DNA of 64,000 bases from assembly GCA_014163555.1 (NCBI GenBank), contig JACJGO010000006.1, positions 1-64,000 on the forward strand, given 5' to 3'. The notes below the pieces were generated by a model that searched no databases, was not told the origin of the DNA, and saw nothing but the letters and a program-made list of their open reading frames with translations. Both the position numbers and the translations under genes were made by a program. Shown piece after piece: positions 1 to 64,000 of this stretch (the first letter of the stretch is position 1; each line of letters begins with the position of its first letter). This stretch comes from Flavisolibacter longurius. GTDB lineage: Bacteria > Bacteroidota > Bacteroidia > Chitinophagales > Chitinophagaceae.

Positions 1-34
1 CGCTTTTTTTAGTCTTTGCCATCTGCAAAAAAAC

Positions 35-58
35 TTTAGTGAAACCACTTTCACTAAA
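35..58. repeat. Perfect 10-bp inverted repeat, possible operator or hairpin
   Basis: The arms TTTAGTGAAA and TTTCACTAAA are perfectly complementary around a CCAC loop. The site lies in an otherwise featureless stretch (1-183) downstream of the small membrane protein gene that ends at 184. There is no T-tract, so it is not a clear terminator. A dyad of this type could be an operator for a gene to the left of the window. Confidence 0.45.
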
Positions 59-183
59 CATCCGCCAAACCCTTAACCAGACTGCATTACAGCCAATTCT
101 ACCAACCATTTTTCAGTAATATGCCTTAATTTGAATCCCATCTAAAAGCTGATCCTGACAGATCCCTTCCTGGAAATTACCTG

Positions 184-579
184 TTACCTGAAATTGGCTT
201 TCAAATTTTCCAGGAACGATGTTCTTTTCGAACCGGCATTGTAATCTGTCAGCAGGTAATTGGCCAGCCCGGCCCCAAAGAAACCTACCGCCAGCCACAT
301 GGCTTTTTTGTTCTGCCGGATGGATTTCAGAAACAGAACACGCAGCAGTCCTGAAAGCAAAAGCCTGTCAACCATCTGGTGATCTTTAAACGATACGGTT
401 CGTTTAAGACCGTAAGGAGTATCTGTCAGCGCATTCAGGAGCAACAGGCTTCCGCCGGTAGCACCAAAAATTTTCGTTGCATTCCTATTAACGCCAAGCA
501 GTGCCGGGGCCGCTAGTTGTACGGCCGAGAACACATAATCTACAAGACCATGAGTTTGCGGTTTTACAGGATGTTTCAT
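184..579 (-). CDS. Small hypothetical membrane protein
   Basis: This is a 131-residue protein that I do not recognise by family. Hydrophobic stretches occur near residues 15-35, 40-52, 70-85 and 92-112, so it probably has three or four short membrane segments. Clusters of Lys and Arg lie between them (for example KSIRQNKK). The N-terminus MKHPVKPQTHGLVDYVFSAV contains an HGxxDY pattern also seen in other small Bacteroidota membrane proteins. The start is the ATG at 579. It is divergent from the small acidic gene at 709, with a 129-bp shared upstream region. No function is proposed. Confidence 0.7.
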   Translation of the reverse strand: MKHPVKPQTHGLVDYVFSAVQLAAPALLGVNRNATKIFGATGGSLLLLNALTDTPYGLKRTVSFKDHQMVDRLLLSGLLRVLFLKSIRQNKKAMWLAVGFFGAGLANYLLTDYNAGSKRTSFLENLKANFR

Positions 580-708
580 GTTTTCTTTTTCCTGTTGGGT
601 TCAAATAGCATTCCTTTTTCTGATGGTCAGGCCGCTGTTAAATTGTTCGCCGGTTTACAACAGGCATAATTTTTCGCCAGTAGTTTTTTTGTACACTAAA
701 AATTTTTT

Positions 709-942
709 ATGGCGATACATAAAGGCAACGAGCTAAACAACGTACGGGAAACTTGGAAACAGAATGAACAAAACCGTGCTGGCGAAAATGCACCCCAACG
801 GATTGCCGCCGAAAGCAGGGAACTTGATGAAGACCTGCAACAGGACATCCGGGAAGGGGCCGCCGAGTACGACAAGGCCAACAAAGAGGACCGGTTGCTG
901 AGTGGCGACCGGGCCTCTGTTAACGATGACGATCAGGGGTGA
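709..942 (+). CDS. Small acidic hydrophilic protein, probably disordered
   Basis: This is a 77-residue protein rich in Glu, Asp, Asn, Gln and Arg with no hydrophobic segment. It resembles a stress-type disordered protein, but no family is recognised. It starts at an ATG just after an A/T-rich leader (aaaaattttttatgg). A very similar leader precedes the small acidic gene at 30565. It is divergent from the gene at 184-579. Composition and length favour a real gene, because the overlapping minus-strand frame reads as a shadow. Function is unknown. Confidence 0.65.
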   Translation: MAIHKGNELNNVRETWKQNEQNRAGENAPQRIAAESRELDEDLQQDIREGAAEYDKANKEDRLLSGDRASVNDDDQG

Positions 943-963
943 CAAGCCAATGGCAACGCTACC

Positions 964-1212
964 CTAGTTCAGCAGGTCATCCAACGGTATGTTGGACAAA
1001 TACGGATGTAAAAACTGCGTGTCGTTAAAAACGCGGTACTCTTCAATGCTTTTGTTTTGCGGATTACAAAACGTTTCAACGTAAAAATCATCAAGCTGGA
1101 AGAGGAAAATTTTGCGGTTGCGGTTTTCCCGTTTGCCTACCAAGATGCCCTGGTGCAAAACGGTCCACTTTTTTTCTTTTTCGCCGAGCAGGATAAAATC
1201 GGATAGGCCCAT
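964..1212 (-). CDS. Small conserved-looking hypothetical protein
   Basis: This is an 82-residue soluble protein of unknown function. The sequence has an ordinary globular composition, with alternating hydrophobic and charged residues (for example RKIFLFQLDDFYVETFCN). It suggests a compact beta-rich domain and has no signal peptide. The start is the ATG at 1212, and it ends 21 bp from the stop of the convergent small acidic gene. The 265 bp upstream (1213-1477) contains no convincing gene. Confidence 0.65.
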   Translation of the reverse strand: MGLSDFILLGEKEKKWTVLHQGILVGKRENRNRKIFLFQLDDFYVETFCNPQNKSIEEYRVFNDTQFLHPYLSNIPLDDLLN

Positions 1213-1477
1213 CGTTTTCGTTTTTTAGCGTGAATAAAAAAATCGTAACGAACTGTACACGGCATGCAATTGAATGCTTGAGCCGGTACGACTAACCTAA
1301 GAAACCAAAATTGCGAGGCTGAAAGGTGCTTGCGAATGCAAAGCAATTGATACGGATACAAAGGTAAACCCGGTTCGGGGTTTTCGGTAACGATATTTCA
1401 GGAGATAAGGGTTTTTTAGTAATCCCCTTTTTCCGGTCAGGTCTTTTACTGGTAATGGCCGCTTTTTCCCAAGACCA

Positions 1478-2095
1478 TTAGCCCTCTTTCTTGCCGGTTG
1501 GCGATGCTTGCAGTTTTAACAGGCGGAAGAACAAGTCTTCCGGAACTTCTTTTACCGCACCAGGTGGCAGGTTACCCAGTGCCATGTCTTCGATGGCTAC
1601 GCGGATCAACCGTATGCAACGATGCCCGATGGCTGCTACCATTTTGCGTACCTGCCGGAATTTTCCTTCGGTGATGGTGAGCAGCAGCCAGGTAGTGTCG
1701 CCATAAGTAGGAAAGGGTTTGGGCGACGGAAACAGGGGCTCTCCGGCTCGTTCGGCCTCGCAGGGCGGCGTTGTATAATATCCCCCATGTTGCACCGGAA
1801 TAGAAACGCCAGTGCGAAGTTGTTGCAGTTTTTCTTCACTAACGGTATGCCTTACCTGTACGAGATAGGTGCGGCGATGCGGCACGGTACTTTCAAACAG
1901 GAGCTTTGTAATTTTTTTGTTAGTGGTCAACAGCAGCAAACCCTCCGACGGCTTGTCCAGCCGGCCAATGGCATGCGTACCTTCCGGAAACGAAAACGGC
2001 AGATCGCCCAACAGGGCACTGGGATAGTTTTCTTTAAACTGCGATTCCATGCCATAGGGTTTGTGCACCATAAAATACCGTTGGGATGACTGCAT
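1478..2095 (-). CDS. RluE/RsuA-type pseudouridine synthase
   Basis: This 205-residue enzyme converts uridine to pseudouridine in rRNA, probably 23S. The catalytic-Asp motif is clear at residues 41-54 (AIGRLDKPSEGLLLLT), matching GRLDxx(T/S)xGLLLLT. A second family motif, TITEGKFRQVRKMVAAIGH, lies near residue 140, followed by LxRVAIEDMALGNLPPG near the C-terminus. There is no N-terminal S4 domain, so it is closer to short RluE-like enzymes than to RsuA. It appears to be a single-gene unit, and the exact target uridine cannot be read from sequence. Confidence 0.92.
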   Translation of the reverse strand: MQSSQRYFMVHKPYGMESQFKENYPSALLGDLPFSFPEGTHAIGRLDKPSEGLLLLTTNKKITKLLFESTVPHRRTYLVQVRHTVSEEKLQQLRTGVSIPVQHGGYYTTPPCEAERAGEPLFPSPKPFPTYGDTTWLLLTITEGKFRQVRKMVAAIGHRCIRLIRVAIEDMALGNLPPGAVKEVPEDLFFRLLKLQASPTGKKEG

Positions 2096-2290
2096 GGCGG
2101 CAATGATAAAGCAATCTGGCGGATAAAGAACTGTAGTATAATCGTTGATGCCTTATTCATGATTGAAATAGATTATATTTTGTGCGCTGAATTTCCTTAC
2201 CTTACATGGACTTCCCTGCCTGTATAAAAATGGCTTCCGTACCATAGGGCAACACTTTCGCATTATTGTTTAACTTCAAAAACTTCTCAC

Positions 2291-2821
2291 ATGAAACCTG
2301 TATTCACATGGTTAATCACGTCCGCATTTTGCATTCTATCCGGCAGTATTCAGGCACAAACCTCTCCCGTTGTGCAAACCAGCAACACCACTGACCAGTC
2401 TCCGTACAAAGTGGCCCTGACCAAACTTTCGTTTGGCAACGACCAGTACACAAAATTTGTGTTGAATGCCTGGAAAGCCTATGACGACAACAAACTGGAT
2501 GACATCGGTTTTATCATCTCCGATACCATCCGGGCCGGCATGGCTGATGGCCAGATGGTGCGGGGCAAAGAAGCCTTTACGAATAGCCTGAAAACCTACA
2601 GGGGTGGATTTGCTTCTGTTGCCAGCAGGGTTACCGCCATTACCACATTGAAGTCGGTAAACAATCCGCAGCACGAGTACACCCTGATCTGGGGTGAGGA
2701 ACTAGGTACCAAAAAAGACGGTACCACGCAAAAGTTTTCGCTACATGAAGTATGGGTTTTCGACCAGGGAGGCAAGGTGACTGAATTCTACCAGTATGCG
2801 ATACCGTTACCAATCAACTAA
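2291..2821 (+). CDS. Secreted SnoaL/NTF2-like domain protein
   Basis: This is a 176-residue protein with a cleavable signal peptide (about residues 1-22, ending SIQAQ) followed by one NTF2-like fold. The pattern of an acidic helix (WKAYDDNKLDD), a VRGKEAF loop and a last strand (HEVWVFDQGGKVTEFYQYA) is typical of SnoaL-like proteins. Such proteins bind small ligands or form a cone-shaped scaffold, so a substrate cannot be assigned. The gene stands alone and is followed directly by a strong intrinsic terminator. Confidence 0.8.
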   Translation: MKPVFTWLITSAFCILSGSIQAQTSPVVQTSNTTDQSPYKVALTKLSFGNDQYTKFVLNAWKAYDDNKLDDIGFIISDTIRAGMADGQMVRGKEAFTNSLKTYRGGFASVASRVTAITTLKSVNNPQHEYTLIWGEELGTKKDGTTQKFSLHEVWVFDQGGKVTEFYQYAIPLPIN

Positions 2822-2832
2822 AAGCGTTTCGG

Positions 2833-2859
2833 AACCCTCACCGGCGTGAGGGTTTTTTT
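2833..2859 (+). terminator. Intrinsic terminator of the SnoaL-like gene
   Basis: A perfect 9-bp stem (AACCCTCAC / GTGAGGGTT) with a CGGC loop runs into seven T residues. It begins 12 bp after the stop codon at 2819-2821. Confidence 0.9.
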
Positions 2860-2934
2860 ATCTCTTTCTTCCGGCAAGGAAATGTCTGCTTTTCGGCTTT
2901 TCTCCATCCTAAATACAGTTCCCTTTAAAGGACC

Positions 2935-2969
2935 TGCCAATTGCCTGTTACAATTGTCCATTGCTTATC
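2935..2969. repeat. ATTGCC-type degenerate word array
   Basis: The sequence repeats AATTGCC / AATTGTCC / CATTGC words (ccaattgcctgttacaattg and onward). Similar words occur at 32074-32112. It sits in the 5' region of the dienelactone hydrolase gene. Confidence 0.4.
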
Positions 2970-3000
2970 GAAGCCGTATCTTCAAGGAAACATTCCCACC

Positions 3001-3855
3001 ATGGATCAGCAGATCATCAACCTTTACGACGAATACACCCATAAGCCGCTCAGTCGGCAGGAATTTTTAAAGCGACTGGCTGTATTGGCCGGTGGCACGG
3101 CAGCCGCCATGACCTTGTTGCCAATGCTGGAAAGCAATTATGCCAAAGCAGCGGTAACTACGGCCGATGATTTGGTCACCGAATACGTGAACTACCCCGG
3201 TGTTCCCAACCAAATGACAGCGTATGTGGCACGGCCGAAAGAGGCGAAAAGGTATGCGGCTGTTGTGGTGATTCATGAAAACCGCGGCCTAACACCGCAC
3301 ATCGAAGATGTGGCCCGCAGGGCAGCGCAGGCGGGCTACCTGGCCATTGCACCCAATGCCCTTTCGGCGCTGGGCAAAACACCGGCCAGCGAAGACGAAG
3401 CCCGCCAATGGTTTAGTGAGCTCAAAGGGGAGAATAACCTGCAGAATTTCATCAATGCGTTTGCGTATCTTAAATCCCGCAACGATTACAACGGTAAAGC
3501 CGGTTGCGTGGGCTTTTGCTGGGGCGGCGCCATGGCCAATAACCTGGCGGTAAATGTTCCGGAGCTGAGAGCGGCTGTTGCTTTTTACGGACGGCAGCCA
3601 GCGCTGGAAGACGTGCCGAAAATCAAGTCTGCCGTGCAACTGCATTATGCCGGTCAGGATGAAAGGGTAAATGCCGGAATGTCCACTTACGAAGAAGCAT
3701 TGAAGAAGAATAACATTTCCTACGAGCAATATGTGTACGAAGGGGCACAACATGCGTTTCATAACGACACGTCAGCGGCTCGCTACAACGAAGCGGCTGC
3801 AAAACTCGCCTGGGGGCGAACGCTGGTATTTTTTGCCAGACACTTGAAAGCCTAA
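3001..3855 (+). CDS. Dienelactone hydrolase family protein, exported
   Basis: This is a 284-residue alpha/beta-hydrolase of the dienelactone hydrolase family. The nucleophile cysteine is in GFCWGG, the Asp in GQDERVN, and the His in GAQHAFHND. The N-terminus has SRQEFLKRLAVLAGGTAAA, which resembles a Tat signal (S-R-x-x-F-L-K) with Gln replacing the second Arg, so export to the periplasm is likely but the pathway is uncertain. The frame is open from a TTG at 2941, but the ATG at 3001 gives the normal domain and signal arrangement. The natural substrate is unknown; related proteins hydrolyse lactones or esters. Confidence 0.88.
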   Translation: MDQQIINLYDEYTHKPLSRQEFLKRLAVLAGGTAAAMTLLPMLESNYAKAAVTTADDLVTEYVNYPGVPNQMTAYVARPKEAKRYAAVVVIHENRGLTPHIEDVARRAAQAGYLAIAPNALSALGKTPASEDEARQWFSELKGENNLQNFINAFAYLKSRNDYNGKAGCVGFCWGGAMANNLAVNVPELRAAVAFYGRQPALEDVPKIKSAVQLHYAGQDERVNAGMSTYEEALKKNNISYEQYVYEGAQHAFHNDTSAARYNEAAAKLAWGRTLVFFARHLKA

Positions 3856-3910
3856 TGAAGCCATGTTTGAAACCAATGCATTTTAGTTTTTTATAGATTC
3901 AATCAGCAGA

Positions 3911-4081
3911 AATTTACTTTATGTTGCCCCGCCATTTATGGCGGGGGCATATTATCGAAATCAATTTCTTTTGTCGGCTTTAGCCGAACCGGTTTGGCTA
4001 GCCGATACAAAAGAAAATACAAATCACACCTTCATACCCCGAGCTAAAGCAGCGGGGCAATTTGTTTGACAGAAGTAATTT
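3911..4081. repeat. Composite palindromic element (REP/MITE-like)
   Basis: This fills the 315-bp gap 3856-4170. A hairpin CCCCGCC-ATTTAT-GGCGGGG lies at 3927-3946. A second hairpin CCCCG...CGGGG lies at 4037-4057. Between them is a long imperfect dyad (tttcttttgtcggct at 3965 with agccgatacaaaagaaa at 4000). Read outward, both ends begin with AAATT(T)ACTT then TTGCCCCGC, so the whole unit is an inverted repeat of about 170 bp. No coding potential is seen. It resembles bacterial REP/BIME units or a non-autonomous element. Confidence 0.7.
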
Positions 4082-4170
4082 ATCCGCTAAAGCCTGAAAT
4101 AATTGCACGGAATTTCCTTGTTATAGAACGTTTTGTAAAACGCTACATTTGCGGCCTTAATTTTTAAGCT

Positions 4171-4758
4171 ATGAAACTCGAAGACGTATTGCAGCAGCGA
4201 AGCGCTGGCAAATGTGAACTCTGCAGCGCTGCCGAAGGATTGCAACCGTACGAAGTGCAGCCACAGGACAGCCGCAATGAAGAAAATACCCTCGTGCTTT
4301 GCGCCAAATGCCGTGCACAGGTAGAGAAAAAGGAAGAACTGGACAGCAGCCACTGGCGCACCGCTTTGCCCGAAAGCATGTGGAGCGAAGTACCAGGTGT
4401 ACAGGTAGCAGCTTGGCGTATGCTGAACCGTCTGCGCAACGAAAGCTGGGCCGCCGATAACCTGGACATGCTGTATCTGGACGAAGAAAAACTGGCCTGG
4501 GCAAAAGCTACCGGCGACCATGAAAGCGACGGCAGTGTGGACCTTCACAAAGACAGCAACGGGGCTGTGTTGCAAAGCGGCGATTCTGTTGTGCTTACCA
4601 AATCACTGGATGTAAAAGGTTCCACCCTGAATGCAAAAATGGGAACCGTCGTCAAGAATATTCGCCTGGTAGAGAATAACACCGAACAGATAGAAGGCAG
4701 GATCGAAGGACAGGTGATTGTGATCCTCACCAAATATGTACGCAAGCAAAATAACTGA
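4171..4758 (+). CDS. PhnA-like zinc-ribbon protein
   Basis: This 195-residue protein matches the PhnA/YjdM family. An N-terminal zinc ribbon is visible (CELC at about residue 15 and CAKC at about 45). The C-terminal beta domain carries the family signature DSNGAVLQSGDSVVLTKSLD, followed by GTVVKNIRLV and HIEG-like IEGRIEGQVIVILTKYVRK. The family was named from the E. coli phn region, but a direct role in phosphonate degradation is not established. No phosphonate genes are nearby, so no pathway is proposed. It is followed by an intrinsic terminator. Confidence 0.88.
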   Translation: MKLEDVLQQRSAGKCELCSAAEGLQPYEVQPQDSRNEENTLVLCAKCRAQVEKKEELDSSHWRTALPESMWSEVPGVQVAAWRMLNRLRNESWAADNLDMLYLDEEKLAWAKATGDHESDGSVDLHKDSNGAVLQSGDSVVLTKSLDVKGSTLNAKMGTVVKNIRLVENNTEQIEGRIEGQVIVILTKYVRKQNN

Positions 4759-4771
4759 CAAGCCTATACGT

Positions 4772-4804
4772 AAAAAAGCCGGTGACATGTCATCGGCTTT
4801 TTTA
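4772..4804 (+). terminator. Intrinsic terminator after the phnA-like gene
   Basis: The stem AAAAAAGCCGGTGAC / GTCATCGGCTTTTTT has one G-T wobble and runs into a T-tract. With A- and T-tracts on both sides it could work in both directions. Confidence 0.88.
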
Positions 4805-4832
4805 TTTACATCAGTAAAATACATGCTTTCAA

Positions 4833-4864
4833 AGCTCGTAGCTCATAGCTCACTGCTAGCAGCT
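4833..4864. repeat. AGCT-type degenerate word array
   Basis: The words agctcgt-agctcat-agctcact-gctagc-agct repeat with variation. The array ends 7 bp before the stop codon of the converging pmbA gene. It is related in style, but not in sequence, to the other word arrays in this window. Confidence 0.5.
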
Positions 4865-4870
4865 TCCTCC

Positions 4871-6190
4871 CTACACCGCATCCGACAGCGACGTAAAATT
4901 AAACCCAGTGATGCGCATCGGCGGCACCATACTGTTTTGAATGCGTACCGGTTTGCCTACCGCTTCCAGGTTGGCCAGCATGTTGGCCGGGCTCTCATTA
5001 AAGCGGAAATTTTTAATGGCGTGCTGCACAGCACCGTCTTTGATCAAAAACGTACCGTCGCGGGTAAGACCAGTAAACACCAGCGTTTGCGGATCTACCA
5101 GGCGGATATAATAAAACCGGGTGACCAGGACGCCATTGTTTGTTCCTTTAATCAGGTCTTCCAGTGATTGCTCAGTGCCTTGCATGATAAAGCCTCCCGG
5201 CGGCGGTGGTGCATCTGTTACTTCTTTTTGCCTGGCCCAAAAACGGGTGTAGGGCAATGCTTTCAACACACCTTTTTCTACCCAGGTTACTTTGGTCTGC
5301 GGACGGCCATCGAATGCGAAGGGATTCGAGGGATTATCAGTGCTGAACGGATCGGAGAGGATCGTCACCTTATCGCTGAACAACTGGCTGCCGATACGGT
5401 TGCCGCCGCCACGCTTGCCAAAAAAGTTCCGGCCTTCATCGGCACCGCGGGCATCCATGGCATTCACCAAAAGAGAAATCAAATCATAAGCCGCCTGCGG
5501 TTCCAGTACAACGGTCATCTTTTCGGGCTTCAGCTCTTTGGCATCTTTTGATGCAATGGCTTTTTGGATGGCCACTTCTGTTGCGCCTTTGGTATCGAGG
5601 CTGGCCGCATCGGTAAAATAGCTCACACCATAACCCGAGCCTTTTTCATCAGCCGTTCTTGCCGTTACCGTAAACTCACCACCGGTAGCACGGTTGTAGC
5701 CAAACAGGCCTTTGTTGTTGCCAATAGCAACAAAGCCTGCACTGTCTTCCAGGTAACCGGCTGCCGTTGTTTTGGTAGCGATGCAAGCCTGTATGCTGGC
5801 CAGCGCTGCATCTACCCGAAACAAGGGATCAATCCTGGCCGAAGCTTCCGAAAAGTTCAAACCCTTGTCGTATTGCTGCGGACCCAGCACCGGCATATAC
5901 TCGGGATTTTCGGGAGCCAGGCGGGCCACTTCTTCGGAGCGACGAACGGTTTTTTCCAGCGTAGTATCATCAAACTCATTGCCGGTAGCGGTACCGGCAC
6001 GTTTGCCAAAAACAGAGGTTATGGAATACGAAAGATTATCGGTTTCGCCGTTGGTGGAAACCGTGTTGCGGGCATAACGGATGTTGCCTGTACGGCCGCC
6101 GCTCAGCGTAACGCTGATCTCATCGGCCTTGGAATACGAGAGTATTTTATCAATCAGGTTTTTTGCTTCCTGTTCGGTTAAAATTTCCAT
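4871..6190 (-). CDS. pmbA: TldE/PmbA-type subunit of the TldD/E protease
   Basis: This 439-residue protein is the TldE/PmbA partner of the TldD metalloprotease. The pair forms a heterodimer that degrades unfolded or modified peptides; in other bacteria it matures microcin B17 or acts on CcdA. It has the two-domain TldD/PmbA fold, with motifs such as DARGADEGRNFFGKRGGG and GFIMQGTEQSLEDLI. It has no HExxxH motif, as expected for the non-catalytic partner. It lies 9 bp downstream of tldD in the same orientation, so the two are probably co-transcribed. No signal peptide is visible, in contrast to its partner. Confidence 0.9.
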   Translation of the reverse strand: MEILTEQEAKNLIDKILSYSKADEISVTLSGGRTGNIRYARNTVSTNGETDNLSYSITSVFGKRAGTATGNEFDDTTLEKTVRRSEEVARLAPENPEYMPVLGPQQYDKGLNFSEASARIDPLFRVDAALASIQACIATKTTAAGYLEDSAGFVAIGNNKGLFGYNRATGGEFTVTARTADEKGSGYGVSYFTDAASLDTKGATEVAIQKAIASKDAKELKPEKMTVVLEPQAAYDLISLLVNAMDARGADEGRNFFGKRGGGNRIGSQLFSDKVTILSDPFSTDNPSNPFAFDGRPQTKVTWVEKGVLKALPYTRFWARQKEVTDAPPPPGGFIMQGTEQSLEDLIKGTNNGVLVTRFYYIRLVDPQTLVFTGLTRDGTFLIKDGAVQHAIKNFRFNESPANMLANLEAVGKPVRIQNSMVPPMRITGFNFTSLSDAV

Positions 6191-6199
6191 GAAAACGTT

Positions 6200-7846
6200 T
6201 TATGCAGATTTTGCAGAATTGGTATTGAGAACATTGATCTTGTTGAACCGGCTGGTGCTGCAGCCATGCGACACGGCGCTGATCTGTCCCGGCTGGCCTT
6301 TGCCATCGCGGAAGGTGCCGAAGCAGCGATAGTCTCTTTCGTCACATATCTGTGTGCACTGGTTCCAGAAATACTGGGTGTTGCTTTGATACGCGACATC
6401 TTCCAGCATACCGGTGATCTTGCCGTTGGCGATCTCGTAAAACAATTGTCCGCCAAACTGGAAATTGTAGCGCTGCTGGTCGATGCTGTATGAGCCGCGG
6501 CCAACGATGTAAACACCTTTCTCCACGCCTTTGATCATATCGTCTACACTTACACCATCGCGGCCCGGACGCAGCGATACATTTGGCATCCGCTGGAATT
6601 GCACATTGTCCCAGCCATCGGCATAACTGCAGCCATGCGATTCATTCTGTCCCAGTATTTGTACCTGGTCACGTGTTGCCTGGTAGTTGACAAGAATGCC
6701 GTTCTTCACCAGGTCCCATTCTTTTGCCGGTACGCCTTCATCATCGTAACCAACCGTGTTTAAAAAATAAGGTTGCTTTCGGTCGGCAAAAAAGTTCACG
6801 ATCTTGCTGCCATAGTTAAACTTGCCGCTTTTCCATTTGTCCAGCGTGGCAAACGAGGTGCCCGCATAATTGGCTTCGTAACCCAACACACGGTCCAACT
6901 CCAGCGGGTGACCAACGGATTCGTGAATGGTTAAACCAAGGTGACTGGGTTCCAACACAAGGTCGTAATCGCCAGCCGAAACCGATTTGGCGCTGTGCTT
7001 TGCCTTGGCCTGTTGCGCCGCAAGAATTGCGTCCTCCACCATATCATAGGCATTGCGGAAAAACACCAGTCCTGCCGGACCGGCAATCTTCTCCGATGCC
7101 TTCGGCGTCAGGTATTCGTAGCCCATTTGCACAGGTGCACTGAGGGCATCTCTTGTTTTGAATTTACCGGTGGCCTTGTCCACCACTGTTACGGTAAAGT
7201 TGGGCCAGAGACGATGAATATCCTGGTCGATGTAAGAACCATCGGTGGAGGCAAAATATTTTTGTTCGTTCACAAACGACAGTGATGAATTGATAAACGA
7301 AGCGCCGGCTTTCAGGCCCTCGCTGTTCACTTTCATCAGCAGGTCAACCTTGTCTTTAATGGGAATGGTAAAGGCGTTGACCTGCAGCGGTGTTTTCCAG
7401 GAGCGTTCGCCCAGCCCTTTTTGCGGGGCCAGCTTCACCGGTTCTTTTTGCAGTTTGCTGTTGGCCTTTGCCAGCAGCACGGCACGGGCCGCACATTTTT
7501 GAATGCCTTCTTTGGTCACTTCGTTGGTAGCAGCAAATCCCCAGGTGCCATTCACGATCACCCGAATGCCGGCGCCAAACGATTCGCTGTTGGCAATGTT
7601 TTGTACACGGGCTTCTCTCGTAATGATCGACTGGTTAAGATAGCGGCCAATGCGTACATCGGCATAGGTGGCGCCGCCCCTTTTGGCTTCGGTCAGCGCT
7701 GCATCGGCCAGCGCCTTTTTTACTTTTACATCAATGCCATTGTTCAGGAACTGTGAAACCTCTACCGGCCGGCTGAATAAATAGTCCGGCACCAGCAGTG
7801 AGCCCAGTCCCAAAGTTGAAAGCTGCAGAAAATCTTTCCGTTTCAC
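6200..7846 (-). CDS. tldD: TldD-type metalloprotease, Tat-like N-terminus
   Basis: This 548-residue protein is the catalytic subunit of the TldD/TldE protease. The zinc motif HExxxH is present as HESVGHPLELDR near residue 310, and the C-terminal half contains the expected SHGCSYADGWD region. It is slightly longer than typical TldD (about 480 residues). The extra length lies at the N-terminus, MKRKDFLQLSTLGLGSLL, which resembles a Tat leader with KRKDF in place of RRxF. This suggests export, whereas E. coli TldD is cytoplasmic. It is upstream of pmbA with a 9-bp gap. Confidence 0.92.
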   Translation of the reverse strand: MKRKDFLQLSTLGLGSLLVPDYLFSRPVEVSQFLNNGIDVKVKKALADAALTEAKRGGATYADVRIGRYLNQSIITREARVQNIANSESFGAGIRVIVNGTWGFAATNEVTKEGIQKCAARAVLLAKANSKLQKEPVKLAPQKGLGERSWKTPLQVNAFTIPIKDKVDLLMKVNSEGLKAGASFINSSLSFVNEQKYFASTDGSYIDQDIHRLWPNFTVTVVDKATGKFKTRDALSAPVQMGYEYLTPKASEKIAGPAGLVFFRNAYDMVEDAILAAQQAKAKHSAKSVSAGDYDLVLEPSHLGLTIHESVGHPLELDRVLGYEANYAGTSFATLDKWKSGKFNYGSKIVNFFADRKQPYFLNTVGYDDEGVPAKEWDLVKNGILVNYQATRDQVQILGQNESHGCSYADGWDNVQFQRMPNVSLRPGRDGVSVDDMIKGVEKGVYIVGRGSYSIDQQRYNFQFGGQLFYEIANGKITGMLEDVAYQSNTQYFWNQCTQICDERDYRCFGTFRDGKGQPGQISAVSHGCSTSRFNKINVLNTNSAKSA

Positions 7847-8113
7847 GTGAGCAGTTTTTAGAAGTTGAATATTGAGAAGGCGTCAAGCTACGAAAAAGAG
7901 GGCGAAGAGCTGCCAGCTTCCCCAAAAAAATCGAATGGCAGCGTTGGCGAATCACCCTCGTTGCAGTTTCTGCAAAACACTGCTTTTCCCTTTCGAAATT
8001 CAATTAGAAACCGCTGCCCCGTACTGATAATTTCGGAAGGTTGAAGGCTTGCAGCAAAGGTTCTAGCCATCGCAGGCAACCGCTCAATTATCGCCCACAT
8101 AAAAAAACAATGT

Positions 8114-9454
8114 ATGAACCAAAGCATTTTATTACTTGGCGTCTGTCTCTATGCTATTTTTCTTTCCTGTAAAAAAGAATTGCCTTCCAATGACGGTACG
8201 CCTGATGCAGATGCGGCAGCAACACGATCGGCGCAAGCTGGGGGGCCGCACCGGACGATTGCTGTTGTATCAGATATACACTATACCGACCCATCACTTC
8301 TCCGGAACGGGGCCGTAAACGGAACGGCCTTTCAGGCTTACCTGGCACAGGACCCGAAACTGCTGCAGTACAGCGCACCGGTTTTTCAGCAGGTAATGGC
8401 CGATCTAGAGAACGAACGTCCTGACCTTTTGCTGGTTCCCGGCGACATAACAAAAGATGGTGAACAGGTAAGCCACCGGGCCGTTGCAACCTATCTTGAA
8501 AAACTCCGCAGCCAGGGCACAAAGGTGTTTGTGATCCCCGGCAACCATGATCTCAACAACGCCAAAGCCGCACAGTTTAACGGCGATGGCTATACGCCAT
8601 TACCGCGTACACAGCCGGCTGATTTTGTGAGCATCTACCAGAACTTTGGCTACAGCGGTACCGACCGCGATCCGGCTTCGCTGAGCTACCTGGCCAAGCC
8701 GTATGACGATCTTTGGATTTTGGCCATCGATGCCAGCAAGTATGAAGAGTACGGGCCGGAAGGCGACGTAGCGGCGGGCCGTATCAAAGAAGCCACCTTT
8801 GCCTGGCTGCTGCAAAAACTGGCTGAAGCCAAAGCGGCCAACGCAACGGTGTTTGCCATGATGCACCACAACCTGGTAGAGCATTACACCAATCAAAGTG
8901 TGCTGGATCCGGGGTATGTAATTGACGACTGGCAGGCCAAAGTGCATGCCCTGATGGATGCCGGTCTCAAGATCATCTTCACGGGGCATTACCATGCCAA
9001 TGATATTACAACGTATACGCATGGCGATAAGTCGATCACCGATATTCAAACCGGTTCGCTGGTAACAGCACCAATGCCCTACCGCCTCGTCACCATGAAA
9101 AACAAAAAGCTGGACGTTGAAACAAGACATGTGACATCGTTGCCGGTAGCCATGCCGGGTGGTGTTAGTTTTACGCAATACTCAGGACAATTTTTAAGCG
9201 GACACCTCGACAATTATTTCTACCAGTTTCTTCAAAACGCCTTTGGTGCACCAGAGCCGGTTGCAAGCTTTGCTGCACCTATCTACCGCAACGCCATCAT
9301 GGCCCATTTTGCCGGCGATGAAGCCATGCCTTCGGCCGAACGGGAACAGATCAATACCCTGGCGGGCATGGTACCGCAACTGGCCGATATCGCTACGATT
9401 CTGTGGACCGATCTTGGCGTAAAGGACAATACGGTCACTGTTCGCTTTGAATAG
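8114..9454 (+). CDS. Calcineurin-like metallophosphoesterase lipoprotein
   Basis: This 446-residue protein has a lipoprotein signal peptide (lipobox LSCKK, Cys near residue 19), so it is probably membrane-anchored and exposed outside the cytoplasm. The dinuclear metal site is complete: DIH (VVSDIHYTDPS), GD (PGDITKDGE), GNHD, a histidine in MMHHNLVEH, and GHYHAND. Metallophosphoesterases cleave phosphomono- or diesters; the substrate is not predictable here. About 110 residues follow the core. The 267-bp region between it and tldD on the left is divergent and shared. Confidence 0.9.
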   Translation: MNQSILLLGVCLYAIFLSCKKELPSNDGTPDADAAATRSAQAGGPHRTIAVVSDIHYTDPSLLRNGAVNGTAFQAYLAQDPKLLQYSAPVFQQVMADLENERPDLLLVPGDITKDGEQVSHRAVATYLEKLRSQGTKVFVIPGNHDLNNAKAAQFNGDGYTPLPRTQPADFVSIYQNFGYSGTDRDPASLSYLAKPYDDLWILAIDASKYEEYGPEGDVAAGRIKEATFAWLLQKLAEAKAANATVFAMMHHNLVEHYTNQSVLDPGYVIDDWQAKVHALMDAGLKIIFTGHYHANDITTYTHGDKSITDIQTGSLVTAPMPYRLVTMKNKKLDVETRHVTSLPVAMPGGVSFTQYSGQFLSGHLDNYFYQFLQNAFGAPEPVASFAAPIYRNAIMAHFAGDEAMPSAEREQINTLAGMVPQLADIATILWTDLGVKDNTVTVRFE

Positions 9455-9564
9455 GCGCTAATCAAAACTACACTGCCATCCTGTTGTGTGCCTAAAACAT
9501 GCAGCAGGATTTTTCTTTTGTATCGACAATATTTGCGTCTGCAGATTTGCCTTATCTTGTCCGC

Positions 9565-11196
9565 ATGCGAAAACAGTTCCTTTTCTTTTCCTGTATTCTT
9601 ACCCTTTCAACTGCTGCACAAAATGTGCAAGTCACGAAAAGCATTCAACAGGCCATGAACCGTGTGGATACAACCACGATCCGTTCACACATTGCTTATC
9701 TGGCCGATGACAAACTCAAAGGCCGCCTGCCCGGTACCGAAGGTTATGGGATGGCAGTGGATTATGTAACAGGACAGCTAAAACAGATTGGCATTACACC
9801 CGGTGGTGATGCTGGCGGCTATACGCAAAAACTGGTGATCCGCAAATCAGTGCTCAACAATACATCCGCGAAAGCAGTGATCAAAGACGCAGCCGGTAAT
9901 GTGGATTCGCTGCAAGTCTTCCGCGATTTTTCACCAGTGCCGCATCCGCTGAATGCAAACGCTTCGGCTGAAGGTGCCCTGGTGTTTGCCGGTTACGGTA
10001 TCGATATTCCCGGCGGTTATTCCGATTATGCAGGTGTGGATGTAAAAGGAAAAATTGTTGTGTTAATCGCCGGTGCTCCTGATGGCATGATCTCCACCCT
10101 GACGGCGCATTTTTCCAATGCAGGAAATAAGTATGGAACGGCTGCGCAGAAAGGTGCTGCCGGTGTGTTGCTCATTGATATGCCGGCCCGTTCCGCTGCC
10201 AATGTGGCCCCGGTTGTGCAGCACAACGTAGCGCTGAACCCGGAAAAAACGGCTGCTTATGGTCGGCGCTTTACCGGCAATCTTTCCGTTGCCATCAGCG
10301 GCTCAAGAGCGTTGCTTTCGCGTCTTTTCCTGAACTCCGGAAAAAACCTGCAGCAAACACTGGCTTCCATCAAGAGCGGCAAGCCTGCATCGTTTGCCCT
10401 GCCGGCTACACTGGCCGCTTCGTACCAAACATCGCACAGCGATTTTGATAGCTACAACATCGTAGGGCTGATTCCCGGTTCGGATAAGGCCCTGAAGAAC
10501 GAATATGTTGTGCACTCGGCCCACCTCGATCACGTAGGCATCAGTCGCCCGGTGGCGGGTGACTCTATTTACAACGGTGCCCACGATAACGCTTCCGGCG
10601 TGGCTTCGCTGCTGGAGATTGCTAGGATCTACAAAACGTCCGGCGCTAAACCCAAACGTTCAGTGCTGATCGTAATGGTTACCGGTGAAGAAATGGGACT
10701 GATTGGTTCTTCTTATTTCGCGGCCAATCCAACGGTGCCGAAAGGATCTATCGTTGCGGATGTAAACACCGATATGCCCACCGTGATCGCACCCTTGCTT
10801 TCGGTGGTGCCGCTGGGCGCCGAACATTCCACCATCATGAACCATGTAAAGTTTGCCGCGGGTCAGTTGGGACTGGATGTTGAAAAAGATCCCGAGCCTT
10901 CGGAAAACCGGTTTGTGCGCAGCGACCAATATAGTTTTGTAATGAACGGCATTCCGGCCCTGCACATCAAGTATGGCAACAAGACCAATGTTCCGGGTTT
11001 TGACATGGTGAAATTTGTGAAAGAATGGCGGGCCAAATATTACCACCAGGCGGCCGACGATATCAATGGCATTTTTGATTTTGCTGCCGCAAAGACTTAT
11101 GTGCAACTGAACTTCCTCATCTCGTATTCCATTGCGAATACGACGGAAAGGCCACGGTGGAACAAAGGCGACCTTTTTGCCACCGCTGGCAAGTGA
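9565..11196 (+). CDS. M28-family zinc aminopeptidase with PA domain, secreted
   Basis: This 543-residue protein has a signal peptide (MRKQFLFFSCILTLSTAAQ) and a peptidase M28 catalytic domain. Zinc ligands and catalytic residues are recognisable: HLDH, GAHDNASGVASLLE, TGEEMGLIGS, a metal Asp in VNTDMP, and a late His in ALHIKYGN. A protease-associated domain appears to be inserted at about residues 130-290. The frame is open from an ATG at 9499, but the ATG at 9565 gives a normal signal peptide. The stop codon TGA lies inside a GTGAGTGGTGAG word array, so the native 3' end may have been altered. Confidence 0.9.
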   Translation: MRKQFLFFSCILTLSTAAQNVQVTKSIQQAMNRVDTTTIRSHIAYLADDKLKGRLPGTEGYGMAVDYVTGQLKQIGITPGGDAGGYTQKLVIRKSVLNNTSAKAVIKDAAGNVDSLQVFRDFSPVPHPLNANASAEGALVFAGYGIDIPGGYSDYAGVDVKGKIVVLIAGAPDGMISTLTAHFSNAGNKYGTAAQKGAAGVLLIDMPARSAANVAPVVQHNVALNPEKTAAYGRRFTGNLSVAISGSRALLSRLFLNSGKNLQQTLASIKSGKPASFALPATLAASYQTSHSDFDSYNIVGLIPGSDKALKNEYVVHSAHLDHVGISRPVAGDSIYNGAHDNASGVASLLEIARIYKTSGAKPKRSVLIVMVTGEEMGLIGSSYFAANPTVPKGSIVADVNTDMPTVIAPLLSVVPLGAEHSTIMNHVKFAAGQLGLDVEKDPEPSENRFVRSDQYSFVMNGIPALHIKYGNKTNVPGFDMVKFVKEWRAKYYHQAADDINGIFDFAAAKTYVQLNFLISYSIANTTERPRWNKGDLFATAGK

Positions 11197-11250
11197 GTGG
11201 TGAGTAGCTAACAGCTAGCAGCCAGTAGCCAGCAGCATCTGACTACTGTA
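11192..11250. repeat. GTGAGTGG/AGCAGCC word array overlapping a stop codon
   Basis: The sequence aagtgagtggtgagtagc is followed by taacagctagcagccagtag and further variants of the same words, and continues to about 11250. The TGA at 11194-11196 is the stop codon of the M28 peptidase, so the array begins inside the gene's terminal codons. Confidence 0.55.
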
Positions 11251-11267
11251 GCTTAAAACAATAATCG

Positions 11268-12044
11268 ATGAAAATAGCAACCTACAATGTGAATGGCATT
11301 TCGGCACGTTTGCCGGTTTTACTGCAATGGTTAACCGAAAAATCGCCGGATGTGGTTTGCCTGCAGGAACTGAAAGCGCCGCAGGAAAAGTTTCCGCTGG
11401 AAGCGATTCAGAATGCCGGCTACAGCGCCATCTGGCACGGGCAAAAAAGCTGGAACGGCGTGGCCATTCTTTCCAGGATTGGCGAGCCGCAGGAATCGGT
11501 TCGTGGTCTGCCCGGCAATGATACCGACGAACAAAGCCGCTACATCGAGGCAACCGTGAACGGAGTTATCATCGGTTGTTTGTACCTGCCCAACGGCAAC
11601 CCGGCGCCGGGTCCTAAGTTCGATTACAAGCTGCAATGGATGAAGCATTTTGCGGACCATACGGCAACCCTTGTTGATCAAAAAACACCGGTGGTGCTGA
11701 CCGGCGATTACAATGTGATTCCAACCGAAAAAGATGTGTACAAACCGGAGCGCTGGACAGACGATGCCCTGTTCCGCCCCGAAAGCCGCGAGGCCTTTCA
11801 TAAACTGCTGGCGCAGGGCTGGACTGATGCGGTGCGCAAGCTTTATCCCGATGAAACGATCTATACATTCTGGGATTATTTCCGTTATGCGTTTAAACGC
11901 AACGCCGGGCTTCGCATCGATCATTTCCTGTTGAATGCACCCGCCAATGACCGGCTGCTTTCAGCCGGCGTAGATAAAGATGTTCGGGGCTGGGAAAAAA
12001 CCAGTGATCATGCACCGGTGTGGATTGAACTAAGGGACAAATAA
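11268..12044 (+). CDS. xth: Exodeoxyribonuclease III
   Basis: This 258-residue enzyme is of exonuclease III / AP endonuclease type. It starts MKIATYNVNGISARLPVL and keeps the family motifs: CLQELK (metal Glu), WNGVAILSR, TGDYNVIPTEKDVY (Asp/Asn), RIDHFLLN and SDHAPVWIEL (catalytic His/Asp). It acts in base-excision repair by cutting at abasic sites and resecting 3' ends. Its length matches the family. It is 71 bp downstream of the M28 peptidase, with a repeat array in the gap, so they may be independent transcripts. Confidence 0.95.
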   Translation: MKIATYNVNGISARLPVLLQWLTEKSPDVVCLQELKAPQEKFPLEAIQNAGYSAIWHGQKSWNGVAILSRIGEPQESVRGLPGNDTDEQSRYIEATVNGVIIGCLYLPNGNPAPGPKFDYKLQWMKHFADHTATLVDQKTPVVLTGDYNVIPTEKDVYKPERWTDDALFRPESREAFHKLLAQGWTDAVRKLYPDETIYTFWDYFRYAFKRNAGLRIDHFLLNAPANDRLLSAGVDKDVRGWEKTSDHAPVWIELRDK

Positions 12045-12143
12045 CTTTCTGTTCGCTGCCTGCCCTACGGCGCGGCATTATTTTTCATACGTAACTGTTG
12101 GCTCAGCTATAAGAAAAGCAACTGTGTTATAAACGGGTGTTGT

Positions 12144-13085
12144 ATGAAAAAGAAAATTGCCGGCTATACGTTTTCCATCACTGCCAGGGGATTTTGGCGT
12201 GTGCTGAAAAAGGCAGGGCGACGGTTACGGAGCAACAGCCCTCTTCACCTGGCCGGTTCTACCGCTTTTTTTGCCACTTTTTCCATTGCCCCCATTTTTG
12301 TGATCATCATCCACGTGGTGGGTTCCGTTTTGGGCGAAACCACCGTACGACAACGGATCATTCAAAAATTTGCCGAATCGGCACCGGAAGAAAGTGTGCA
12401 GCAACTCAGCCGGATCATGAATGGCCTGCAACAGCTTTCGGGTTTTTGGTATGTAGATGTTGCACTGCTCCTTTTCCTGTTGTTCTCTTCCTCCACACTT
12501 TTTTCCGTGATCAAAAATTCTGTGGAGCGATTGTGGCGCATTAAAACGGTAGAGCACAAAAGTTTTGCGCAACGCCTGAAAAAACGGCTCTTTTCTGTTG
12601 TGCTGATTGTAATAGTGGGTGCTTTGCTGGTGGCCAGTTTGGTAGGGCAAAGTTTGCAAACGTTTTTGGGCGATGCCATCGCCGACATCTCGCCGGCGGC
12701 CTCCGTGTATTTTAAAACCCTGTACCGCTTTTTCGGGTCGGTTCTAATCGCATGGATATGGTTTACCCTGGTGTACCGCTATATTACCGATGCCCGGCCG
12801 CAATGGAAAACCGTGCTGGCCGGCGCTTTTTTTACGACCGTTCTGTTTACCATTGGCCGCGTTATTTTGCAGGCGGCACTATCCGGAACCAACATTCCTT
12901 CTGTTTACGGAGCCTCGGCCTCACTGGTGCTGCTGCAATTGTTTGTGTTTTATATTTCGCTGCTTAACTATTACGGCGCTGCCTTTACCATCGAATGGGC
13001 AAAGCATTACCGGCAACAGGTTTACCTGCCAAGCCACATCAGCTATTACACCATTGAGGAAAAGCACAGCAAGGAAGATCCCTAA
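12144..13085 (+). CDS. YihY/BrkB-family membrane protein
   Basis: This 313-residue inner-membrane protein of the YihY/virulence factor BrkB family has about six hydrophobic segments between residues 35 and 290. Family features include the HLAGSTAFFATFSIAPIFVI segment after the N-terminal amphipathic stretch, and YGASASLVLLQLFVFYISLLNYYGAAF near the C-terminus. The family was once called ribonuclease BN by mistake and has been suggested to be a transporter; the function is unresolved. The end (EEKHSKEDP) is hydrophilic. It is probably its own unit. Confidence 0.9.
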   Translation: MKKKIAGYTFSITARGFWRVLKKAGRRLRSNSPLHLAGSTAFFATFSIAPIFVIIIHVVGSVLGETTVRQRIIQKFAESAPEESVQQLSRIMNGLQQLSGFWYVDVALLLFLLFSSSTLFSVIKNSVERLWRIKTVEHKSFAQRLKKRLFSVVLIVIVGALLVASLVGQSLQTFLGDAIADISPAASVYFKTLYRFFGSVLIAWIWFTLVYRYITDARPQWKTVLAGAFFTTVLFTIGRVILQAALSGTNIPSVYGASASLVLLQLFVFYISLLNYYGAAFTIEWAKHYRQQVYLPSHISYYTIEEKHSKEDP

Positions 13086-13141
13086 CGGTTAGCTCTTCTA
13101 CTTAGTTTCATGTATCAACCTGTCCATCGCAACAACAGTGC

Positions 13142-13345
13142 TTACTTTTGCTGCGAATCCGGGTCTTGCTCTTTCTCTTCTTTTTCTTCTTTTGTCCAAC
13201 CAGAGGTTTCTCCCGAATGCGGAAAAGGTCCCTCCGCTCTTTCGTTATGGGGTTGCGAAATCTGGACGGATTCGCTGCCTTCCTTTTTTTGCGGAGATTG
13301 TTGTTGCTGTTTATTATCCTGTGTGGATTGATGTTCTGTATTCAT
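13142..13345 (-). CDS. Small Gln/Glu/Lys-rich hydrophilic protein
   Basis: This 67-residue protein begins MNTEHQSTQDNKQQQQSPQ and is dominated by Gln, Glu, Lys and Ser, with no hydrophobic core; it is probably disordered. A longer frame begins at 13372, but the internal ATG at 13345 has an A-rich upstream sequence and gives a uniformly hydrophilic protein. It lies convergent to the BrkB-like gene. No family is recognised. It is similar in size and character to the genes at 709-942 and 30565-30768. Confidence 0.55.
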   Translation of the reverse strand: MNTEHQSTQDNKQQQQSPQKKEGSESVQISQPHNERAEGPFPHSGETSGWTKEEKEEKEQDPDSQQK

Positions 13346-13510
13346 AACGTTTTCTTTCTGAAAAATGAGCACTAAAATTCAATGCCAACCGGTATGTTTT
13401 GCTTTTTAGAAAGATGAGACAGCGTTGACGGGTAATTTGGTCATTTCAGCTAATATGGTTTCCGGCAATTTGGTTTTTTTGTAAACTGCAGGCTTACACA
13501 ATCAAACCAA

Positions 13511-13993
13511 ATGAAAGAACTGCTTATCCTGACCACATTCATTTTCTTTTTGCAGGCCGTTTCCCACTCGCAACGCAATCCTGAACCTCTTACGGTTAAG
13601 ACCGGCTTTTTTGGCTGGCAGTTTCAGCACAATGGAAAAAAGATCTCCCCGGCTGCGGCCAGCGACCTGTTATTGGCCAACGACCAGTCCGCTGCCTACA
13701 TGCGGTCGGCCCGGTCCAACAATACAATGTCACAGATTGTGGGCAGCATCGGTGGATTTATGGTAGGATACCCGGTAGGCACCTCTATGGGTGGTGGCAA
13801 ACCCAATTGGGCTTTGGCGGGTGTAGGCGCCGGCCTGATAGCCGTGTCGGTACCGTTTTCCATTGCGGCAAACAAAAACGCCAGGAATGCCGTAGCTGCC
13901 TATAACGAAGCAGCCGGCACGACTTCCCTGAACAAACCCGTGTTCCGGTTAGGCTTTACCGGTAGTGGAATGGGTATAAACATACATTTTTAA
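13511..13993 (+). CDS. Secreted or membrane hypothetical with glycine-rich segment
   Basis: This 160-residue protein has a signal peptide (about residues 1-20, ending SHSQ). The middle part contains a Gly-rich hydrophobic stretch (IVGSIGGFMVGYPVGTSMGG, then LAGVGAGLIAVSVPFSIAANK) that could be a glycine-zipper membrane hairpin. The end, FRLGFTGSGMGINIHF, resembles the terminal strand of an envelope protein. The family is not recognised. The gene stands alone between two opposite-strand neighbours and is followed by a hairpin at 14034-14059. Confidence 0.75.
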   Translation: MKELLILTTFIFFLQAVSHSQRNPEPLTVKTGFFGWQFQHNGKKISPAAASDLLLANDQSAAYMRSARSNNTMSQIVGSIGGFMVGYPVGTSMGGGKPNWALAGVGAGLIAVSVPFSIAANKNARNAVAAYNEAAGTTSLNKPVFRLGFTGSGMGINIHF

Positions 13994-14033
13994 GACGACT
14001 GGACTCTTGTCTCCTGCTTATACCAGGCTTCTT

Positions 14034-14059
14034 TCACTGCGTCGTTTCTGGCGCAGTGA
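14034..14059 (+). terminator. Hairpin after the glycine-rich gene, possible terminator
   Basis: A perfect 8-bp stem TCACTGCG / CGCAGTGA with a 10-nt loop is followed by GGTTATTTAAA, so the T-tract is weak. It starts 41 bp after the stop codon. Confidence 0.5.
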
Positions 14060-14150
14060 GGTTATTTAAACATTTGCGAAAAGCGAAGAAGCCGCGTATC
14101 ACATTGCATACCGGTTTCTTCCCTTCGCTCTATTTAAGAATCAGCGCCTA

Positions 14151-14798
14151 TTATATCCTTGTATTGGCAGGCCGTTGTTTTACAGACTTTCTGCGTTTGT
14201 TTTTCCGTATTTGTAAAAACACAGGAATCAGCAGGATGATTACCGAAGCCGGTAGAATATAACCCAGGTAGTTTTTGATCTCCGGAAATTTATTGCCGAG
14301 GAAATATCCGGAAAACAGGAACAGGCCCAGGTACACCAATACAGCCAGTAGGGTTAGTGCATAAAAGTTTCGTCGCGGCATGCGGGTTGCGCCGGCAATC
14401 ACGGGTGTAAAAGGCCGTACCACAGGAAAAAATTTACCGGCAATGATGGAAGTCTTTTTGTGGCGTTCAATATAATCATGTGCCATTTCCAGGTACTCTT
14501 TTTTAAAATACCAGGTATCTTTTTTCTTGTATAAATTTTTTCCGAAGCGCCGGCCGATATAATACCCTGTACTATCACCAGCCATAGCGGCCAGGGCCAG
14601 CAACAGGAAAAATAAACCGATGGAAATATTCAGTGTGCCTGTGCTTACCAGTAAACCCGACGTAAAGACCAGGGTTTCGCCACCTGGCACAATCAGGCCC
14701 AGCAAAAGCCCGGTTTCTGCAAAAATTAAAATGATGATCAGTAACAGCCCGCCCCATTCAATCAGGTTGTTTGTTTGAAAAAGCAAATCCATACACAT
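14151..14798 (-). CDS. DedA-family membrane protein
   Basis: This 215-residue inner-membrane protein belongs to the DedA (SNARE-associated/VTT) family. Characteristic segments include FAETGLLLGLIVPGGETLVF, GDSTGYYIGRRFGK and GKFFPVVRPFTPVIAGATRM, with an Arg/Pro re-entrant motif. DedA proteins act in envelope homeostasis, and some members flip undecaprenyl phosphate or phosphatidylethanolamine. The C-terminus is a basic tail (RKNKRRKSVKQRP). Its substrate here is inferred only from the family. Confidence 0.93.
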   Translation of the reverse strand: MCMDLLFQTNNLIEWGGLLLIIILIFAETGLLLGLIVPGGETLVFTSGLLVSTGTLNISIGLFFLLLALAAMAGDSTGYYIGRRFGKNLYKKKDTWYFKKEYLEMAHDYIERHKKTSIIAGKFFPVVRPFTPVIAGATRMPRRNFYALTLLAVLVYLGLFLFSGYFLGNKFPEIKNYLGYILPASVIILLIPVFLQIRKNKRRKSVKQRPANTRI

Positions 14799-14886
14799 TC
14801 CATTAGCTACGATGCCTTAAGCGTAAAAAGGATTATGCCAGTTCGTTCAAGGAAGAAATATTTTTAACAACCAGAAGCTTGTCGTT

Positions 14887-15351
14887 CTAAAATAAACTGG
14901 TGATCAGGCGGTACAAAAGCCATACAATGCCGGCTAGGATCAAAGCTAGGATAATCAGTACCGGCACCAGCACCCGCCACGCACTACCGCGGTACCGGCC
15001 ATGCTTGTAATACTGCTGCATCAGCTTCATATTTTTTACGTTGGCCTTGTGTACAAAGTCAAACAGGTCACCGATAATGGGAATGGCACCCAACGCAGCG
15101 TCCACAACAATGTTCAGGATCATGCGGGCCAGCACATGACCACTGGCCCCATTTCGGGCCATCAGTAAAACCAGGTAGCCTGATACTGCAAATGTGGAAA
15201 GATCGCCCACACCCGGAATCAAGCCCAGCAAACCATCCAGCCCAAATCGAAAATTGGTTCCCGGAACCCGGAACTTCGCATCCATCCACCGGGCTATAAA
15301 TTCCATTCCTTTCAATTCTTGTGGTAACGCATTGGATTCTTTCCTGATCAT
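14887..15351 (-). CDS. DUF4112-family small membrane protein
   Basis: This is a protein of about 154 residues from the DUF4112 family. The family core is clear: EFIARWMDAKFRVPGTNFRFGLDGLLGLIPGVGD, followed by a hydrophobic hairpin and LGAIPIIGDLFDFVHKANVKN. A final transmembrane helix (VLIILALILAGIVWLLYRL) lies at the C-terminus. The frame is open to 15387, but the ATG at 15351 has an A-rich leader (aacaacaataaaaatg) and is the better start. Function is unknown. Confidence 0.88.
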   Translation of the reverse strand: MIRKESNALPQELKGMEFIARWMDAKFRVPGTNFRFGLDGLLGLIPGVGDLSTFAVSGYLVLLMARNGASGHVLARMILNIVVDAALGAIPIIGDLFDFVHKANVKNMKLMQQYYKHGRYRGSAWRVLVPVLIILALILAGIVWLLYRLITSLF

Positions 15352-15565
15352 TTTTATTGTTGTTTTCTTTTTATGGAATAATATCATACCAAAGAAGAAA
15401 CTGGTTTATCAACAACAGACCAGCCTGCACTGTTGCTTAATAGAACTGCATGAGATTGCTTTTTGAAGAGCCTGATCAGTTATAACGGTTGTGGTCAGGG
15501 CACAATTTTTTCGGTAATATGTCTACTTACTTAACCCAACTTTTAACCATTAAAAATTCTATACT

Positions 15566-16762
15566 ATGGCTGACAAAAATTTCAACCAGGGATCACAGTC
15601 CCAGCAATCCAACCAGGATTGGGAACAGGACAGAAACCGTTATAACCAGGACAATGACTGGATGCAGAACCGTAACAGGGGTCAGTACGGAAATACCGGT
15701 TATAGCGGCAATCAGAACTATCGTGATGTAGGGTATAGTGGTGATTCGGCCCGCGGAATGGGCAGTGGCAACCAGGGTGATACCAACCGGGTGAACTATA
15801 TACCCGACAACGATGATAACCGTGGCTACCAGAAACGTGATTACGATAACACCCAATATGGCAATTCCGGTTCCTACGGGTACCGCGGCAATGATCGTAA
15901 CGGCGACTGGCAGGGGTATGGCAACGAAAACCGTGGCAGCGACGGCAACACCTCTTATGGGAACGATTACAATCGCCAGGACTGGAATCGCAGAAACTTA
16001 AACAGCGGAGCATGGAGCAGCGACCAAGATTGGAACCGTCGCCAGCAAAGCAGCGGCAATTGGGGCAATGACTATGGCCGGCAGGATTGGGGTCGCGGAC
16101 AGGTAAATTCCGGTTACGACAGCAACCGCAATGATGACGACCGTAACTATGGCAACAGCAACTATGGCAATAGTTATGGTGGCTATGGCAACATGAATAA
16201 CGATTATAACCGCGACTGGAGCCGCAACCGGAACAGGAGCAACAATGATCGTGATTACCGCAGGGATGACAACGAAAACTGGTGGGATCGTACCAAGGAC
16301 AAAGTATCGGGCTGGTTTAGTGACGACGACGATGACGACCGTCGCGACCGCAGCCGCAACTACGGCGTCAGCCATCGCGGCAAAGGTCCCAGTGATTACC
16401 GTCGCTCCGAAGATCGGATTCGCGAAGATATCTGCGACCGCCTCACCGATGACGACCGTGTGGATGCCAGCAACATCAGCGTGCAGATCGACAACGACGC
16501 TGTGATCCTTAGCGGTACGGTAAGCAGCCGGGAGGAAAAGCGCAGGGCCGAAGACCTGGTGGAATCCATCTCCGGTGTTCGCAACGTAGAGAACCGTTTG
16601 CGGGTAGGCCAGACCGGTGGACTGGCTGGACATGATTATACCGGCAACACCGATCGTACCGGTGGCATTGGCACCGAATCTGGCACTACCAATGAAATCA
16701 TCCGCAATGTTGAAAACGAGCGCAGTACGACGGATACCAAAGGAAGAAACAAAACCTTATAA
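15566..16762 (+). CDS. BON-domain protein with long Asn/Arg/Gly/Tyr-rich region
   Basis: This 398-residue protein has a C-terminal BON domain (about residues 285-350: RIREDICDRLTDD, then VILSGTVSSREEKRRAEDLVESISGVRNVENRLRV). Residues 1-235 are low complexity, rich in Asn, Asp, Arg, Gly, Tyr and Gln with loose repeats such as GNDYNRQDWNRR. A WWDRTKDKVSGWFSDDDDDD linker resembles the SWFGD region seen in other BON proteins. BON domains bind membranes or other envelope components and are common in osmotic stress proteins. No signal peptide is visible, so its location is uncertain. Confidence 0.88.
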   Translation: MADKNFNQGSQSQQSNQDWEQDRNRYNQDNDWMQNRNRGQYGNTGYSGNQNYRDVGYSGDSARGMGSGNQGDTNRVNYIPDNDDNRGYQKRDYDNTQYGNSGSYGYRGNDRNGDWQGYGNENRGSDGNTSYGNDYNRQDWNRRNLNSGAWSSDQDWNRRQQSSGNWGNDYGRQDWGRGQVNSGYDSNRNDDDRNYGNSNYGNSYGGYGNMNNDYNRDWSRNRNRSNNDRDYRRDDNENWWDRTKDKVSGWFSDDDDDDRRDRSRNYGVSHRGKGPSDYRRSEDRIREDICDRLTDDDRVDASNISVQIDNDAVILSGTVSSREEKRRAEDLVESISGVRNVENRLRVGQTGGLAGHDYTGNTDRTGGIGTESGTTNEIIRNVENERSTTDTKGRNKTL

Positions 16763-16782
16763 GGTTGTTTGCACATGTCGTT

Positions 16783-16816
16783 GAAAAAGCATCTCACAGG
16801 AGATGCTTTTTCTTTT
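16783..16816 (+). terminator. Intrinsic terminator after the BON-domain gene
   Basis: A 12-bp stem GAAAAAGCATCT / AGATGCTTTTTC with a CACAGG loop is followed by tttttc. It starts 21 bp after the stop codon. Confidence 0.88.
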
Positions 16817-16872
16817 TCTGCAGTCAGCAGCTTTAAACGTTTTATGGTGTTCAGATTGGCCAATTTTCTGAT

Positions 16873-17277
16873 TTAAGCCATTTGTCGTTTACCAAACCAA
16901 CGCAGGGTAATGGCGGTCAGGCAAAACACGAGTTCAATTGCCAGCCACTGGTTGCCAAAAGCGCCCAGGCTACCATCGGCCAGGATGGTGAGAATGCGGG
17001 AAACAGCATAAAGACCCCAGAAAACACCCAGCAGGGCAAGGCTCTCGAGCTTATTGCGGCGAAGCGTATAAATAAGGCAGATAACAAAAGTGAGACCTAC
17101 GCCACCGTATACTCCACGGATGGAACTGATGGCATCGTTGTTGGGCAGCGGTGTGGCTACCAGGTCCATCACTGCCTGCGGGCTGAATAGCGCCATGACA
17201 CTTACAGACAATACACTAAACGCGGAAAAAAGAACATAACCGGTAGAAGACCATTGCAGCAGTTTGTTTGCTTTCAT
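16873..17277 (-). CDS. DUF4345-like four-helix membrane protein
   Basis: This 134-residue protein has four predicted membrane helices. Features such as SIRGVYGGVGLTFVICLIYTLRR and LLGVFWGLYAVSRILTILADG fit the DUF4345 family, whose function is unknown. The frame can be extended to a TTG at 17286, but the ATG at 17277 is preferred. It follows a Crp/Fnr-type regulator gene (17345-17947) with 67 bp between them in the same orientation, so co-expression is possible. Confidence 0.82.
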   Translation of the reverse strand: MKANKLLQWSSTGYVLFSAFSVLSVSVMALFSPQAVMDLVATPLPNNDAISSIRGVYGGVGLTFVICLIYTLRRNKLESLALLGVFWGLYAVSRILTILADGSLGAFGNQWLAIELVFCLTAITLRWFGKRQMA

Positions 17278-17344
17278 GTTGATCAATTTTAGAATGCAAA
17301 CATCAGCCTAGTGAGAAAGAAGAATCTTGGTAAAAACCAAGATT

Positions 17345-17947
17345 TCAAATACGCACAGTATTCAGCAGCTTACTGAAATTGGTGGCATTGATGCCCAGGT
17401 AATTTGCCAGGTATTTGTGCGGCACCAGTTGCAGGATATGCGGACTGCGTTGCAACAACTGCCTGAATTTTTCTTCCGATGAAAAGCACTGCAACTCTAC
17501 CATGCGTTGCAATAAACCTTGCAGCGTGGCAGCCAGAGCTTTTCGTACAAAAGCTTCAGCCGACGGCATGGTAGCCAACAGCTTTTGCAGATCGGCATAG
17601 GCCAGTTGCAGAAAAACGGACGGTGTAAGCGTTTCGTAGTAATAGGCAGATGGTTTTTGTTGCAGAAATGCATCCACAATGCCGCCGAACGACGGCGCAT
17701 AGGTGAACAGCAGGGTGGCTTCTCGTTCCTGTTCATCAAAATAAAAAATACGTTGCACACCTTCCACTACGAAATAAAGGTAAGGCTCACGGCTACCTGC
17801 AACCGTAATGCTTTGCCGGCGGCTTTCGCGGCGCAATTTCCAGGGTTCGCTGAAGCGTAGCCAGTCTTCTTCGGAAAACGGGTGCACCGTGAGTACGGTT
17901 TGCTTCAACTGTTGAAAAGCCGTTTCCGCAGTGGTAGCATGTGCCAT
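17345..17947 (-). CDS. Crp/Fnr-family transcription regulator
   Basis: This 200-residue protein has an N-terminal cyclic-nucleotide-binding-like beta roll (SREPYLYFVVEGVQRIFYFD) and a C-terminal helix-turn-helix (HKYLANYLGINATNFSKLLNTV). The conserved cAMP phosphate-binding motif (GExx..RxA) is not evident, so the ligand is unclear, as in many Bacteroidota Crp-like regulators. It is divergent from the MFS exporter gene at 18134 and upstream of a DUF4345-like gene. By position it may regulate either neighbour; this is inference. Confidence 0.85.
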   Translation of the reverse strand: MAHATTAETAFQQLKQTVLTVHPFSEEDWLRFSEPWKLRRESRRQSITVAGSREPYLYFVVEGVQRIFYFDEQEREATLLFTYAPSFGGIVDAFLQQKPSAYYYETLTPSVFLQLAYADLQKLLATMPSAEAFVRKALAATLQGLLQRMVELQCFSSEEKFRQLLQRSPHILQLVPHKYLANYLGINATNFSKLLNTVRI

Positions 17948-18133
17948 GCTGCTAAGCTAAGGGATTGGAGTTTTGGTATGGTGCATAAACAACAGAAGGA
18001 TAAATTTTCTGTCCGTTCAATGGCAGCAGTCTTGCTTACTGAAGTAGAGAAAAATATATTGAAAAAGCTGGAATGCCGTTACTTTGCCGGTTCTTCTAAC
18101 GATAGGACTTGCCGGGACGATTTAAAGAAACGA

Positions 18134-19381
18134 ATGATGAAGACGCAGAAGAATCGCTTTTCCCTGATCCTCCTGTTGGGGTTACTTTCCGCCCTAGGGC
18201 CTTTTTCCATCGACATGTACCTGCCAGGTTTCCCGATCATTGCTGCCGACCTGCAAACCTCTGTGGACCGGGTTTCTTATTCCCTGTCGAGTTATTTTGT
18301 AGGTGTTTGTGTGGGGCAATTGCTTTGGGGCCCTTTGCTCGACCGCTTTGGCCGCAAACGTCCTTTATTGTTTGGCCTCATCATTTATATCATTGCTTCC
18401 CTGGGTTGTGCCGTGGCCGGCAGCATTGATATGCTGATCGGCTTCCGGTTTCTGCAGGCCCTGGGTGGTTGTGTAGGCATGGTGGCGCCCAGGGCGGTGG
18501 TACGCGATGTGTTCCCGGTTTCGGAAAACGCCAAGGTATTTTCCCTGCTCTTGCTGGTTATCGGTGTGTCGCCCATTATTGCACCCACGGCCGGGTCGTT
18601 TGTGGTGAGTGCTTTTGGTTGGCATTCGGTCTTTCTTGTGTTGGCGATGTTGTCCGCGCTGTTGCTGGTAGCCGTGATTCTTTTCCTGTCGGAAAGCAAG
18701 GCACCCGATCCCAGCTTTTCACTGCGGCCTAAACCGATCATGGGTAAGTTTTTATTTGTTGTGAGAGACCCGCAGTTTTATACGTATGCGTTCACCGGTG
18801 CGGTGGCCTCTGCAGGGTTGTATGCCTATCTCTCCGGTTCTCCGTTTGTATTTATGGAATTGTTTGGTGTGAACGAACATCAGTACAGTTGGATATTTGC
18901 CCTTATTGCCGCGGGGCTGATCGGCAGCAGCCAGTTGAACAACCTGATGCTGAAAAAATACAGCAGCGGACAAATTATCCGTACGGCGTTAACGGTTCAG
19001 GCAACCGTTGGGCTTTTACTGGCCATTGGTACGGCGGCCGGCTGGCTAGGTCTTTACACCACCATCTTCCTGATCTTTTTATTTCTCTGTTGCCAGGGCT
19101 TTAGTTTTCCCAATGCATCCGCATTGTCCATGGCACCATTCGCCAAAGAAGCCGGTTCCGCATCAGCACTTATGGGAGCTATTCAAATGGGAATGGGAGC
19201 GGTTGCATCGGCCATGGTAGGAGTGTTTTTCAACAGCACTGCCCTTCCCATGACAGGCGTGATGGCCGCTTGTGCCGTGGTTGCCCTGCTGATATTAGCG
19301 TTTGGCCAACGGAAGATCCGGTACAACGCAAGGCAGGAGGATATTGAAGAGCAAACGGTGGACCTTGTAGAGAAATATTAA
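18134..19381 (+). CDS. MFS exporter, Bcr/CflA type
   Basis: This is a transporter of about 415 residues with twelve membrane segments. The start MMKTQKNRFSLILLLGLLSALGPFSIDMYLPGFP is diagnostic of the Bcr/CflA drug-resistance family, as is the loop motif LLDRFGRKRPLLFG between helices 2 and 3. These proteins export drugs or small metabolites by proton antiport, so an inner-membrane location is expected. The frame is open from 17882, but the upstream translation has no membrane-protein character and overlaps the divergent Crp/Fnr gene, so the tandem ATG at 18134/18137 is chosen. Confidence 0.92.
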   Translation: MMKTQKNRFSLILLLGLLSALGPFSIDMYLPGFPIIAADLQTSVDRVSYSLSSYFVGVCVGQLLWGPLLDRFGRKRPLLFGLIIYIIASLGCAVAGSIDMLIGFRFLQALGGCVGMVAPRAVVRDVFPVSENAKVFSLLLLVIGVSPIIAPTAGSFVVSAFGWHSVFLVLAMLSALLLVAVILFLSESKAPDPSFSLRPKPIMGKFLFVVRDPQFYTYAFTGAVASAGLYAYLSGSPFVFMELFGVNEHQYSWIFALIAAGLIGSSQLNNLMLKKYSSGQIIRTALTVQATVGLLLAIGTAAGWLGLYTTIFLIFLFLCCQGFSFPNASALSMAPFAKEAGSASALMGAIQMGMGAVASAMVGVFFNSTALPMTGVMAACAVVALLILAFGQRKIRYNARQEDIEEQTVDLVEKY

Positions 19382-19391
19382 CGCGTGAACC

Positions 19392-19434
19392 AAGCCCTTC
19401 CTGCTTTCCAAACAGAAAGGGCTTTGCGTTTTTA
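19392..19434. terminator. Bidirectional terminator between MFS and alcohol dehydrogenase genes
   Basis: The hairpin arms AAGCCCTT (19392) and AAGGGCTT (19417) are followed by TGCGTTTTTAT. It lies between two converging genes and may serve both. Confidence 0.7.
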
Positions 19435-20508
19435 TCAGGCTTCTTCTTTCAGCGATTGCATATCGATCACATAGCGGAACCGCACCTCTTCGTTTTGCAT
19501 GCGGTCAAACGCATCATTGATGTCCTGCATCTTTATCATTTCTACCAGGGGTGCAATGTTATGTTCGGCACAAAAGTCGAGCACTTCCTGCGTTTCTTTA
19601 ATGCCGCCGATCAGGGAACCGGAAACGGTTCGGCGATGAAATGCCACTTCGTTGTTGTTAATCCCCTTTTTATAATTTCCCAACATGCCAACGGTGACCA
19701 ATACACCGTCTTTTTTCAATAATGATACATACGGATTGATGTCAAACGGATCGGGAATGGTAATGAGGATATAATGAAACGACAGTTCGGCTTTTATCAT
19801 CTCTTCTTTACTTTCGGAAAGAATCACGCTGCTAGCACCCAGTTCAATGGCGGCTGATCGTTTTTCTTCCGTGGTGGTGATCACTGTTACCTCAGCGCCC
19901 ATGGCTTTGGCAAGTTGCACGCCCATATGTCCCAGTCCGCCCAAACCCACAATTGCTACCTTGTCGCCCCTTTTTACTTTCCAGTGTTTCAGTGGAGAAT
20001 AGGTGGTGATGCCGGCGCAAAGAATCGGCGCTGCTTTTTTGGCATCGATCGCATCCGGGATACGCAGCACAAAATCTTCTTTTACCACGATGTTCACTGA
20101 GTAGCCGCCATAGGTATTGGTGCCGTCGGGTTTCAAGGGACCATTGTAGGTAGCCGTCCAGCTTTTGGGTCCCTCGCAGTATTGTTCTTCGTCTTCCTGG
20201 CAGGATTCGCATTTTCCGCAGGAATCAATCATGCATCCCACGCCTACAATATCACCCACCTTGAATTTTTTTACGGCACCACCGGCTTCCACCACACGGC
20301 CAATGATTTCGTGTCCGGGCACGCAGGGATATACCGTGTTGCCCCAATCGTTTTTTACCTGGTGCAGGTCGGAGTGGCAAACGCCGCAGTACAAAATGTC
20401 GATCAACACTTCATTTGGCTTTGGTGCCTCCCGTTCAAAATCCATTTTATCCAGCTTGTTGAAAAACGATCCTTTGGCGCCGTAGCCCTTGCTTTTAATT
20501 TTTTCCAT
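19435..20508 (-). CDS. Zinc-dependent alcohol dehydrogenase (YahK/CAD-like)
   Basis: This 357-residue medium-chain dehydrogenase has a catalytic zinc site (CGVCHSDLH near residue 38, GHE near residue 66), a structural zinc site with four cysteines (CGKCESCQEDEEQYC), and a Rossmann motif GLGGLGHMGVQLAKAMG. The order and spacing match cinnamyl-alcohol/YahK-type aldehyde reductases, which usually use NADPH to reduce aldehydes. The C-terminal LIGGIKETQEVLDFCAEHNIAPLVEMI matches the same group. It is monocistronic, and the substrate is not known. Confidence 0.93.
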   Translation of the reverse strand: MEKIKSKGYGAKGSFFNKLDKMDFEREAPKPNEVLIDILYCGVCHSDLHQVKNDWGNTVYPCVPGHEIIGRVVEAGGAVKKFKVGDIVGVGCMIDSCGKCESCQEDEEQYCEGPKSWTATYNGPLKPDGTNTYGGYSVNIVVKEDFVLRIPDAIDAKKAAPILCAGITTYSPLKHWKVKRGDKVAIVGLGGLGHMGVQLAKAMGAEVTVITTTEEKRSAAIELGASSVILSESKEEMIKAELSFHYILITIPDPFDINPYVSLLKKDGVLVTVGMLGNYKKGINNNEVAFHRRTVSGSLIGGIKETQEVLDFCAEHNIAPLVEMIKMQDINDAFDRMQNEEVRFRYVIDMQSLKEEA

Positions 20509-20693
20509 GAAACGATTTTATATAATGGTTCCTGCTCTGTTCCCCAAACCGTGACCGAAGCTTTCTTTTGTGAAAGAAAAAGGAGGTCGGTGCGAATGGC
20601 TGTTCAACAGGCGCAGTAAAATTTTTTAGCAAGGAATGATGTAAAAGAATTATGCCCTGAAACCTTCAATAAAAACGGTGATGGCGCTGCCCG

Positions 20694-20725
20694 GAAAAAC
20701 AAAAAGGCTGCACAACAGCAGCCTT
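20694..20725 (-). terminator. Terminator of the PorT-like barrel gene
   Basis: The arms AAGGCTGC and GCAGCCTT pair around ACAACA. On the minus strand the stem runs into TTTTTGTTTTT, 31 bp after the stop codon at 20757. Confidence 0.85.
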
Positions 20726-20756
20726 GATAAAAATGAATTGAATGGTTTCGTAAACC

Positions 20757-21407
20757 TTAAAAACGATAGCCAACAAAAAGCTGTACGACACCGTTTTTCA
20801 AGTCGGTTGTTTCAGGGTTAAAAGGTAAAGGATAAGGACTAGGATCGGTGGTCGCGGTCTCATATCGTTTGTACAATTTTCCGAGTCCAAGGTTATAGCG
20901 GCCGCCAATCAAAAGGCCCGCTATAGGATTCAGTTCAACCCCGGCAGCAAAGCCGTAGTCGATGCGGTTCATCAGGCCTGTGATGGTCGTGTCTCTGCCG
21001 CCACTCATTTTTGAGTTAAGCAGTACGCCAATCTGTGCACCGGCTTGCAGTTGAAAAAAGCGGCCAATGCCAAATGTCACCAGTTGCGGCAGGTAAATGT
21101 AGTCGTTCAGCACATCCGTATTCTTTCCGCCATTGTCAAAAGAATAGCCCTGGCGGGAAAAGACAACTTCGGAACGAAACCCTTTCCCGGTACGCGATGT
21201 TGGAGCATAAAAGGCACTCACTATAAAACCCGTGCGGTTGCCCGGTTTAAAGCCTTCTTTGCTTCCGGTGACATAGGACCAGTTATAGCCGGCTTTCAGG
21301 CCGAAGTGTTGCTTATAACGGTCTTCAATTTTTTCAATATCGATGCTTTGGGCAAAGGCAAAAGCTGTTGCAGCGCAAGCAAAAATGGTCATAACAATTT
21401 TCTTCAT
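20757..21407 (-). CDS. PorT-like outer-membrane beta-barrel protein
   Basis: This 216-residue protein has a signal peptide (MKKIVMTIFACAATAFAFAQ), a short linker, and alternating amphipathic strands typical of an eight-strand barrel. Examples are HFGLKAGYNWSYVTG, TGFIVSAFYAPTS, GFRSEVVFSRQGYSF and a last strand VVQLFVGYRF ending in Phe. This is the common PorT-family outer-membrane protein type of Bacteroidota. An upstream ATG at 21440 would add 11 residues, but the ATG at 21407 gives a standard signal peptide. Its role is unknown; it lies beside a metallo-dependent amidohydrolase on the other strand. Confidence 0.87.
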   Translation of the reverse strand: MKKIVMTIFACAATAFAFAQSIDIEKIEDRYKQHFGLKAGYNWSYVTGSKEGFKPGNRTGFIVSAFYAPTSRTGKGFRSEVVFSRQGYSFDNGGKNTDVLNDYIYLPQLVTFGIGRFFQLQAGAQIGVLLNSKMSGGRDTTITGLMNRIDYGFAAGVELNPIAGLLIGGRYNLGLGKLYKRYETATTDPSPYPLPFNPETTDLKNGVVQLFVGYRF

Positions 21408-21665
21408 ATCAGGTTGTTTTGCTCTACAAAGAAGCATCACCTAACGGCTAAAGAAAAGGCAAACGCCAAGGACCGAGGTTTTTGCTGATTGAATTGCAGG
21501 AAAGGCGATACAAACTGTAAAGCGTTTGTTTGATTTTTGTTGCGAAGCAATCATTTCCGGCTGGATTGTTCCCATTTCTATGCGCCCAAACAAAACCTAT
21601 TTCATTCGAAGGGTCAGCAACATGTGCCGGACAAATGGGTATATTCATAACCCAAACTTTTCCGC

Positions 21666-23384
21666 ATGAGAATCTTGCTCTTTTGCTTTTTCACCGCCTG
21701 CCTGCTGCAGGCAAAATCCCAGTTAGTAATACGTAACACCACGGTTGTCGATGTAGAGGCCAGGAAACTGCTGCCCGGCCAGGATGTACTGGTGCAAAAC
21801 GGTATCATATCAGCCGTAGGCAAAAAATTATCTATTCCCGCCGGTGCTACGGTGGTTGATGGCAACGGCAAATACCTCATGCCTGGACTGGTGGATGCGC
21901 ATGTGCATTTCTTCCAGAGCGGCGGTATCTACACCCGCCCCGATGCCATTGACCTGCGCAAAGACAAACCCTATGCAGAAGAGATCCGCTGGTTGCACCA
22001 GAACATGGAAGGACAATTGCGGCGCTATGCAAGAGCAGGCATTACATCGGTGATTGATGTAGGAGCAACCATCAGCTTTTTACAGCAACGCGACAGCTTT
22101 CACAGCAAAGCTTATGCTCCAACGGTGTATATGACCGGCCCCTTGTTAACGACCTATGAGCCGGAGGTCTTTCAAGGATTGAACGATGAAGAGCCGTTCT
22201 TCCTGATGAAAACGCCGGAAGACGCCAGGGCCTATGTGCGCCGGCAGTTGCCGTACAAACCTGATTTTATCAAGATCTGGTACATTTTGCTGGGCCGCAA
22301 CAAAGACAGTGCAGCAAGAGCCAGCCTCCCGCTGGTGCAAGCCGCCATTGACGAAGCCCACAAAAATAAATTACGTGTAGCCGTTCACGCTACCGAACGC
22401 ATTACGGCACAACTGGCCGTGCAAGCCGGCGCCGACCTGCTGGTGCATGGTGTGGAAGATGAACCAATTGATGAACCATTTGTTTCCCTGCTGAAGCAAA
22501 AGGGAACGGTGCTTTCTCCAACCCTGGTGGTAGCGGGTAATTACCTTAAAGCCTTTGCGCAGGACTACAGGCCAACAGCGGAGGATTTTCGTTATGCGCA
22601 TCCAACGCCACTGGTCTCGCTATACAACCTGCCGGCTGCAACGGATACGGCGCTGGTTAGGCAATACCAGGCATATGCTGTCCGAAACCGTGCAGCCGCA
22701 AGGCAGGAAGATTCGCTTCGGCAGGCAAACCTGAAGCGCCTTGCAGAAGGCGGTGTCACTATCGCCACCGGTACCGATGCCGGTAACATTGGAACGCAGC
22801 ATGTATCATCGTACTACGATGAACTGGCGGCGATGCAACAAAGCGGAATGTCGGGTTGGGATTTATTGCAGGCGTCCACCATAAACGGGGCAAAAGCGGT
22901 AGGAAAAAGTGGTGAGTTTGGCGCGGTGAAGAAAGGTCTGCGTGCCGACCTCCTGCTGCTTGCGAAAAACCCGGTAGAAGGTTTTCGCAACTGGCAAAGC
23001 ATAACGGCCGTTATCAACAAGGGGCATCTTCTGCAGCCGGATTCGCTTCTTCGGCCAACGCCGGAAGAACTGGCTGATCAGCAATTGCTGGCCTACAATG
23101 CGCACAACCTGGAAGCCTTCCTGGAGCCTTATGCCGACAGTGTGGAAATCTATGAACTGGAAACAAACAAGCTGCAGGTGAAAGGCAAGGAGGCCATGCG
23201 CAAGCAGTACGGTTTTCTGAATACGGCAAAGACACTTTACTGCAAGCTGCTGAACCGGATTGTGCAGGGCAATGTTGTGATTGATCACGAAGAGATCTGG
23301 GTAGATGAAGGCCGGCGGTTTTATGGCGTTGCCATTTATGATATTAAGGGTAATAAAATTGTACGGGTGTGGTTTCCGCGTTAA
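21666..23384 (+). CDS. Secreted amidohydrolase with C-terminal SnoaL-like domain
   Basis: This 572-residue protein has a signal peptide (ending QAKSQ), then an amidohydrolase domain. Metal ligands are visible: DAHVHF, His in VAVHATERI, His in LVHGVEDEP and Asp in ATGTDAGNIG. Residues from about 460 form a second domain (ELADQQLLAYNAHNLEAFLEPYADSVEIYE onward) that matches the NTF2/SnoaL pattern. The combination suggests a periplasmic hydrolase of cyclic amides or dipeptides; the substrate cannot be inferred. It appears monocistronic, upstream of the TonB-type receptor gene. Confidence 0.9.
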   Translation: MRILLFCFFTACLLQAKSQLVIRNTTVVDVEARKLLPGQDVLVQNGIISAVGKKLSIPAGATVVDGNGKYLMPGLVDAHVHFFQSGGIYTRPDAIDLRKDKPYAEEIRWLHQNMEGQLRRYARAGITSVIDVGATISFLQQRDSFHSKAYAPTVYMTGPLLTTYEPEVFQGLNDEEPFFLMKTPEDARAYVRRQLPYKPDFIKIWYILLGRNKDSAARASLPLVQAAIDEAHKNKLRVAVHATERITAQLAVQAGADLLVHGVEDEPIDEPFVSLLKQKGTVLSPTLVVAGNYLKAFAQDYRPTAEDFRYAHPTPLVSLYNLPAATDTALVRQYQAYAVRNRAAARQEDSLRQANLKRLAEGGVTIATGTDAGNIGTQHVSSYYDELAAMQQSGMSGWDLLQASTINGAKAVGKSGEFGAVKKGLRADLLLLAKNPVEGFRNWQSITAVINKGHLLQPDSLLRPTPEELADQQLLAYNAHNLEAFLEPYADSVEIYELETNKLQVKGKEAMRKQYGFLNTAKTLYCKLLNRIVQGNVVIDHEEIWVDEGRRFYGVAIYDIKGNKIVRVWFPR

Positions 23385-23561
23385 CCTTTTTTAACAATGG
23401 AAGGTTCAACTGTGTTCAATTATAACAGATAGCAAACAATTTTATTACAATTCAATTAGAAAACCACCCGGCATTTTTATTGCCGTACAGGGATAAGCTA
23501 CCTTCGCAATCCGCAACCGCAGGACAAGCTGCCCCAATTTCTTTGTTTAAACAAGTGAAGT

Positions 23562-26093
23562 ATGAAACAACGTGTACTCGGTTTTCTTTTTGTGCTTGGT
23601 GGCTTCTCTGCGAATGCCCAAATTGAGCGGGAAGAACCACAGAACCCTGTAGGTCCCCAAATCCAGATTTCACAGCAGCGCATCTTAGGAAAAGTGGTCG
23701 ATCAGAATACTGGTAAAGGACTGGAAGCAGCCAGCGTACAGCTTTATATGTACAGCAGCGCCGGTAGTGACAGCCTTATACGGGGACAGTTTACAAGAGG
23801 AAACGGTGAGTTTGTATTTGAAGGCCTGCCGCAGGCAGATAGTTTTCGTGTGGCCATCACCGGTATAGGCTATACTCCCTGGAGCCGCGTGGTGACACTA
23901 TCCCAGGCTGGCTTTACCGATCTGGGCAATGTTTCCATTACTCCCGAAAGCCAGGTTCTGGGCAACGTGGTCATCACCACGCAGCAGCGACCGGCCCTGC
24001 AGATGGGAATCGATCGAAAAGTTTTTACGGTTGAGAACAACATTACAGCCTCCGGCGGAACCGCCCTGGATGTCATGCGAAATATTCCCTCGGTATCGGT
24101 GGACGCAGAAGGCAGTGTGCAATTGCGCAATGCCCAGCCACAGATTTTTATTGACGGAAGACCGACGATCTTAACGCCAGACCAGATTCCTGCCGACCAG
24201 ATTGAACGCATAGAGCTTATCACCAACCCGTCGGCAAAATTTGATGCCTCCAGCTCAGCCGGTATCATCAACATTGTGATGAAGCGCAACCGCCGCATGG
24301 GACTGAACGGCATTGCCACCATCGGGGGCGGTCATCCCTCCGTTTTAAATGGCAACCTTTCGGTGAATGCCCGGCAGGGAAAAGTAAACTTGTTTGCCAC
24401 GGGCGGCTACAACCAATCGGGTGGCTTGGCCCGCGGTAAAACCTTCCGCCAAAACAAACGCAACGGTCTTGTGGAAGATTATTTTAACCAGTACTCGGCT
24501 ACCGACCGGATGCGCCGCTTCCGTTCGATCCGGTTCGGGCTGGATTTTTTTGCTTCCATCCGCAACACCTTATCGCTTACCCAGAATATTGTAAAGGGTA
24601 CGTTCAGCAACGAAGAAACACAGGACCAGGAATACCTGAACAGAAGTAAAACACTCGAACGATTTGGTTTGCGTACCGCCAACAGTGAAAGTGAATTTGA
24701 GCGGTATAACACGCAACTGAACTATACGCATCGCTTCCCTAAGCAGGGACAGCAACTCAGTGCCAACCTGAATTACAGCAACGGCAGCGGCAATGAGGCT
24801 TCAAACATTGTCAACTCCTTTTTCCTGCCCGATGGTACGCTGTATTCCGTACCGGCACGGGTTCGTAATGCCGGCCGCAACAACAATGACCAGTACACGT
24901 TTGAAGTGGATTATACCAACCCTCTTGGTGAAAATTCCAAGTTTGAAGCCGGGGGCCGTACGTTTACCAACAAGCAACGCAGCTATTTCTCTTCCTTTTC
25001 GCTGTTGAACGGATCGGAAACATTGTTGCCCTTGAGTAACAACTATGCCTACTCGGAAACGGTGAACGCTGCCTACCTCTCGTTTTCAAACAAGATCAAC
25101 ACTTTCGGCTACCAACTGGGTTTGCGTGCAGAAGTGTCCCGCTTTGAAGGTGAGCTGATTGACAGCGCCCGGAAATTTGGCTATGATTACCCCCGCAGTG
25201 CCAACCGCTTTTTCGACGCCCTGTTCCCCAGCGTATTCCTGACCAAGCAGGCGGGGGAAGGTGCCGAGCTGCAGGTGAATTATACCCGCCGCATTCGCCG
25301 GCCCAACTTCTGGCAACTGAATCCTTTTATTGATATCAACGACCCGGTGAACCTGCGGCAGGGCAACCCGCAACTGCAGCCCGAGTTTGTAAACTCCTTT
25401 GAGTTTAACTATAGTCAGAACTATCAAAAGGGAAATCTTTTGGGCGTTGTGTACTATCGCAACAACCTGCGTGACATTACCCGCTTCAGCGATACCATCA
25501 GCGCTTCGCTTTACCAGCAGTTGAACAATGCGGCCATTGATCCCAATGCGATTCTGAATACGTTCATCAATGCCCGCAGCACCAACCGCCTGGGGATGGA
25601 ACTGACGCTGCAGCACCGCTTCACCCCTCAGTTTGACATTGTACCCACAATTGATATGCAGTACCGCAAGGTGAATGCGGATGAGTACCGTTTAAGCAAC
25701 AGTGGCTTTAACTGGGATGCCGAACTGACCGCCAACTTACGGTTTGCGGCGCAAAGGGGTTTGCTGAAAGACCTGGGTCTGCAACTGGTAGGCGAATACG
25801 AGTCGGAAGAAGTAACTGTGCAGGGACGCAATGTCGCACAATATCAACTTGACTTTGGTCTGCGCAAAGAGTTCCTCAAAGACAAACGCGGAACCATTTC
25901 TTTTAACATCAACGATATTTTCAATTCGCAGCGTTTCGGAAACATTTATGATACGGATAACTTTTTCCAGGAGTCTTATTTCCGTAGAAATGTGCGCAGT
26001 TTCCGCATCAATTTTACCTACAAGTTCGGCAGCGATGACTTCAAGGTTTTTGGCCGCGACAACCGTCGCAACGACAATGGTGACGACGATTAA
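23562..26093 (+). CDS. TonB-dependent receptor, outer-membrane beta-barrel family
   Basis: This 843-residue outer-membrane protein has a signal peptide, a carboxypeptidase-regulatory-like domain (about residues 43-125: GKVVDQNTGKGLEAASVQLY), a plug domain (about 140-240: SGGTALDVMRNIPSVSVDAEG and AGIINIVMKRN), and a long C-terminal barrel. It resembles the outer-membrane-beta-barrel-family receptors of Bacteroidota. The final residues are polar (FKVFGRDNRRNDNGDDD) rather than ending in an aromatic. No SusD partner is adjacent, so it probably takes up a siderophore, peptide or other small substrate rather than acting in a polysaccharide locus. A palindromic word array follows the stop codon. 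Confidence 0.92.
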   Translation: MKQRVLGFLFVLGGFSANAQIEREEPQNPVGPQIQISQQRILGKVVDQNTGKGLEAASVQLYMYSSAGSDSLIRGQFTRGNGEFVFEGLPQADSFRVAITGIGYTPWSRVVTLSQAGFTDLGNVSITPESQVLGNVVITTQQRPALQMGIDRKVFTVENNITASGGTALDVMRNIPSVSVDAEGSVQLRNAQPQIFIDGRPTILTPDQIPADQIERIELITNPSAKFDASSSAGIINIVMKRNRRMGLNGIATIGGGHPSVLNGNLSVNARQGKVNLFATGGYNQSGGLARGKTFRQNKRNGLVEDYFNQYSATDRMRRFRSIRFGLDFFASIRNTLSLTQNIVKGTFSNEETQDQEYLNRSKTLERFGLRTANSESEFERYNTQLNYTHRFPKQGQQLSANLNYSNGSGNEASNIVNSFFLPDGTLYSVPARVRNAGRNNNDQYTFEVDYTNPLGENSKFEAGGRTFTNKQRSYFSSFSLLNGSETLLPLSNNYAYSETVNAAYLSFSNKINTFGYQLGLRAEVSRFEGELIDSARKFGYDYPRSANRFFDALFPSVFLTKQAGEGAELQVNYTRRIRRPNFWQLNPFIDINDPVNLRQGNPQLQPEFVNSFEFNYSQNYQKGNLLGVVYYRNNLRDITRFSDTISASLYQQLNNAAIDPNAILNTFINARSTNRLGMELTLQHRFTPQFDIVPTIDMQYRKVNADEYRLSNSGFNWDAELTANLRFAAQRGLLKDLGLQLVGEYESEEVTVQGRNVAQYQLDFGLRKEFLKDKRGTISFNINDIFNSQRFGNIYDTDNFFQESYFRRNVRSFRINFTYKFGSDDFKVFGRDNRRNDNGDDD

Positions 26094-26120
26094 GCCCGGA
26101 GCGCAAAGCAGTTTGTGAAT

Positions 26121-26175
26121 GGTGAGTGGTCAGTGGTGAGTAACGTTTGCGTTCTTTCACCGCTGACCACTCACC
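26121..26175. repeat. GTGAGTGG-type inverted word array
   Basis: The left arm ggtgagtggtcagtggtgag pairs with the right arm ctttcaccgctgaccactcacc around a short central loop, then runs into gttttt. It starts 28 bp after the stop codon of the receptor gene, so it may also terminate transcription. Confidence 0.75.
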
Positions 26176-26331
26176 GTTTTTGCATGTTTATATCCTGATT
26201 GAATGTATTTGTATTTGGGAATTCAAACTACTCCAAAACAGGTGGCGAAGTTTTTGCATTTTCCATTCGCCGGGCTGTGCTAAGGAAGCATTCGTATCCA
26301 CAGCCATGGCTTCACCTTTAATCTGGCCTGT

Positions 26332-27432
26332 GTGCAAAAACGATTCTTTCATATTGCGGGAATGGCGGTCTTCGGCTTGCTGGCAACAATAGCGCTGGCC
26401 GCCACCATCGTTCCTTTTTCCCGGTCAAAAAAATGGTATGTCCGTGTGTTTGATTACCCGCGGCTGCAAACCCTCATCATTGCCATCCTGGCGCTGGCCT
26501 GGTACCAGGCATTTTATTTTCGTTACCGGAAACGGGAACTGATGTACTGGTTGTTGTTGCTATCTGTGATTGCCGTACAGATCTACAAAGCCTGGCCTTA
26601 TACATTGCTCGGGCATAAGCAGGTGCTGAACGCAGGCCCTGATGCAAACGAAGAAGATGCTATCTCCTTTTTTATCTGCAATGTCTTGCAAACCAACAAG
26701 GCTTATCAAAAGGTAATCAACACCATCAACCGCTATTCACCGGATATCATCATCACCACCGAAACCGACAGTACCTGGCAGCAAGAATTAGCTCCTCTTG
26801 AAACCGAGTATGTGCACCGGGTGGCTATTCCGCAGAGCAATATGTACGGCATGCACCTGTACTCGCGGTTGCCGCTGGATAAGCCCGAGGTTCGCTTCCT
26901 GGTGGAGTCCGATATTCCGTCTATTCGTACGGGAGTACAACTGCAATCGGGAGAGCAAATCACTTTATTTGTGGTGCATCCCCGGCCGCCGTTTCCCGGT
27001 GAATCGGAAGAGACCAGCGAACGGGATGCGGAGATTGTGATGGTGGCCAAGGAAGCCCGTGAACTGGAGGGAGGGGTGATTGTTGCCGGTGATTTTAACG
27101 ACGTGGCCTGGTCGGAAACAACGGAACTTTTCCAGGAAGTAAGCGGCTATCTCGATCCCCGTCGCGGCCGTGGTTTCTACAACACCTTTCATGCGCAGTA
27201 CCCCATCTTCCGCTGGCCCTTGGATCATATTTTTCACAGCTCGCATTTCAGGCTGGCTACCATCGACCGGGTGCCGTCTGTCGACAGCGATCACTTTCCT
27301 ATGTTCATCAAACTGGTTTACCAGCCGGAGAAAAAGGAAAGCCAGCCCGAAGTGGAACCCGATGAAGACACCGAGGAGGAAGCGGAAGAAACCATCCGGG
27401 AAGGAAAAGAGGAAGCCGCCAAAAAGCAATAG
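26332..27432 (+). CDS. Endonuclease/exonuclease/phosphatase-family membrane protein
   Basis: This is a protein of about 366 residues. The N-terminal 100 residues contain three membrane helices (FGLLATIALAATIVPF, LIIAILALAWYQAF and LMYWLLLLSVIAVQIY). The rest is an endonuclease/exonuclease/phosphatase domain with a catalytic Glu (TTETDSTWQQ), GDFNDVAW, LDHIF and SDHFPMF. A highly charged tail (about residues 330-366: EVEPDEDTEEEAEETIREG) follows. The substrate may be a phosphodiester or a lipid head group. The start is the GTG at 26332 or the ATG at 26362; neither is certain. Confidence 0.88.
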   Translation: MQKRFFHIAGMAVFGLLATIALAATIVPFSRSKKWYVRVFDYPRLQTLIIAILALAWYQAFYFRYRKRELMYWLLLLSVIAVQIYKAWPYTLLGHKQVLNAGPDANEEDAISFFICNVLQTNKAYQKVINTINRYSPDIIITTETDSTWQQELAPLETEYVHRVAIPQSNMYGMHLYSRLPLDKPEVRFLVESDIPSIRTGVQLQSGEQITLFVVHPRPPFPGESEETSERDAEIVMVAKEARELEGGVIVAGDFNDVAWSETTELFQEVSGYLDPRRGRGFYNTFHAQYPIFRWPLDHIFHSSHFRLATIDRVPSVDSDHFPMFIKLVYQPEKKESQPEVEPDEDTEEEAEETIREGKEEAAKKQ

Positions 27433-27468
27433 CCGTTCTGTTTACAACTCTGCGTTATCTTCAGTCTC

Positions 27469-28242
27469 ATGATAACGGTGCTGCAGATTCTTTTTGTATT
27501 GGCCCTGATCACACTGGTGATCATCCTTGTATTTAAGCAGCGGCGTGTGGCCACTTATACAATGCCGGAAGGCTACCAGGATATTCTGCAGGATTATGTG
27601 CCTTTTTATGCCCGGCTGCACGATGAGGGAAAACGCAGGTTTGAAGACCGGCTGCAGCATTTTCTTTTTTCGGTAAAGATCACCGGAGCCAATGCCGATG
27701 TGGAAGACCTGGACCGGATACTGGTGGGAGCCGCAGCGGTGATACCGGTTTATTATATTCCCGACTGGGAGTATGTGAACCTGCGGGAAGTGCTTCTTTA
27801 CCCCGGAAATTTCAACAACGAGTTTGAACAGCACGGCTACGAGCGAACCGTCACCGGCATGGTGGGTACCGGGGCCCTGCAAAATGTTATGATCCTTTCC
27901 AAATGGGAATTGCGGCAAGGCTTTCTGCATCCCAATTCGGACCGCAATACAGCCATTCATGAATTTGTGCACCTGGTAGATAAAATGGACGGCACACTGG
28001 ATGGGGTACCCGAAATTTTGCTGCCACGAAAAGACGTACCGCAGTGGAAGGACCTCCTGGAACAAACCATGCTGCAGGTACGACAGGGAATTTCCGACAT
28101 TGATCCGTATGCAGCCACCAGTCCTGTGGAATGCTTTGCCGTGATTGCAGAATACTTTTTCTCACAGCCCAAAAAATTCCGGCAGGAACATCCTGAACTG
28201 GCGCAGATGCTGCAAACGATTTTTATCCGGCAAAAAGAGTAA
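27469..28242 (+). CDS. mtfA: MtfA-like zinc peptidase (M90)
   Basis: This 257-residue protein has an N-terminal membrane anchor (about residues 4-24) and the M90 peptidase core. The HExxH motif appears as AIHEFVHLVDKMDG near residue 163, with the second Glu in PVECFAVIAEYFFSQP. In E. coli MtfA is a cytoplasmic peptidase that responds to glucose via the repressor Mlc; a membrane-anchored form is common in Bacteroidota. It starts 36 bp after the preceding phosphatase-like gene, so the two may be one transcript, ending at the following terminator. Confidence 0.9.
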   Translation: MITVLQILFVLALITLVIILVFKQRRVATYTMPEGYQDILQDYVPFYARLHDEGKRRFEDRLQHFLFSVKITGANADVEDLDRILVGAAAVIPVYYIPDWEYVNLREVLLYPGNFNNEFEQHGYERTVTGMVGTGALQNVMILSKWELRQGFLHPNSDRNTAIHEFVHLVDKMDGTLDGVPEILLPRKDVPQWKDLLEQTMLQVRQGISDIDPYAATSPVECFAVIAEYFFSQPKKFRQEHPELAQMLQTIFIRQKE

Positions 28243-28267
28243 AGGCCATTGGCAGGGTCCTGCAAAG

Positions 28268-28305
28268 AAAAAAGGCTTTGACCACTTGGGTCAAAGCCTT
28301 TTTCA
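28268..28305 (+). terminator. Terminator after mtfA
   Basis: The arms AAAGGCTTTGACC and GGGTCAAAGCCTTTTT form a long stem around a short loop, with A- and T-tracts on both sides. It is probably bidirectional. Confidence 0.88.
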
Positions 28306-28367
28306 TTGAAGTTGGTTTCGGTGCTTAGTTAACGCCTGCACCTGGCAGTGAAACAATTATCAAAAAC

Positions 28368-28397
28368 AATATCGAATATCAATTATCCAATATCCGG
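28368..28397. repeat. AATATCC-type word array (solo)
   Basis: The words aatatcg-aatatc-aattatcc-aatatccg resemble those that flank the four-helix-bundle gene at 33095-33564. Here there is only one arm and no ORF between repeats. It lies between two converging genes. Confidence 0.5.
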
Positions 28398-28407
28398 AAC
28401 TCAAGCA

Positions 28408-30366
28408 TCAAAATGCCTTTTTAAGCGGGGCGCCGCTTTCGGCTGCCGCCATATCGATCATGGCCGTAATCTCACTCACGGTAGCATCGGCACTGCCGCT
28501 AAAGCCAACCGATTTAAAGCGGATGTTGTTGTTGCGGTCAATTACAAATTTGGTAGGAATGCCTTCCACGGCAAATTCCTGTACCACTTTAAATTCTTCA
28601 CTATCCTTTGCCTTGGTCTCGTCGTACAGCACTTGGAAGGTGTAGTTGTTTTTGGCAATAAAATCGGTCACTTTCTGTACCCGGTTCGAATCATTTTCCC
28701 AGGTATCAATAAAGAGGAAAACAACATCAGGATTGTTTTTAAACTTGTTCACGGCCATTTGCATACCGGGGAACGAAGCTATGCAGGGACCACACCAGGT
28801 AGCCCAGAAATCAACCACCACCACTTTGCCTTTCAGGCTGGATAACGCCACCTGGTTGCCGCTCATGTCTTTCAGGGCAAACTGCGGTGCCGGCAGGTTG
28901 ATCATTTTTTTGGCCAGTTCTTCTTTTAACTTGTTGTAGGCTCTTTCTTCAATCGACGATACATAAGCTGTCCATTCGGCTGTTGTTTTTCCGCCGGCAG
29001 TGTACAGGCGTTGCAGTTGTTCCTTCATAGCCGGCGTGTACTTGCCTTCTTCAAAAAAACTTTCCAGTTCGGCTTGGGCAGCAGCAGGCCCTTTAATTTT
29101 TTCCGTCAGCAAGGCATACACTTCATTCATGCCGGTATTCTTGCGCTTGAAATGTTCCATCGCTTCTTTCTCCCATTTGTAGGCTTCTTCAAGGTTGCCG
29201 TTGTGGAAGAGCAGCGTGGCATAGGTATCCACAAAATTGTAGTAGCTGCCATCAAGGTTTTGTACATATTGCTTTGCGGTAAAATAGGGCGGCTTGTTTT
29301 TGAGCTGCTTTTTTTCTTCCTGCATAGCTGCCAGCGAAAGGGCCGATAGTTCCAGCCCGGTTTTTACATCCACCGGTTTTTTATCGATGCCTTCACCGGC
29401 CAATTTCCAGGCAATGTTATTCAGGCTGCTGGCTTTTGAACTGTTGTTCTGGATTTTTTGAATATAGGCTTTGGCTTCGGTGTACTTTCCCGAATCGGCT
29501 AACTGGCTGGCAAGCGTTGCCGCCATGTTGTCCAGAAGGGAAGCTTCATTGGTCGACGGTTTTTTTATGCCGGCTGCATATTCTTTGTAGATCTTTTCTT
29601 TACCTGCCAATGATTTCTCGCTTCTGAAGGCCGTCATTACTTCATCCCGCTTCCAGCCCCCGTTCGGAAACCGCTCCTTCATGGTTGCCATCAGCGCTTT
29701 TGCTTTTTCTGGATCTTTCAGGGTTCTTTCATACATGTTCTTTAACAGGTACAAATTTTCTTCGCTCAGGTCCTTTTTTTCGGCATAGCGGGCCAATTCC
29801 GTTTTCAACTGTTCTTTTGCGGCTTCGTCTTTTGACTGCATTAAAAAAAACAGGTAAGGTTGCAGAAGCTTTTCCCGGGCTCTAGGGTTTTCAAATTCTT
29901 TTTTGTTTAGTTCCGCAGCTTTATCGGTATTCCGCGCCAAACCAAAAAGAAAGTTTCCCAACCCGTTAAATGCTTCGGCCACGGCAGCTTGTGCACCCAC
30001 TACCGGCTTGCCGGATTTATCCTGCAGCAGGGTATAATATCCCTGGTCGTTGTTATTATCGTTTTTGTCGTCTTTGCTGAAAGCAAAAAACACGGCCCGG
30101 GTGCTATCGGCCGTTTTCAGTGTGCCTTTATACAGCCCGCCTGCCTGTTGCAAGGGGATAGTAACTGCACGGGGCATGCCTCCTTCCATAAGATACGCAG
30201 TCGCCTCAAAATCTTTTATACCCTGCAGCACCGTATTTCGGGGCATGTATTCAAAGCTGATGGTGGAACCTGCGGTAAGGTTCTTACTGGTGATTTCAAA
30301 GTTTTTCTGTGCAGATGCCAGCAGGGTAATGCACAAAAACCACAGAAGAGTGCCTGCTTTTTTCAT
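28408..30366 (-). CDS. TlpA-family thioredoxin-like protein with large N-terminal region
   Basis: This 652-residue protein has a signal peptide (MKKAGTLLWFLCITLLASAQ) and a C-terminal thioredoxin domain (about residues 505-640) with the active site FWATWCGPCIASFP. The N-terminal 480 residues look helical with a TPR-like pattern (for example ADSGKYTEAKAYIQKIQNNSSKASSLNNIAWKLAG). The family acts in the periplasm as a thiol-disulphide reductase or isomerase. The large helical region may bind partner proteins; this is inference. The start is set at the ATG at 30366, because the frame is open to 30405 but the upstream codons precede a normal signal peptide. Confidence 0.92.
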   Translation of the reverse strand: MKKAGTLLWFLCITLLASAQKNFEITSKNLTAGSTISFEYMPRNTVLQGIKDFEATAYLMEGGMPRAVTIPLQQAGGLYKGTLKTADSTRAVFFAFSKDDKNDNNNDQGYYTLLQDKSGKPVVGAQAAVAEAFNGLGNFLFGLARNTDKAAELNKKEFENPRAREKLLQPYLFFLMQSKDEAAKEQLKTELARYAEKKDLSEENLYLLKNMYERTLKDPEKAKALMATMKERFPNGGWKRDEVMTAFRSEKSLAGKEKIYKEYAAGIKKPSTNEASLLDNMAATLASQLADSGKYTEAKAYIQKIQNNSSKASSLNNIAWKLAGEGIDKKPVDVKTGLELSALSLAAMQEEKKQLKNKPPYFTAKQYVQNLDGSYYNFVDTYATLLFHNGNLEEAYKWEKEAMEHFKRKNTGMNEVYALLTEKIKGPAAAQAELESFFEEGKYTPAMKEQLQRLYTAGGKTTAEWTAYVSSIEERAYNKLKEELAKKMINLPAPQFALKDMSGNQVALSSLKGKVVVVDFWATWCGPCIASFPGMQMAVNKFKNNPDVVFLFIDTWENDSNRVQKVTDFIAKNNYTFQVLYDETKAKDSEEFKVVQEFAVEGIPTKFVIDRNNNIRFKSVGFSGSADATVSEITAMIDMAAAESGAPLKKAF

Positions 30367-30564
30367 TTCGCTGATTTTTAGGTTATTGACAAGGGCGGAA
30401 TGCACCTTGTTTGATAATTAAATGTAATAAAACAAACCCAAGTATCGCGGGGAAAATAGAGAAAGGAATAGCCGGTGTCTTACCGGAACCATTGAGGACC
30501 ATTGTTGCCACGATGCTCCACAAGTGGTGGCAGGTAATTTGATGAGGTTAAAAAAACATTTTTT

Positions 30565-30768
30565 ATGCAGGATTCAAAAAACACAAACCCTTCTTCAGAA
30601 CCCAATCGCGATGCCACGCCAAAGCCGGATGCCGAAACACTTCATACACCTGATCCGCAGGAGAAAATGGAAGGTCCTGTTTCGTCAACCATGCACAAAG
30701 CCGGACATGCGTTTGATACCGATAAATCAAAGGAAGAAGCAGACCGGGAACATGATGCCAACATGTAG
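30565..30768 (+). CDS. Small hydrophilic, probably disordered protein
   Basis: This 67-residue protein (MQDSKNTNPSSEPNRDATPK start) is rich in Asp, Glu, Lys, Pro and Thr, with no hydrophobic segment. The end has a charged helix (TDKSKEEADREHDANM). It resembles the small acidic gene at 709-942 in size, composition and A/T-rich leader. No family is recognised. The start is the ATG directly after aaaacatttttt. Confidence 0.6.
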   Translation: MQDSKNTNPSSEPNRDATPKPDAETLHTPDPQEKMEGPVSSTMHKAGHAFDTDKSKEEADREHDANM

Positions 30769-30834
30769 TTGAAATGGTTGCATGGAACAGATATTGCAGC
30801 ACTGCCATCCCTTAGGTTGGTGGTGACATGCGGT

Positions 30835-32033
30835 ATGTTTATCTTTTTTTTCTTGGTTGGATTATAACGGTTGCGGCTTCCGCACAATCATCCCGCTGGA
30901 AGCTTATTGGGACGACGGCCTGAAATTTCAGAGCCGCGACAGTTCCTTTAAGCTTTCGGCCGGTGGCCGTGTGCATTACGATTTTGCTTTTTCTCGACAG
31001 TCGCGGGTATTGGATACGGCTTTCAAAAATGCCGGCAGCAAGGTAGAAGTGCGCCGGGCCCGTTTGAGTTTTGAAGGAACCATCAACAACGCCTACGCCT
31101 ATGAGTTTGAATTTACCTTCCGGGAACAACTGGAGTATGCCGACATGTATTTTGCCTTTTTGCGCCTGCCCTTTGTAGAGCGGCTGACGGTGGGCTATTT
31201 CCGCGAACCGTTTGGCCTGGAAGAGCTGACCAGCAGCAACAGCATTATTCTGATGGAACGTTCGCTGACCAGCGTATTCGGTCCTTCCCGCAATACGGGC
31301 CTGATGGTGCAAAAGTAATTTCTCGACAAAAAGCTGCGGGGCTATGCCGGCTTGTTTCGCCGCACCGATGATTTGGGTGCCGATCTTGAGGGCAAAGGGA
31401 ATCATTCCTTTACCACGCGATGGGTGTACAACCTGCCTACCGGCACCGATAACAGAGTGGTGCACCTGGGTCTTTCGTTCTATCGCTACACACCAGAAGA
31501 TTCAACGCAGAAAATAGAAACTGTGAATGAAGTCAACACCAACCCGGAATACCTTACCACCAGCGGTATAAACGGTGTACGCACCGTGAACCAGTTTGGC
31601 GGAGAGCTGGGTTATGCTAACGGTCCGCTTTGCCGGCAGGGTGAGTGGATTGAATCGTATGCGGCGCTCCATCCCGATGCGGCGGCACCACAAAGAAGCG
31701 TTTACCGCTTCAACGGATTTCATGTGATTGCTTCTATGTTCTTGAAAGGTGGTCGGAGAACCTACAGCAGCAACGGTAATCGTTTTGCTTCTATAAAAAT
31801 CGACCGTGATCCTGAAACCGGTAAACTAAAAGGCGCCTGGGAAGCGGCATGCGGTTGTCACATATTAATTTGAGTGAGGCCGGTCAGTTTGTGAACAGGG
31901 CAACTAATCTTACCGCAGGCCTCAACTGGTATGTCAATTCCTCTTCAAGGGTAATGGCCAATTACGTGCATTCATTTTTAACGGAGGGCTGCGCACCAAC
32001 ACGCTGCAGTTTCGGATGCAGGTAAGTTTTTAA
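30835..32033 (+). pseudogene. Decayed phosphate-selective porin O/P (OprP-like)
   Basis: The pieces together read as a porin O/P family protein. An ATG at 30835 begins a signal peptide (MFIFFFLVG) that must change frame to WIITVAASAQ. Another shift leads to YWDDGLKFQSRDSSFKLSAGGR, and a TAA at 31316 interrupts the sequence between MVQK and FLDKKLRGYAG. The body continues to about 31850, where GAWEAA changes frame to MRLSHINLSEAGQF. Near 31975 another shift gives FNGGLRTNTLQF, with the expected C-terminal strand ending in Phe at 32031-32033. At least four or five lesions are needed. Function is lost unless a paralogue exists elsewhere. Confidence 0.9.
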
Positions 32034-32073
32034 ATAGCAAAGGCAGTTGGTTGCTCCGTTTGCGCAAAGGTCT

Positions 32074-32112
32074 TTGCCCATTGCGAATTGCCTATTGTTT
32101 ATTGCCAATTGG
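32074..32112. repeat. ATTGCC-type word array at the end of metF
   Basis: The sequence repeats ATTGC/ATTGCC words (cccattgcgaattgcctatt, then gtttattgccaattg). It lies between the decayed porin and the last codons of metF and shares words with 2935-2969. Confidence 0.45.
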
Positions 32113-32114
32113 GC

Positions 32115-33065
32115 CTACAGGTCCTTCACCACATTGGCAATGACATGCGGCTTGCCCAGCGTGTAATAATGAAGAACCGGAACCCTGGCAGCTTTCAATT
32201 CTTTCGATTGATTCAGCAGCCATTCCTGTCCTACGATCTCCACCTCCGCATCGGTCTTGCACTTCATGATCTCACTGGAAAGTTGTTCCGGGATATCTAC
32301 ATGGAAGGTTCGGGGAATAATGCTCAGTTGCTTTTTGGTGGTGATGGGTTTGAGCCCCGGAATAATTGGCACGTTAATACCGGCGTCTTTGCAGGCCTGG
32401 TTAAAGGCAAAGTATTTTTGGTTGTCGAAGAACATTTGGGTAACGATATACTCCGCACCGGCATCCACCTTTGCTTTCAGAAAGGCCATGTCGGTTTGCA
32501 TGTTGGGTGCTTCGAAATGTTTTTCAGGATAGCCGGCCACACCAATGCAGAAGCTTGTTTTTACTGCATTCTTCAAATCCTCTTCAAGATAAATGGCGTT
32601 GTTCATGTTCATGATCTGCTGCTCCAGCTCAATGGCATAGCGGTGCCCGCCCGGCTCCGGCTCAAAAGAGCTTTCGTTTTTGGGTGCATCGCCGCGCAGC
32701 ACCAGCACATTGTTCACGCCCAAAAAGTGCAGGTCAATAAGAGCATCTTCAGTTTCCTGTTTATTGAAGCCGCCGCAAATCAGGTGTGCCACGGCATCTA
32801 CCTGGTAGCGGTTCATGAGGGCCGCACAAATACCAACCGTTCCCGGACGTTTGCGTACTTCCACTTTTTCAAAGGTGCCGTCGGGCTTTTTTTTGAACAT
32901 GCTTTCGCTGCGATGGTACGTCACGTTGATAAAGGAAGGCTTGAATTCCATCAGCGGATCAAGGTGTTCCCACAATGCGTTGATGCCTTTTCCTTTCAGC
33001 GGCGGAAGAATCTCAAATGAAACCAGGGTTTCTTTTGCCTCGTTGATGTGCTCAATAACTTTCAT
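32115..33065 (-). CDS. metF: Methylenetetrahydrofolate reductase
   Basis: This 316-residue protein is the metF product, which reduces 5,10-methylene-THF to 5-methyl-THF for methionine synthesis. It has the TIM-barrel family motifs, such as LVSFEILPPLKGKG, FINVTYHRSE, VLRGDAPKNE, FCIGVAGYPEKHFEAPN and IVTQMFFDNQKYF. The frame is open to a TTG at 33077, but the ATG at 33065 is the natural start. The gene stands alone here; no metH or metE is close by. The repeat-bounded four-helix-bundle pseudogene lies upstream, 30 bp from the start. Confidence 0.95.
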   Translation of the reverse strand: MKVIEHINEAKETLVSFEILPPLKGKGINALWEHLDPLMEFKPSFINVTYHRSESMFKKKPDGTFEKVEVRKRPGTVGICAALMNRYQVDAVAHLICGGFNKQETEDALIDLHFLGVNNVLVLRGDAPKNESSFEPEPGGHRYAIELEQQIMNMNNAIYLEEDLKNAVKTSFCIGVAGYPEKHFEAPNMQTDMAFLKAKVDAGAEYIVTQMFFDNQKYFAFNQACKDAGINVPIIPGLKPITTKKQLSIIPRTFHVDIPEQLSSEIMKCKTDAEVEIVGQEWLLNQSKELKAARVPVLHYYTLGKPHVIANVVKDL

Positions 33066-33094
33066 ATCGGGGTGCAAACATAGTGCTGGGAAGC

Positions 33095-33564
33095 GATATT
33101 GGAATATTAGGATAGTAAGATATTTATTCTACCTTGATAGACAGCAGCCAAAACACAATGCACGATAGAAATAATCAAACTTGAAGACCTAGAAATATAT
33201 CAACGGCGTTAGCAATTGGTGAAGATGTTTGGCAGGTGGTGGACCGATGGAGTTATTTCCCGAGAAGGACGGTTGGAACGCAGTTCGTTGATGCAGCTGA
33301 TTCTATCTCCGCCAATATTGCCGAAGGGTACGGAAGAAATTCTTACAAACACAGAAAGTTGTTTTGCTACTACAGCCGTGGCTCCCTGATGGAAACGAAA
33401 AATTGGGCAACAAAAGCAGTAGAAAGAAAGTTGCTTGAAAAAGATGAATATGACGTGCTTTTAGAAAAATTACGTATCCTTCACTATAAGCTAAACATCT
33501 ACAGTAAGAAGTTAAAAACCAACTAGCGCAGTACAATATCCCAATATCCTAATATCCCAATATC
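33095..33564. mobile_element. Inverted-repeat element carrying a four-helix-bundle gene remnant
   Basis: The left arm GATATTGGAATATTAGGAT (33095-33113) and the right arm ATCCTAATATCCCAATATC (33546-33564) are inverted copies, 18 of 19 bases matching after complementing. The right side continues with more AATATCC words (33533-33570). Between them is one gene remnant (33158-33526) for the 23S IVS-type four-helix-bundle protein. The right arm ends 13 bp before the lptB start, so lptB's upstream region is replaced by the element. This arrangement is the same as in 23S rRNA intervening sequences, but outside rRNA. Mobility is inferred. Confidence 0.6.
33158..33526 (+). pseudogene. Four-helix-bundle protein gene (23S rRNA IVS protein family), frameshifted
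   Basis: The intact reading appears as EIIKLEDLEIYQ, then ALAIGEDVWQVVDRWSYFP, then DAADSISANIAEGYGR, HRKLFCYYSRGSLMETKNW and LRILHYKLNIYSKKLK. This is the family described as 23S rRNA intervening-sequence protein or four-helix-bundle protein. One base is missing near 33202-33205 (atatatcaacggcg would need an extra A). The ATG at 33158 is also not in frame with the first segment, so there are probably two lesions. The family's function is not established; relatives include the accessory Avd protein of diversity-generating retroelements. No reverse transcriptase is seen in this window. Confidence 0.8.
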
Positions 33565-33577
33565 CTATTTTCGTCCC

Positions 33578-34663
33578 ATGAGCATCCGCATACATACCCA
33601 TGACCTGGTGAAGCGCTATGGCAAACGAACAGTGGTGGACCACGCTTCTGTGGAAGTAAAGCAAGGCGAGATTGTTGGCTTGCTGGGACCCAACGGTGCC
33701 GGAAAAACCACCACGTTTTATATGGTGGTGGGACTGATCAAACCCGATGAAGGTGCTGTGTACCTGGATAACGACGACATTACCAAATTGGCCATGTACA
33801 AGCGGGCCCAGTTGGGCATTGGCTATCTGCCGCAGGAAGCCTCCGTATTTCGTAAGCTGAGCGTGGAAGACAACATCAGCGCCGTGCTGGAGATGACCAG
33901 GCTTTCCCGCAAAGAACAAAAGGCCAAGCTGGAAAGCCTGCTCGATGAATTCCGCCTGCACCATGTACGCAAAAGCCCAGGCGATGTGCTGAGCGGCGGC
34001 GAACGCCGTCGTACCGAAATTGCCCGGGCCCTGGCGGTTGATCCCAAATTCATTTTACTGGACGAACCTTTTGCCGGTATCGATCCCATTGCGGTGGAAG
34101 ACATCCAGGCGATTGTAGCCAAGCTTAAATACAAAAACATCGGTATCCTGATCACGGATCACAACGTAACGGAAACACTGTCCATTTGCGACCGGGCTTA
34201 CCTGCTGATTGAAGGAAAGATTTTTAAACATGGCACCGCCGAAGAACTGGCGGTGGATGATGAAGTCAAACGCCTTTACCTGGGTCGCAACTTCGAGCTC
34301 AAACGCAAGGATTACCTGCTGGATGGCTGGATCAATCCACGGGTGCCGGAGGTCGAATCTATTATCCGAAGCCTGGAGGACCTGCGCCAGCAGATTCTCA
34401 CCAAAGACGAAAATGAAGTGTTCAGCACCGATACCCTGCAGATAGATTTGGAGGACACTACCATTTTAGAGAACAGTTGGGGCGATATTGACCAGACAAC
34501 CGGTGATGTCATTGCCGCCATTCAGCTTTTCTTAAAAACCGGTTCTGATAACGCATTCAAAAAAGAAGTGGAGGCGGTACTTGCCGCCGGCTACGACAGG
34601 CGCCAACAGGTTGATGCTTTATTGGCCGCTTTTCAAAAATACCAGCTCACGCATGCGGAATAA
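33578..34663 (+). CDS. lptB: LPS-export ABC transporter ATPase with C-terminal extension
   Basis: This 361-residue protein begins with a normal LptB ATPase (about residues 1-243). Walker A is [10 protein letters not shown], the signature is [15 protein letters not shown], Walker B is [13 protein letters not shown], and the switch His is in LITDHNV. LptB powers extraction of lipopolysaccharide from the inner membrane with LptFG. The family is usually about 240 residues; here about 115 extra residues follow ([21 protein letters not shown] onward to QLTHAE). The extension looks helical and acidic in part ([19 protein letters not shown]) and I do not recognise it as a domain. A palindromic word array follows the stop. 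Confidence 0.9.
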
Positions 34664-34675
34664 GATGGTGAGTAG

Positions 34676-34725
34676 TAAGCGGTCAATGGTGAAGGGAAGA
34701 AATAAACTCACCAATGACCACTTAC
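34676..34725. repeat. GTGAGTGG-type inverted word array after lptB
   Basis: The left arm GTAAGCGGTCAATGGTGA and right arm TCACCAATGACCACTTAC pair with two mismatches. The words begin 5 bp after the lptB stop codon (ggtgagtag at 34668). Confidence 0.75.
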
Positions 34726-34757
34726 AAAAAAGGAAGCTCCTATTTCCTTTTTTTGTC
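34726..34757. terminator. Terminator between lptB and gldB
   Basis: AAAAAAGGAA and TTCCTTTTTT form a stem around gctcctat (approximate), with A- and T-tracts on both sides. It lies between two converging genes and probably serves both. Confidence 0.75.
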
Positions 34758-34771
34758 TTGTTCCCTGAGGC

Positions 34772-35863
34772 CTACTTCGGCTTATACTTCGCCTCGTCAA
34801 AAATGCGTTTGGCTGGTGTGCGGAGAATCTGCTCCACACTCAGCTTTTCATTCCGCTCTTCAAAGCGTTTGATAATCTGCCAGCCAATCCAGGGACCGAT
34901 ATTGCCCGGCGCACCGCCGCCGCTGTTGTCGTGCGGAAGGGTTTGGGTAAACGGTGCTTCGCCAATGTAGGATTGAATCGCTGCCTGCTCTACTGAGAAT
35001 AAGTTTTCATTCTGGTTGATATAGCCCCAGATATTGCCCTCTTCGGCTTCCACCCACTTGCTTTGCCGTGTGGTGTACCCGGTGATCAAACTGTCGGGTG
35101 TGTGGGGCAGGAACTTCTTCAGCAACCACCACTGCTTTCCTTTTTCGATCATTTGCTCTACCAGCGAAAAGGTCTGGCTGGTATCGCGATAAATTTCTCC
35201 GGCAATGGCCCGCAACGAGTTGGGTACAATATACTCGGGTTCGAAGCGGCGCCGCAGGTAATCGGGGTATTGCGTGGGATCGTAGGCCTGGTAATTTTTG
35301 CTCAGGAACATCTGCAGGCTGATGATCAGCGTATCCTGGTAGTAGGTGGTTCCGTAAATTTCATTCGGGTTTTCCGGGTTCAGGCTTTCCACCGAGGTAA
35401 GCACCACCGGCGGCTGAAAGCGGGGGAAATAATGCTTCACATACCGGAGGTTTTCTTCCAGCCCCTTTTCCACCTCGCCCAGGTTGCTGTACTTTTTCTG
35501 CACGGCTTTGTACAGCGGCGTGATAAAGCGATAATACTGCTGTAAAGCTTCCCCAAAGGAAATATTTTGCTGCTCGGCAATCTCCCGAACCGGGGCAAAA
35601 AATTTAAAGTACAGCGGCAAAAAGGCTGGGTATTTGGCTTCAAGTTGTTGCAGGGCCGGTTGCAGTTGTGTTGTATCGGCCGAAAAAAAATCTTTGTCAA
35701 AACGATGGATCGTAATATCGGTTTCGATGCCGCTGACATCGGGCGCCTTATCGCCGCTGCAAGAGGCAAGCGAAAGCAATACCAGGGCACAAAAAAGGCC
35801 TGGCAAACGAGCCGGCGTTATTTTTGAATTCTTTAGGAACTTTGGAAACGTTAGAATAATCAA
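34772..35863 (-). CDS. gldB: Gliding-motility lipoprotein GldB family
   Basis: This is a protein of about 363 residues with a lipobox (LASCSGDK, Cys near residue 36) and the GldB family pattern. Examples are IHRFDKDFF, LEAKYPAFLPLYFKFF, YYQDTLIISLQMFLSKNYQAYDP and GPWIGWQIIKRFEERNEKLS. GldB is needed for gliding and type IX secretion-linked surface motility in Flavobacterium, but the family also occurs in non-gliding Bacteroidota. It is divergent from nadE, with only 5 bp between starts, and the gldB-nadE pairing is recurrent in the phylum. No ATG lies ahead of the signal peptide, so a TTG start at 35863 is assumed. Confidence 0.88.
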   Translation of the reverse strand: MIILTFPKFLKNSKITPARLPGLFCALVLLSLASCSGDKAPDVSGIETDITIHRFDKDFFSADTTQLQPALQQLEAKYPAFLPLYFKFFAPVREIAEQQNISFGEALQQYYRFITPLYKAVQKKYSNLGEVEKGLEENLRYVKHYFPRFQPPVVLTSVESLNPENPNEIYGTTYYQDTLIISLQMFLSKNYQAYDPTQYPDYLRRRFEPEYIVPNSLRAIAGEIYRDTSQTFSLVEQMIEKGKQWWLLKKFLPHTPDSLITGYTTRQSKWVEAEEGNIWGYINQNENLFSVEQAAIQSYIGEAPFTQTLPHDNSGGGAPGNIGPWIGWQIIKRFEERNEKLSVEQILRTPAKRIFDEAKYKPK

Positions 35864-35868
35864 GAGAG

Positions 35869-37755
35869 ATGAAAATTTATTTGGCTCAGCAAAATTATCA
35901 CATTGGCAACTTTGAAGCGAATACAGAAAAAATTATAGAAGGAATTAACAAGGCCAAGGCCGAAGGCGCCGACCTGGTGCTGTTTTCGGAGCTTTGTATT
36001 TGTGGGTATCCTCCCCGTGATTTCCTGGAGTTTGATGATTTCATAGCCCAGTGTTACGAAGCCATCAACAAAGTAAAAGCCCATGCCGATACCATTGGTG
36101 TGCTCATAGGCAGCCCGGCCCGCAATCGCCGCAAGGAAGGCAAAGAGTTGTTCAATGCTGCGTTTTTCCTGTACGAAGGCGAAGTGAAGACGGAAATTCA
36201 CAAAACCCTGTTGCCTACCTACGATGTCTTTGATGAGAACCGGTACTTTGAGCCTGCTTTCGAATGGAAGTGCATCGAATTCAAAGGGGCAAAACTGGCC
36301 GTTACCATTTGTGAAGACATCTGGAACCTGGGCGACAACCCGCTTTATCGCCTTACCCCCATGGAAGTACTCATCAAAGAAGGCCCCGATGTGATGCTCA
36401 ACCTTTCGGCTTCTCCCTACAATTATGCACAGGATACGGTTCGCAACAGTATCGTAAAGGCGCATACGGAAAAATACCGGATTCCGATGCTCTATTGTAA
36501 CAACGTGGGGTCGCAAACCGAGATTGTTTTTGATGGCGGTAGCCTGGTGTACGATGCCGAAGGCAACAAGGTGAAAGAGCTGAAATATTTTGAAGAAGAT
36601 TACTTTTTGTATGAAGCCCCCTTGCCCGCCAAGGGGAGTGCCCCCTCAATCCCCCAGGGGGGACTTAGCTCGACACAAGGCAAGCCTTTGCAGGATTCCG
36701 GTGCTGCTGTAGAAACATCATTATCGGAAAACAATACGGCGGAAAAAATTCTGCAGCAGGAACTGCCCGGAGATAAAAATGTATCGCCGGAAAGCAGTGC
36801 GCTGCAACCGGGCCAATTCTCCGCCTTAGGCGGACAGGGGGGCCGGACTTACTATTATTCTGCTGCCGATGTGGGCAAGGGCTCCGATATCATTGCCTAC
36901 CTCACCGACGACAAAAATATCAGCGAAATCCACCGGGCCCTGATCCTGGGAATTCGTGACTATTTCTTCAAAATGGGTTTTAAAAAGGCAACGCTGGGTG
37001 CCAGCGGTGGCATCGACAGTGCCGTGGTGCAGGCACTGGCCGTGGAAGCCCTGGGAAAAGAAGCGGTGCATGTGCTCCTCATGCCGTCGGAGTTTTCATC
37101 GGGTCATTCGGTGAGTGATGCAGAGCAACTGAGCAAGAACCTCGATAACCGTTATGATGTCATTGCCATCAAAGACATTTATGATACGTTCCTTACAAAG
37201 CTTCATCCCATCTTTGGCGACTTGCCCTTTAGCGTAGCCGAAGAAAACATTCAAAGCCGGGTACGGGGTAACCTGCTGATGGCCGTGGCCAATAAGTTTG
37301 GCTACATCCTGTTGAACACATCCAACAAAAGTGAACTGGCTACCGGTTACGGCACCCTTTATGGCGATATGGCCGGAGGCTTAGGTGTGCTGGGAGATCT
37401 GTACAAAATGCAGGTGTATGCGCTGGCGAGATACATCAACCGCAATAGTGAGATCATTCCCGAAAATATTATCAACAAGGCGCCTTCGGCTGAACTGCGG
37501 CCGGGGCAAAAGGACAGTGACAGCCTGCCGGAATATGGTGTCCTCGACCGTGTGCTGTACAACTATATCGAATTGCGCCAGGGACCGAAAGAGATTATTG
37601 CCGAAGGCTACGATCCGGCGCTGGTGACTCGCATTCTTCGCCTGGTAAATATGAACGAATACAAGCGGGCCCAGTTCTGCCCCATTATCCGTGTCAGCAG
37701 CAAGGCCTTTGGTGTGGGAAGGCGCCTGCCGATTGTAGCAAAGTACCTGAGCTAG
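35869..37755 (+). CDS. nadE: Glutamine-dependent NAD+ synthetase with in-frame insert
   Basis: This 628-residue enzyme makes NAD+ from nicotinate adenine dinucleotide. Residues 1-245 form the nitrilase-type glutaminase: Glu in LVLFSELCICGYPP, Lys in HKTLLPTYDVFDENRYF, Cys in TICEDIWNLGD. The C-terminal part is the synthetase (GASGGIDSAVVQALA, and NKSELATGYGTLYGDMAGGL). It is about 75 residues longer than related two-domain enzymes. The extra segment, residues 250-325, coincides with palindromic repeat DNA at 36616-36843 and lies between the two domains, so it probably forms a tolerated linker. Divergent from gldB, with 5 bp between starts. Confidence 0.93.
   Translation: MKIYLAQQNYHIGNFEANTEKIIEGINKAKAEGADLVLFSELCICGYPPRDFLEFDDFIAQCYEAINKVKAHADTIGVLIGSPARNRRKEGKELFNAAFFLYEGEVKTEIHKTLLPTYDVFDENRYFEPAFEWKCIEFKGAKLAVTICEDIWNLGDNPLYRLTPMEVLIKEGPDVMLNLSASPYNYAQDTVRNSIVKAHTEKYRIPMLYCNNVGSQTEIVFDGGSLVYDAEGNKVKELKYFEEDYFLYEAPLPAKGSAPSIPQGGLSSTQGKPLQDSGAAVETSLSENNTAEKILQQELPGDKNVSPESSALQPGQFSALGGQGGRTYYYSAADVGKGSDIIAYLTDDKNISEIHRALILGIRDYFFKMGFKKATLGASGGIDSAVVQALAVEALGKEAVHVLLMPSEFSSGHSVSDAEQLSKNLDNRYDVIAIKDIYDTFLTKLHPIFGDLPFSVAEENIQSRVRGNLLMAVANKFGYILLNTSNKSELATGYGTLYGDMAGGLGVLGDLYKMQVYALARYINRNSEIIPENIINKAPSAELRPGQKDSDSLPEYGVLDRVLYNYIELRQGPKEIIAEGYDPALVTRILRLVNMNEYKRAQFCPIIRVSSKAFGVGRRLPIVAKYLS
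36616..36843 (+). mobile_element. Palindromic element inserted in frame in nadE
   Basis: The segment is 228 bp (76 codons). The left end is GCCCCCTTGCCCGCCAAGGG; the right end, complemented, reads GCCCCCCTGTCCGCCTAAGG, so the ends are imperfect inverted repeats of about 25 bp. Each end is also a small hairpin (CCCCTTG/CAAGGGG and TCCGCC-TTA-GGCGGA). The insert encodes a Gly/Ser/Pro/Gln-rich stretch (for example SAPSIPQGGLSSTQGKP). Comparison with the normal NadE length supports insertion; the exact boundaries are approximate. Confidence 0.7.
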
Positions 37756-37757
37756 AC

Positions 37758-37819
37758 CGTGAGTGGTGAATGGTGAGTAAAGAGCGACCTAAACTCACCA
37801 CTGACCACTCACCACTCAC
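37758..37819. repeat. GTGAGTGG-type inverted word array after nadE
   Basis: The left arm gtgagtggtgaatggtgagt (37759-37778) pairs with actcaccactgaccactcac and accactcac further on (37793-37819). The array starts 3 bp after the nadE stop codon. Confidence 0.8.
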
Positions 37820-37840
37820 AAATGGCCTTGTGCGCCGGCC

Positions 37841-38485
37841 CTAGATCATCTTCACAAACGGATTCGTCTTCATTTCATCGCCGATGGTGGTGCTTTCGCC
37901 GTGGCCCGGGTAAACGATGACGTCTTCGGGGAGGGTGTACAATTTTGTTTTGATGCTTTCTTCCAGCACGGAAAAATCGCCGCCTGGCAGATCGGTGCGG
38001 CCAACGCTGCCCTGGAAAAGTACATCGCCGGCAATCACAAATTTGGCCTCCTTGTCGTAAAAGGAAACGCTGCCGGGAGAATGGCCAGGGGTAAAAAGTA
38101 CATGCAACTCGTCCTCGCCAATGCGGATCGTATCGCTTTCGTTCAGGAAAACCAGCTCGCCGTCGTAATTGTCAAAGGGAAGTCCCCAAGCCTGGCCCGA
38201 AGCGGGGCCACGATCCAATACCTGTTTTTCTTTCGGGTGCAGGTGGAGCTTCAATCCAAAACGTTTGGCAACAAAGCGGTTACCGAAAATATGGTCGAGA
38301 TGGCAATGGGTGTTTAGCAAAAGTGTGGGAGTGAGACCATTTTGTTCAATAAAGTCCGTTAAAGCCTTTTCTTCAGAGGCAAAATAACAGCCGGGATCTA
38401 TAATACAACACGCACCTTTTTCGTTATAAAGCACATATGTGTTTTCCTGGACGGGGTTGAAAGTAAAGGCTTGAACCGTAAGCAT
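37841..38485 (-). CDS. Metallo-beta-lactamase-fold hydrolase (glyoxalase II-like)
   Basis: This 214-residue protein has the metal-binding HxHxDH as NTHCHLDHIFG near residue 60, a further His in TPGHSPGS, the bridging Asp in VIAGDVLF, and the last His in VYPGHGEST. The compact size and lack of the C-terminal substrate domain fit the YcbL group of glyoxalase II-like hydrolases. The substrate may be a glutathione-like thioester or other small thioester. It is a cytoplasmic protein, divergent from the barrel protein gene at 38563. Confidence 0.92.
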   Translation of the reverse strand: MLTVQAFTFNPVQENTYVLYNEKGACCIIDPGCYFASEEKALTDFIEQNGLTPTLLLNTHCHLDHIFGNRFVAKRFGLKLHLHPKEKQVLDRGPASGQAWGLPFDNYDGELVFLNESDTIRIGEDELHVLFTPGHSPGSVSFYDKEAKFVIAGDVLFQGSVGRTDLPGGDFSVLEESIKTKLYTLPEDVIVYPGHGESTTIGDEMKTNPFVKMI

Positions 38486-38562
38486 GCAGTTTTTCGTATT
38501 TTTAATTGCAATTTACAACCAATCAAGAAGCACAATTTCCGAAATATTATACCACACACTTT

Positions 38563-41500
38563 ATGATTAAATGGCGTTACCGGACAGTTGCGGTCGTTCT
38601 TTTCACCTGTTTTTTCTCTCTTGCCCAAGCCCAAGTGAACACTGTGGAATATGGTAAAAACCGTGTGCAGTACCAGAAGTTCAATTGGCGCTATTATCAA
38701 ACCGAAAATTTCAATACCTACTTTAGCCAGGATGGCCTGGAGCTTGGCAAATACGTGGCGCAGATTGCCGAAAAAGAATTGCCCCAACTGGAAGAATTTG
38801 TGGAGTATGGCTTGCAGCGCCGTGCCAACGTGGTTGTGTACAACAATTTTGATGAAATGTACCAGAGCAACATTGGCCTGGGCATCGACTGGCAAAGCTC
38901 CGGTGGTGTTACAAAGCTGGTGAACAACAAGATGATGCTCTACTTTGACGGCAACCGTGAGAACATGCGCCGCCAGATCCGCCAGGGCATTGCCAGTGTG
39001 CTGGTGCAGAACATCCTGTTTGGTGATGACCTGGGCGAGTTTGCCGCCAACCAAACCCTATTGGATCTTCCAAAATGGCTTACTGATGGTTACATCAGCT
39101 ATGCGGCAGAGGAATGGAGCACCACCCTGGACAACCAGTTGAAAAACGAATTGCTTGGTGGCGATTACAAAAACTTTTATCATTTCGCCTATAAAAAACC
39201 CCTCCTGGCCGGTCATGCCTTTTGGTACTACATCGGTAACAAGTATGGCCGTCAGCGTACCACCTATCTTCTGTACCTGTCCCGCATTTACCGTAACCTG
39301 AACAGCGCTACCAACAAAATCGCCAAGAAAAAATTCAAGGAAGTTCTGCAGGACTTTATGCAGGAAATGCCCGACATGTACCTGAAGGACATTCGCGGAC
39401 GGAAAGCTGCACCCCGGGGAACCGTTACCGTTGCGGAAGACGTGAATGAACGAAAGGATTTTATTCGCTTCAATGCCAACCCCCTTCCGCGCAGCTTTAT
39501 GTATGCGGTTACTCAGTTTAAGCAGGGCAAGTACAGCGTAGTGTTGCACGAAAACTATTACGACAAAAAAACGCTTCTGACCTATGGCACTCGGACTGGC
39601 GAAGACGAGATCAACCCCAATTATCCTATCCTGGCTTGGGACGGAAAGGGCACCCGGCTGGCGGTGTTGTATAGTCACGAAGGCAAGATCAAGCTGTTTA
39701 TTTATGACGTGGTGAACCGCATCAAACGCGAAAAGCTGGAGCTGCCCATGTTTGACCAGGTGACCGACATGAAGTACATGCTGGATGCCAATACCCTCCT
39801 GTTCAGTGCCGTGCGGGGTGGCCAAACCGACATCTTTACCTATAAGATCGACAGCGAACGGTACGAGCAAATTACCAACGATGTATACGACGACCTGGAT
39901 CCGGCCTTTGTAGCCTTCCCGGGTAAAACGGGGATCATCTTTTCGTCGAACCGTCCGTCGGCCACTGCACCCAGTTCCGATACGGCTATTACGGCAAAGC
40001 CCTACAATATTTTCCTGATCGATAACGCCAATACACAAACGGAGTTCAAGCAGATATCGCAGCTCACCAATTTAAGCTTTGGCAATGCCCGTTATCCTTC
40101 TGCTTACTCGCAGGCGCACTTTACGTTTGTAAGCGATGAAAACGGCATTCAAAACCGCTATGCCGGTTTCTTCCGTTCCGAAAGAGCCGGGCTGGATACG
40201 CTGGTGTACATTGGCGACGAAGTGTTGCGCAATCCGCCCATTGAAGAAGTGGACAGCGTATTGCGAGTATGGGAAAAACCGGATATTGATTCGGTAGGTT
40301 ATGTTTCTGTCACCAACGATTCGGCTTATGTGTTTCCGCTGACGAATTACCAGGCAAGCCTGCTGGAAACCCGCACCGCCGGCGACAACTCGCAGGTAAG
40401 TGAAGTGATTCGCCAGGGCGACACCAAGTTTTTGTACAAAATAAAAGTGGATGAAACGGCGCTACGTCGCCGCAACGTGAATGCCCGTCCGACGGACTAC
40501 CGCAAACGCATTGATGAGCGCAGGCGCATGGAACTGAGTAAGCTGATGAACGATCAGCCCTTTGGCACCGATACGGCCCGCAGAGCCGCATCTGACTTTT
40601 TCAACAGCGAATTTGATAACGAGCGCAGGGATTCATCGCAGGTAGGAAGAGTGCTCCCGGCGAATGACCCGGTGCAGGAAACCGTTTTGTCAAGGGCAAA
40701 GCTGTACGAATACCGTCCGCGTAAGTTCTTTAACGATTACGTAGTGGCCGGGTTGAACAATACGCAGTTTGTCATCAACCGCTATCAGCCTTACCAGGGC
40801 GGCGTGGGACCGATTGATCCGGCCAACGGCAACCAGTTGAATGGTTTGATACGGATGGGAACTGTTGATCTGCTGGAAGACATCAAAATCTCCGGTGGTA
40901 TCCGCATCGCCCCGAATCTGAAAGACAACGATGTGCTGTTTGAATTTACCAACCTGCGCCGGCGCCTCGACTGGGGCTTTACTTATTACCGCAGCAATCT
41001 GCAAACCCAGATTCCGTTTCCAGACCTGGGCTCCAACCTGGCTATCGTCAACCAGCACTCCAGCTATTACCTAGGCCGGATTCGGTATGCGCTTGACCGT
41101 GTTCGCAGCATAAGGTTTACCGTAGGACCACGCTTCGACAGGAATGTGTTTCCCAGCATCAACCCTGCTTACCTGAAGCAGCCGGATGACAAAAAAACCT
41201 ATGGCCAGGTATCGGCTGAATATGTGCACGACAACACCGTGAACCCTGCGCAGAATATTTTAAATGGCCTGCGTTATAAGTTCTATTTCGACTGGTTTAC
41301 GCAGTTGAATAAAATCCGCAATACGGAGGGTAAGTTCCTGATGAACTTTGGCTTTGATGCCCGCCATTACCTGCCGCTGTACCGCAACCTGATCTGGGCG
41401 GTTCGGGCAGCCGGTGATTTCTCCTGGGGTAACCAGAAAGTGGTGTACTACCTGGGTGGCGTGGATGGCTGGCTGAAGTTTGGCGACAACCAGAAGGTAA

Positions 41501-41991
41501 ACCAGAATACCGGTGAAGTAACCTACCGTTATTTTGAGCCCAACAACCAGCCCGACCCGGATGCCGCGTATGCTTACCAGGCGCTGGCCGTGAACCTGCG
41601 TGGTTTTAAACAAAACGTGGCCAACGGGAACAACAACCTGGTATTTAATTCGGAAGTGCGTTTTCCGGTGTTTGCAACGCTGTTTAACCGGCCGATCAAC
41701 AACGCCTTCCTGCGCAATTTCCAACTGGTGCAGTTTGTAGATTTGGGCACAGCTTGGAACGGTGGCTATGATGATTTTGAACGGCCTTATGTTCTTTACG
41801 CCAATAACTCAGCGCCGGGTGTGGCTGTGAAGGTGAAGGCCGGTGGTGTGGGTCCGTTTGCTGGCGGTTATGGTTTTGGTGCCCGCAGCACCCTGTTGGG
41901 TTATTTTGTCCGCTACGACGTGGCCTGGCAAATGGATGGCCTCTTCCGCGGCAAGCCACAAATGTACCTGGCATTGGGCGTGGACTTCTAA
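38563..41991 (+). CDS. Outer-membrane protein: protease-like region, TolB-like propeller and barrel
   Basis: This 1142-residue protein has a signal peptide (ending SLAQAQ). Residues about 25-290 resemble the MA-type zinc peptidases (WLTDGYISYAAEEW), but the position of the HExxH motif reads RQGIASVLVQ, so catalysis is probably lost. Residues about 310-560 have repeated TolB/WD40-like propeller blades (LAWDGKGTRLAVLYSHEGKI, PGKTGIIFSSNRPS, FTFVSDENGIQNRYAG). The last 350 residues look like an Omp85-type barrel, with final strand MYLALGVDF ending in Phe. It is probably a surface protein that binds a partner via the propeller; the role is unknown. An upstream ATG at 38506 would add 19 residues. 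Confidence 0.82.
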   Translation: MIKWRYRTVAVVLFTCFFSLAQAQVNTVEYGKNRVQYQKFNWRYYQTENFNTYFSQDGLELGKYVAQIAEKELPQLEEFVEYGLQRRANVVVYNNFDEMYQSNIGLGIDWQSSGGVTKLVNNKMMLYFDGNRENMRRQIRQGIASVLVQNILFGDDLGEFAANQTLLDLPKWLTDGYISYAAEEWSTTLDNQLKNELLGGDYKNFYHFAYKKPLLAGHAFWYYIGNKYGRQRTTYLLYLSRIYRNLNSATNKIAKKKFKEVLQDFMQEMPDMYLKDIRGRKAAPRGTVTVAEDVNERKDFIRFNANPLPRSFMYAVTQFKQGKYSVVLHENYYDKKTLLTYGTRTGEDEINPNYPILAWDGKGTRLAVLYSHEGKIKLFIYDVVNRIKREKLELPMFDQVTDMKYMLDANTLLFSAVRGGQTDIFTYKIDSERYEQITNDVYDDLDPAFVAFPGKTGIIFSSNRPSATAPSSDTAITAKPYNIFLIDNANTQTEFKQISQLTNLSFGNARYPSAYSQAHFTFVSDENGIQNRYAGFFRSERAGLDTLVYIGDEVLRNPPIEEVDSVLRVWEKPDIDSVGYVSVTNDSAYVFPLTNYQASLLETRTAGDNSQVSEVIRQGDTKFLYKIKVDETALRRRNVNARPTDYRKRIDERRRMELSKLMNDQPFGTDTARRAASDFFNSEFDNERRDSSQVGRVLPANDPVQETVLSRAKLYEYRPRKFFNDYVVAGLNNTQFVINRYQPYQGGVGPIDPANGNQLNGLIRMGTVDLLEDIKISGGIRIAPNLKDNDVLFEFTNLRRRLDWGFTYYRSNLQTQIPFPDLGSNLAIVNQHSSYYLGRIRYALDRVRSIRFTVGPRFDRNVFPSINPAYLKQPDDKKTYGQVSAEYVHDNTVNPAQNILNGLRYKFYFDWFTQLNKIRNTEGKFLMNFGFDARHYLPLYRNLIWAVRAAGDFSWGNQKVVYYLGGVDGWLKFGDNQKVNQNTGEVTYRYFEPNNQPDPDAAYAYQALAVNLRGFKQNVANGNNNLVFNSEVRFPVFATLFNRPINNAFLRNFQLVQFVDLGTAWNGGYDDFERPYVLYANNSAPGVAVKVKAGGVGPFAGGYGFGARSTLLGYFVRYDVAWQMDGLFRGKPQMYLALGVDF

Positions 41992-42060
41992 AGGCTCCGT
42001 GGGTGGTGAATTGTGTGTTAGACCACTTCGGGCTGAAAGAGTTCTTCACGTAAAAGCAAT

Positions 42061-42094
42061 AAAAAAGAGACGCTAAAACAGCGTCTCTTTTTTA
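42061..42094. terminator. Bidirectional terminator
   Basis: AAAAAAGAGACGCT and AGCGTCTCTTTTTT form a perfect stem around AAAAC. It separates the converging outer-membrane protein and TraB/GumN genes. The arm AAAGAGACGCT recurs in the terminator at 53883-53917. Confidence 0.93.
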
Positions 42095-42120
42095 TTGGGA
42101 AAAACAAACACGGAAGCAGT

Positions 42121-45100
42121 TTATTCTTCCTCTAGTTGCTTTAAGTAAGCTTTTAGCATCTGGTCGATCTTTTTCGGGTGAAAAACCTCCTCGCCGTAAA
42201 CGCCGGAAGCCTTGCTGTACAGCACTTTTTCTTTTGCGCCGGTTTTATAGGGGCCCGCTACGCAGAGATAGGTATTGCGTTCACCGTCTTCTTCACCCGG
42301 CAGTCCCAGTTTGAACAGATGGAATAGTTGTGAAGCGCCTTCAAAAACGCTGGTACGCTGCCCAACATAGGTCAGTGTAAAATCTTCGTAGTCTTCCGAA
42401 AACAGGTTATACAATTCGCTTTCGGCCAGACTTTTCTGTGAAGTATAAAGGGCTGGGAAAAGAGTTGTTTTTCCCAACTCCTGCAAAGCCTCGTAGAAGG
42501 AAAGCCTTGGACTTTTATCGGCCGCTACTTTGACAATTTCCGTTGGAGGCACCGTATGGTTGTTGCGCAAAAGCGCCAGGATAACGGCCTTCTTCAGGGA
42601 CGCATCTTTGTGCAACAGCATAGTACGCAGCAGGGTGGTGCCTTCGGGATCGTTCAGCCCTCCCAGCAGGTGGGCCCACCGTACAACTTCCCAGGGTTCA
42701 TAGGTTCCTTCCTGCAAAAGCTTCCATTCGTTATGAGCTCCCTGCAATATTTCCTGCTTATATGCTTTCAGGTTTTCCTTTGTCAGCAGGCTGTCTTCTA
42801 CCAACTGGTTGGCCACTACGGCCACGACTGTCCCAAATAGCGGATCATTTGCTTTTTGCAGCAATTCGGGAAAAAGCGTTGTGGTCAGTTCTGCAGAATC
42901 GAGCAGGGGCTTTTGCAGCACTATGGCATTGCCGGCCCTGGGCAAATTAGGTAACAGGCGCTTTAGCACTGCAAAGGATTCGCTGGTTTTCATATGTGCC
43001 AGCAGTTGCAGCAGTCGGAACTGGTTAACGTTTTCTCCCTCCTGGAGTTTAGCGTACGCTGCTTCTGCAAAAGAAAGCGTTGTAGCATCTGCCAGCGGCA
43101 AAATATGATCTATCAACTTGCTGTGCGTAGAATAATACTCTTCGTCATCGGCATAGGTTTGCAGAAGCGCCTTGTGCAGCAGTGGCAAATCTTCTTTTTG
43201 AAAAACCACAACGTCAAGATCTGTATGGGCACGGGCAAATGCGGTAGAGTCTGTGGCTGTCAGGGCCTGCAGCAATTGGGCCGCCTTGTTTTGATAAATG
43301 GCGGGCGGCACTTCGTTGTGCACACGAAAGCTTTCGAAAAAGCTGTGGTGCAGGCCATCTTTCCATTCTTTTTCCTGGAAGCGGGCAAGGAGAGAATAAA
43401 GTGTGTCTTTGTTTACCAGCATGCGAATCCGTCGCAAACCTGAATGACCACGGGTCTGCGTGGTAAAGTCAATGCCGCGTAAGGTTCCGTTTTGCACCCA
43501 GGTGCGATGCAGCAAGGTATCCTTTTCGCCAAGGTTGGCCTGCACTCTTCCTTCAAAATAAAGGCTGTCGCCAGCCGCCCAGTAGGTTGGTGAAAAAACT
43601 GCTTTTTGAACGAAGTAAGAAACCCCATCTTTTTCATCGTAGGTACAATGCTGTTCAAAATGCGGATCGCTGGCCGTTGTGTCAATCGTAGAAATTTTAC
43701 GGAAGGAGGCCGGAGCGAGGGTGGAAAAACCCGGGCCATCGGCTTTTTGCCAGGCCGTCTTTTCATAGGGCAATAGTTCCAGGGATTGAAGGTAGCTGTC
43801 AATATCATTCATATCACTGCCTTCTACGGCCCCGCCTAGCAGCAGGATAACCTGGTTTCCGCGTAGTACAATAAGGGCTTTGTATAGGCCATTCACCGAC
43901 CTTTCTTCGTACTCCATGTGAGCAGCCGGGTAACCGTTGTATTCGGTGACGTCAAACCGGGTGATGGTATCCAGCCTGCCAGCATAATCATCGTACATCG
44001 CTTGCAGAAGCGCAAGGTCATTTTCAATAAAGTTGCCGGATCTTGTCTGCCGGTGCTGAAAAAGGTAATAATAACCTGTAGCCGGGTCGGTAAGGGCGTA
44101 GGTTGAAAATTCCCAAACAGCGTTGCTGTCTGCTTTTGCATCCGTTTTATGGTCCTTCTCCGGAAGACCGGGCATGCGTACCGCTGCTGGTTTATCCGGT
44201 GCTACAAACGGGACCCAGGCTTTTTTCTGCGGCTCTTCGCCGGGAACAAAGGAGGCGAAAAATCGGTCCACTTCGGCATTTCCGGCTGGGTTTTTTTTGG
44301 CGGTGCCGGCCATCAGCATGTAAAAGGTGTGGCCCCTGGAAAACACCCGGATACGGAAGGTATAATCATCTTTGGACGTTGTGGCTTCTCTGCCCTCCAT
44401 TCCATGATGCGTGACAGTTACTGTTTTCAGGGTTGTGTTCCCGCCCATGTTTTTTGCACCTTCCTGTAACATCATGTCCAGCGACTTTGTTTTGGTATCG
44501 AAACCATTGACATGCATGCTCATAAAAACCGTCATGGAGGTCAGGTCATAAAACATTTTCATTTTCGGGTCGCCTGCGGACTTGCGCATATCAGTAGGAA
44601 TGCCGGGCATTTTTACGGTGTAGGCATCGTCGATGCCTTGTATAAGCTTCCATGGTTTTTCCTCTAATCGCGAAGCGTAGGTTGCGCCGTCGATGGTGGT
44701 GGTGGAAAACACAGGATCAACCGCAAAGCCCCGGTTGCGCAAAAGCTGAATTACCCCCGAATCGCCGGGAAGGTGAGCAGCACCAACGGCAAAAAACGTG
44801 GTGCGTACCGCCGAGAGGCTGTCCATGCGGTAGGCCATCTTTACGTTGCGCCTGATAAGCAGGGCATCCCGCATTTTGCCGTTTAAGGACCGGCCGCTCC
44901 ATGCGTCTATTTGATCAAGGTCCTGCGCCAGGTAGATGGTTATCAGGCTGTCAATCGCCTTGCGGTATTCTTTTTCCGGCTGCAGTACCGTTTCCACTTT
45001 CAGGTCAGTTCCCATCACATCGTTCACGTCCAACTGGTCTTCCACGTCTTCAATACCGCCGGTCCACTTTCCCTGTCGTTGGGCCAGTTCCGCAAGAAAG

Positions 45101-45564
45101 GCGTCAACGATGGTGGGCATTTCGCCGCCAAGCAAGAATTGCCGCAAACGGTAGTCATGAATATCTTTTAATTGCTTGGCGGTGATGGTATTGCCCGTTA
45201 CGCCATATTTACGCAACAGGTTCAGCACAGAAGGGTGCAGCTTGCTCCGGTCAAGCTTTAGTTTTTGTTTGGTGAGATGTTCCTCTTTTTTTTCCATTGC
45301 TTCCATGTTGGTAAAAAGAGAATCCATTAGGCTCCGAAAATCCAGTTCCGTTGCAAGGCCTTCGGTTTGTGCAATGGCGCTGTAAAGCGAATCGCTAAAC
45401 TGAAAGAGACGCTTGTTCTGCAGGTGTATGGTGCCGTAGAGGTACGAGGGTTTTTGCAGGCTTTTCCCGCTGATGCGCCATAAAAGTGTGCGGGGTGTTG
45501 GTGTTTGCTGGGAAAAAGAGACGAACGAAACGGCAATGTATAAAAGGAGAATGCCTATTCTCAT
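42121..45564 (-). CDS. Very large TraB/GumN-family protein
   Basis: This is a protein of about 1147 residues with a signal peptide. The first ~290 residues match the TraB/GumN fold (YLYGTIHLQNKRLFQFSDSLY, ATELDFRSLMDSLF, FAVGAAHLPGDSGVIQLLRNRGF). The remaining ~850 residues are unusual for the family. They include a middle region rich in beta structure and, near the C-terminus, alpha-helical HEAT-like repeats (LKRLLPNLPRAGNAIVLQKP and similar). TraB/GumN members are linked to metalloprotease-like activities, and the known GTIH and AAHLPGD motifs are kept. It probably acts in the periplasm. An ATG at 45579 lies five codons upstream. Confidence 0.82.
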   Translation of the reverse strand: MRIGILLLYIAVSFVSFSQQTPTPRTLLWRISGKSLQKPSYLYGTIHLQNKRLFQFSDSLYSAIAQTEGLATELDFRSLMDSLFTNMEAMEKKEEHLTKQKLKLDRSKLHPSVLNLLRKYGVTGNTITAKQLKDIHDYRLRQFLLGGEMPTIVDAFLAELAQRQGKWTGGIEDVEDQLDVNDVMGTDLKVETVLQPEKEYRKAIDSLITIYLAQDLDQIDAWSGRSLNGKMRDALLIRRNVKMAYRMDSLSAVRTTFFAVGAAHLPGDSGVIQLLRNRGFAVDPVFSTTTIDGATYASRLEEKPWKLIQGIDDAYTVKMPGIPTDMRKSAGDPKMKMFYDLTSMTVFMSMHVNGFDTKTKSLDMMLQEGAKNMGGNTTLKTVTVTHHGMEGREATTSKDDYTFRIRVFSRGHTFYMLMAGTAKKNPAGNAEVDRFFASFVPGEEPQKKAWVPFVAPDKPAAVRMPGLPEKDHKTDAKADSNAVWEFSTYALTDPATGYYYLFQHRQTRSGNFIENDLALLQAMYDDYAGRLDTITRFDVTEYNGYPAAHMEYEERSVNGLYKALIVLRGNQVILLLGGAVEGSDMNDIDSYLQSLELLPYEKTAWQKADGPGFSTLAPASFRKISTIDTTASDPHFEQHCTYDEKDGVSYFVQKAVFSPTYWAAGDSLYFEGRVQANLGEKDTLLHRTWVQNGTLRGIDFTTQTRGHSGLRRIRMLVNKDTLYSLLARFQEKEWKDGLHHSFFESFRVHNEVPPAIYQNKAAQLLQALTATDSTAFARAHTDLDVVVFQKEDLPLLHKALLQTYADDEEYYSTHSKLIDHILPLADATTLSFAEAAYAKLQEGENVNQFRLLQLLAHMKTSESFAVLKRLLPNLPRAGNAIVLQKPLLDSAELTTTLFPELLQKANDPLFGTVVAVVANQLVEDSLLTKENLKAYKQEILQGAHNEWKLLQEGTYEPWEVVRWAHLLGGLNDPEGTTLLRTMLLHKDASLKKAVILALLRNNHTVPPTEIVKVAADKSPRLSFYEALQELGKTTLFPALYTSQKSLAESELYNLFSEDYEDFTLTYVGQRTSVFEGASQLFHLFKLGLPGEEDGERNTYLCVAGPYKTGAKEKVLYSKASGVYGEEVFHPKKIDQMLKAYLKQLEEE

Positions 45565-45630
45565 AAAGGCAGGAACCATAGTTTTGGTGTTTGCCGCAAG
45601 TTAATGGCCAGGCCGCAAAGCGCAAAACCC

Positions 45631-46812
45631 TCAGGAGACGTTTGTGGAATGCAGGATCACTGAACAGGCTTTCCGGAGTTCATCTTCGGTAATGTTGAGC
45701 GGTGGAGAAATACGCAGGCTGTTGGCGGCAAACAGGAACCAATCGGTAAGGACGCCGTTTTCAATGCAGGTATCGATAATTTTTTTGGCGGTGGCAAAGC
45801 TGTCAAATTCCACGGCAGCCCAAAGGCCGGCTGTGTGCAGCGATTGGATTTTGGGGTGAATGAGCAGTTCTTTAAGCAAGGCCTCTTTTTCACTAACAGA
45901 ATTGTGCAACCCTTCTTCCAACAGGGCTTCAAAGGCTGCTTTGCCGGCCGCGCAACAAAGCGGGTGGCCGCCAAACGTGGTAATATGTCCCAGCACTGGA
46001 TTGTCGGTCAGGTGATCCATAAGCGACTTGCCGGCGATAAAAGCGCCGAGAGGTAGTCCGCCGCCGAGTGCTTTTCCCAGTAATAAAATATCCGGAACCA
46101 CACCGTATTGTTCAAATGCCCAAAGGCTTCCGGTGCGGCCAAAGCCGGCCTGGATTTCATCGAAAATCAGCAGGGTGCCGGTCTCAGAACATTTTTTTCG
46201 CAAGGCCTGCAGCCATTCTTTGCGGGGTAAAATAACACCGGCTTCGGCTTGAACGGTTTCGGCAATCACGCAGGCTGTGTTTTCGGTAATGTAATCCAAA
46301 TCTTCTGTTGCATTATACCGGCAATGATGGATGCCCGGCAACAACGGTCGGTAGGAGGCCCGCCAGTATTCATCACCAATGATACTTAATGCGCCCTGCG
46401 TAGATCCGTGATACGAATTTTCAAACGCCACCATCTCTACCCGGCCGGTTGCCCGCTTGGCAAGCTTCATGGCACCTTCCACAGCCTCGGCACCGGAATT
46501 GGTAAAATAAACAGAATTGAGTGAAGAGGGTAAATGTTCCGTAAGCAGGTGTGCATACTGCACCTGCGGGCTTTGCACAAACTCGCCATACACCATCACG
46601 TGCAGGTAATCATCGGCCTGCTTTTTAATGGCTTCCACCACGCTGGGATGCCGGTGACCGACGTTGGCCACACTAATGCCGCCTATCAGATCAAGGTATT
46701 TCTTCCCCGAAGCGTCTGTCAGGTTACATCCTTCCGCTTTCACAATCTCAATGGCCAATGGGGCCGATGAGGTTTGCGCCACATGTTGTAAAAAAAGCTG
46801 CCGTAAGTTCAT
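45631..46812 (-). CDS. PLP-dependent class-III aminotransferase
   Basis: This 393-residue enzyme is of the ornithine/acetylornithine aminotransferase family. Key motifs: TNSGAEAVEGAMKLAKR, FENSYHGSTQGALS, LIFDEIQAGFGRTGSLW (PLP-binding Asp) and LLGKALGGGLPLGAF with the PLP lysine. The final region LRISPPLNITEDEL binds the substrate carboxylate. It could act in arginine or lysine metabolism, but the substrate cannot be fixed without phylogeny. No arg genes are adjacent. It lies convergent with no gene on its 3' side and is independent of TraB/GumN by a 66-bp gap. Confidence 0.92.
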   Translation of the reverse strand: MNLRQLFLQHVAQTSSAPLAIEIVKAEGCNLTDASGKKYLDLIGGISVANVGHRHPSVVEAIKKQADDYLHVMVYGEFVQSPQVQYAHLLTEHLPSSLNSVYFTNSGAEAVEGAMKLAKRATGRVEMVAFENSYHGSTQGALSIIGDEYWRASYRPLLPGIHHCRYNATEDLDYITENTACVIAETVQAEAGVILPRKEWLQALRKKCSETGTLLIFDEIQAGFGRTGSLWAFEQYGVVPDILLLGKALGGGLPLGAFIAGKSLMDHLTDNPVLGHITTFGGHPLCCAAGKAAFEALLEEGLHNSVSEKEALLKELLIHPKIQSLHTAGLWAAVEFDSFATAKKIIDTCIENGVLTDWFLFAANSLRISPPLNITEDELRKACSVILHSTNVS

Positions 46813-46955
46813 CGGGCAAAACTAACCGCGGAGAACGAGAGAACGGGAGGTGTTCGCAGAGAAGTGGAAAAAAGGGGCTCCGCAAAAGCCTCCGCTTCTC
46901 CTGTTCGCTGCGGTGAAAAACCTGCTACCTTCGGCCGTACTAAACACAAAGAGCC

Positions 46956-47495
46956 ATGGCTTTGATTTTACCAGTGGAAAGCGTTTTTCCCAAATGGGCC
47001 GAGGATTGTTTTATTGCGCCCAACTGCACCATTGTTGGCGATGTGGAAATGGGGACGGAATGCAGCGTATGGTTCAATGCCGTCGTGCGGGGCGATGTGA
47101 ACAGCATCCGCATGGGTAACAAAGTGAATGTGCAGGATGGCGCTGTTATTCATTGTACGTATAAACGCACACAAACCATCATTGGCAACAATGTTTCCAT
47201 TGGGCATAATGCTATTGTGCACGGCTGCCAGGTGCACGACAATGTGCTGATTGGGATGGGCGCTATTATCATGGACAATGCCATTGTACACAGCAATACC
47301 ATCATTGCCGCAGGAGCGGTGGTGCTGGAAGGGACCGTTTGCGAAGGTGGTTCGATTTATGCAGGCGTACCGGCAAAGAAAGTAAAGGCCATTTCGCCGG
47401 AAAAAGTGGAGGGGGAAATTGCCCGCATTGCCAACAATTATGTGGGTTATGCCAGGTGGTTTGCGGAGGCCAATGTTGCAAATAAAACAATTTGA
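46956..47495 (+). CDS. Gamma-class carbonic anhydrase-like protein
   Basis: This 179-residue protein has a left-handed beta-helix with hexapeptide repeats. The three metal His ligands appear in GAVIHCTYKR, VSIGHNAIVHG and CQVHDNV. Family motifs such as VWFNAVVRGDVNSIRMG and AGVPAKKVK are present. It is probably a zinc or iron carbonic anhydrase that speeds conversion of CO2 to bicarbonate, as in the YrdA/PaaY group. Length is normal. It is divergent from the aminotransferase gene. Confidence 0.92.
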   Translation: MALILPVESVFPKWAEDCFIAPNCTIVGDVEMGTECSVWFNAVVRGDVNSIRMGNKVNVQDGAVIHCTYKRTQTIIGNNVSIGHNAIVHGCQVHDNVLIGMGAIIMDNAIVHSNTIIAAGAVVLEGTVCEGGSIYAGVPAKKVKAISPEKVEGEIARIANNYVGYARWFAEANVANKTI

Positions 47496-47526
47496 GATTA
47501 TATTTATCGTTTACTCTGTAAACCCC

Positions 47527-47712
47527 ATGACAATGAAACTACTTCGTTTTTCCTTTATTCTGATTGCTGCGACAGCGCTGCTGTCTTCGTGCAGCTTGTG
47601 GAACAAAGCCTTTCCGCCCAAGTATGGTTGCGGCACCGATGGAAAAAATGTAGGCGCTGAAAAACTGCTGGATGGCAGCAATCAGAAAAAGCAGCCCAAA
47701 TTCAAGAGTTAA
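47527..47712 (+). CDS. Small lipoprotein
   Basis: This 61-residue protein has a signal peptide with a lipobox (LLSSCSLW, Cys near residue 22). The mature part is short and basic, ending DGSNQKKQPKFKS, with a CGTDGKNVGAEKLLDG segment. It is 31 bp after the gamma carbonic anhydrase gene and may be co-transcribed. Longer frames start at 47419 and include the end of the upstream gene; the ATG at 47527 is the likely start. Function is unknown. Confidence 0.7.
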   Translation: MTMKLLRFSFILIAATALLSSCSLWNKAFPPKYGCGTDGKNVGAEKLLDGSNQKKQPKFKS

Positions 47713-47805
47713 TGTTGGCGTAATATAAGCTGTGCAACAAATCAGCAGACTTGCTTGTCTTGGTTGCATGAATGCAAACCCTCACCAGATAAAACCCCTT
47801 GCTAT

Positions 47806-48138
47806 ATGAGTCTAACCCTAAGAACAACACTTGGCTTTACCGAAGCGGTGATCGATGCTGCCGGCGGTTTAAAGCGCTTTTACGAAGTAGCCTCCCTCCT
47901 GAGCGATGCTTTCTCTGTTTCATTCAACCGCAAAGAAGATGATTTTGATGCCATCAGCTGGGCGTTCCGGCTCAACAAATATGAGCTGACGCTGGAATAC
48001 AACATTTATAACGGCATCCTGCTGTTTCCGACAAAAATGAACGGCGCCAGCAAACGGGATAATGAAGCGGTGGTGCAACTGGCCAATGTGCTGGAAGGCA
48101 AGTTGCAGAATTTGGGGCTGCAGAATAAGTTGGCTTAG
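47806..48138 (+). CDS. Hypothetical soluble protein
   Basis: This 110-residue protein has no signal peptide. It starts MSLTLRTTLGFTEAVIDAAGG and shows regular secondary structure, including a beta-rich region (YELTLEYNIYNGILLFPTKMNG) and an amphipathic C-terminal helix. No family is recognised. The stop codon TAG overlaps the converging ParE toxin stop codon TAA on the other strand (TTAG), so the two genes touch end to end. The frame can be opened from 47755, but the ATG at 47806 is better. Confidence 0.6.
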   Translation: MSLTLRTTLGFTEAVIDAAGGLKRFYEVASLLSDAFSVSFNRKEDDFDAISWAFRLNKYELTLEYNIYNGILLFPTKMNGASKRDNEAVVQLANVLEGKLQNLGLQNKLA

Positions 48139-48455
48139 CTCTCCGGTGGCTTGTTTGCCATTGCAGGATTGTTTTCCAGTAATCTTGACTGGTGGTGAAC
48201 TGTTAGGATAATAGGGTACTCTTCTGTTTCTACTTCGTAGATGATCCTGTAATTACCACAAAGAAGCTGTCTGATTGTAAGATCTTTCAGTTCGGGTACA
48301 GGCCTTCCACTCAACGGGTAATTTTCTAATTGATTTACTTTTTCAAAAATGGCCTCTACTTGTTCTTTTGCATATTGAAATGAAACTTTTTCTATGTATT
48401 GACCAATCTCCTCAACATCTTTCAGGGCTTGCTCCGTCCATTTTACCTGAGCCAT
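48135..48455 (-). CDS. RelE/ParE-family toxin
   Basis: This 106-residue protein has the ParE-like pattern: WTEQALKDVEEIGQYIEKVS near the N-terminus, the basic motif LTIRQLLCGNYRIIYEVE in the middle, and VHHQSRLL at the end. ParE toxins target DNA gyrase; RelE toxins cut mRNA on ribosomes. Sequence alone cannot separate them, but the ending VHHQSRLL is of ParE style. It overlaps the antitoxin gene by 13 bp and is translated after it. Confidence 0.85.
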   Translation of the reverse strand: MAQVKWTEQALKDVEEIGQYIEKVSFQYAKEQVEAIFEKVNQLENYPLSGRPVPELKDLTIRQLLCGNYRIIYEVETEEYPIILTVHHQSRLLENNPAMANKPPES

Positions 48456-48634
48456 TTGTTCAGCTTTTCTTTTGCTTCATCCATGGTGTAGGTTTTGCCT
48501 TCGCTGATTTGTTTGCGGCCTTCTTCAATTTTTTTCAGAAGAAGGATTCTTTCAAATAGCTCATGCGTATCAAATTTGTCCGGCAGGTCTTCTAAAGCCG
48601 CCAGCACCTGTTGTTTCGTCAGCATTGCTTTCAT
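48443..48634 (-). CDS. Antitoxin of the ParE-like pair
   Basis: This 63-residue protein (MKAMLTKQQVLAALEDLPDK start) is immediately upstream of and overlaps the ParE-like toxin gene by 13 bp. It has a short N-terminal part and a C-terminal charged helix (SEGKTYTMDEAKEKLNKWLR) that would bind the toxin. The small size and operon position are typical of type II antitoxins. The DNA-binding family is not recognised. The ATG at 48634 is used, though an internal ATG lies at codon 4. Confidence 0.78.
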   Translation of the reverse strand: MKAMLTKQQVLAALEDLPDKFDTHELFERILLLKKIEEGRKQISEGKTYTMDEAKEKLNKWLR

Positions 48635-48648
48635 TTCTTTCTAAATTA

Positions 48649-48676
48649 CAAAAATGGCCGCAACAAATGCGGCCAT
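48649..48676 (-). terminator. Terminator of korB
   Basis: ATGGCCGC and GCGGCCAT pair around AACAAAT. On the minus strand the stem runs into TTTTTGTAATTT. It separates korB from the toxin-antitoxin operon. Confidence 0.8.
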
Positions 48677-48699
48677 GTATTCTGAATAAACCATTTTTT

Positions 48700-49731
48700 C
48701 TAAACAATATTCCAGACTTCATTTCCCCGTAGCAGCTTGTCCAGATCGGCAGGCTTTTTCTCTTTGGCCCACTCGATCTGCTGTGCCATTACGGCTTCAT
48801 ACGTAGGCCGGGAAACCTCGTAGAACACGCCAAAGGGGCGGGGCAGGTGCCCTTCCACCCGTGGATCGTCGAACATACGGGTAAGAATCTGTGCTTTGAA
48901 AAGGTCCGTTTCGTCATGCACCCAAAGGTCATCAGCGCTGTGGCCGTTGTTCAGGTCAACCACCACCGGTTTGAAACCGTCAAGCTTTATGCCTTTGTCG
49001 CTGTTGGCGCCAAAAATGAGGGGCTTACCGTTTTCCACAAACAGGGCATTATCCGCCTTGGTGCCTTTTTCAGTGAAAATTTCAAAAGCGCCATCGTTGA
49101 AGATGTTACAGTTCTGGTAGATTTCCAGGAACGAAGCGCCTTTGTGCCCGTGTGCCCGAAGCAACATGGCCTGCAGGTGTTTTGGATCACGGTCCATACT
49201 GCGGGCAATGAAAGAGGCATCGGCACCCAGGGCAAGGGCCATGGGATTAAACGGATGATCAATAGAGCCAAACGGTGTGGACTTGGTAACCTTATTTTCT
49301 TCCGATGTGGGGGAATATTGTCCCTTTGTCAGGCCATAAATCTGGTTGTTGAAGAGCAGCACGTTCACATCAAAATTGCGGCGCAGGAGGTGAATGGTGT
49401 GGTTACCGCCAATGCTCAGTGCATCGCCGTCGCCGGTAACGATCCAAACACTCAGGTCAGGCCGTGAAGCTTTCAGTCCGCTGGCAATGGCCGTAGCCCT
49501 TCCGTGAATGGAGTGCATTCCGTACACATTCATGTAGTACGGAAAACGCGATGAGCAGCCAATGCCGGAGATAATGGCAATCTGCTCGCGGGGAATCCCC
49601 AGCGTGGGCATTACTTTTTGCACCTGCGCCAGGATGGAATAATCGCCGCAGCCCGGACACCACCGTACTTCCTGGTCGGTGGCAAAGTCCTTGGCCGTAA
49701 GGGCCGGTTTATTTTGTGCTACTGTTTCCAT
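48700..49731 (-). CDS. korB: 2-oxoacid:ferredoxin oxidoreductase beta subunit (KorB type)
   Basis: This 343-residue protein is the beta subunit that binds thiamine diphosphate. It contains RWCPGCGDYSILAQVQ, GIGCSSRFPYYMNVYGMHSIHGRATAIA, VTGDGDALSIGGNHTIHLLRRN and NNQIYGLTKGQYSPTS. With a partner alpha subunit it oxidises 2-oxoglutarate (or a related 2-oxoacid) to acyl-CoA and reduces ferredoxin. No korA lies next to it: 149 bp upstream of the start is an AhpD-like gene. In many Bacteroidota the two subunits are adjacent. The start at 49731 is preferred to the longer frame from 49755. Confidence 0.93.
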   Translation of the reverse strand: METVAQNKPALTAKDFATDQEVRWCPGCGDYSILAQVQKVMPTLGIPREQIAIISGIGCSSRFPYYMNVYGMHSIHGRATAIASGLKASRPDLSVWIVTGDGDALSIGGNHTIHLLRRNFDVNVLLFNNQIYGLTKGQYSPTSEENKVTKSTPFGSIDHPFNPMALALGADASFIARSMDRDPKHLQAMLLRAHGHKGASFLEIYQNCNIFNDGAFEIFTEKGTKADNALFVENGKPLIFGANSDKGIKLDGFKPVVVDLNNGHSADDLWVHDETDLFKAQILTRMFDDPRVEGHLPRPFGVFYEVSRPTYEAVMAQQIEWAKEKKPADLDKLLRGNEVWNIV

Positions 49732-49880
49732 ATTGAATAGAGGAGAAAACCGCAAGTCGGTTAGGAGTTATCGTTTACCGGCAATCAGTTTTCTTGTTTT
49801 GTTTTAAAGTTAATATAAATGTCTGTTAGCTGCTTCTTTTCCATGAAATCTTTTCCTGCCGAATCTGGCGCCATTCTGCA

Positions 49881-50249
49881 TTAGCTATTTACCTCTTCCT
49901 GCGCATTTGAACCTACTAATTCTTCCCAGTATTCTGCCGCTCTTCTTGTATGCGGAATCACGATGGTTCCACCAACAATATTGGCCACGGCAAAAATTTC
50001 GTACATCTGCGCTGTGGTCACACCCAGTTCATGGCTTTTGCCCAAATGGTATTTGATACAATCGTCGCAGCGCAGCACCATGCTGGCCACAAGCCCCAGC
50101 ATTTCTTTTGTTTTTTTATCCAGCGCACCGTCTTCATATGTATTTGTATCCAGGTTCCAGAGCCGCTTCAGCACAAGGTTGTTCTTGCTCAGGATCACGT
50201 CATTCATCTTCTCACGGTAGGAATTGAACTCATTAACCAGGTCAGCCAT
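49881..50249 (-). CDS. Carboxymuconolactone-decarboxylase / AhpD-like protein
   Basis: This 122-residue protein of the AhpD-like family has the CxxC redox motif in VLRCDDCIKYHLGKSHELG, with a nearby His. Such proteins act as peroxiredoxin reductases or small decarboxylases. It is probably cytoplasmic. It is divergent from the dihaem cytochrome gene at 50416 with a 166-bp gap, and it lies upstream of korB. The final residues are polar (GSNAQEEVNS). The substrate is unknown. Confidence 0.85.
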   Translation of the reverse strand: MADLVNEFNSYREKMNDVILSKNNLVLKRLWNLDTNTYEDGALDKKTKEMLGLVASMVLRCDDCIKYHLGKSHELGVTTAQMYEIFAVANIVGGTIVIPHTRRAAEYWEELVGSNAQEEVNS

Positions 50250-50415
50250 CTTTCAAAAATTTAAGCCTGCAAATTTACGAAGCGGCAGCGGGAAAGAAAG
50301 GGTACAGGATTCACAACGACAGTTTTTCTCTAAATTGAGGCTAACTTTAACGCTTTCTGAAAACTGCACGCCGCACCTGAAAGCGTGGTATTCCAAACCA
50401 AAAACAACAGGATCA

Positions 50416-50832
50416 ATGAAAAGAACGTTTTTCGTCACAGTTGCCTTCGTAGGGATGGTAGCCCTTTCCTGCGCCGTTACCAATCAGTCCTCCAATTCGA
50501 TGTACAAAAACCTGAAAGTGCTGCCCAAAGACATCACAAAGGAGCAAATGGACAGCGTGATGCACCATTTTACCGCTTCGCTCAATGTAAAATGTAATTT
50601 CTGCCATGCCCGCACGGCCGATAACAAGGCGTTTGATTTTGCCTCGGATGCCAACAAGCACAAACTGGTGGCCCGTGACATGATGACCATGACCAATGAC
50701 CTCAATAAAAAATATTTTAACCACACCGGATCTGCCATTACGCTGAACTCGCAACTGGCCGTGACCTGTTACACTTGTCACCATGGTGCCACGGACCCGC
50801 TTATAAAAGCACCGCAAACAACCCGCCCGTAA
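50416..50832 (+). CDS. Dihaem c-type cytochrome, small lipoprotein
   Basis: This 138-residue protein has a signal peptide with a possible lipobox (VALSCAVTNQ, Cys near residue 19) and two CxxCH haem motifs, NVKCNFCHAR near residue 63 and TCYTCHHG near residue 125. It resembles the photosynthetic-reaction-centre-cytochrome-like subunits common in Bacteroidota, which probably carry electrons in the periplasm. Heterotrophic use in a respiratory chain is more likely than photosynthesis. The longer frame from 50224 is rejected because it overlaps the divergent AhpD-like gene. The next gene, gnd, starts 23 bp after its stop. Confidence 0.87.
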   Translation: MKRTFFVTVAFVGMVALSCAVTNQSSNSMYKNLKVLPKDITKEQMDSVMHHFTASLNVKCNFCHARTADNKAFDFASDANKHKLVARDMMTMTNDLNKKYFNHTGSAITLNSQLAVTCYTCHHGATDPLIKAPQTTRP

Positions 50833-50855
50833 TTTTTTACCCAAAACAAGAAAGG

Positions 50856-52295
50856 ATGAACAAGAGCTTTGATTTTGGTATGATCGGAATTGGTGTGATG
50901 GGAAGTAACCTTTTGCTGAACATGGCGGATAACGGTTTTTCCGTGATTGGTTACGACCTGAAACAGGAGCGGGCTGATAAACTGGAAGAAGCCGCAAGTG
51001 AAGGCACGGTTGTAAAAGGTACAACGGATATCTCGGTAATGGTGCAAAGCCTGAAAACGCCCCGAAAGATCATGATGCTGGTGCCTGCCGGCAAGCCGGT
51101 GGACGATGTTATACAGACCCTGGTGCCGCACCTGGAGAAAGGCGACATCCTGATTGATGGCGGTAACTCATTTTACCGCGATACGCAGCGGCGGGTGGAT
51201 GCGCTGCAGCCGCAAGGCATTCATTTCTTTGGCATGGGTGTATCAGGTGGTGAAGCCGGTGCCCGGTTTGGTCCCAGCATGATGCCGGGTGGCGACAAGG
51301 CTGCATATGAATACCTGCGGCCCATTCTGGAAGCCATTGCCGCCAAAGCTGATGGCCATCCCTGCGTGGATTATGTAGGCAACGGTGCGGCGGGCCACTA
51401 TGTAAAGATGGTTCATAACGGTATCGAGTATGCGATGATGCAGCTTATCAGCGAAGCCTATGATATTTTAAAGCGCGGCGGCGGCTTTTCCAACGAAGAC
51501 CTGCATGCGGTGTTTGCCCGCTGGAATAAGGGCAGCCTGCAATCTTTTTTAATCGAGATCACGGCTGAAATTTTCAGGACGCTGGATGTAGAAAAGCCAG
51601 ACGAAAAACATTATCTCGTTGACGCCATTTTGGACAAAGCCGGCTCCAAAGGCACAGGAAAATGGACCTCGCAGGATGCGCTGAACCTGGGTGTGCCCAT
51701 TCCTACCATTGATGCTGCGGTGGCAGCCCGCAGTTTATCGGCCTATAAGCAGGAACGAATGCAGGCAGGTGAGTTGTACAAGCCGGCAGTAACAAAGCTG
51801 AAATTTTCTGCCAAAGAACTTGAGGCAGCCCTGGAAGAAACGCTTGGTTTTTGTTTTGTGATGGCCTATGCCCAGGGATTGAGCCTGTTGGTAAGCGCCT
51901 CACAGGAATATAGCATGCAGATTCCACTGGCCAACGTGGTGCGCATCTGGAAAGGAGGCTGCATTATCCGTTCGCTGCTCCTGTACGATTTTGATAAAAT
52001 ATTCAGAAGCAACCCGGAGCTTTCCAATGTATTGCTGGATAAAACCATGGCCGGCTTCCTGCAGGATAAAGAAACGTCGACAAGAAAAGTGATTGCACTG
52101 GCCGCGCAGGCCGGCATTCCGGTAGGGGCTATGGGCAGCGCATTGGCTTATTTTGATGCATTCAGCACCAGCCGGCTGCCGGTTAACTTAATTCAGGCAC
52201 AACGCGATTTTTTTGGCGCCCATACCTATCAACGAATTGATCGCGAAGGTGTTTTTCATACCGAATGGAATAGTGATACAACTGAACAACCATGA
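50856..52295 (+). CDS. gnd: 6-phosphogluconate dehydrogenase (decarboxylating)
   Basis: This 479-residue enzyme oxidises 6-phosphogluconate to ribulose 5-phosphate, CO2 and NADPH. The N-terminal dinucleotide motif is GIGVMGSNLLLNMADNG. The active-site motifs are GMGVSGGEAGARFGPSMMPGG and GHYVKMVHNGIEYAMMQLIS, with catalytic Lys and Asn. The length fits the long homodimeric form. The start is the ATG at 50856, because a longer frame from 50775 overlaps the cytochrome gene. The last codons overlap zwf by 4 bp (ATGA), which indicates translational coupling. Confidence 0.97.
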   Translation: MNKSFDFGMIGIGVMGSNLLLNMADNGFSVIGYDLKQERADKLEEAASEGTVVKGTTDISVMVQSLKTPRKIMMLVPAGKPVDDVIQTLVPHLEKGDILIDGGNSFYRDTQRRVDALQPQGIHFFGMGVSGGEAGARFGPSMMPGGDKAAYEYLRPILEAIAAKADGHPCVDYVGNGAAGHYVKMVHNGIEYAMMQLISEAYDILKRGGGFSNEDLHAVFARWNKGSLQSFLIEITAEIFRTLDVEKPDEKHYLVDAILDKAGSKGTGKWTSQDALNLGVPIPTIDAAVAARSLSAYKQERMQAGELYKPAVTKLKFSAKELEAALEETLGFCFVMAYAQGLSLLVSASQEYSMQIPLANVVRIWKGGCIIRSLLLYDFDKIFRSNPELSNVLLDKTMAGFLQDKETSTRKVIALAAQAGIPVGAMGSALAYFDAFSTSRLPVNLIQAQRDFFGAHTYQRIDREGVFHTEWNSDTTEQP

Positions 52296-53809
52296 TTAGT
52301 GAATACAAAGCAAAGCCGTTGGAACCCGTTATCGTCTTCATTTTTGGCGGGAGTGGTGACTTGGCTTACCGCAAGCTGTTACCAGCTTTATACAACCTTT
52401 ACCTGGATAAATATATTCCTGATGAAACCTTTATCGTAGGCATCGGAAGATCAGAATATAGCGATACCACTTACAGGGAGTATATCCGGGAAGGGATTGA
52501 AGAACATTCCCGCCGTAAAGACGGTCTGGAAGAACACTGGAAAACCTTTTCTAAACAAGTAGATTATTTGAAAGGCGATGTAGGCAAGACGCGGCTTTAC
52601 CAACAAATCGCAAGGTTGGTAAAACAAAAGGCAAAAGAATGGGACACAGAGCCACACCTGATTTTTTACATGTCTGTGGCGCCACAATTGGCGCCGGGTA
52701 TCGCTGTTAAACTTCATGAAGCCGGGCTTACGGCCGATCCCGCCCGGTCGCGGATGGTGTATGAAAAACCCTTTGGGCATGACCTAAAAAGTGCCCGGGA
52801 ATTAAATATTCAGTTGGGCGAGTTGTTTGAAGAACGGCAGATCTACCGAATCGATCATTTTCTGGGCAAGGAAACCGTGCAGAACATCCTGGCCCTGCGT
52901 TTTGCCAATGCCCTGTTTGAGCCGCTCTGGAACAGCAATTATATCGATCATATACAAATCACGGCGGCCGAGGCCATTGGCATTGAAGGTCGCGGGTCGT
53001 ATTACGAGGGTGCTGGCGCCATGCGTGACATGGTTCAGAACCACATTCTGCAGCTCATGTGCATGGTGGCGATGGAAGCACCGGTTTCGTTTGCCGCCGA
53101 CGAAATCCGAAACAAAAAGCTGGATGTATTAAAGGCCATCCGTTGCTGGTCAAAAGAGGCGGTACACCAGCATGCCGTCCGGGGCCAGTACAGCGAAGGC
53201 TGGAACGGCGGCGAAAAAGTAATTTCCTACCGGGAGGAAAAAGGCGTAGCTGAAAAATCCGGGGTAGAAACGTTTGCTGCGGTAAAGTTTTACGTGGACA
53301 ACTGGCGCTGGCGTGGGGTGCCGTTTTATGTACGCACTGGCAAAGCCATGAATACCAAAACCACGCTGGTGGTGATCCAGTTTAAACCCGCCCCGCAATA
53401 CGCCTTTCCCACAGAAGCAGGCGAAACTTGGCGGGCCAACCGGCTGGTCATCAGCATTCAGCCGCAGATGGATATCCGGCTTCGCTTCCAGGCCAAACAA
53501 CCTGGTCCGCAGATGGTATTGCAACCGGTAGATATGGTATTTAACTACACCGATGCCTATGGCGACAAAGCGCCGGAAGCTTACGAAACCCTGCTGCAGG
53601 ATGTAATTGAGGCCAACCCAACCCTATTTATGCGGGCTGACCAGGTAGAAAGGGCCTGGGAGGTGATACAGCCAATACTGGATGCATGGCAAACACGGCC
53701 ACCCGTTGATTTTCCCAACTATGCTCCTGGTTCCTGGGGACCAGAAGATGCGGAAGCCCTGATTGCAAAAGATGGAAGACACTGGACCACGTTGCCGAAA
53801 GAGAAATAG
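52292..53809 (+). CDS. zwf: Glucose-6-phosphate 1-dehydrogenase
   Basis: This 505-residue enzyme begins the oxidative pentose phosphate pathway by oxidising glucose-6-phosphate with NADP+. It has the dinucleotide motif FGGSGDLAYRKLLPALYNL and the active-site sequence YRIDHFLGKETVQNI. The substrate-binding YEKPFGHDLKSARELN precedes it. It overlaps gnd by 4 bp (ATGA). A 6-phosphogluconolactonase gene, often in such operons, is not adjacent; the transcript probably ends at the hairpin at 53883. The stop codon is directly followed by an inverted repeat. Confidence 0.97.
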   Translation: MISEYKAKPLEPVIVFIFGGSGDLAYRKLLPALYNLYLDKYIPDETFIVGIGRSEYSDTTYREYIREGIEEHSRRKDGLEEHWKTFSKQVDYLKGDVGKTRLYQQIARLVKQKAKEWDTEPHLIFYMSVAPQLAPGIAVKLHEAGLTADPARSRMVYEKPFGHDLKSARELNIQLGELFEERQIYRIDHFLGKETVQNILALRFANALFEPLWNSNYIDHIQITAAEAIGIEGRGSYYEGAGAMRDMVQNHILQLMCMVAMEAPVSFAADEIRNKKLDVLKAIRCWSKEAVHQHAVRGQYSEGWNGGEKVISYREEKGVAEKSGVETFAAVKFYVDNWRWRGVPFYVRTGKAMNTKTTLVVIQFKPAPQYAFPTEAGETWRANRLVISIQPQMDIRLRFQAKQPGPQMVLQPVDMVFNYTDAYGDKAPEAYETLLQDVIEANPTLFMRADQVERAWEVIQPILDAWQTRPPVDFPNYAPGSWGPEDAEALIAKDGRHWTTLPKEK

Positions 53810-54020
53810 TTTGGGGTTAGGCGTTTGGTGTTTGGGGTTGTTTAGTCGATCAGCATAAAATGATTTAACTGCCATTAAATTGAAAGAGACGCTTCCTGTT
53901 AAAGAAGCGTCTCTTTTATTTATCATTAAAAGTCTTTATTCGGGCAATACAAAAAGTCTATTGCCTGTATAGAATGTTGACCAGTCATGCCAACTCCAAG
54001 CGCAAACACCTAACCCCAAA
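53810..54020. repeat. Inverted TTTGGGGTTAGG element between two converging genes
   Basis: The left arm TTTGGGGTTAGGCGTTTG (53810-53827) and right arm CAAACACCTAACCCCAAA (54003-54020) are inverted with one mismatch in 18. Left words continue (gtgtttggggttg). The left arm begins at the first base after the zwf stop codon; the right arm ends 5 bp before the end of the HNH gene. A terminator (53883-53917) and a GGCAATA/TATTGCC hairpin (53943-53965) lie between the arms. Confidence 0.75.
53883..53917. terminator. Bidirectional terminator inside the inverted element
   Basis: AAAGAGACGCTTC and GAAGCGTCTCTTTT form a long stem around CTGTTAAA, with T-tract on the right. It shares the arm AAAGAGACGCT with the terminator at 42061-42094. 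Confidence 0.9.
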
Positions 54021-54025
54021 CTCAA

Positions 54026-54586
54026 TTACACTCTTCCCCAGTTCTCACCACTCTTGATCCGGTACATGGTCATTTCGCTGACGTCGTATTTTTCGGCCAT
54101 TTGTTTGATGGTCAGGCGACGTTTGTCGTTGTTCAGCATATCCTTGATGCGGCGTACCTGTGCAGCGGTAAGCTTCAGGCCCACTTCTCTTTCGGCCTGC
54201 TTTTTCTTGTAGGCGATTTTTGCGGGGCTTTTTTGCTGGTGCTGGATCATCTCTTCCAGGGTGGCCCATTTCAAGTTGCTGGCCCGGTTATCCAGCTTGT
54301 TGTGATTTTTATGGATCACATATTTATAGCGGGGCGAAGGCCGCTTCATGAACAGGCGGGCAATCTCCCGGTGGAGGTACAATGTGCTTTTCCGTTCAGG
54401 CCGGTGCAGATTTAGGGTACGGTAGCCCGTTGTTAACGAGCCATTCAGCAGTTTGCCATCTTCCAGCACGTCTTCCTTGTAACTGGCCAGCCGGCCATGC
54501 GAAGAAACCGCGTAGTGGTTCCGAAGCTCTTTACTGCCTTCAAACGATAACTGCTTCCATTGTTCACCCGGTATTTTTTTTATCAT
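54026..54586 (-). CDS. NUMOD4/HNH-type protein with helix-turn-helix
   Basis: This 186-residue protein has an N-terminal NUMOD4-like motif (GEQWKQLSF then HYAVSSHGRLASYK), an HNH-like region (YVIHKNHNKLDNRASNLKWAT) and a C-terminal helix-turn-helix (LTIKQMAEKYDVSEMTMYRIKSGENW). The set is typical of free-standing HNH homing endonucleases or their domesticated relatives. In the HNH motif the first His and the Asn are present. The gene is not inside an intron or intein that I can see. It may be a regulator or a nuclease that cuts DNA at a target site; both are possible. Confidence 0.78.
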   Translation of the reverse strand: MIKKIPGEQWKQLSFEGSKELRNHYAVSSHGRLASYKEDVLEDGKLLNGSLTTGYRTLNLHRPERKSTLYLHREIARLFMKRPSPRYKYVIHKNHNKLDNRASNLKWATLEEMIQHQQKSPAKIAYKKKQAEREVGLKLTAAQVRRIKDMLNNDKRRLTIKQMAEKYDVSEMTMYRIKSGENWGRV

Positions 54587-54644
54587 GGCAACAATTTTTT
54601 CAAACCAAAGAATGAAATGATTTCACATTAAATTTCGTAAAAAT

Positions 54645-56822
54645 TCATGCCTGTTCCATCATTTTTAAAAATTGATCTTCGGAAAGAACGCGAATACTGG
54701 CAATTTTTTTTGCTTTTTCCAGTTTGCTCCCGGCATCTTCCCCTACAATCAGGAAATCAAGCTTACTGCTCACACCGGATAAGATCTTGCCGCCCGCCTT
54801 TTCCACCATCCCTTCCGCCTCGCTACGTTTCAACCGGTTAAGTGTACCCGTGAATAAAAACGTTTGTCCGCCGAGGTTACCACTGCCTGCCGCTTCCCGC
54901 TTTTCAGCTTTTAGCTGAAGTCCCAGGGCTTCCAGTTCCTGCAGCATCCGGATGTTGTCTTCGTTGCTGAAAAACTGCACCACGCTGCTGGCTACTTTGG
55001 GGCCAACATCCTCCAACGATTGTAGTTTTTCTTCATCAAAATGTTGCAGGTCGAGGAGGTGATCCACCGCTGCTGCTAGGGTTTTTGCCATGGTTTCTCC
55101 CACAAAACGGATGCCCAGTGCAAAGATAAGCCGGTAAAGCGGCTGTGTTTTGGAGTTAGTGATGGCGGTTTGCAGGTTGCTGATGGATTTTGCGCCAAAA
55201 CCTTCCATTTTTCCGATGGCCTCATAATCCAGTTGATAAATCTGCGGAATGGAGCCAAGCAGCCCAAGCTTGTAAAATTTTTCAAGATTGGCCTCGCCCA
55301 ATCCACGAATATCCATGGCATCTTTCGAGGTAAAATGAATCAGGCGTTCCAGCAACTGCGCCGGGCAGGTGGCGTTTACGCAGCGCCAGGCCGCTTCCTC
55401 GGGTGAACGGAAAAGCTCGTCGCCACAGGAAGGACAATGCGTAGGAAAATTTATCGGTTGTTCATTGCCGTTGCGAAGCTCCGTCAGCGGTTTTACGATG
55501 TAGGGAATCACATCGCCTGCCCGCTCCACCAAAACTGTATCGCCGATCCGGATGTCTTTTTCACGAATGACGTCTTCGTTGAAGAGCGAAATAGAACTGA
55601 CGGTAACACCGCCAATGGGTACCGGTTCGATTTTCGCCACAGGGCCGATGTTGCCGGTTCGGCCGATCTGGTATTCAACCCTTAGCAGTTTACTGGTGGC
55701 CTGCCGTGCTTTGAATTTGAACGCCATGGCCCACCGGGGATGGTGCGAGGTCATGCCCATTTTGTCCTGCAGTTCAAAATCATTCACCTTGATCACCATA
55801 CCATCGATCTCGTACGGCAAGTCATCGCGGCCGGCTTCAAATTCGTTACAGTAATCAATAACAGCCTGTATGCCTTTCAGTACTTTTTTCTCTTTGGCCG
55901 GGCTGCGGAATCCCAGTTCCCACAGCATATCCAGCGTGCCGGAGTGGGTGGTGAGATAGGATGACAGATGATCGATGACAGATGCAGGAACATCGTCACT
56001 AACCTTATTGCCGCTGTCATCTGCCATCTGCAATCCGTCATCCGTCTTCTGCACACCTTCTTTGCTGATATAATAGCTGACATGATAAACAAATGCTTCC
56101 AGCTTCCGGCGGCCCACTTCTACCGGGTCTTTTATACGCAGTGTGCCGGCGGCGGCATTGCGTGGATTGGCCAGCGGTGTCCCTCCCTGTTCGGCCAGGG
56201 CTTCGTTGAATTTTTTAAAATTGTTCTTGTTGATCAGAACCTCGCCGCGGATCTCCACCGCTTGCAGGCCATAGGCCGAAAAGCGGGCCGACAGCGGAAT
56301 GGTTCGGATTTGTTTGATGTTGGGAGTAATGTTGTCGCCCCGCACCCCATCGCCGCGGGTGGCGCCCCTTACCAGTTGGTCATTCTCGTAAAGCAATGAA
56401 ATGCTGGCGCCGTCGAATTTCGGCTCTACGCAGTATTCAATTTCCGATTGCCCGGTCAACTCACGGGCTTTCCGGTCGAAGTCCAGCAGGTCCTCGGTGT
56501 TATAGGAATTGGCCAGAGAGAGCATGGGCACCAGGTGTTGCGCCGTTGGAAATTCTTTGGTCAGCCCTTTGGCTACCCGCTGGGTAGGCGAATCCGGCGT
56601 TACCAGATCGGGGGCTTCGCTTTCCAGCTTTTCCAATCCTTTGTAGAGGGTATCGTACTCATAGTCAGAAATCAACGGATCGTTCTGAATATAGTAGCGG
56701 TGTTCGTGAAAGCGCAGCACGCCTTTCAGCTCATATATCTCGTCTGTTGTAAGCTTCTCTTCTTTGATTTTTTTCAGCAGGCTTTCCGTCTGCTTTTGCA
56801 GTTCTTTTATATCCGATGACAT
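54645..56822 (-). CDS. ligA: NAD-dependent DNA ligase with short in-frame insert
   Basis: This 725-residue enzyme seals nicks in DNA replication and repair. The adenylation Lys is in CVEPKFDGASI near residue 120, the zinc finger is CPSCGDELFRSPEEAAWRCVNATCPAQ near residue 440, helix-hairpin-helix repeats follow (AMDIRGLGEANLEKFY, QSLEDVGPKVASSVVQF), and the BRCT domain is at the C-terminus (GGQTFLFTGTLNRLKRSEAEGMVEKAGG). It is longer than many LigA proteins (about 670 residues). Part of the extra length is a ~30-residue segment at about residues 259-288 (QKTDDGLQMADDSGNKVSDD and onward) encoded by palindromic repeat DNA. Confidence 0.95.
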   Translation of the reverse strand: MSSDIKELQKQTESLLKKIKEEKLTTDEIYELKGVLRFHEHRYYIQNDPLISDYEYDTLYKGLEKLESEAPDLVTPDSPTQRVAKGLTKEFPTAQHLVPMLSLANSYNTEDLLDFDRKARELTGQSEIEYCVEPKFDGASISLLYENDQLVRGATRGDGVRGDNITPNIKQIRTIPLSARFSAYGLQAVEIRGEVLINKNNFKKFNEALAEQGGTPLANPRNAAAGTLRIKDPVEVGRRKLEAFVYHVSYYISKEGVQKTDDGLQMADDSGNKVSDDVPASVIDHLSSYLTTHSGTLDMLWELGFRSPAKEKKVLKGIQAVIDYCNEFEAGRDDLPYEIDGMVIKVNDFELQDKMGMTSHHPRWAMAFKFKARQATSKLLRVEYQIGRTGNIGPVAKIEPVPIGGVTVSSISLFNEDVIREKDIRIGDTVLVERAGDVIPYIVKPLTELRNGNEQPINFPTHCPSCGDELFRSPEEAAWRCVNATCPAQLLERLIHFTSKDAMDIRGLGEANLEKFYKLGLLGSIPQIYQLDYEAIGKMEGFGAKSISNLQTAITNSKTQPLYRLIFALGIRFVGETMAKTLAAAVDHLLDLQHFDEEKLQSLEDVGPKVASSVVQFFSNEDNIRMLQELEALGLQLKAEKREAAGSGNLGGQTFLFTGTLNRLKRSEAEGMVEKAGGKILSGVSSKLDFLIVGEDAGSKLEKAKKIASIRVLSEDQFLKMMEQA
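55959..56047 (-). mobile_element. Palindromic word element inserted in frame in ligA
   Basis: The + strand left arm gatgacagatgatcgatgac (from 55960) pairs with the complement of ctgtcatctgccatctgcaa and tccgtcatccgt (56014-56047). Words GATGAC/GATGGC/GATTGC repeat with variation. The segment is about 90 bp (30 codons) and encodes hydrophilic residues not expected between the adenylation and OB domains. It looks like the intergenic word arrays elsewhere in this window. Confidence 0.65.
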
Positions 56823-57087
56823 GCGGCGAAAATAAAAATTAAAGGTGGGGGAATGGAAAGAAAATTCTTCTCCGAAGGTTTTCTTATTGTAGGCTTTTTA
56901 ATGCATTTAGGTATATTCTCCTGTTCTTCTCTTCTGTTATTTCGGCATCGTATAATTAAATGGCATTTAATCAAGTAGGGTTGACGGTTTGTCAAAGAAA
57001 TTGGTTCTCGTTTCGAATTGCAGGTTCCTTTGTTATGCCAATCGGTGAGCCACTGGTTCACGCATTTCAAACTACAAAAACTTCCAC

Positions 57088-57534
57088 ATGAAAAAGCTCA
57101 TTGCCTTTTGTTTTGCATCAGCATTTTGGATCGCCATTTCTTCCTTTTCAGGCAAATGGGGCGGTGATATGTTTGCTATTTACCTCAATGGAAAACAGGT
57201 GCACCGGCAGTTTGTACATGTTGATCAGTCGGTGAAAACTCTTTCCCTGGTTTCCGGCAGCGAAAAAGATAAAATCGATGTGCTGTATTCACACTGCGGC
57301 CAGAGTGGGAAAAGCAGGATCATCACCATCCGCAATGAAAATAACGAGCTGGTGAAGAAACTGTCTTTTGGCGATGGAACTAATGACCAGTCTTTGATGG
57401 GTTTTCACCGGAAAGAGCTTGGAAACTTCAAACAAGCAAGAGTGAACCTTTATTATTCTTCCAGCGAGTTGCCGGAGGGCAAGCTGCTTGCCCGGATTGT
57501 TTGGCAGGAAACCAGCGCTGTTGCAAAACGGTAA
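57088..57534 (+). CDS. Secreted hypothetical protein
   Basis: This 148-residue protein has a signal peptide (about residues 1-21, MKKLIAFCFASAFWIAISSF). The mature region has alternating strands and polar loops (for example FAIYLNGKQVHRQFVHVDQS and IDVLYSHCGQSGKSRIITIR), suggesting a beta-sandwich. One cysteine is visible. No family is recognised. It has no close same-strand neighbour. The following 331 bp (57535-57865) contains nothing that I can identify. Confidence 0.72.
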   Translation: MKKLIAFCFASAFWIAISSFSGKWGGDMFAIYLNGKQVHRQFVHVDQSVKTLSLVSGSEKDKIDVLYSHCGQSGKSRIITIRNENNELVKKLSFGDGTNDQSLMGFHRKELGNFKQARVNLYYSSSELPEGKLLARIVWQETSAVAKR

Positions 57535-57865
57535 AGAGCGGTATTTTTCCAATATGGGTCAGCCATTGTTTCTGAATCTACTGCATTGAACGGGGAAAAG
57601 AAGAGTAAGGTTTTGTCACAGACTTCACGTTCATCAATATTTCATAACCGAAACGGGACTTTCTCTTTTATATCGACGGAAAGGAGATACACATTTGCAG
57701 GCTGAAAAAAGCAATATCTCCACCGGTTGCTCACCCTGTCAAACATTTTACGCATTCCCAAAGGCCATTGGCAAAAGCCGGAATCAGTATTGAGCAATTA
57801 GCAGTAGATTTAATATGATGAATTTTGCTCATAAACAAATGCCGGTTTGTTTAGACTTTACAGCC

Positions 57866-59772
57866 ATGCCTGCAAAGGTTTTTCCATTCGTGATTCCGGC
57901 GGTTTTGGTAAGACTGGTATGCGTACTGCTTTTAGCAGCCGCCACATTCTGTGCAAGGGCGCAGGTTTCATAGACGACATCGACGCAAAAAGACGAAAAC
58001 AAATTGATAGTGTTCAGTTCGTCCTCCGACAGGAGAAAACAGATACGGGTAAAGTGAAAGCCTTGCACCTGCTTGGACAGCGATATGTTTGGGTCAACAG
58101 AGACTCTGCACTGTTCTACTACCAGCAGTCATTAAATCTGGCACAAAAGATCAATGATAAGTCGGCCGTGGGCCGGATTTTACGGTCATTGGTTGATGTG
58201 TATGCCCAAACCGGTGATCATTACAGGGCACTTGAAACTGCTTTGTACAACCTCGAGCTGGCTAAATCGGGCACCGATACCATCAACTTATTCTGGGCTA
58301 CCCGGGCCGTGTGGAGGATTTACACCCAAATGCTGGATTTCGAAAAAGCACTGGAGTACGCCTGGCAGGTCAAGGCCATTGTTCATTCAGGATATTTTAA
58401 AAAAGAAGAAGACATAAAGCGTTATTCCCTGATGGGATATATTATTGTTTCGTACACTGCACATGCGGAAATGAAGCACAGGGATTCGGCCGCTTTTTAT
58501 GGAAAGCTTGCATATGAAACTGCAAAGGCGATCGGGGATATGGACCTTCTAAGCCTTGCTGTGGTAAACATGGGTAATTACTACCGTGAACAGGGTGAAA
58601 ATGCACGTTCGTTTTCTTTTTACAGAATGAGTATACAGCTTGCTCATCAGGCGCAACGTCCGGATGTTATTGCCGGTTCACAATTAGGTATAGCTAAACT
58701 ACTTGCCCGTGAAAAGCAGAACGATTCGGCTTTTTATTATGGTCATCTGGCGCTGGAAACGTATCAGCGAATCAAATCTCCGATCCTTGAATTGTTGGCC
58801 ACTACGTTTTTAAGTGATTTGTATGCCGCAGAGGGCCGGATGGACAGTGCTTACCGATACCAGTCCTTAACGCTGGCTCTGAGAGATAGTTTGTTTAACC
58901 AAAAGAAAGTGCGACAAATACGGGATGTAACCTTTGCACAAACGCTTCGCCAACAGCAACTGGAACAGGAGCGGAAAATGGCCCGGCAGCAATATAGCAC
59001 CCGTCTGAAAACCTACGGAATTGCTGGCGGCTTGTTGCTGATCCTTTTTGCTGCATTTTTCATTTACCGCCTTCGGCAGATAAAACACGAAACCCAGCTG
59101 AAAGCTGTCTATAACAAAAAAATTCACCAGATCGAAATGCGGGCTTTACGGGCACAAATGAATCCGCATTTTATCTTTAATTGCCTCAACTCTATCAATC
59201 GTTATATTGTCAAAAGCGATCACAAAACGGCTTCCAGTTACCTCACAAAATTTGCCCGGCTGATCCGCCTGATTTTAGACAACTCAGCCAACGAACTTAT
59301 CACATTGGACAAAGAGATTCAAACGTTACGACTCTATGTTGAAATGGAAGTATTGCGTTTTGATCAGGCATTTGATTATTGCATCGAGGTAGATGAAGGA
59401 ATCCTGCCCGAGACCGTCAACATTCCTTCCATGTTGTTGCAGCCCTACGTGGAAAATGCTATCTGGAATGGGTTGCTTCACCGTGAATCCGGCGGCGGTA
59501 AACTATGGATTCGCTTTCAGCAGACAAAAGAAAACAGTTTGATCGCTGAAATTGAAGACAACGGCATCGGCCGTCAACGGGCAAGAGAATTAAAAAGCAA
59601 GGAGATAATTGCAAAAAAATCCTACGGCATGCAGATCAGTCAGGACCGCATCTTCCTGATCAATGAGCTTTACAATATAAATGCAAATGTTTCGGTAGAT
59701 GATTTGACCGACTCGCAGGGCCATGGAAAGGGTACAAAGGTCACCATCGTACTGCCGGCAACGGCGGCTTAA
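57866..59772 (+). CDS. LytS-type sensor histidine kinase with TPRs, apparent frameshift
   Basis: This is a kinase of about 630 residues. The body (from about 57970) contains TPR-like helical repeats, one transmembrane helix near residue 390 (YGIAGGLLLILFAAFFIYRL), the kinase motif MNPHFIFNCLNSINRYIV with phospho-His, and the ATPase domain (PYVENAIWNGLLHRESGGG, DNGIGRQRA). The true signal peptide appears in another frame: the ATG at 57866 gives MPAKVFPFVIPAVL and on to AATFCARAQVS, then a TAG at 57971. A one-base loss near 57960-57972 would join them. The response regulator follows by 50 bp. Confidence 0.82.
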
Positions 59773-59822
59773 AATGCCGCTTACGGTGTAACCATAAAAC
59801 AAATTGTTTAGAGAAAAACTGT

Positions 59823-60575
59823 ATGATAAAAGCCATTCTGATTGACGATGAAAAAAATGCCCTGGAGATGCTGGAATGGCAACTGCAAAACTATTGCCCG
59901 CAGGTGCAGGTGGGGGCACTCTGCGGCAGTGCAGACGAAGGCATAACCGCAATTCGGCAACACGTACCGCAGTTGGTATTTCTCGACATTGAAATGCCAC
60001 ACAAAAATGGTTTTGAGGTTATCTATACGTTTCCTGAGCCAACCTTCGACGTTATTTTCACCACGGCTTATGATCAATTTGCCATCAAAGCTTTCAAATT
60101 TGCCGCGCTGGATTACCTGCTGAAGCCCATTGATGCGGACGAACTGGTAGCTGCTGTTCAGCGCTATGAAAAGAAACAACGCCATCATCAGTTAAAGGAC
60201 CAACTGGACATTTTACTGCAGCAATACAAACAACCGCAACTGGCACCGGGCAGGATCCCTTTTGCCACACAGGAAGGACTGGTTTTCATTCGGCCCGAAA
60301 CCATTGTGCGGTGCGAAGCATCGAGCAATTACACAACACTTCATTTTTCCGATAAAACAAAAATGGTCGTTTCCAAAACCCTCAAGGATGTAGAAGATTT
60401 ATTGAATCCGTACGGCTTTTTCCGCGTACATCATTCTCATCTCATCAATCTTCAGCAGGTAAGCCGCTATGTTAAAGCAGATGGCGGTTTTATTGAAATG
60501 GCCGACGGTTCTCAGGTGCCCGTTTCCCGCCAGCGTAAAGATTTTGTGCTGGATGTGCTGACAGGAAAGCATTAA
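59823..60575 (+). CDS. LytTR-family response regulator
   Basis: This 250-residue protein has a receiver domain with acidic pocket (AILIDDEKNA), phospho-Asp in LVFLDIEMPHKNGFEV and conserved Lys in DYLLKPIDADELV. The C-terminal LytTR DNA-binding domain (about residues 150-245) contains IRPETIVRCEASSNYTTLHF and FFRVHHSHLINLQQVSRYVK. It binds DNA as a phosphorylated dimer in the major groove. It is the partner of the histidine kinase just upstream and probably regulates nearby envelope or carbohydrate genes. Confidence 0.95.
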   Translation: MIKAILIDDEKNALEMLEWQLQNYCPQVQVGALCGSADEGITAIRQHVPQLVFLDIEMPHKNGFEVIYTFPEPTFDVIFTTAYDQFAIKAFKFAALDYLLKPIDADELVAAVQRYEKKQRHHQLKDQLDILLQQYKQPQLAPGRIPFATQEGLVFIRPETIVRCEASSNYTTLHFSDKTKMVVSKTLKDVEDLLNPYGFFRVHHSHLINLQQVSRYVKADGGFIEMADGSQVPVSRQRKDFVLDVLTGKH

Positions 60576-60676
60576 ATATAATTTTACTATCTGCTCAGTG
60601 GCCGCAGCTGTTTGCTCATTTCACTGCTTTTTGGGGTTTTGCCGAGTGGAACTTAGGGTAAACCAAAATAAAGTAT

Positions 60677-61468
60677 ATGATGCGTTTACTTTTTAAGCCA
60701 CTGCCAATTTTGTTGAGTGTCTTCGTGTTCAGTTCCTGCAACAAAATGAATGACTTTCTGCCAAACGGAAAGGACAAAGCCAACAAACTGAAAACCTACC
60801 GGAGTACGCCGGTTAGCTTGTGGGAGGGGAAAGCCACCGCATGGATCTCTGTTAACCGGGTGGGAGTGCCGGTAGAACTGGGCCTTGAAATAGCGCCGAA
60901 GGCGTTGGACGGTTTGCCGGAAACAAACTTTAGTGTTGCCAAGGTGCCGCTGCCCGCCATCGCAAAGGAACTGACACCTTTTGACCACATTCAGATCGAC
61001 TGGGCTTCGCAAGGACACGGCATGCCGGGCCCCACCGGTCCTGCTTTTATGGGGCCGCACTACGACATTCGTTTCTTTATGACGACCCTGGAAGAGCGGA
61101 TGCAGATTCCGGCACCTACCGACCCAACGGCCAAATTCAACATTCTTCCTCCCGCCGGCTATATGCCCGCCAATTATTTTGCAGGCCGGTCTGCCCTTCC
61201 GGGCATAGGGCTTCACTGGACCGATGGACAAGGGTTTAACGGCATGACGAGGGCCATGGTGTTGGGTACGTACAACGGTGAGTTTACGTTTGTATCGCCC
61301 ATCGTAACCGCAGAAGAATTGCTGAGTGGTAATGCTTCCTCAACCCCGTTTGGCCAGCCGCAATATTTCCAGGAGTCGAATACGTACTACCCCACAACGT
61401 ATAATATCTACCAGGACAAGGAAGGGAAAAAACACCAGGTAACGCTTAGCGGTTTTGTTTTACGGTAA
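60677..61468 (+). CDS. Lipoprotein of unknown function (DUF5602/TTHB210-like pattern)
   Basis: This 263-residue protein has a signal peptide with a lipobox (FSSCNKMNDF, Cys near residue 21). The body contains an HGMPGPTGPAFMGPHYDIRFFM segment of the kind seen in TTHB210-like/DUF5602 proteins, and GIGLHWTDGQGFNGM, with several His residues that could bind a metal. It probably lies in the envelope. The assignment rests on motif memory and is moderate. It lies 101 bp after the response regulator gene and is followed by a terminator. Confidence 0.72.
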   Translation: MMRLLFKPLPILLSVFVFSSCNKMNDFLPNGKDKANKLKTYRSTPVSLWEGKATAWISVNRVGVPVELGLEIAPKALDGLPETNFSVAKVPLPAIAKELTPFDHIQIDWASQGHGMPGPTGPAFMGPHYDIRFFMTTLEERMQIPAPTDPTAKFNILPPAGYMPANYFAGRSALPGIGLHWTDGQGFNGMTRAMVLGTYNGEFTFVSPIVTAEELLSGNASSTPFGQPQYFQESNTYYPTTYNIYQDKEGKKHQVTLSGFVLR

Positions 61469-61483
61469 ACAACTCTGCTTCCG

Positions 61484-61525
61484 GCGAAGGATTGTGTTGA
61501 AAAGAAACATAATCCTTCGCTATTT
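61484..61525 (+). terminator. Terminator after the DUF5602-like lipoprotein gene
   Basis: GCGAAGGATT(gtgtt) and (aacat)AATCCTTCGC form a long stem followed by tattta. It starts 15 bp after the stop codon. Confidence 0.8.
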
Positions 61526-61860
61526 ATAACGTTGAAAAACTTGCAGTGTAATTGATTCTCGGCGCTTCAATAGCCCTTTCATGTTTTTAGCCCTATACAT
61601 CACCATTCAATCAAACAAAATGAATAACTATGTTCTGTCAACGGTGTGTAGCAAGCTATTTTCGTCGCAGTACATTCGAAAATTAGTTTAGGAAAGAGCG
61701 GATTGCAAACCCTGATGGTACAAGCGGTTTAAAACTGTTTGTATTTACGTAGTAAACGTGTGAACACCTTACTTTAAGGGAAGATCTGGCCAAAAAGAAA
61801 TTTCTGCCTATAATGTGTTTCAAGTACATATTCTCCTATCTTTACCCCGGAGATTTGCTT
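61526..61860. other. Intergenic region upstream of the GH13 gene
   Basis: This AT-rich stretch contains no gene that I can support. At 61744-61756 is a small dyad TTTAC-GTA-GTAAA that may be an operator. A TATCTTTAC sequence lies 16 bp before the start, near-matching the Bacteroidota -7 element but too close to be convincing. Confidence 0.4.
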
Positions 61861-64000
61861 ATGAAACGCTTGCTGCTGCTTGTTATTACCGTGGTGTGTG
61901 CCGTTGTTACCAAGGCACAATTGTTAACCTGGTCACCTTCTTTTCCCACTGAAAATAGCCCGCTGGAAATTACCATGGATGCTACCAAAGGCAACCAGGG
62001 TTTGCTGAATCAAACACCAACGTCTGATGTTTATGTGCATACTGGCGTTGTGACAAACCTGAGTGGCGGTGCATGGCGATATGTAAAGTTTAACGCCAAC
62101 TTCAACCAACCGAATGCACCCCTGCAAGCAACCTATCTGGGGAATAATAAGTGGAAATTTACCATTACTGGAAGCTTACGGGATTATTATGGGGTGCCGG
62201 CCGGCGAAACAATTCAAAAGGTTGCCATTCTGTTCCGTAATGGTAGCGGAACAAAAAAACAAGCTAACATCGATGGCAGTGATATGTACATACCTGTTTA
62301 TCCTGCTACAGGATTTGCGGTGCGATTAACGCAACCGGCCACCCAGCCGAAACTGGTTCCTGTACCAGAGCCGCAGACTTGGTCAATCGGTTCTGCCATT
62401 ACCGTTTCGGCCGACGCCAGCAAGGCATCCGCCATGAAGCTATACCACAATGGTGCTGTCATTGCCACCTCCGGCGGTAATGTAACCACGCTTTCAGGCA
62501 ACACCACCATAACCGCAGCCGGCAACCAGCAGATTGTAGCTGAGGCCACCGAAGGAAGTACCACTACCTATGATACCATCACCGTTTTTGTAGCAGGAGC
62601 AACCCCGGTGGCAGCCTTGCCTGCCGGTGTAAAGGATGGCATCAACTATTTGCCCGGCAACACTTCGGTCACCCTGGTACTTCGGGCGCCGGGAAAAAGC
62701 ACGGTCACGGTCATAGGCGATTTTAACGACTGGATGCAAACAACAGCATCGGTTATGAACCGAACACCGGATGGCAAGTTTTTCTGGCTGACCATTAACG
62801 GGCTGACAGCAGGCACCAAGTATGGCTACCAGTACCTGGTGGATGGTAACATCCGCGTTCCCGATCCTTATGCCGAAAAAATCCTGGATCCTTTCAATGA
62901 TCAATATATTCAGGCTTCTACTTATCCTTCCCTGAAGCCATATCCTGCCGGGAAAACGACCGGAATGGTGGGGGTGCTGCAAACAGCCCAGCCGGCGTAT
63001 AACTGGTCGGTAACAAACTTCAGCCGCCCTGATAAAAGAGGGCTGGTGATTTATGAATTGTTGTTACGCGATTTCCTCGCCGCCCACGACTGGAAAACTT
63101 TGAAGGATACTTTAAGCTATTTAAAGCGTCTTGGTGTGAATGCCATTGAGGTAATGCCTTTTAATGAGTTTGAAGGCAACATCAGCTGGGGCTACAATGG
63201 CTACCAGTATTTTGCGCCGGATAAATATTACGGGCCGAAAAATACCATCAAAGAATTTGTAGATGCCTGCCACCAGAACGGCATTGCCGTCATCATGGAC
63301 ATTGTGCTGAACCATACCTACGGTCCTTCGCCCCTGAAAGACCTGTATGGCCTCGCGAATAATCCCTGGTACAATCCTACGGCGCCGCATGCCGCCATTA
63401 ATTTTGGCGATGACTTTAACCACGAAAGCACCGATACAAAAGACTTTTTTACCCGTGTATTGCAACACTGGCTTACCGAGTACAAGATCGATGGCTACCG
63501 TGTGGACTTTTCCAAAGGACTTACCCAAAAAGTTACTACCAGTGATGCGCTGATGTCAGCCTACGATGCGAGCCGCATTGCCATCCTGAAAAATTATTAC
63601 AATGTGGCGCAGGCAGCGTCTCCCAATGCTTATGTTATCCTGGAACATTTTGCCGACAATACGGAAGAAAAAGAACTGGCTGACGCCGGCATGCTACTCT
63701 GGTCCAATGTATGGACAAAATACCAGGAGGCCTCCATGGGTCACCTGGGAAATTCCAATTTCCAGGATGTCATCTATTCCGTTCGTACCTGGACACAGCC
63801 ACATCTCGTCGGTTTTATGGAAAGCCACGATGAAGAACGCATCACGTATAAAAACATCCGGTACGGCAATTCGAACGCATCCTACAACGTCAGGGATACG
63901 GCAACAGCCCTGCAACGCATGTCGCTGAACGCTGCTTTTTTACTGACCATTCCAGGTCCGAAAATGATCTGGCAGTTTGGGGAACTGGGATATGATATTT
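61861..64000 (+). CDS. Secreted GH13 alpha-amylase-family glycosidase (partial, runs off the end)
   Basis: This is the first ~713 codons; the gene continues past the window. It has a signal peptide (MKRLLLLVITVVCAVVTKAQ). An N-terminal beta-rich region follows (to about residue 245), then a CBM48-like domain (VTLVLRAPGKSTVTVIGDFNDW), and the GH13 barrel. Catalytic residues: Asp 549 in IDGYRVDFSKG, Glu 595 in YVILEHFADN, Asp 657 in FMESHDEER. It hydrolyses alpha-1,4 or alpha-1,6 glucans; the exact specificity (pullulanase or amylase type) is uncertain. A C-terminal type IX sorting domain may lie beyond the end. Confidence 0.92.
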   Translation, partial: MKRLLLLVITVVCAVVTKAQLLTWSPSFPTENSPLEITMDATKGNQGLLNQTPTSDVYVHTGVVTNLSGGAWRYVKFNANFNQPNAPLQATYLGNNKWKFTITGSLRDYYGVPAGETIQKVAILFRNGSGTKKQANIDGSDMYIPVYPATGFAVRLTQPATQPKLVPVPEPQTWSIGSAITVSADASKASAMKLYHNGAVIATSGGNVTTLSGNTTITAAGNQQIVAEATEGSTTTYDTITVFVAGATPVAALPAGVKDGINYLPGNTSVTLVLRAPGKSTVTVIGDFNDWMQTTASVMNRTPDGKFFWLTINGLTAGTKYGYQYLVDGNIRVPDPYAEKILDPFNDQYIQASTYPSLKPYPAGKTTGMVGVLQTAQPAYNWSVTNFSRPDKRGLVIYELLLRDFLAAHDWKTLKDTLSYLKRLGVNAIEVMPFNEFEGNISWGYNGYQYFAPDKYYGPKNTIKEFVDACHQNGIAVIMDIVLNHTYGPSPLKDLYGLANNPWYNPTAPHAAINFGDDFNHESTDTKDFFTRVLQHWLTEYKIDGYRVDFSKGLTQKVTTSDALMSAYDASRIAILKNYYNVAQAASPNAYVILEHFADNTEEKELADAGMLLWSNVWTKYQEASMGHLGNSNFQDVIYSVRTWTQPHLVGFMESHDEERITYKNIRYGNSNASYNVRDTATALQRMSLNAAFLLTIPGPKMIWQFGELGYDI

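Follow-up and report, generated by a model that had tools for sequence, protein, structure and literature searches.

In the genome of Flavisolibacter longurius (G000, 5.66 Mb), the gene for glutamine-dependent NAD+ synthetase, nadE, lies on contig C54, within the 64,000-nt stretch of that contig analysed here (the window). The gene is a single open reading frame of 628 aa, which runs without interruption through a segment described in a sequence-only reading of this DNA as an in-frame insert of 228 bp. Both the coordinates and the frame of that description are right (gene offset 747, frame 0), and the frame does stay open, the only stop in the 628-codon ORF being the terminal one. Pfam identifies a CN_hydrolase domain at residues 5-247 and an NAD_synthase domain at residues 357-602, and the linker between them, where the insert is found, has no Pfam match. 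In the predicted structure, the low-confidence stretch of the insert given in Table 1 is the longest of its kind; shorter stretches with pLDDT below 50 occur at residues 116-129, 485-504 and 596-628, so that the insert is not the only low-confidence region of the protein.

Table 1. Features of nadE and its insert, in window coordinates.
Feature	Position	Strand	Basis
nadE	35869..37755	+	ORF reading and Pfam
In-frame insert, 228 nt; residues 257-325 with pLDDT <50	36616..36843	+	Frame check, predicted structure
Outer left palindrome GCCCCCTTGCCCGCCAAGGGG	36616..36636	+	Hairpin and inverted-repeat reading
Second left palindrome GCCCCCTCAATCCCCCAGGGGGGAC; missing from G014	36640..36664	+	Hairpin reading, alignment with relatives
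Insert interior; homologous to the G014 and G008 nadE linkers; no DUF559 match	36665..36807	+	Alignment, Pfam
Right end: subterminal CCGGGCCAAT, hairpin 36820-36834, terminal GGGGGGC	36808..36845	+	Sequence reading

The ends of the insert are imperfect inverted repeats that also form hairpins, as originally proposed. The arms at 36616-36635 and 36824-36843 are 80% complementary across 20 nt, hairpins can be drawn at 36618-36636 and 36650-36663 in addition to the one at the right end, and the inverted match between the 5'-half and the 3'-half of the linker has p 0.002 against 1000 codon shuffles. The best single hairpin is not significant against codon shuffles (p 0.074). At the left end the hairpin stands, and what had been taken for a single palindrome is in fact two, with a spacing of 24 nt. 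At the right end, 30-34 nt recur with 87-88% identity at two other places in the same genome, C56:9441 (L162) and C16:36603 (L163). No second copy of the whole 228-bp segment was found in the genome, and a search with a narrow palindrome pattern matched nadE itself and nothing else. The Pfam search of this NadE gave no match to the DUF559 profile (PF04480), which becomes relevant below. Separately, the window contains 7 matches to a GTGAGTGGTGA-type repeat, some of them overlapping, where 0.01 would be expected; the repeat lies at 37759-37819 (inverted, directly past the nadE stop), 26115-26141, 34706-34725 and 41999-42018.

The linker is expanded in 8 and short in 10 of the 18 genomes of the genus (G000 included), so uninterrupted relatives do exist. 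It had been supposed that the protein is longer than its family by about the size of the insert. The protein is indeed lengthened; the linker has 102 residues compared to 40 in the short-linker species, a difference of 62 and not 76. The expanded linkers fall into three groups, namely G000, G014, G008, G006 and G003; G001 and G013; and G005 on its own. The first group has homologous interiors (143/204 nt between G000 and G008), with ends that vary between species. The interior sequence VETSLSENNTAEKILQQELPG is common to nadE of G000, G008 and G014, the last being the closest relative of G000 in the set, and because the interior is also present in these two species, the segment predates F. longurius G000. 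A nadE tree was calculated with the linker left out, using 16 of the 18 genus genomes and 14 rows from outside the genus; G011 (L019) and G002 (L037) were dropped as a wrong or broken ORF, and L034 (G029) was omitted, needlessly, from alignment A2. To explain the expanded state, 3 changes are required on this tree, and well-supported branches force at least 2 of them. All 14 outside rows have the short linker, and therefore repeated gain of the expanded linker looks likelier than loss, although long linkers are also known from genera that are not on the tree (see below).

Against codon shuffles, the inverted ends of the expanded linkers are significant in G000 (p 0.002), G008 (0.001), G003 (0.001) and G005 (0.013), and not in G014 (0.057), G001 (0.098), G006 (0.23) or G013 (0.79); the hairpin of G001 has p 0.010. 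In genera outside the nadE tree there are long linkers of their own kind, at L044, L052, L058, L073, L081 and L105. The last five of these loci have an expansion of a different kind from that in the genus, with a common V.PL(Y/F).E..PG.S-like motif.

The nadE segment is thus not one clean insertion peculiar to G000. The idea that the 228 bp were copied here once and recently, with full-length sisters elsewhere, is not supported, there being no second full copy in the genome, although related ends do occur in frame in other genes. Conservation of the segment as a linker in relatives had been named as an observation that would speak against an insertion; it is half seen, the nearest species having retained the interior.

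The pattern CCCCCN{0,10}GGGGG has 59 matches per strand in G000 compared to 0 in the reversed control. This count includes overlapping versions, and the 50 matches listed amount to 39 distinct sites, a few of which resemble ordinary terminator stems. The palindromes comprise an intergenic class, acctaagttCCCCCACCGGGGGacaggggg, and copies within long ORFs, several of which are inverted pairs. Hosts with in-frame palindromes, identified using Pfam, are the E1 alpha/beta subunits of a 2-oxoacid dehydrogenase, tryptophan 2,3-dioxygenase, MetH, an Lhr-type helicase, a methylmalonyl-CoA-mutase-type fusion, a restriction-type helicase, and DUF2480 and DUF5522 proteins. At 101/116 nt, the MetH insert of G000 matches the E1 insert of G014, and therefore a short form has evidently passed between unrelated genes.

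Between genes of G000, GCCCCCTGTCCCCCGGTGGGGGAACTTAGGTC-like palindromes also occur as inverted pairs, with about 260-340 nt separating the two, at C9:29906-30180 (L141), C24:33759-34054 (L149) and C56:170602-170940 (L161), and the interiors of the C9 and C24 pairs have AAGTGTGCGACGCAAC(A/G)GATGCT in common, in opposite orientation. Single palindromes occur at L162, L163 and L146 (C21:279940); among these, one is near the N-terminus of a small ORF that is PaaB-like by reading, and others are C-terminal in ABC-transporter-like (by reading) and DUF2480 ORFs. Two further copies, L140 (C8:74699) and L159 (C55:52260), are outside confirmed genes, and the near identity of their inner flanks over about 50 nt suggests that they spread recently.

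The ends of the nadE inserts were compared to this wider set by means of a nucleotide profile built from 15 non-nadE ends of G000, for which the best of 600 shuffled genes gave E 5.6. The profile matches both ends of the G008 nadE insert, on opposite strands (E 3.9e-6 and 2.9e-4), both ends in G001 (E 8.3e-6 and 0.019), nadE at L044 (E 1.4e-4), and the left end in G000, where the match covers the second left palindrome and its inner flank (36640-36697) on the minus strand (E 0.0063). There was no match to the right end in G000 (E 13), nor to G003 (E 1.7) or G014 (E 28). In G003, the nadE ends are nevertheless identical, over 35/35 and 34/34 nt, to an end of the DUF559 element that this genome has in an M23-peptidase gene. 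A direct comparison of G008 nadE with the E1 insert of G000 gives 49/56 nt, with a score of 77 where the best shuffle reaches 30; the same comparison for G000 nadE is marginal (score 31 against 30). Taken at the sequence level, these matches indicate that the nadE insert ends belong to a dispersed family of ends.

Some members of this family enclose a nuclease. G000 has 4 matches to DUF559, two of which are between palindromic ends within host ORFs (the dioxygenase and the DUF5522 protein), and the nuclease between the ends in the dioxygenase is complete. DUF559 matches are present in 76 of 147 genomes of the family Chitinophagaceae, and the copies studied were 61 DUF559 nucleases from 31 of its genera, occupying 14 recurrent sites in host genes. 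In-frame hosts include LeuRS (two sites), MetH (two sites), AroC, MetRS, CinA, adenine deaminase, an IcmF-type mutase, IspG and M23-peptidase genes; in an ArgB-type kinase, HisA and others the nuclease is close to the N-terminus. Pfam was run on 18 host representatives, the remaining hosts being named from a reading of the flanks, and the host domains found to be split by DUF559 are Trp_dioxygenase, Met_synt_B12, Chorismate_synt, tRNA-synt_1g and S-methyl_trans. The LeuRS genes of G029 (L231) and G161 (L251) each have two DUF559 elements, at two sites. In four genera (L237, L241, L250 and L258), DUF559 is by the N-terminus of an ArgB-like amino-acid-kinase ORF, preceded by KENMFYG or KENMYYG.

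Inverted flanks with p<=0.01 (200 block shuffles each) were found for 40 of 64 DUF559 copies embedded in ORFs of 340 aa or more, a few of which are ordinary C-terminal domains, and for 6 of 7 free-standing copies; 24 of the 64 lack a clear inverted flank. This test left out copies whose flanks were shorter than 150 nt or that had N or duplicated cores. When up to 3 mismatches are allowed, the canonical end CCTCACCCCNNNCCCCTCTCCNNNGGAGAGGGG is matched 20 times in 8 genomes that were picked for holding DUF559 elements, and 0 times in the control, which speaks against a high-copy dispersed repeat in other genera. Seven of the 8 exact matches are within about 100 nt of DUF559, including both ends of the G004 LeuRS element; the remaining exact match (in G028) and all 12 inexact ones (1-3 mismatches) are away from listed DUF559 matches.

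A quick tree of the 61 domains (120 columns, many forks unresolved), from which hosts met only once such as HisA, GHMP kinase, nucleotidyltransferase and Lhr were excluded, requires 18 changes when grouped by site, compared to a shuffled mean of 41.8, with 0 of 200 shuffles as low; grouping by genus requires 47. The tree thus groups by site, and therefore copies at the same site in differing genera tend to be related. Such clustering fits homing into the same site, and would also be compatible with vertical descent accompanied by loss. Seven alignment columns (E, W, Q, D, D, H and N) are identical in 61/61 copies. Among the same-site pairs listed, dN/dS is 0.07-0.23 for the closest (DUF5522, MetRS, MetH and one LeuRS pair) and rises to about 0.4-0.5 in distant LeuRS pairs, for which dS is high. 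By sequence the domain matches 3hrl (E 2.5e-21) and, weakly, the 'mobile intron protein' 3r3p (E 0.0048). The AlphaFold model of the dioxygenase is poor for the host (mean pLDDT 61), and the DUF559 part alone was used for superposition, giving TM scores, normalised by target, of 0.92 for 3hrl, 0.81 for I-Bth0305I and 0.54 for Vsr. The predicted structure therefore points to an EDxHD/Vsr-like catalytic fold, related to the homing endonuclease I-Bth0305I.

Empty sites were sought with a chimeric query across the 18 genomes, in which a missing insert appears as split, adjacent matches. Among the matches listed, the insert is present at the dioxygenase site of G000 and G008 and missing from it in 15 genomes, the site not being seen in one (G004), and the MetH site is occupied in three (G000, G014 and, by the DUF559 form, G012), empty in 14 and not seen in one (G017). 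MetH is the only case with full and short forms at one site, the full form being that of G012, where the frame is disturbed and there are 11 N. Junctions were read for MetH in G000, G014, G012, G008, G003 and G013 (the anchors were not found in G006), and for the dioxygenase in G000, G008, G014, G003, G013 and G006. No nadE with DUF559 was seen, ORFs reaching at most 670 aa in one set of relatives and no more than 632 aa in the 73 loci parsed out of 80 named ones, so a nuclease-bearing ancestor at the nadE site is one that we infer.

We consider it probable (roughly 0.6) that the segment in nadE belongs to a family of unspliced, translated, homing-like elements of the Chitinophagaceae, as a short member that has no nuclease and is partly decayed. 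In-frame copies in unrelated genes, orthologues with empty sites, inverted ends and nadE ends shared with other copies are all direct observations, as are a conserved nuclease and clustering by insertion site. The full element would consist of a DUF559 (EDxHD/Vsr-like) endonuclease frame between two inverted palindromic ends, open from end to end and landing in a loop or domain linker. With the frame open throughout, the host protein can still be made, the element forming an additional domain that is not spliced out or, where it is short, a disordered loop, and splicing is unnecessary. Most likely, the nuclease would cut the empty allele and repair would copy the element in, as in homing; its role in mobility is thus a presumed one. 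The short forms may have moved in trans, riding along with the nuclease, or may be deletion products. The palindromic ends would be translated as flexible linkers, and it may be in hairpin form that they are recognised, presumably by the nuclease and not by a RAYT transposase. The insert probably remains in the mature protein.

The main rival to this reading, though one that we regard as unlikely, gives the work to a RAYT (Y1) transposase: REP/REPIN-like palindromes would have repeatedly hit a tolerant nadE linker, with DUF559 as separate cargo or guest of the same ends. There are Y1_Tnp genes in 14 of the 18 genus genomes, including 4 in G000, similar palindromes are intergenic too in G000, and near matches to the canonical end occur apart from DUF559. 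The available text of PMC3733652 describes REPs and REP dimers (GTAG/CGTC classes) inside ORFs of several species, including those of tRNA synthetases, and palindromes and palindrome pairs within ORFs are common to both systems. The ends described here, however, flank DUF559 and are without the constant GTAG/CGTC tag by which the same text defines REPs; GTAG adjoins the palindrome in 3 of the 15 model ends, which could be counted in favour of a REP, and does not do so in nadE. All 4 Y1_Tnp genes of G000 have other hairpins nearby, none of the nadE-end class, and so no cognate RAYT flanked by the same palindrome was found in this genome (the flanks examined were these 4, together with RAYTs at 3 loci of relatives). 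G005 has an expanded linker and yet no Y1_Tnp match, and the canonical end is uncommon, with its 20 matches in 8 genomes. One Y1_Tnp gene of G000 (L225, C9:41029) is between mirrored hairpins of its own, resembling a REPtron.

An ordinary fast-evolving, low-complexity linker with palindromes arising by chance or slippage would account for an interior that is common to close species and predicted to be disordered, for the unimpressive single-hairpin score, and for the long linkers of another kind in other genera. We nevertheless think this very improbable, given the excess of pattern matches in G000 over its control, the existence of empty orthologues, the inverted ends at p 0.001-0.002 in three species, and above all the identical or near-identical ends in unrelated genes, which largely contradict this reading. 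Least probable of all is removal of the element, either as an intein after translation or as an intron after transcription. A nuclease in frame within conserved genes is typical of inteins, but none of 27 proteins scanned contained a Hint/intein family (E up to 1e-3, or up to 1e-8), HN[CST] follows DUF559 within 60 aa in only 1 of 61 copies, and there were 0 Rfam matches at the gathering score in 8 loci. Short forms of about 40-50 aa occur, and the frame is kept open. On the lack of a Hint domain, a regular splice motif and an Rfam match, both intein and group I/II intron readings were rejected.

The homing-like element family that we favour has several known counterparts. According to the available text of PMC3943268, homing endonucleases are housed in introns, inteins or free-standing frames. 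The DUF559 form resembles I-Bth0305I and mobile introns in its nuclease fold and same-site recurrence, and differs from them in that no intron family was found here and the nuclease is read as a continuous part of its host's frame. It resembles inteins with a homing endonuclease in being translated in frame inside housekeeping proteins, and differs in having neither a splicing domain nor a regular splice motif. Rickettsia palindromic elements (RPEs), with which the sequence-only reading had compared the insert, are about 150 bp long and are found in frame in unrelated genes, some of whose proteins are expressed in vivo, as far as the available portions of PMC10969869 and PMC3733652 go; R. conorii has 44 such insertions (PMC10969869, likewise in part). 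The comparison by description alone is apt, in that the G000 element is also in frame in several unrelated genes of one genome and uninterrupted orthologues of its hosts exist; what it missed is that the end family here includes a DUF559 nuclease form. The phylum differs, and no nuclease-bearing form is mentioned for RPEs in those portions of PMC10969869 and PMC3733652. To our knowledge, what moves RPEs has not been established.

Protein-coding selfish DNA is already familiar from Rickettsia and from REPs within genes, and on its own the nadE insert is a variant on known ground. The nuclease form could go beyond that; in the open-licence literature, DUF559 was not found described as an element that lies in frame and is not spliced. 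We put forward tentatively, as a proposition with somewhat less than an even chance of being right, that these elements represent a class of selfish element that homes into coding genes without splicing, made up of a nuclease with palindromic, linker-coding ends, which essential enzymes (LeuRS, MetRS, MetH, AroC and others) then carry permanently as an added domain and from which nuclease-less coding derivatives such as the nadE insert arise. As one bacterial family provides a candidate nuclease, numerous copies in long and short forms, and alleles without the element, both the movement of the element and its tolerance by enzymes become testable. If the reading of the DUF559 elements is true, it would account for the odd fusions of DUF559 with housekeeping enzymes.
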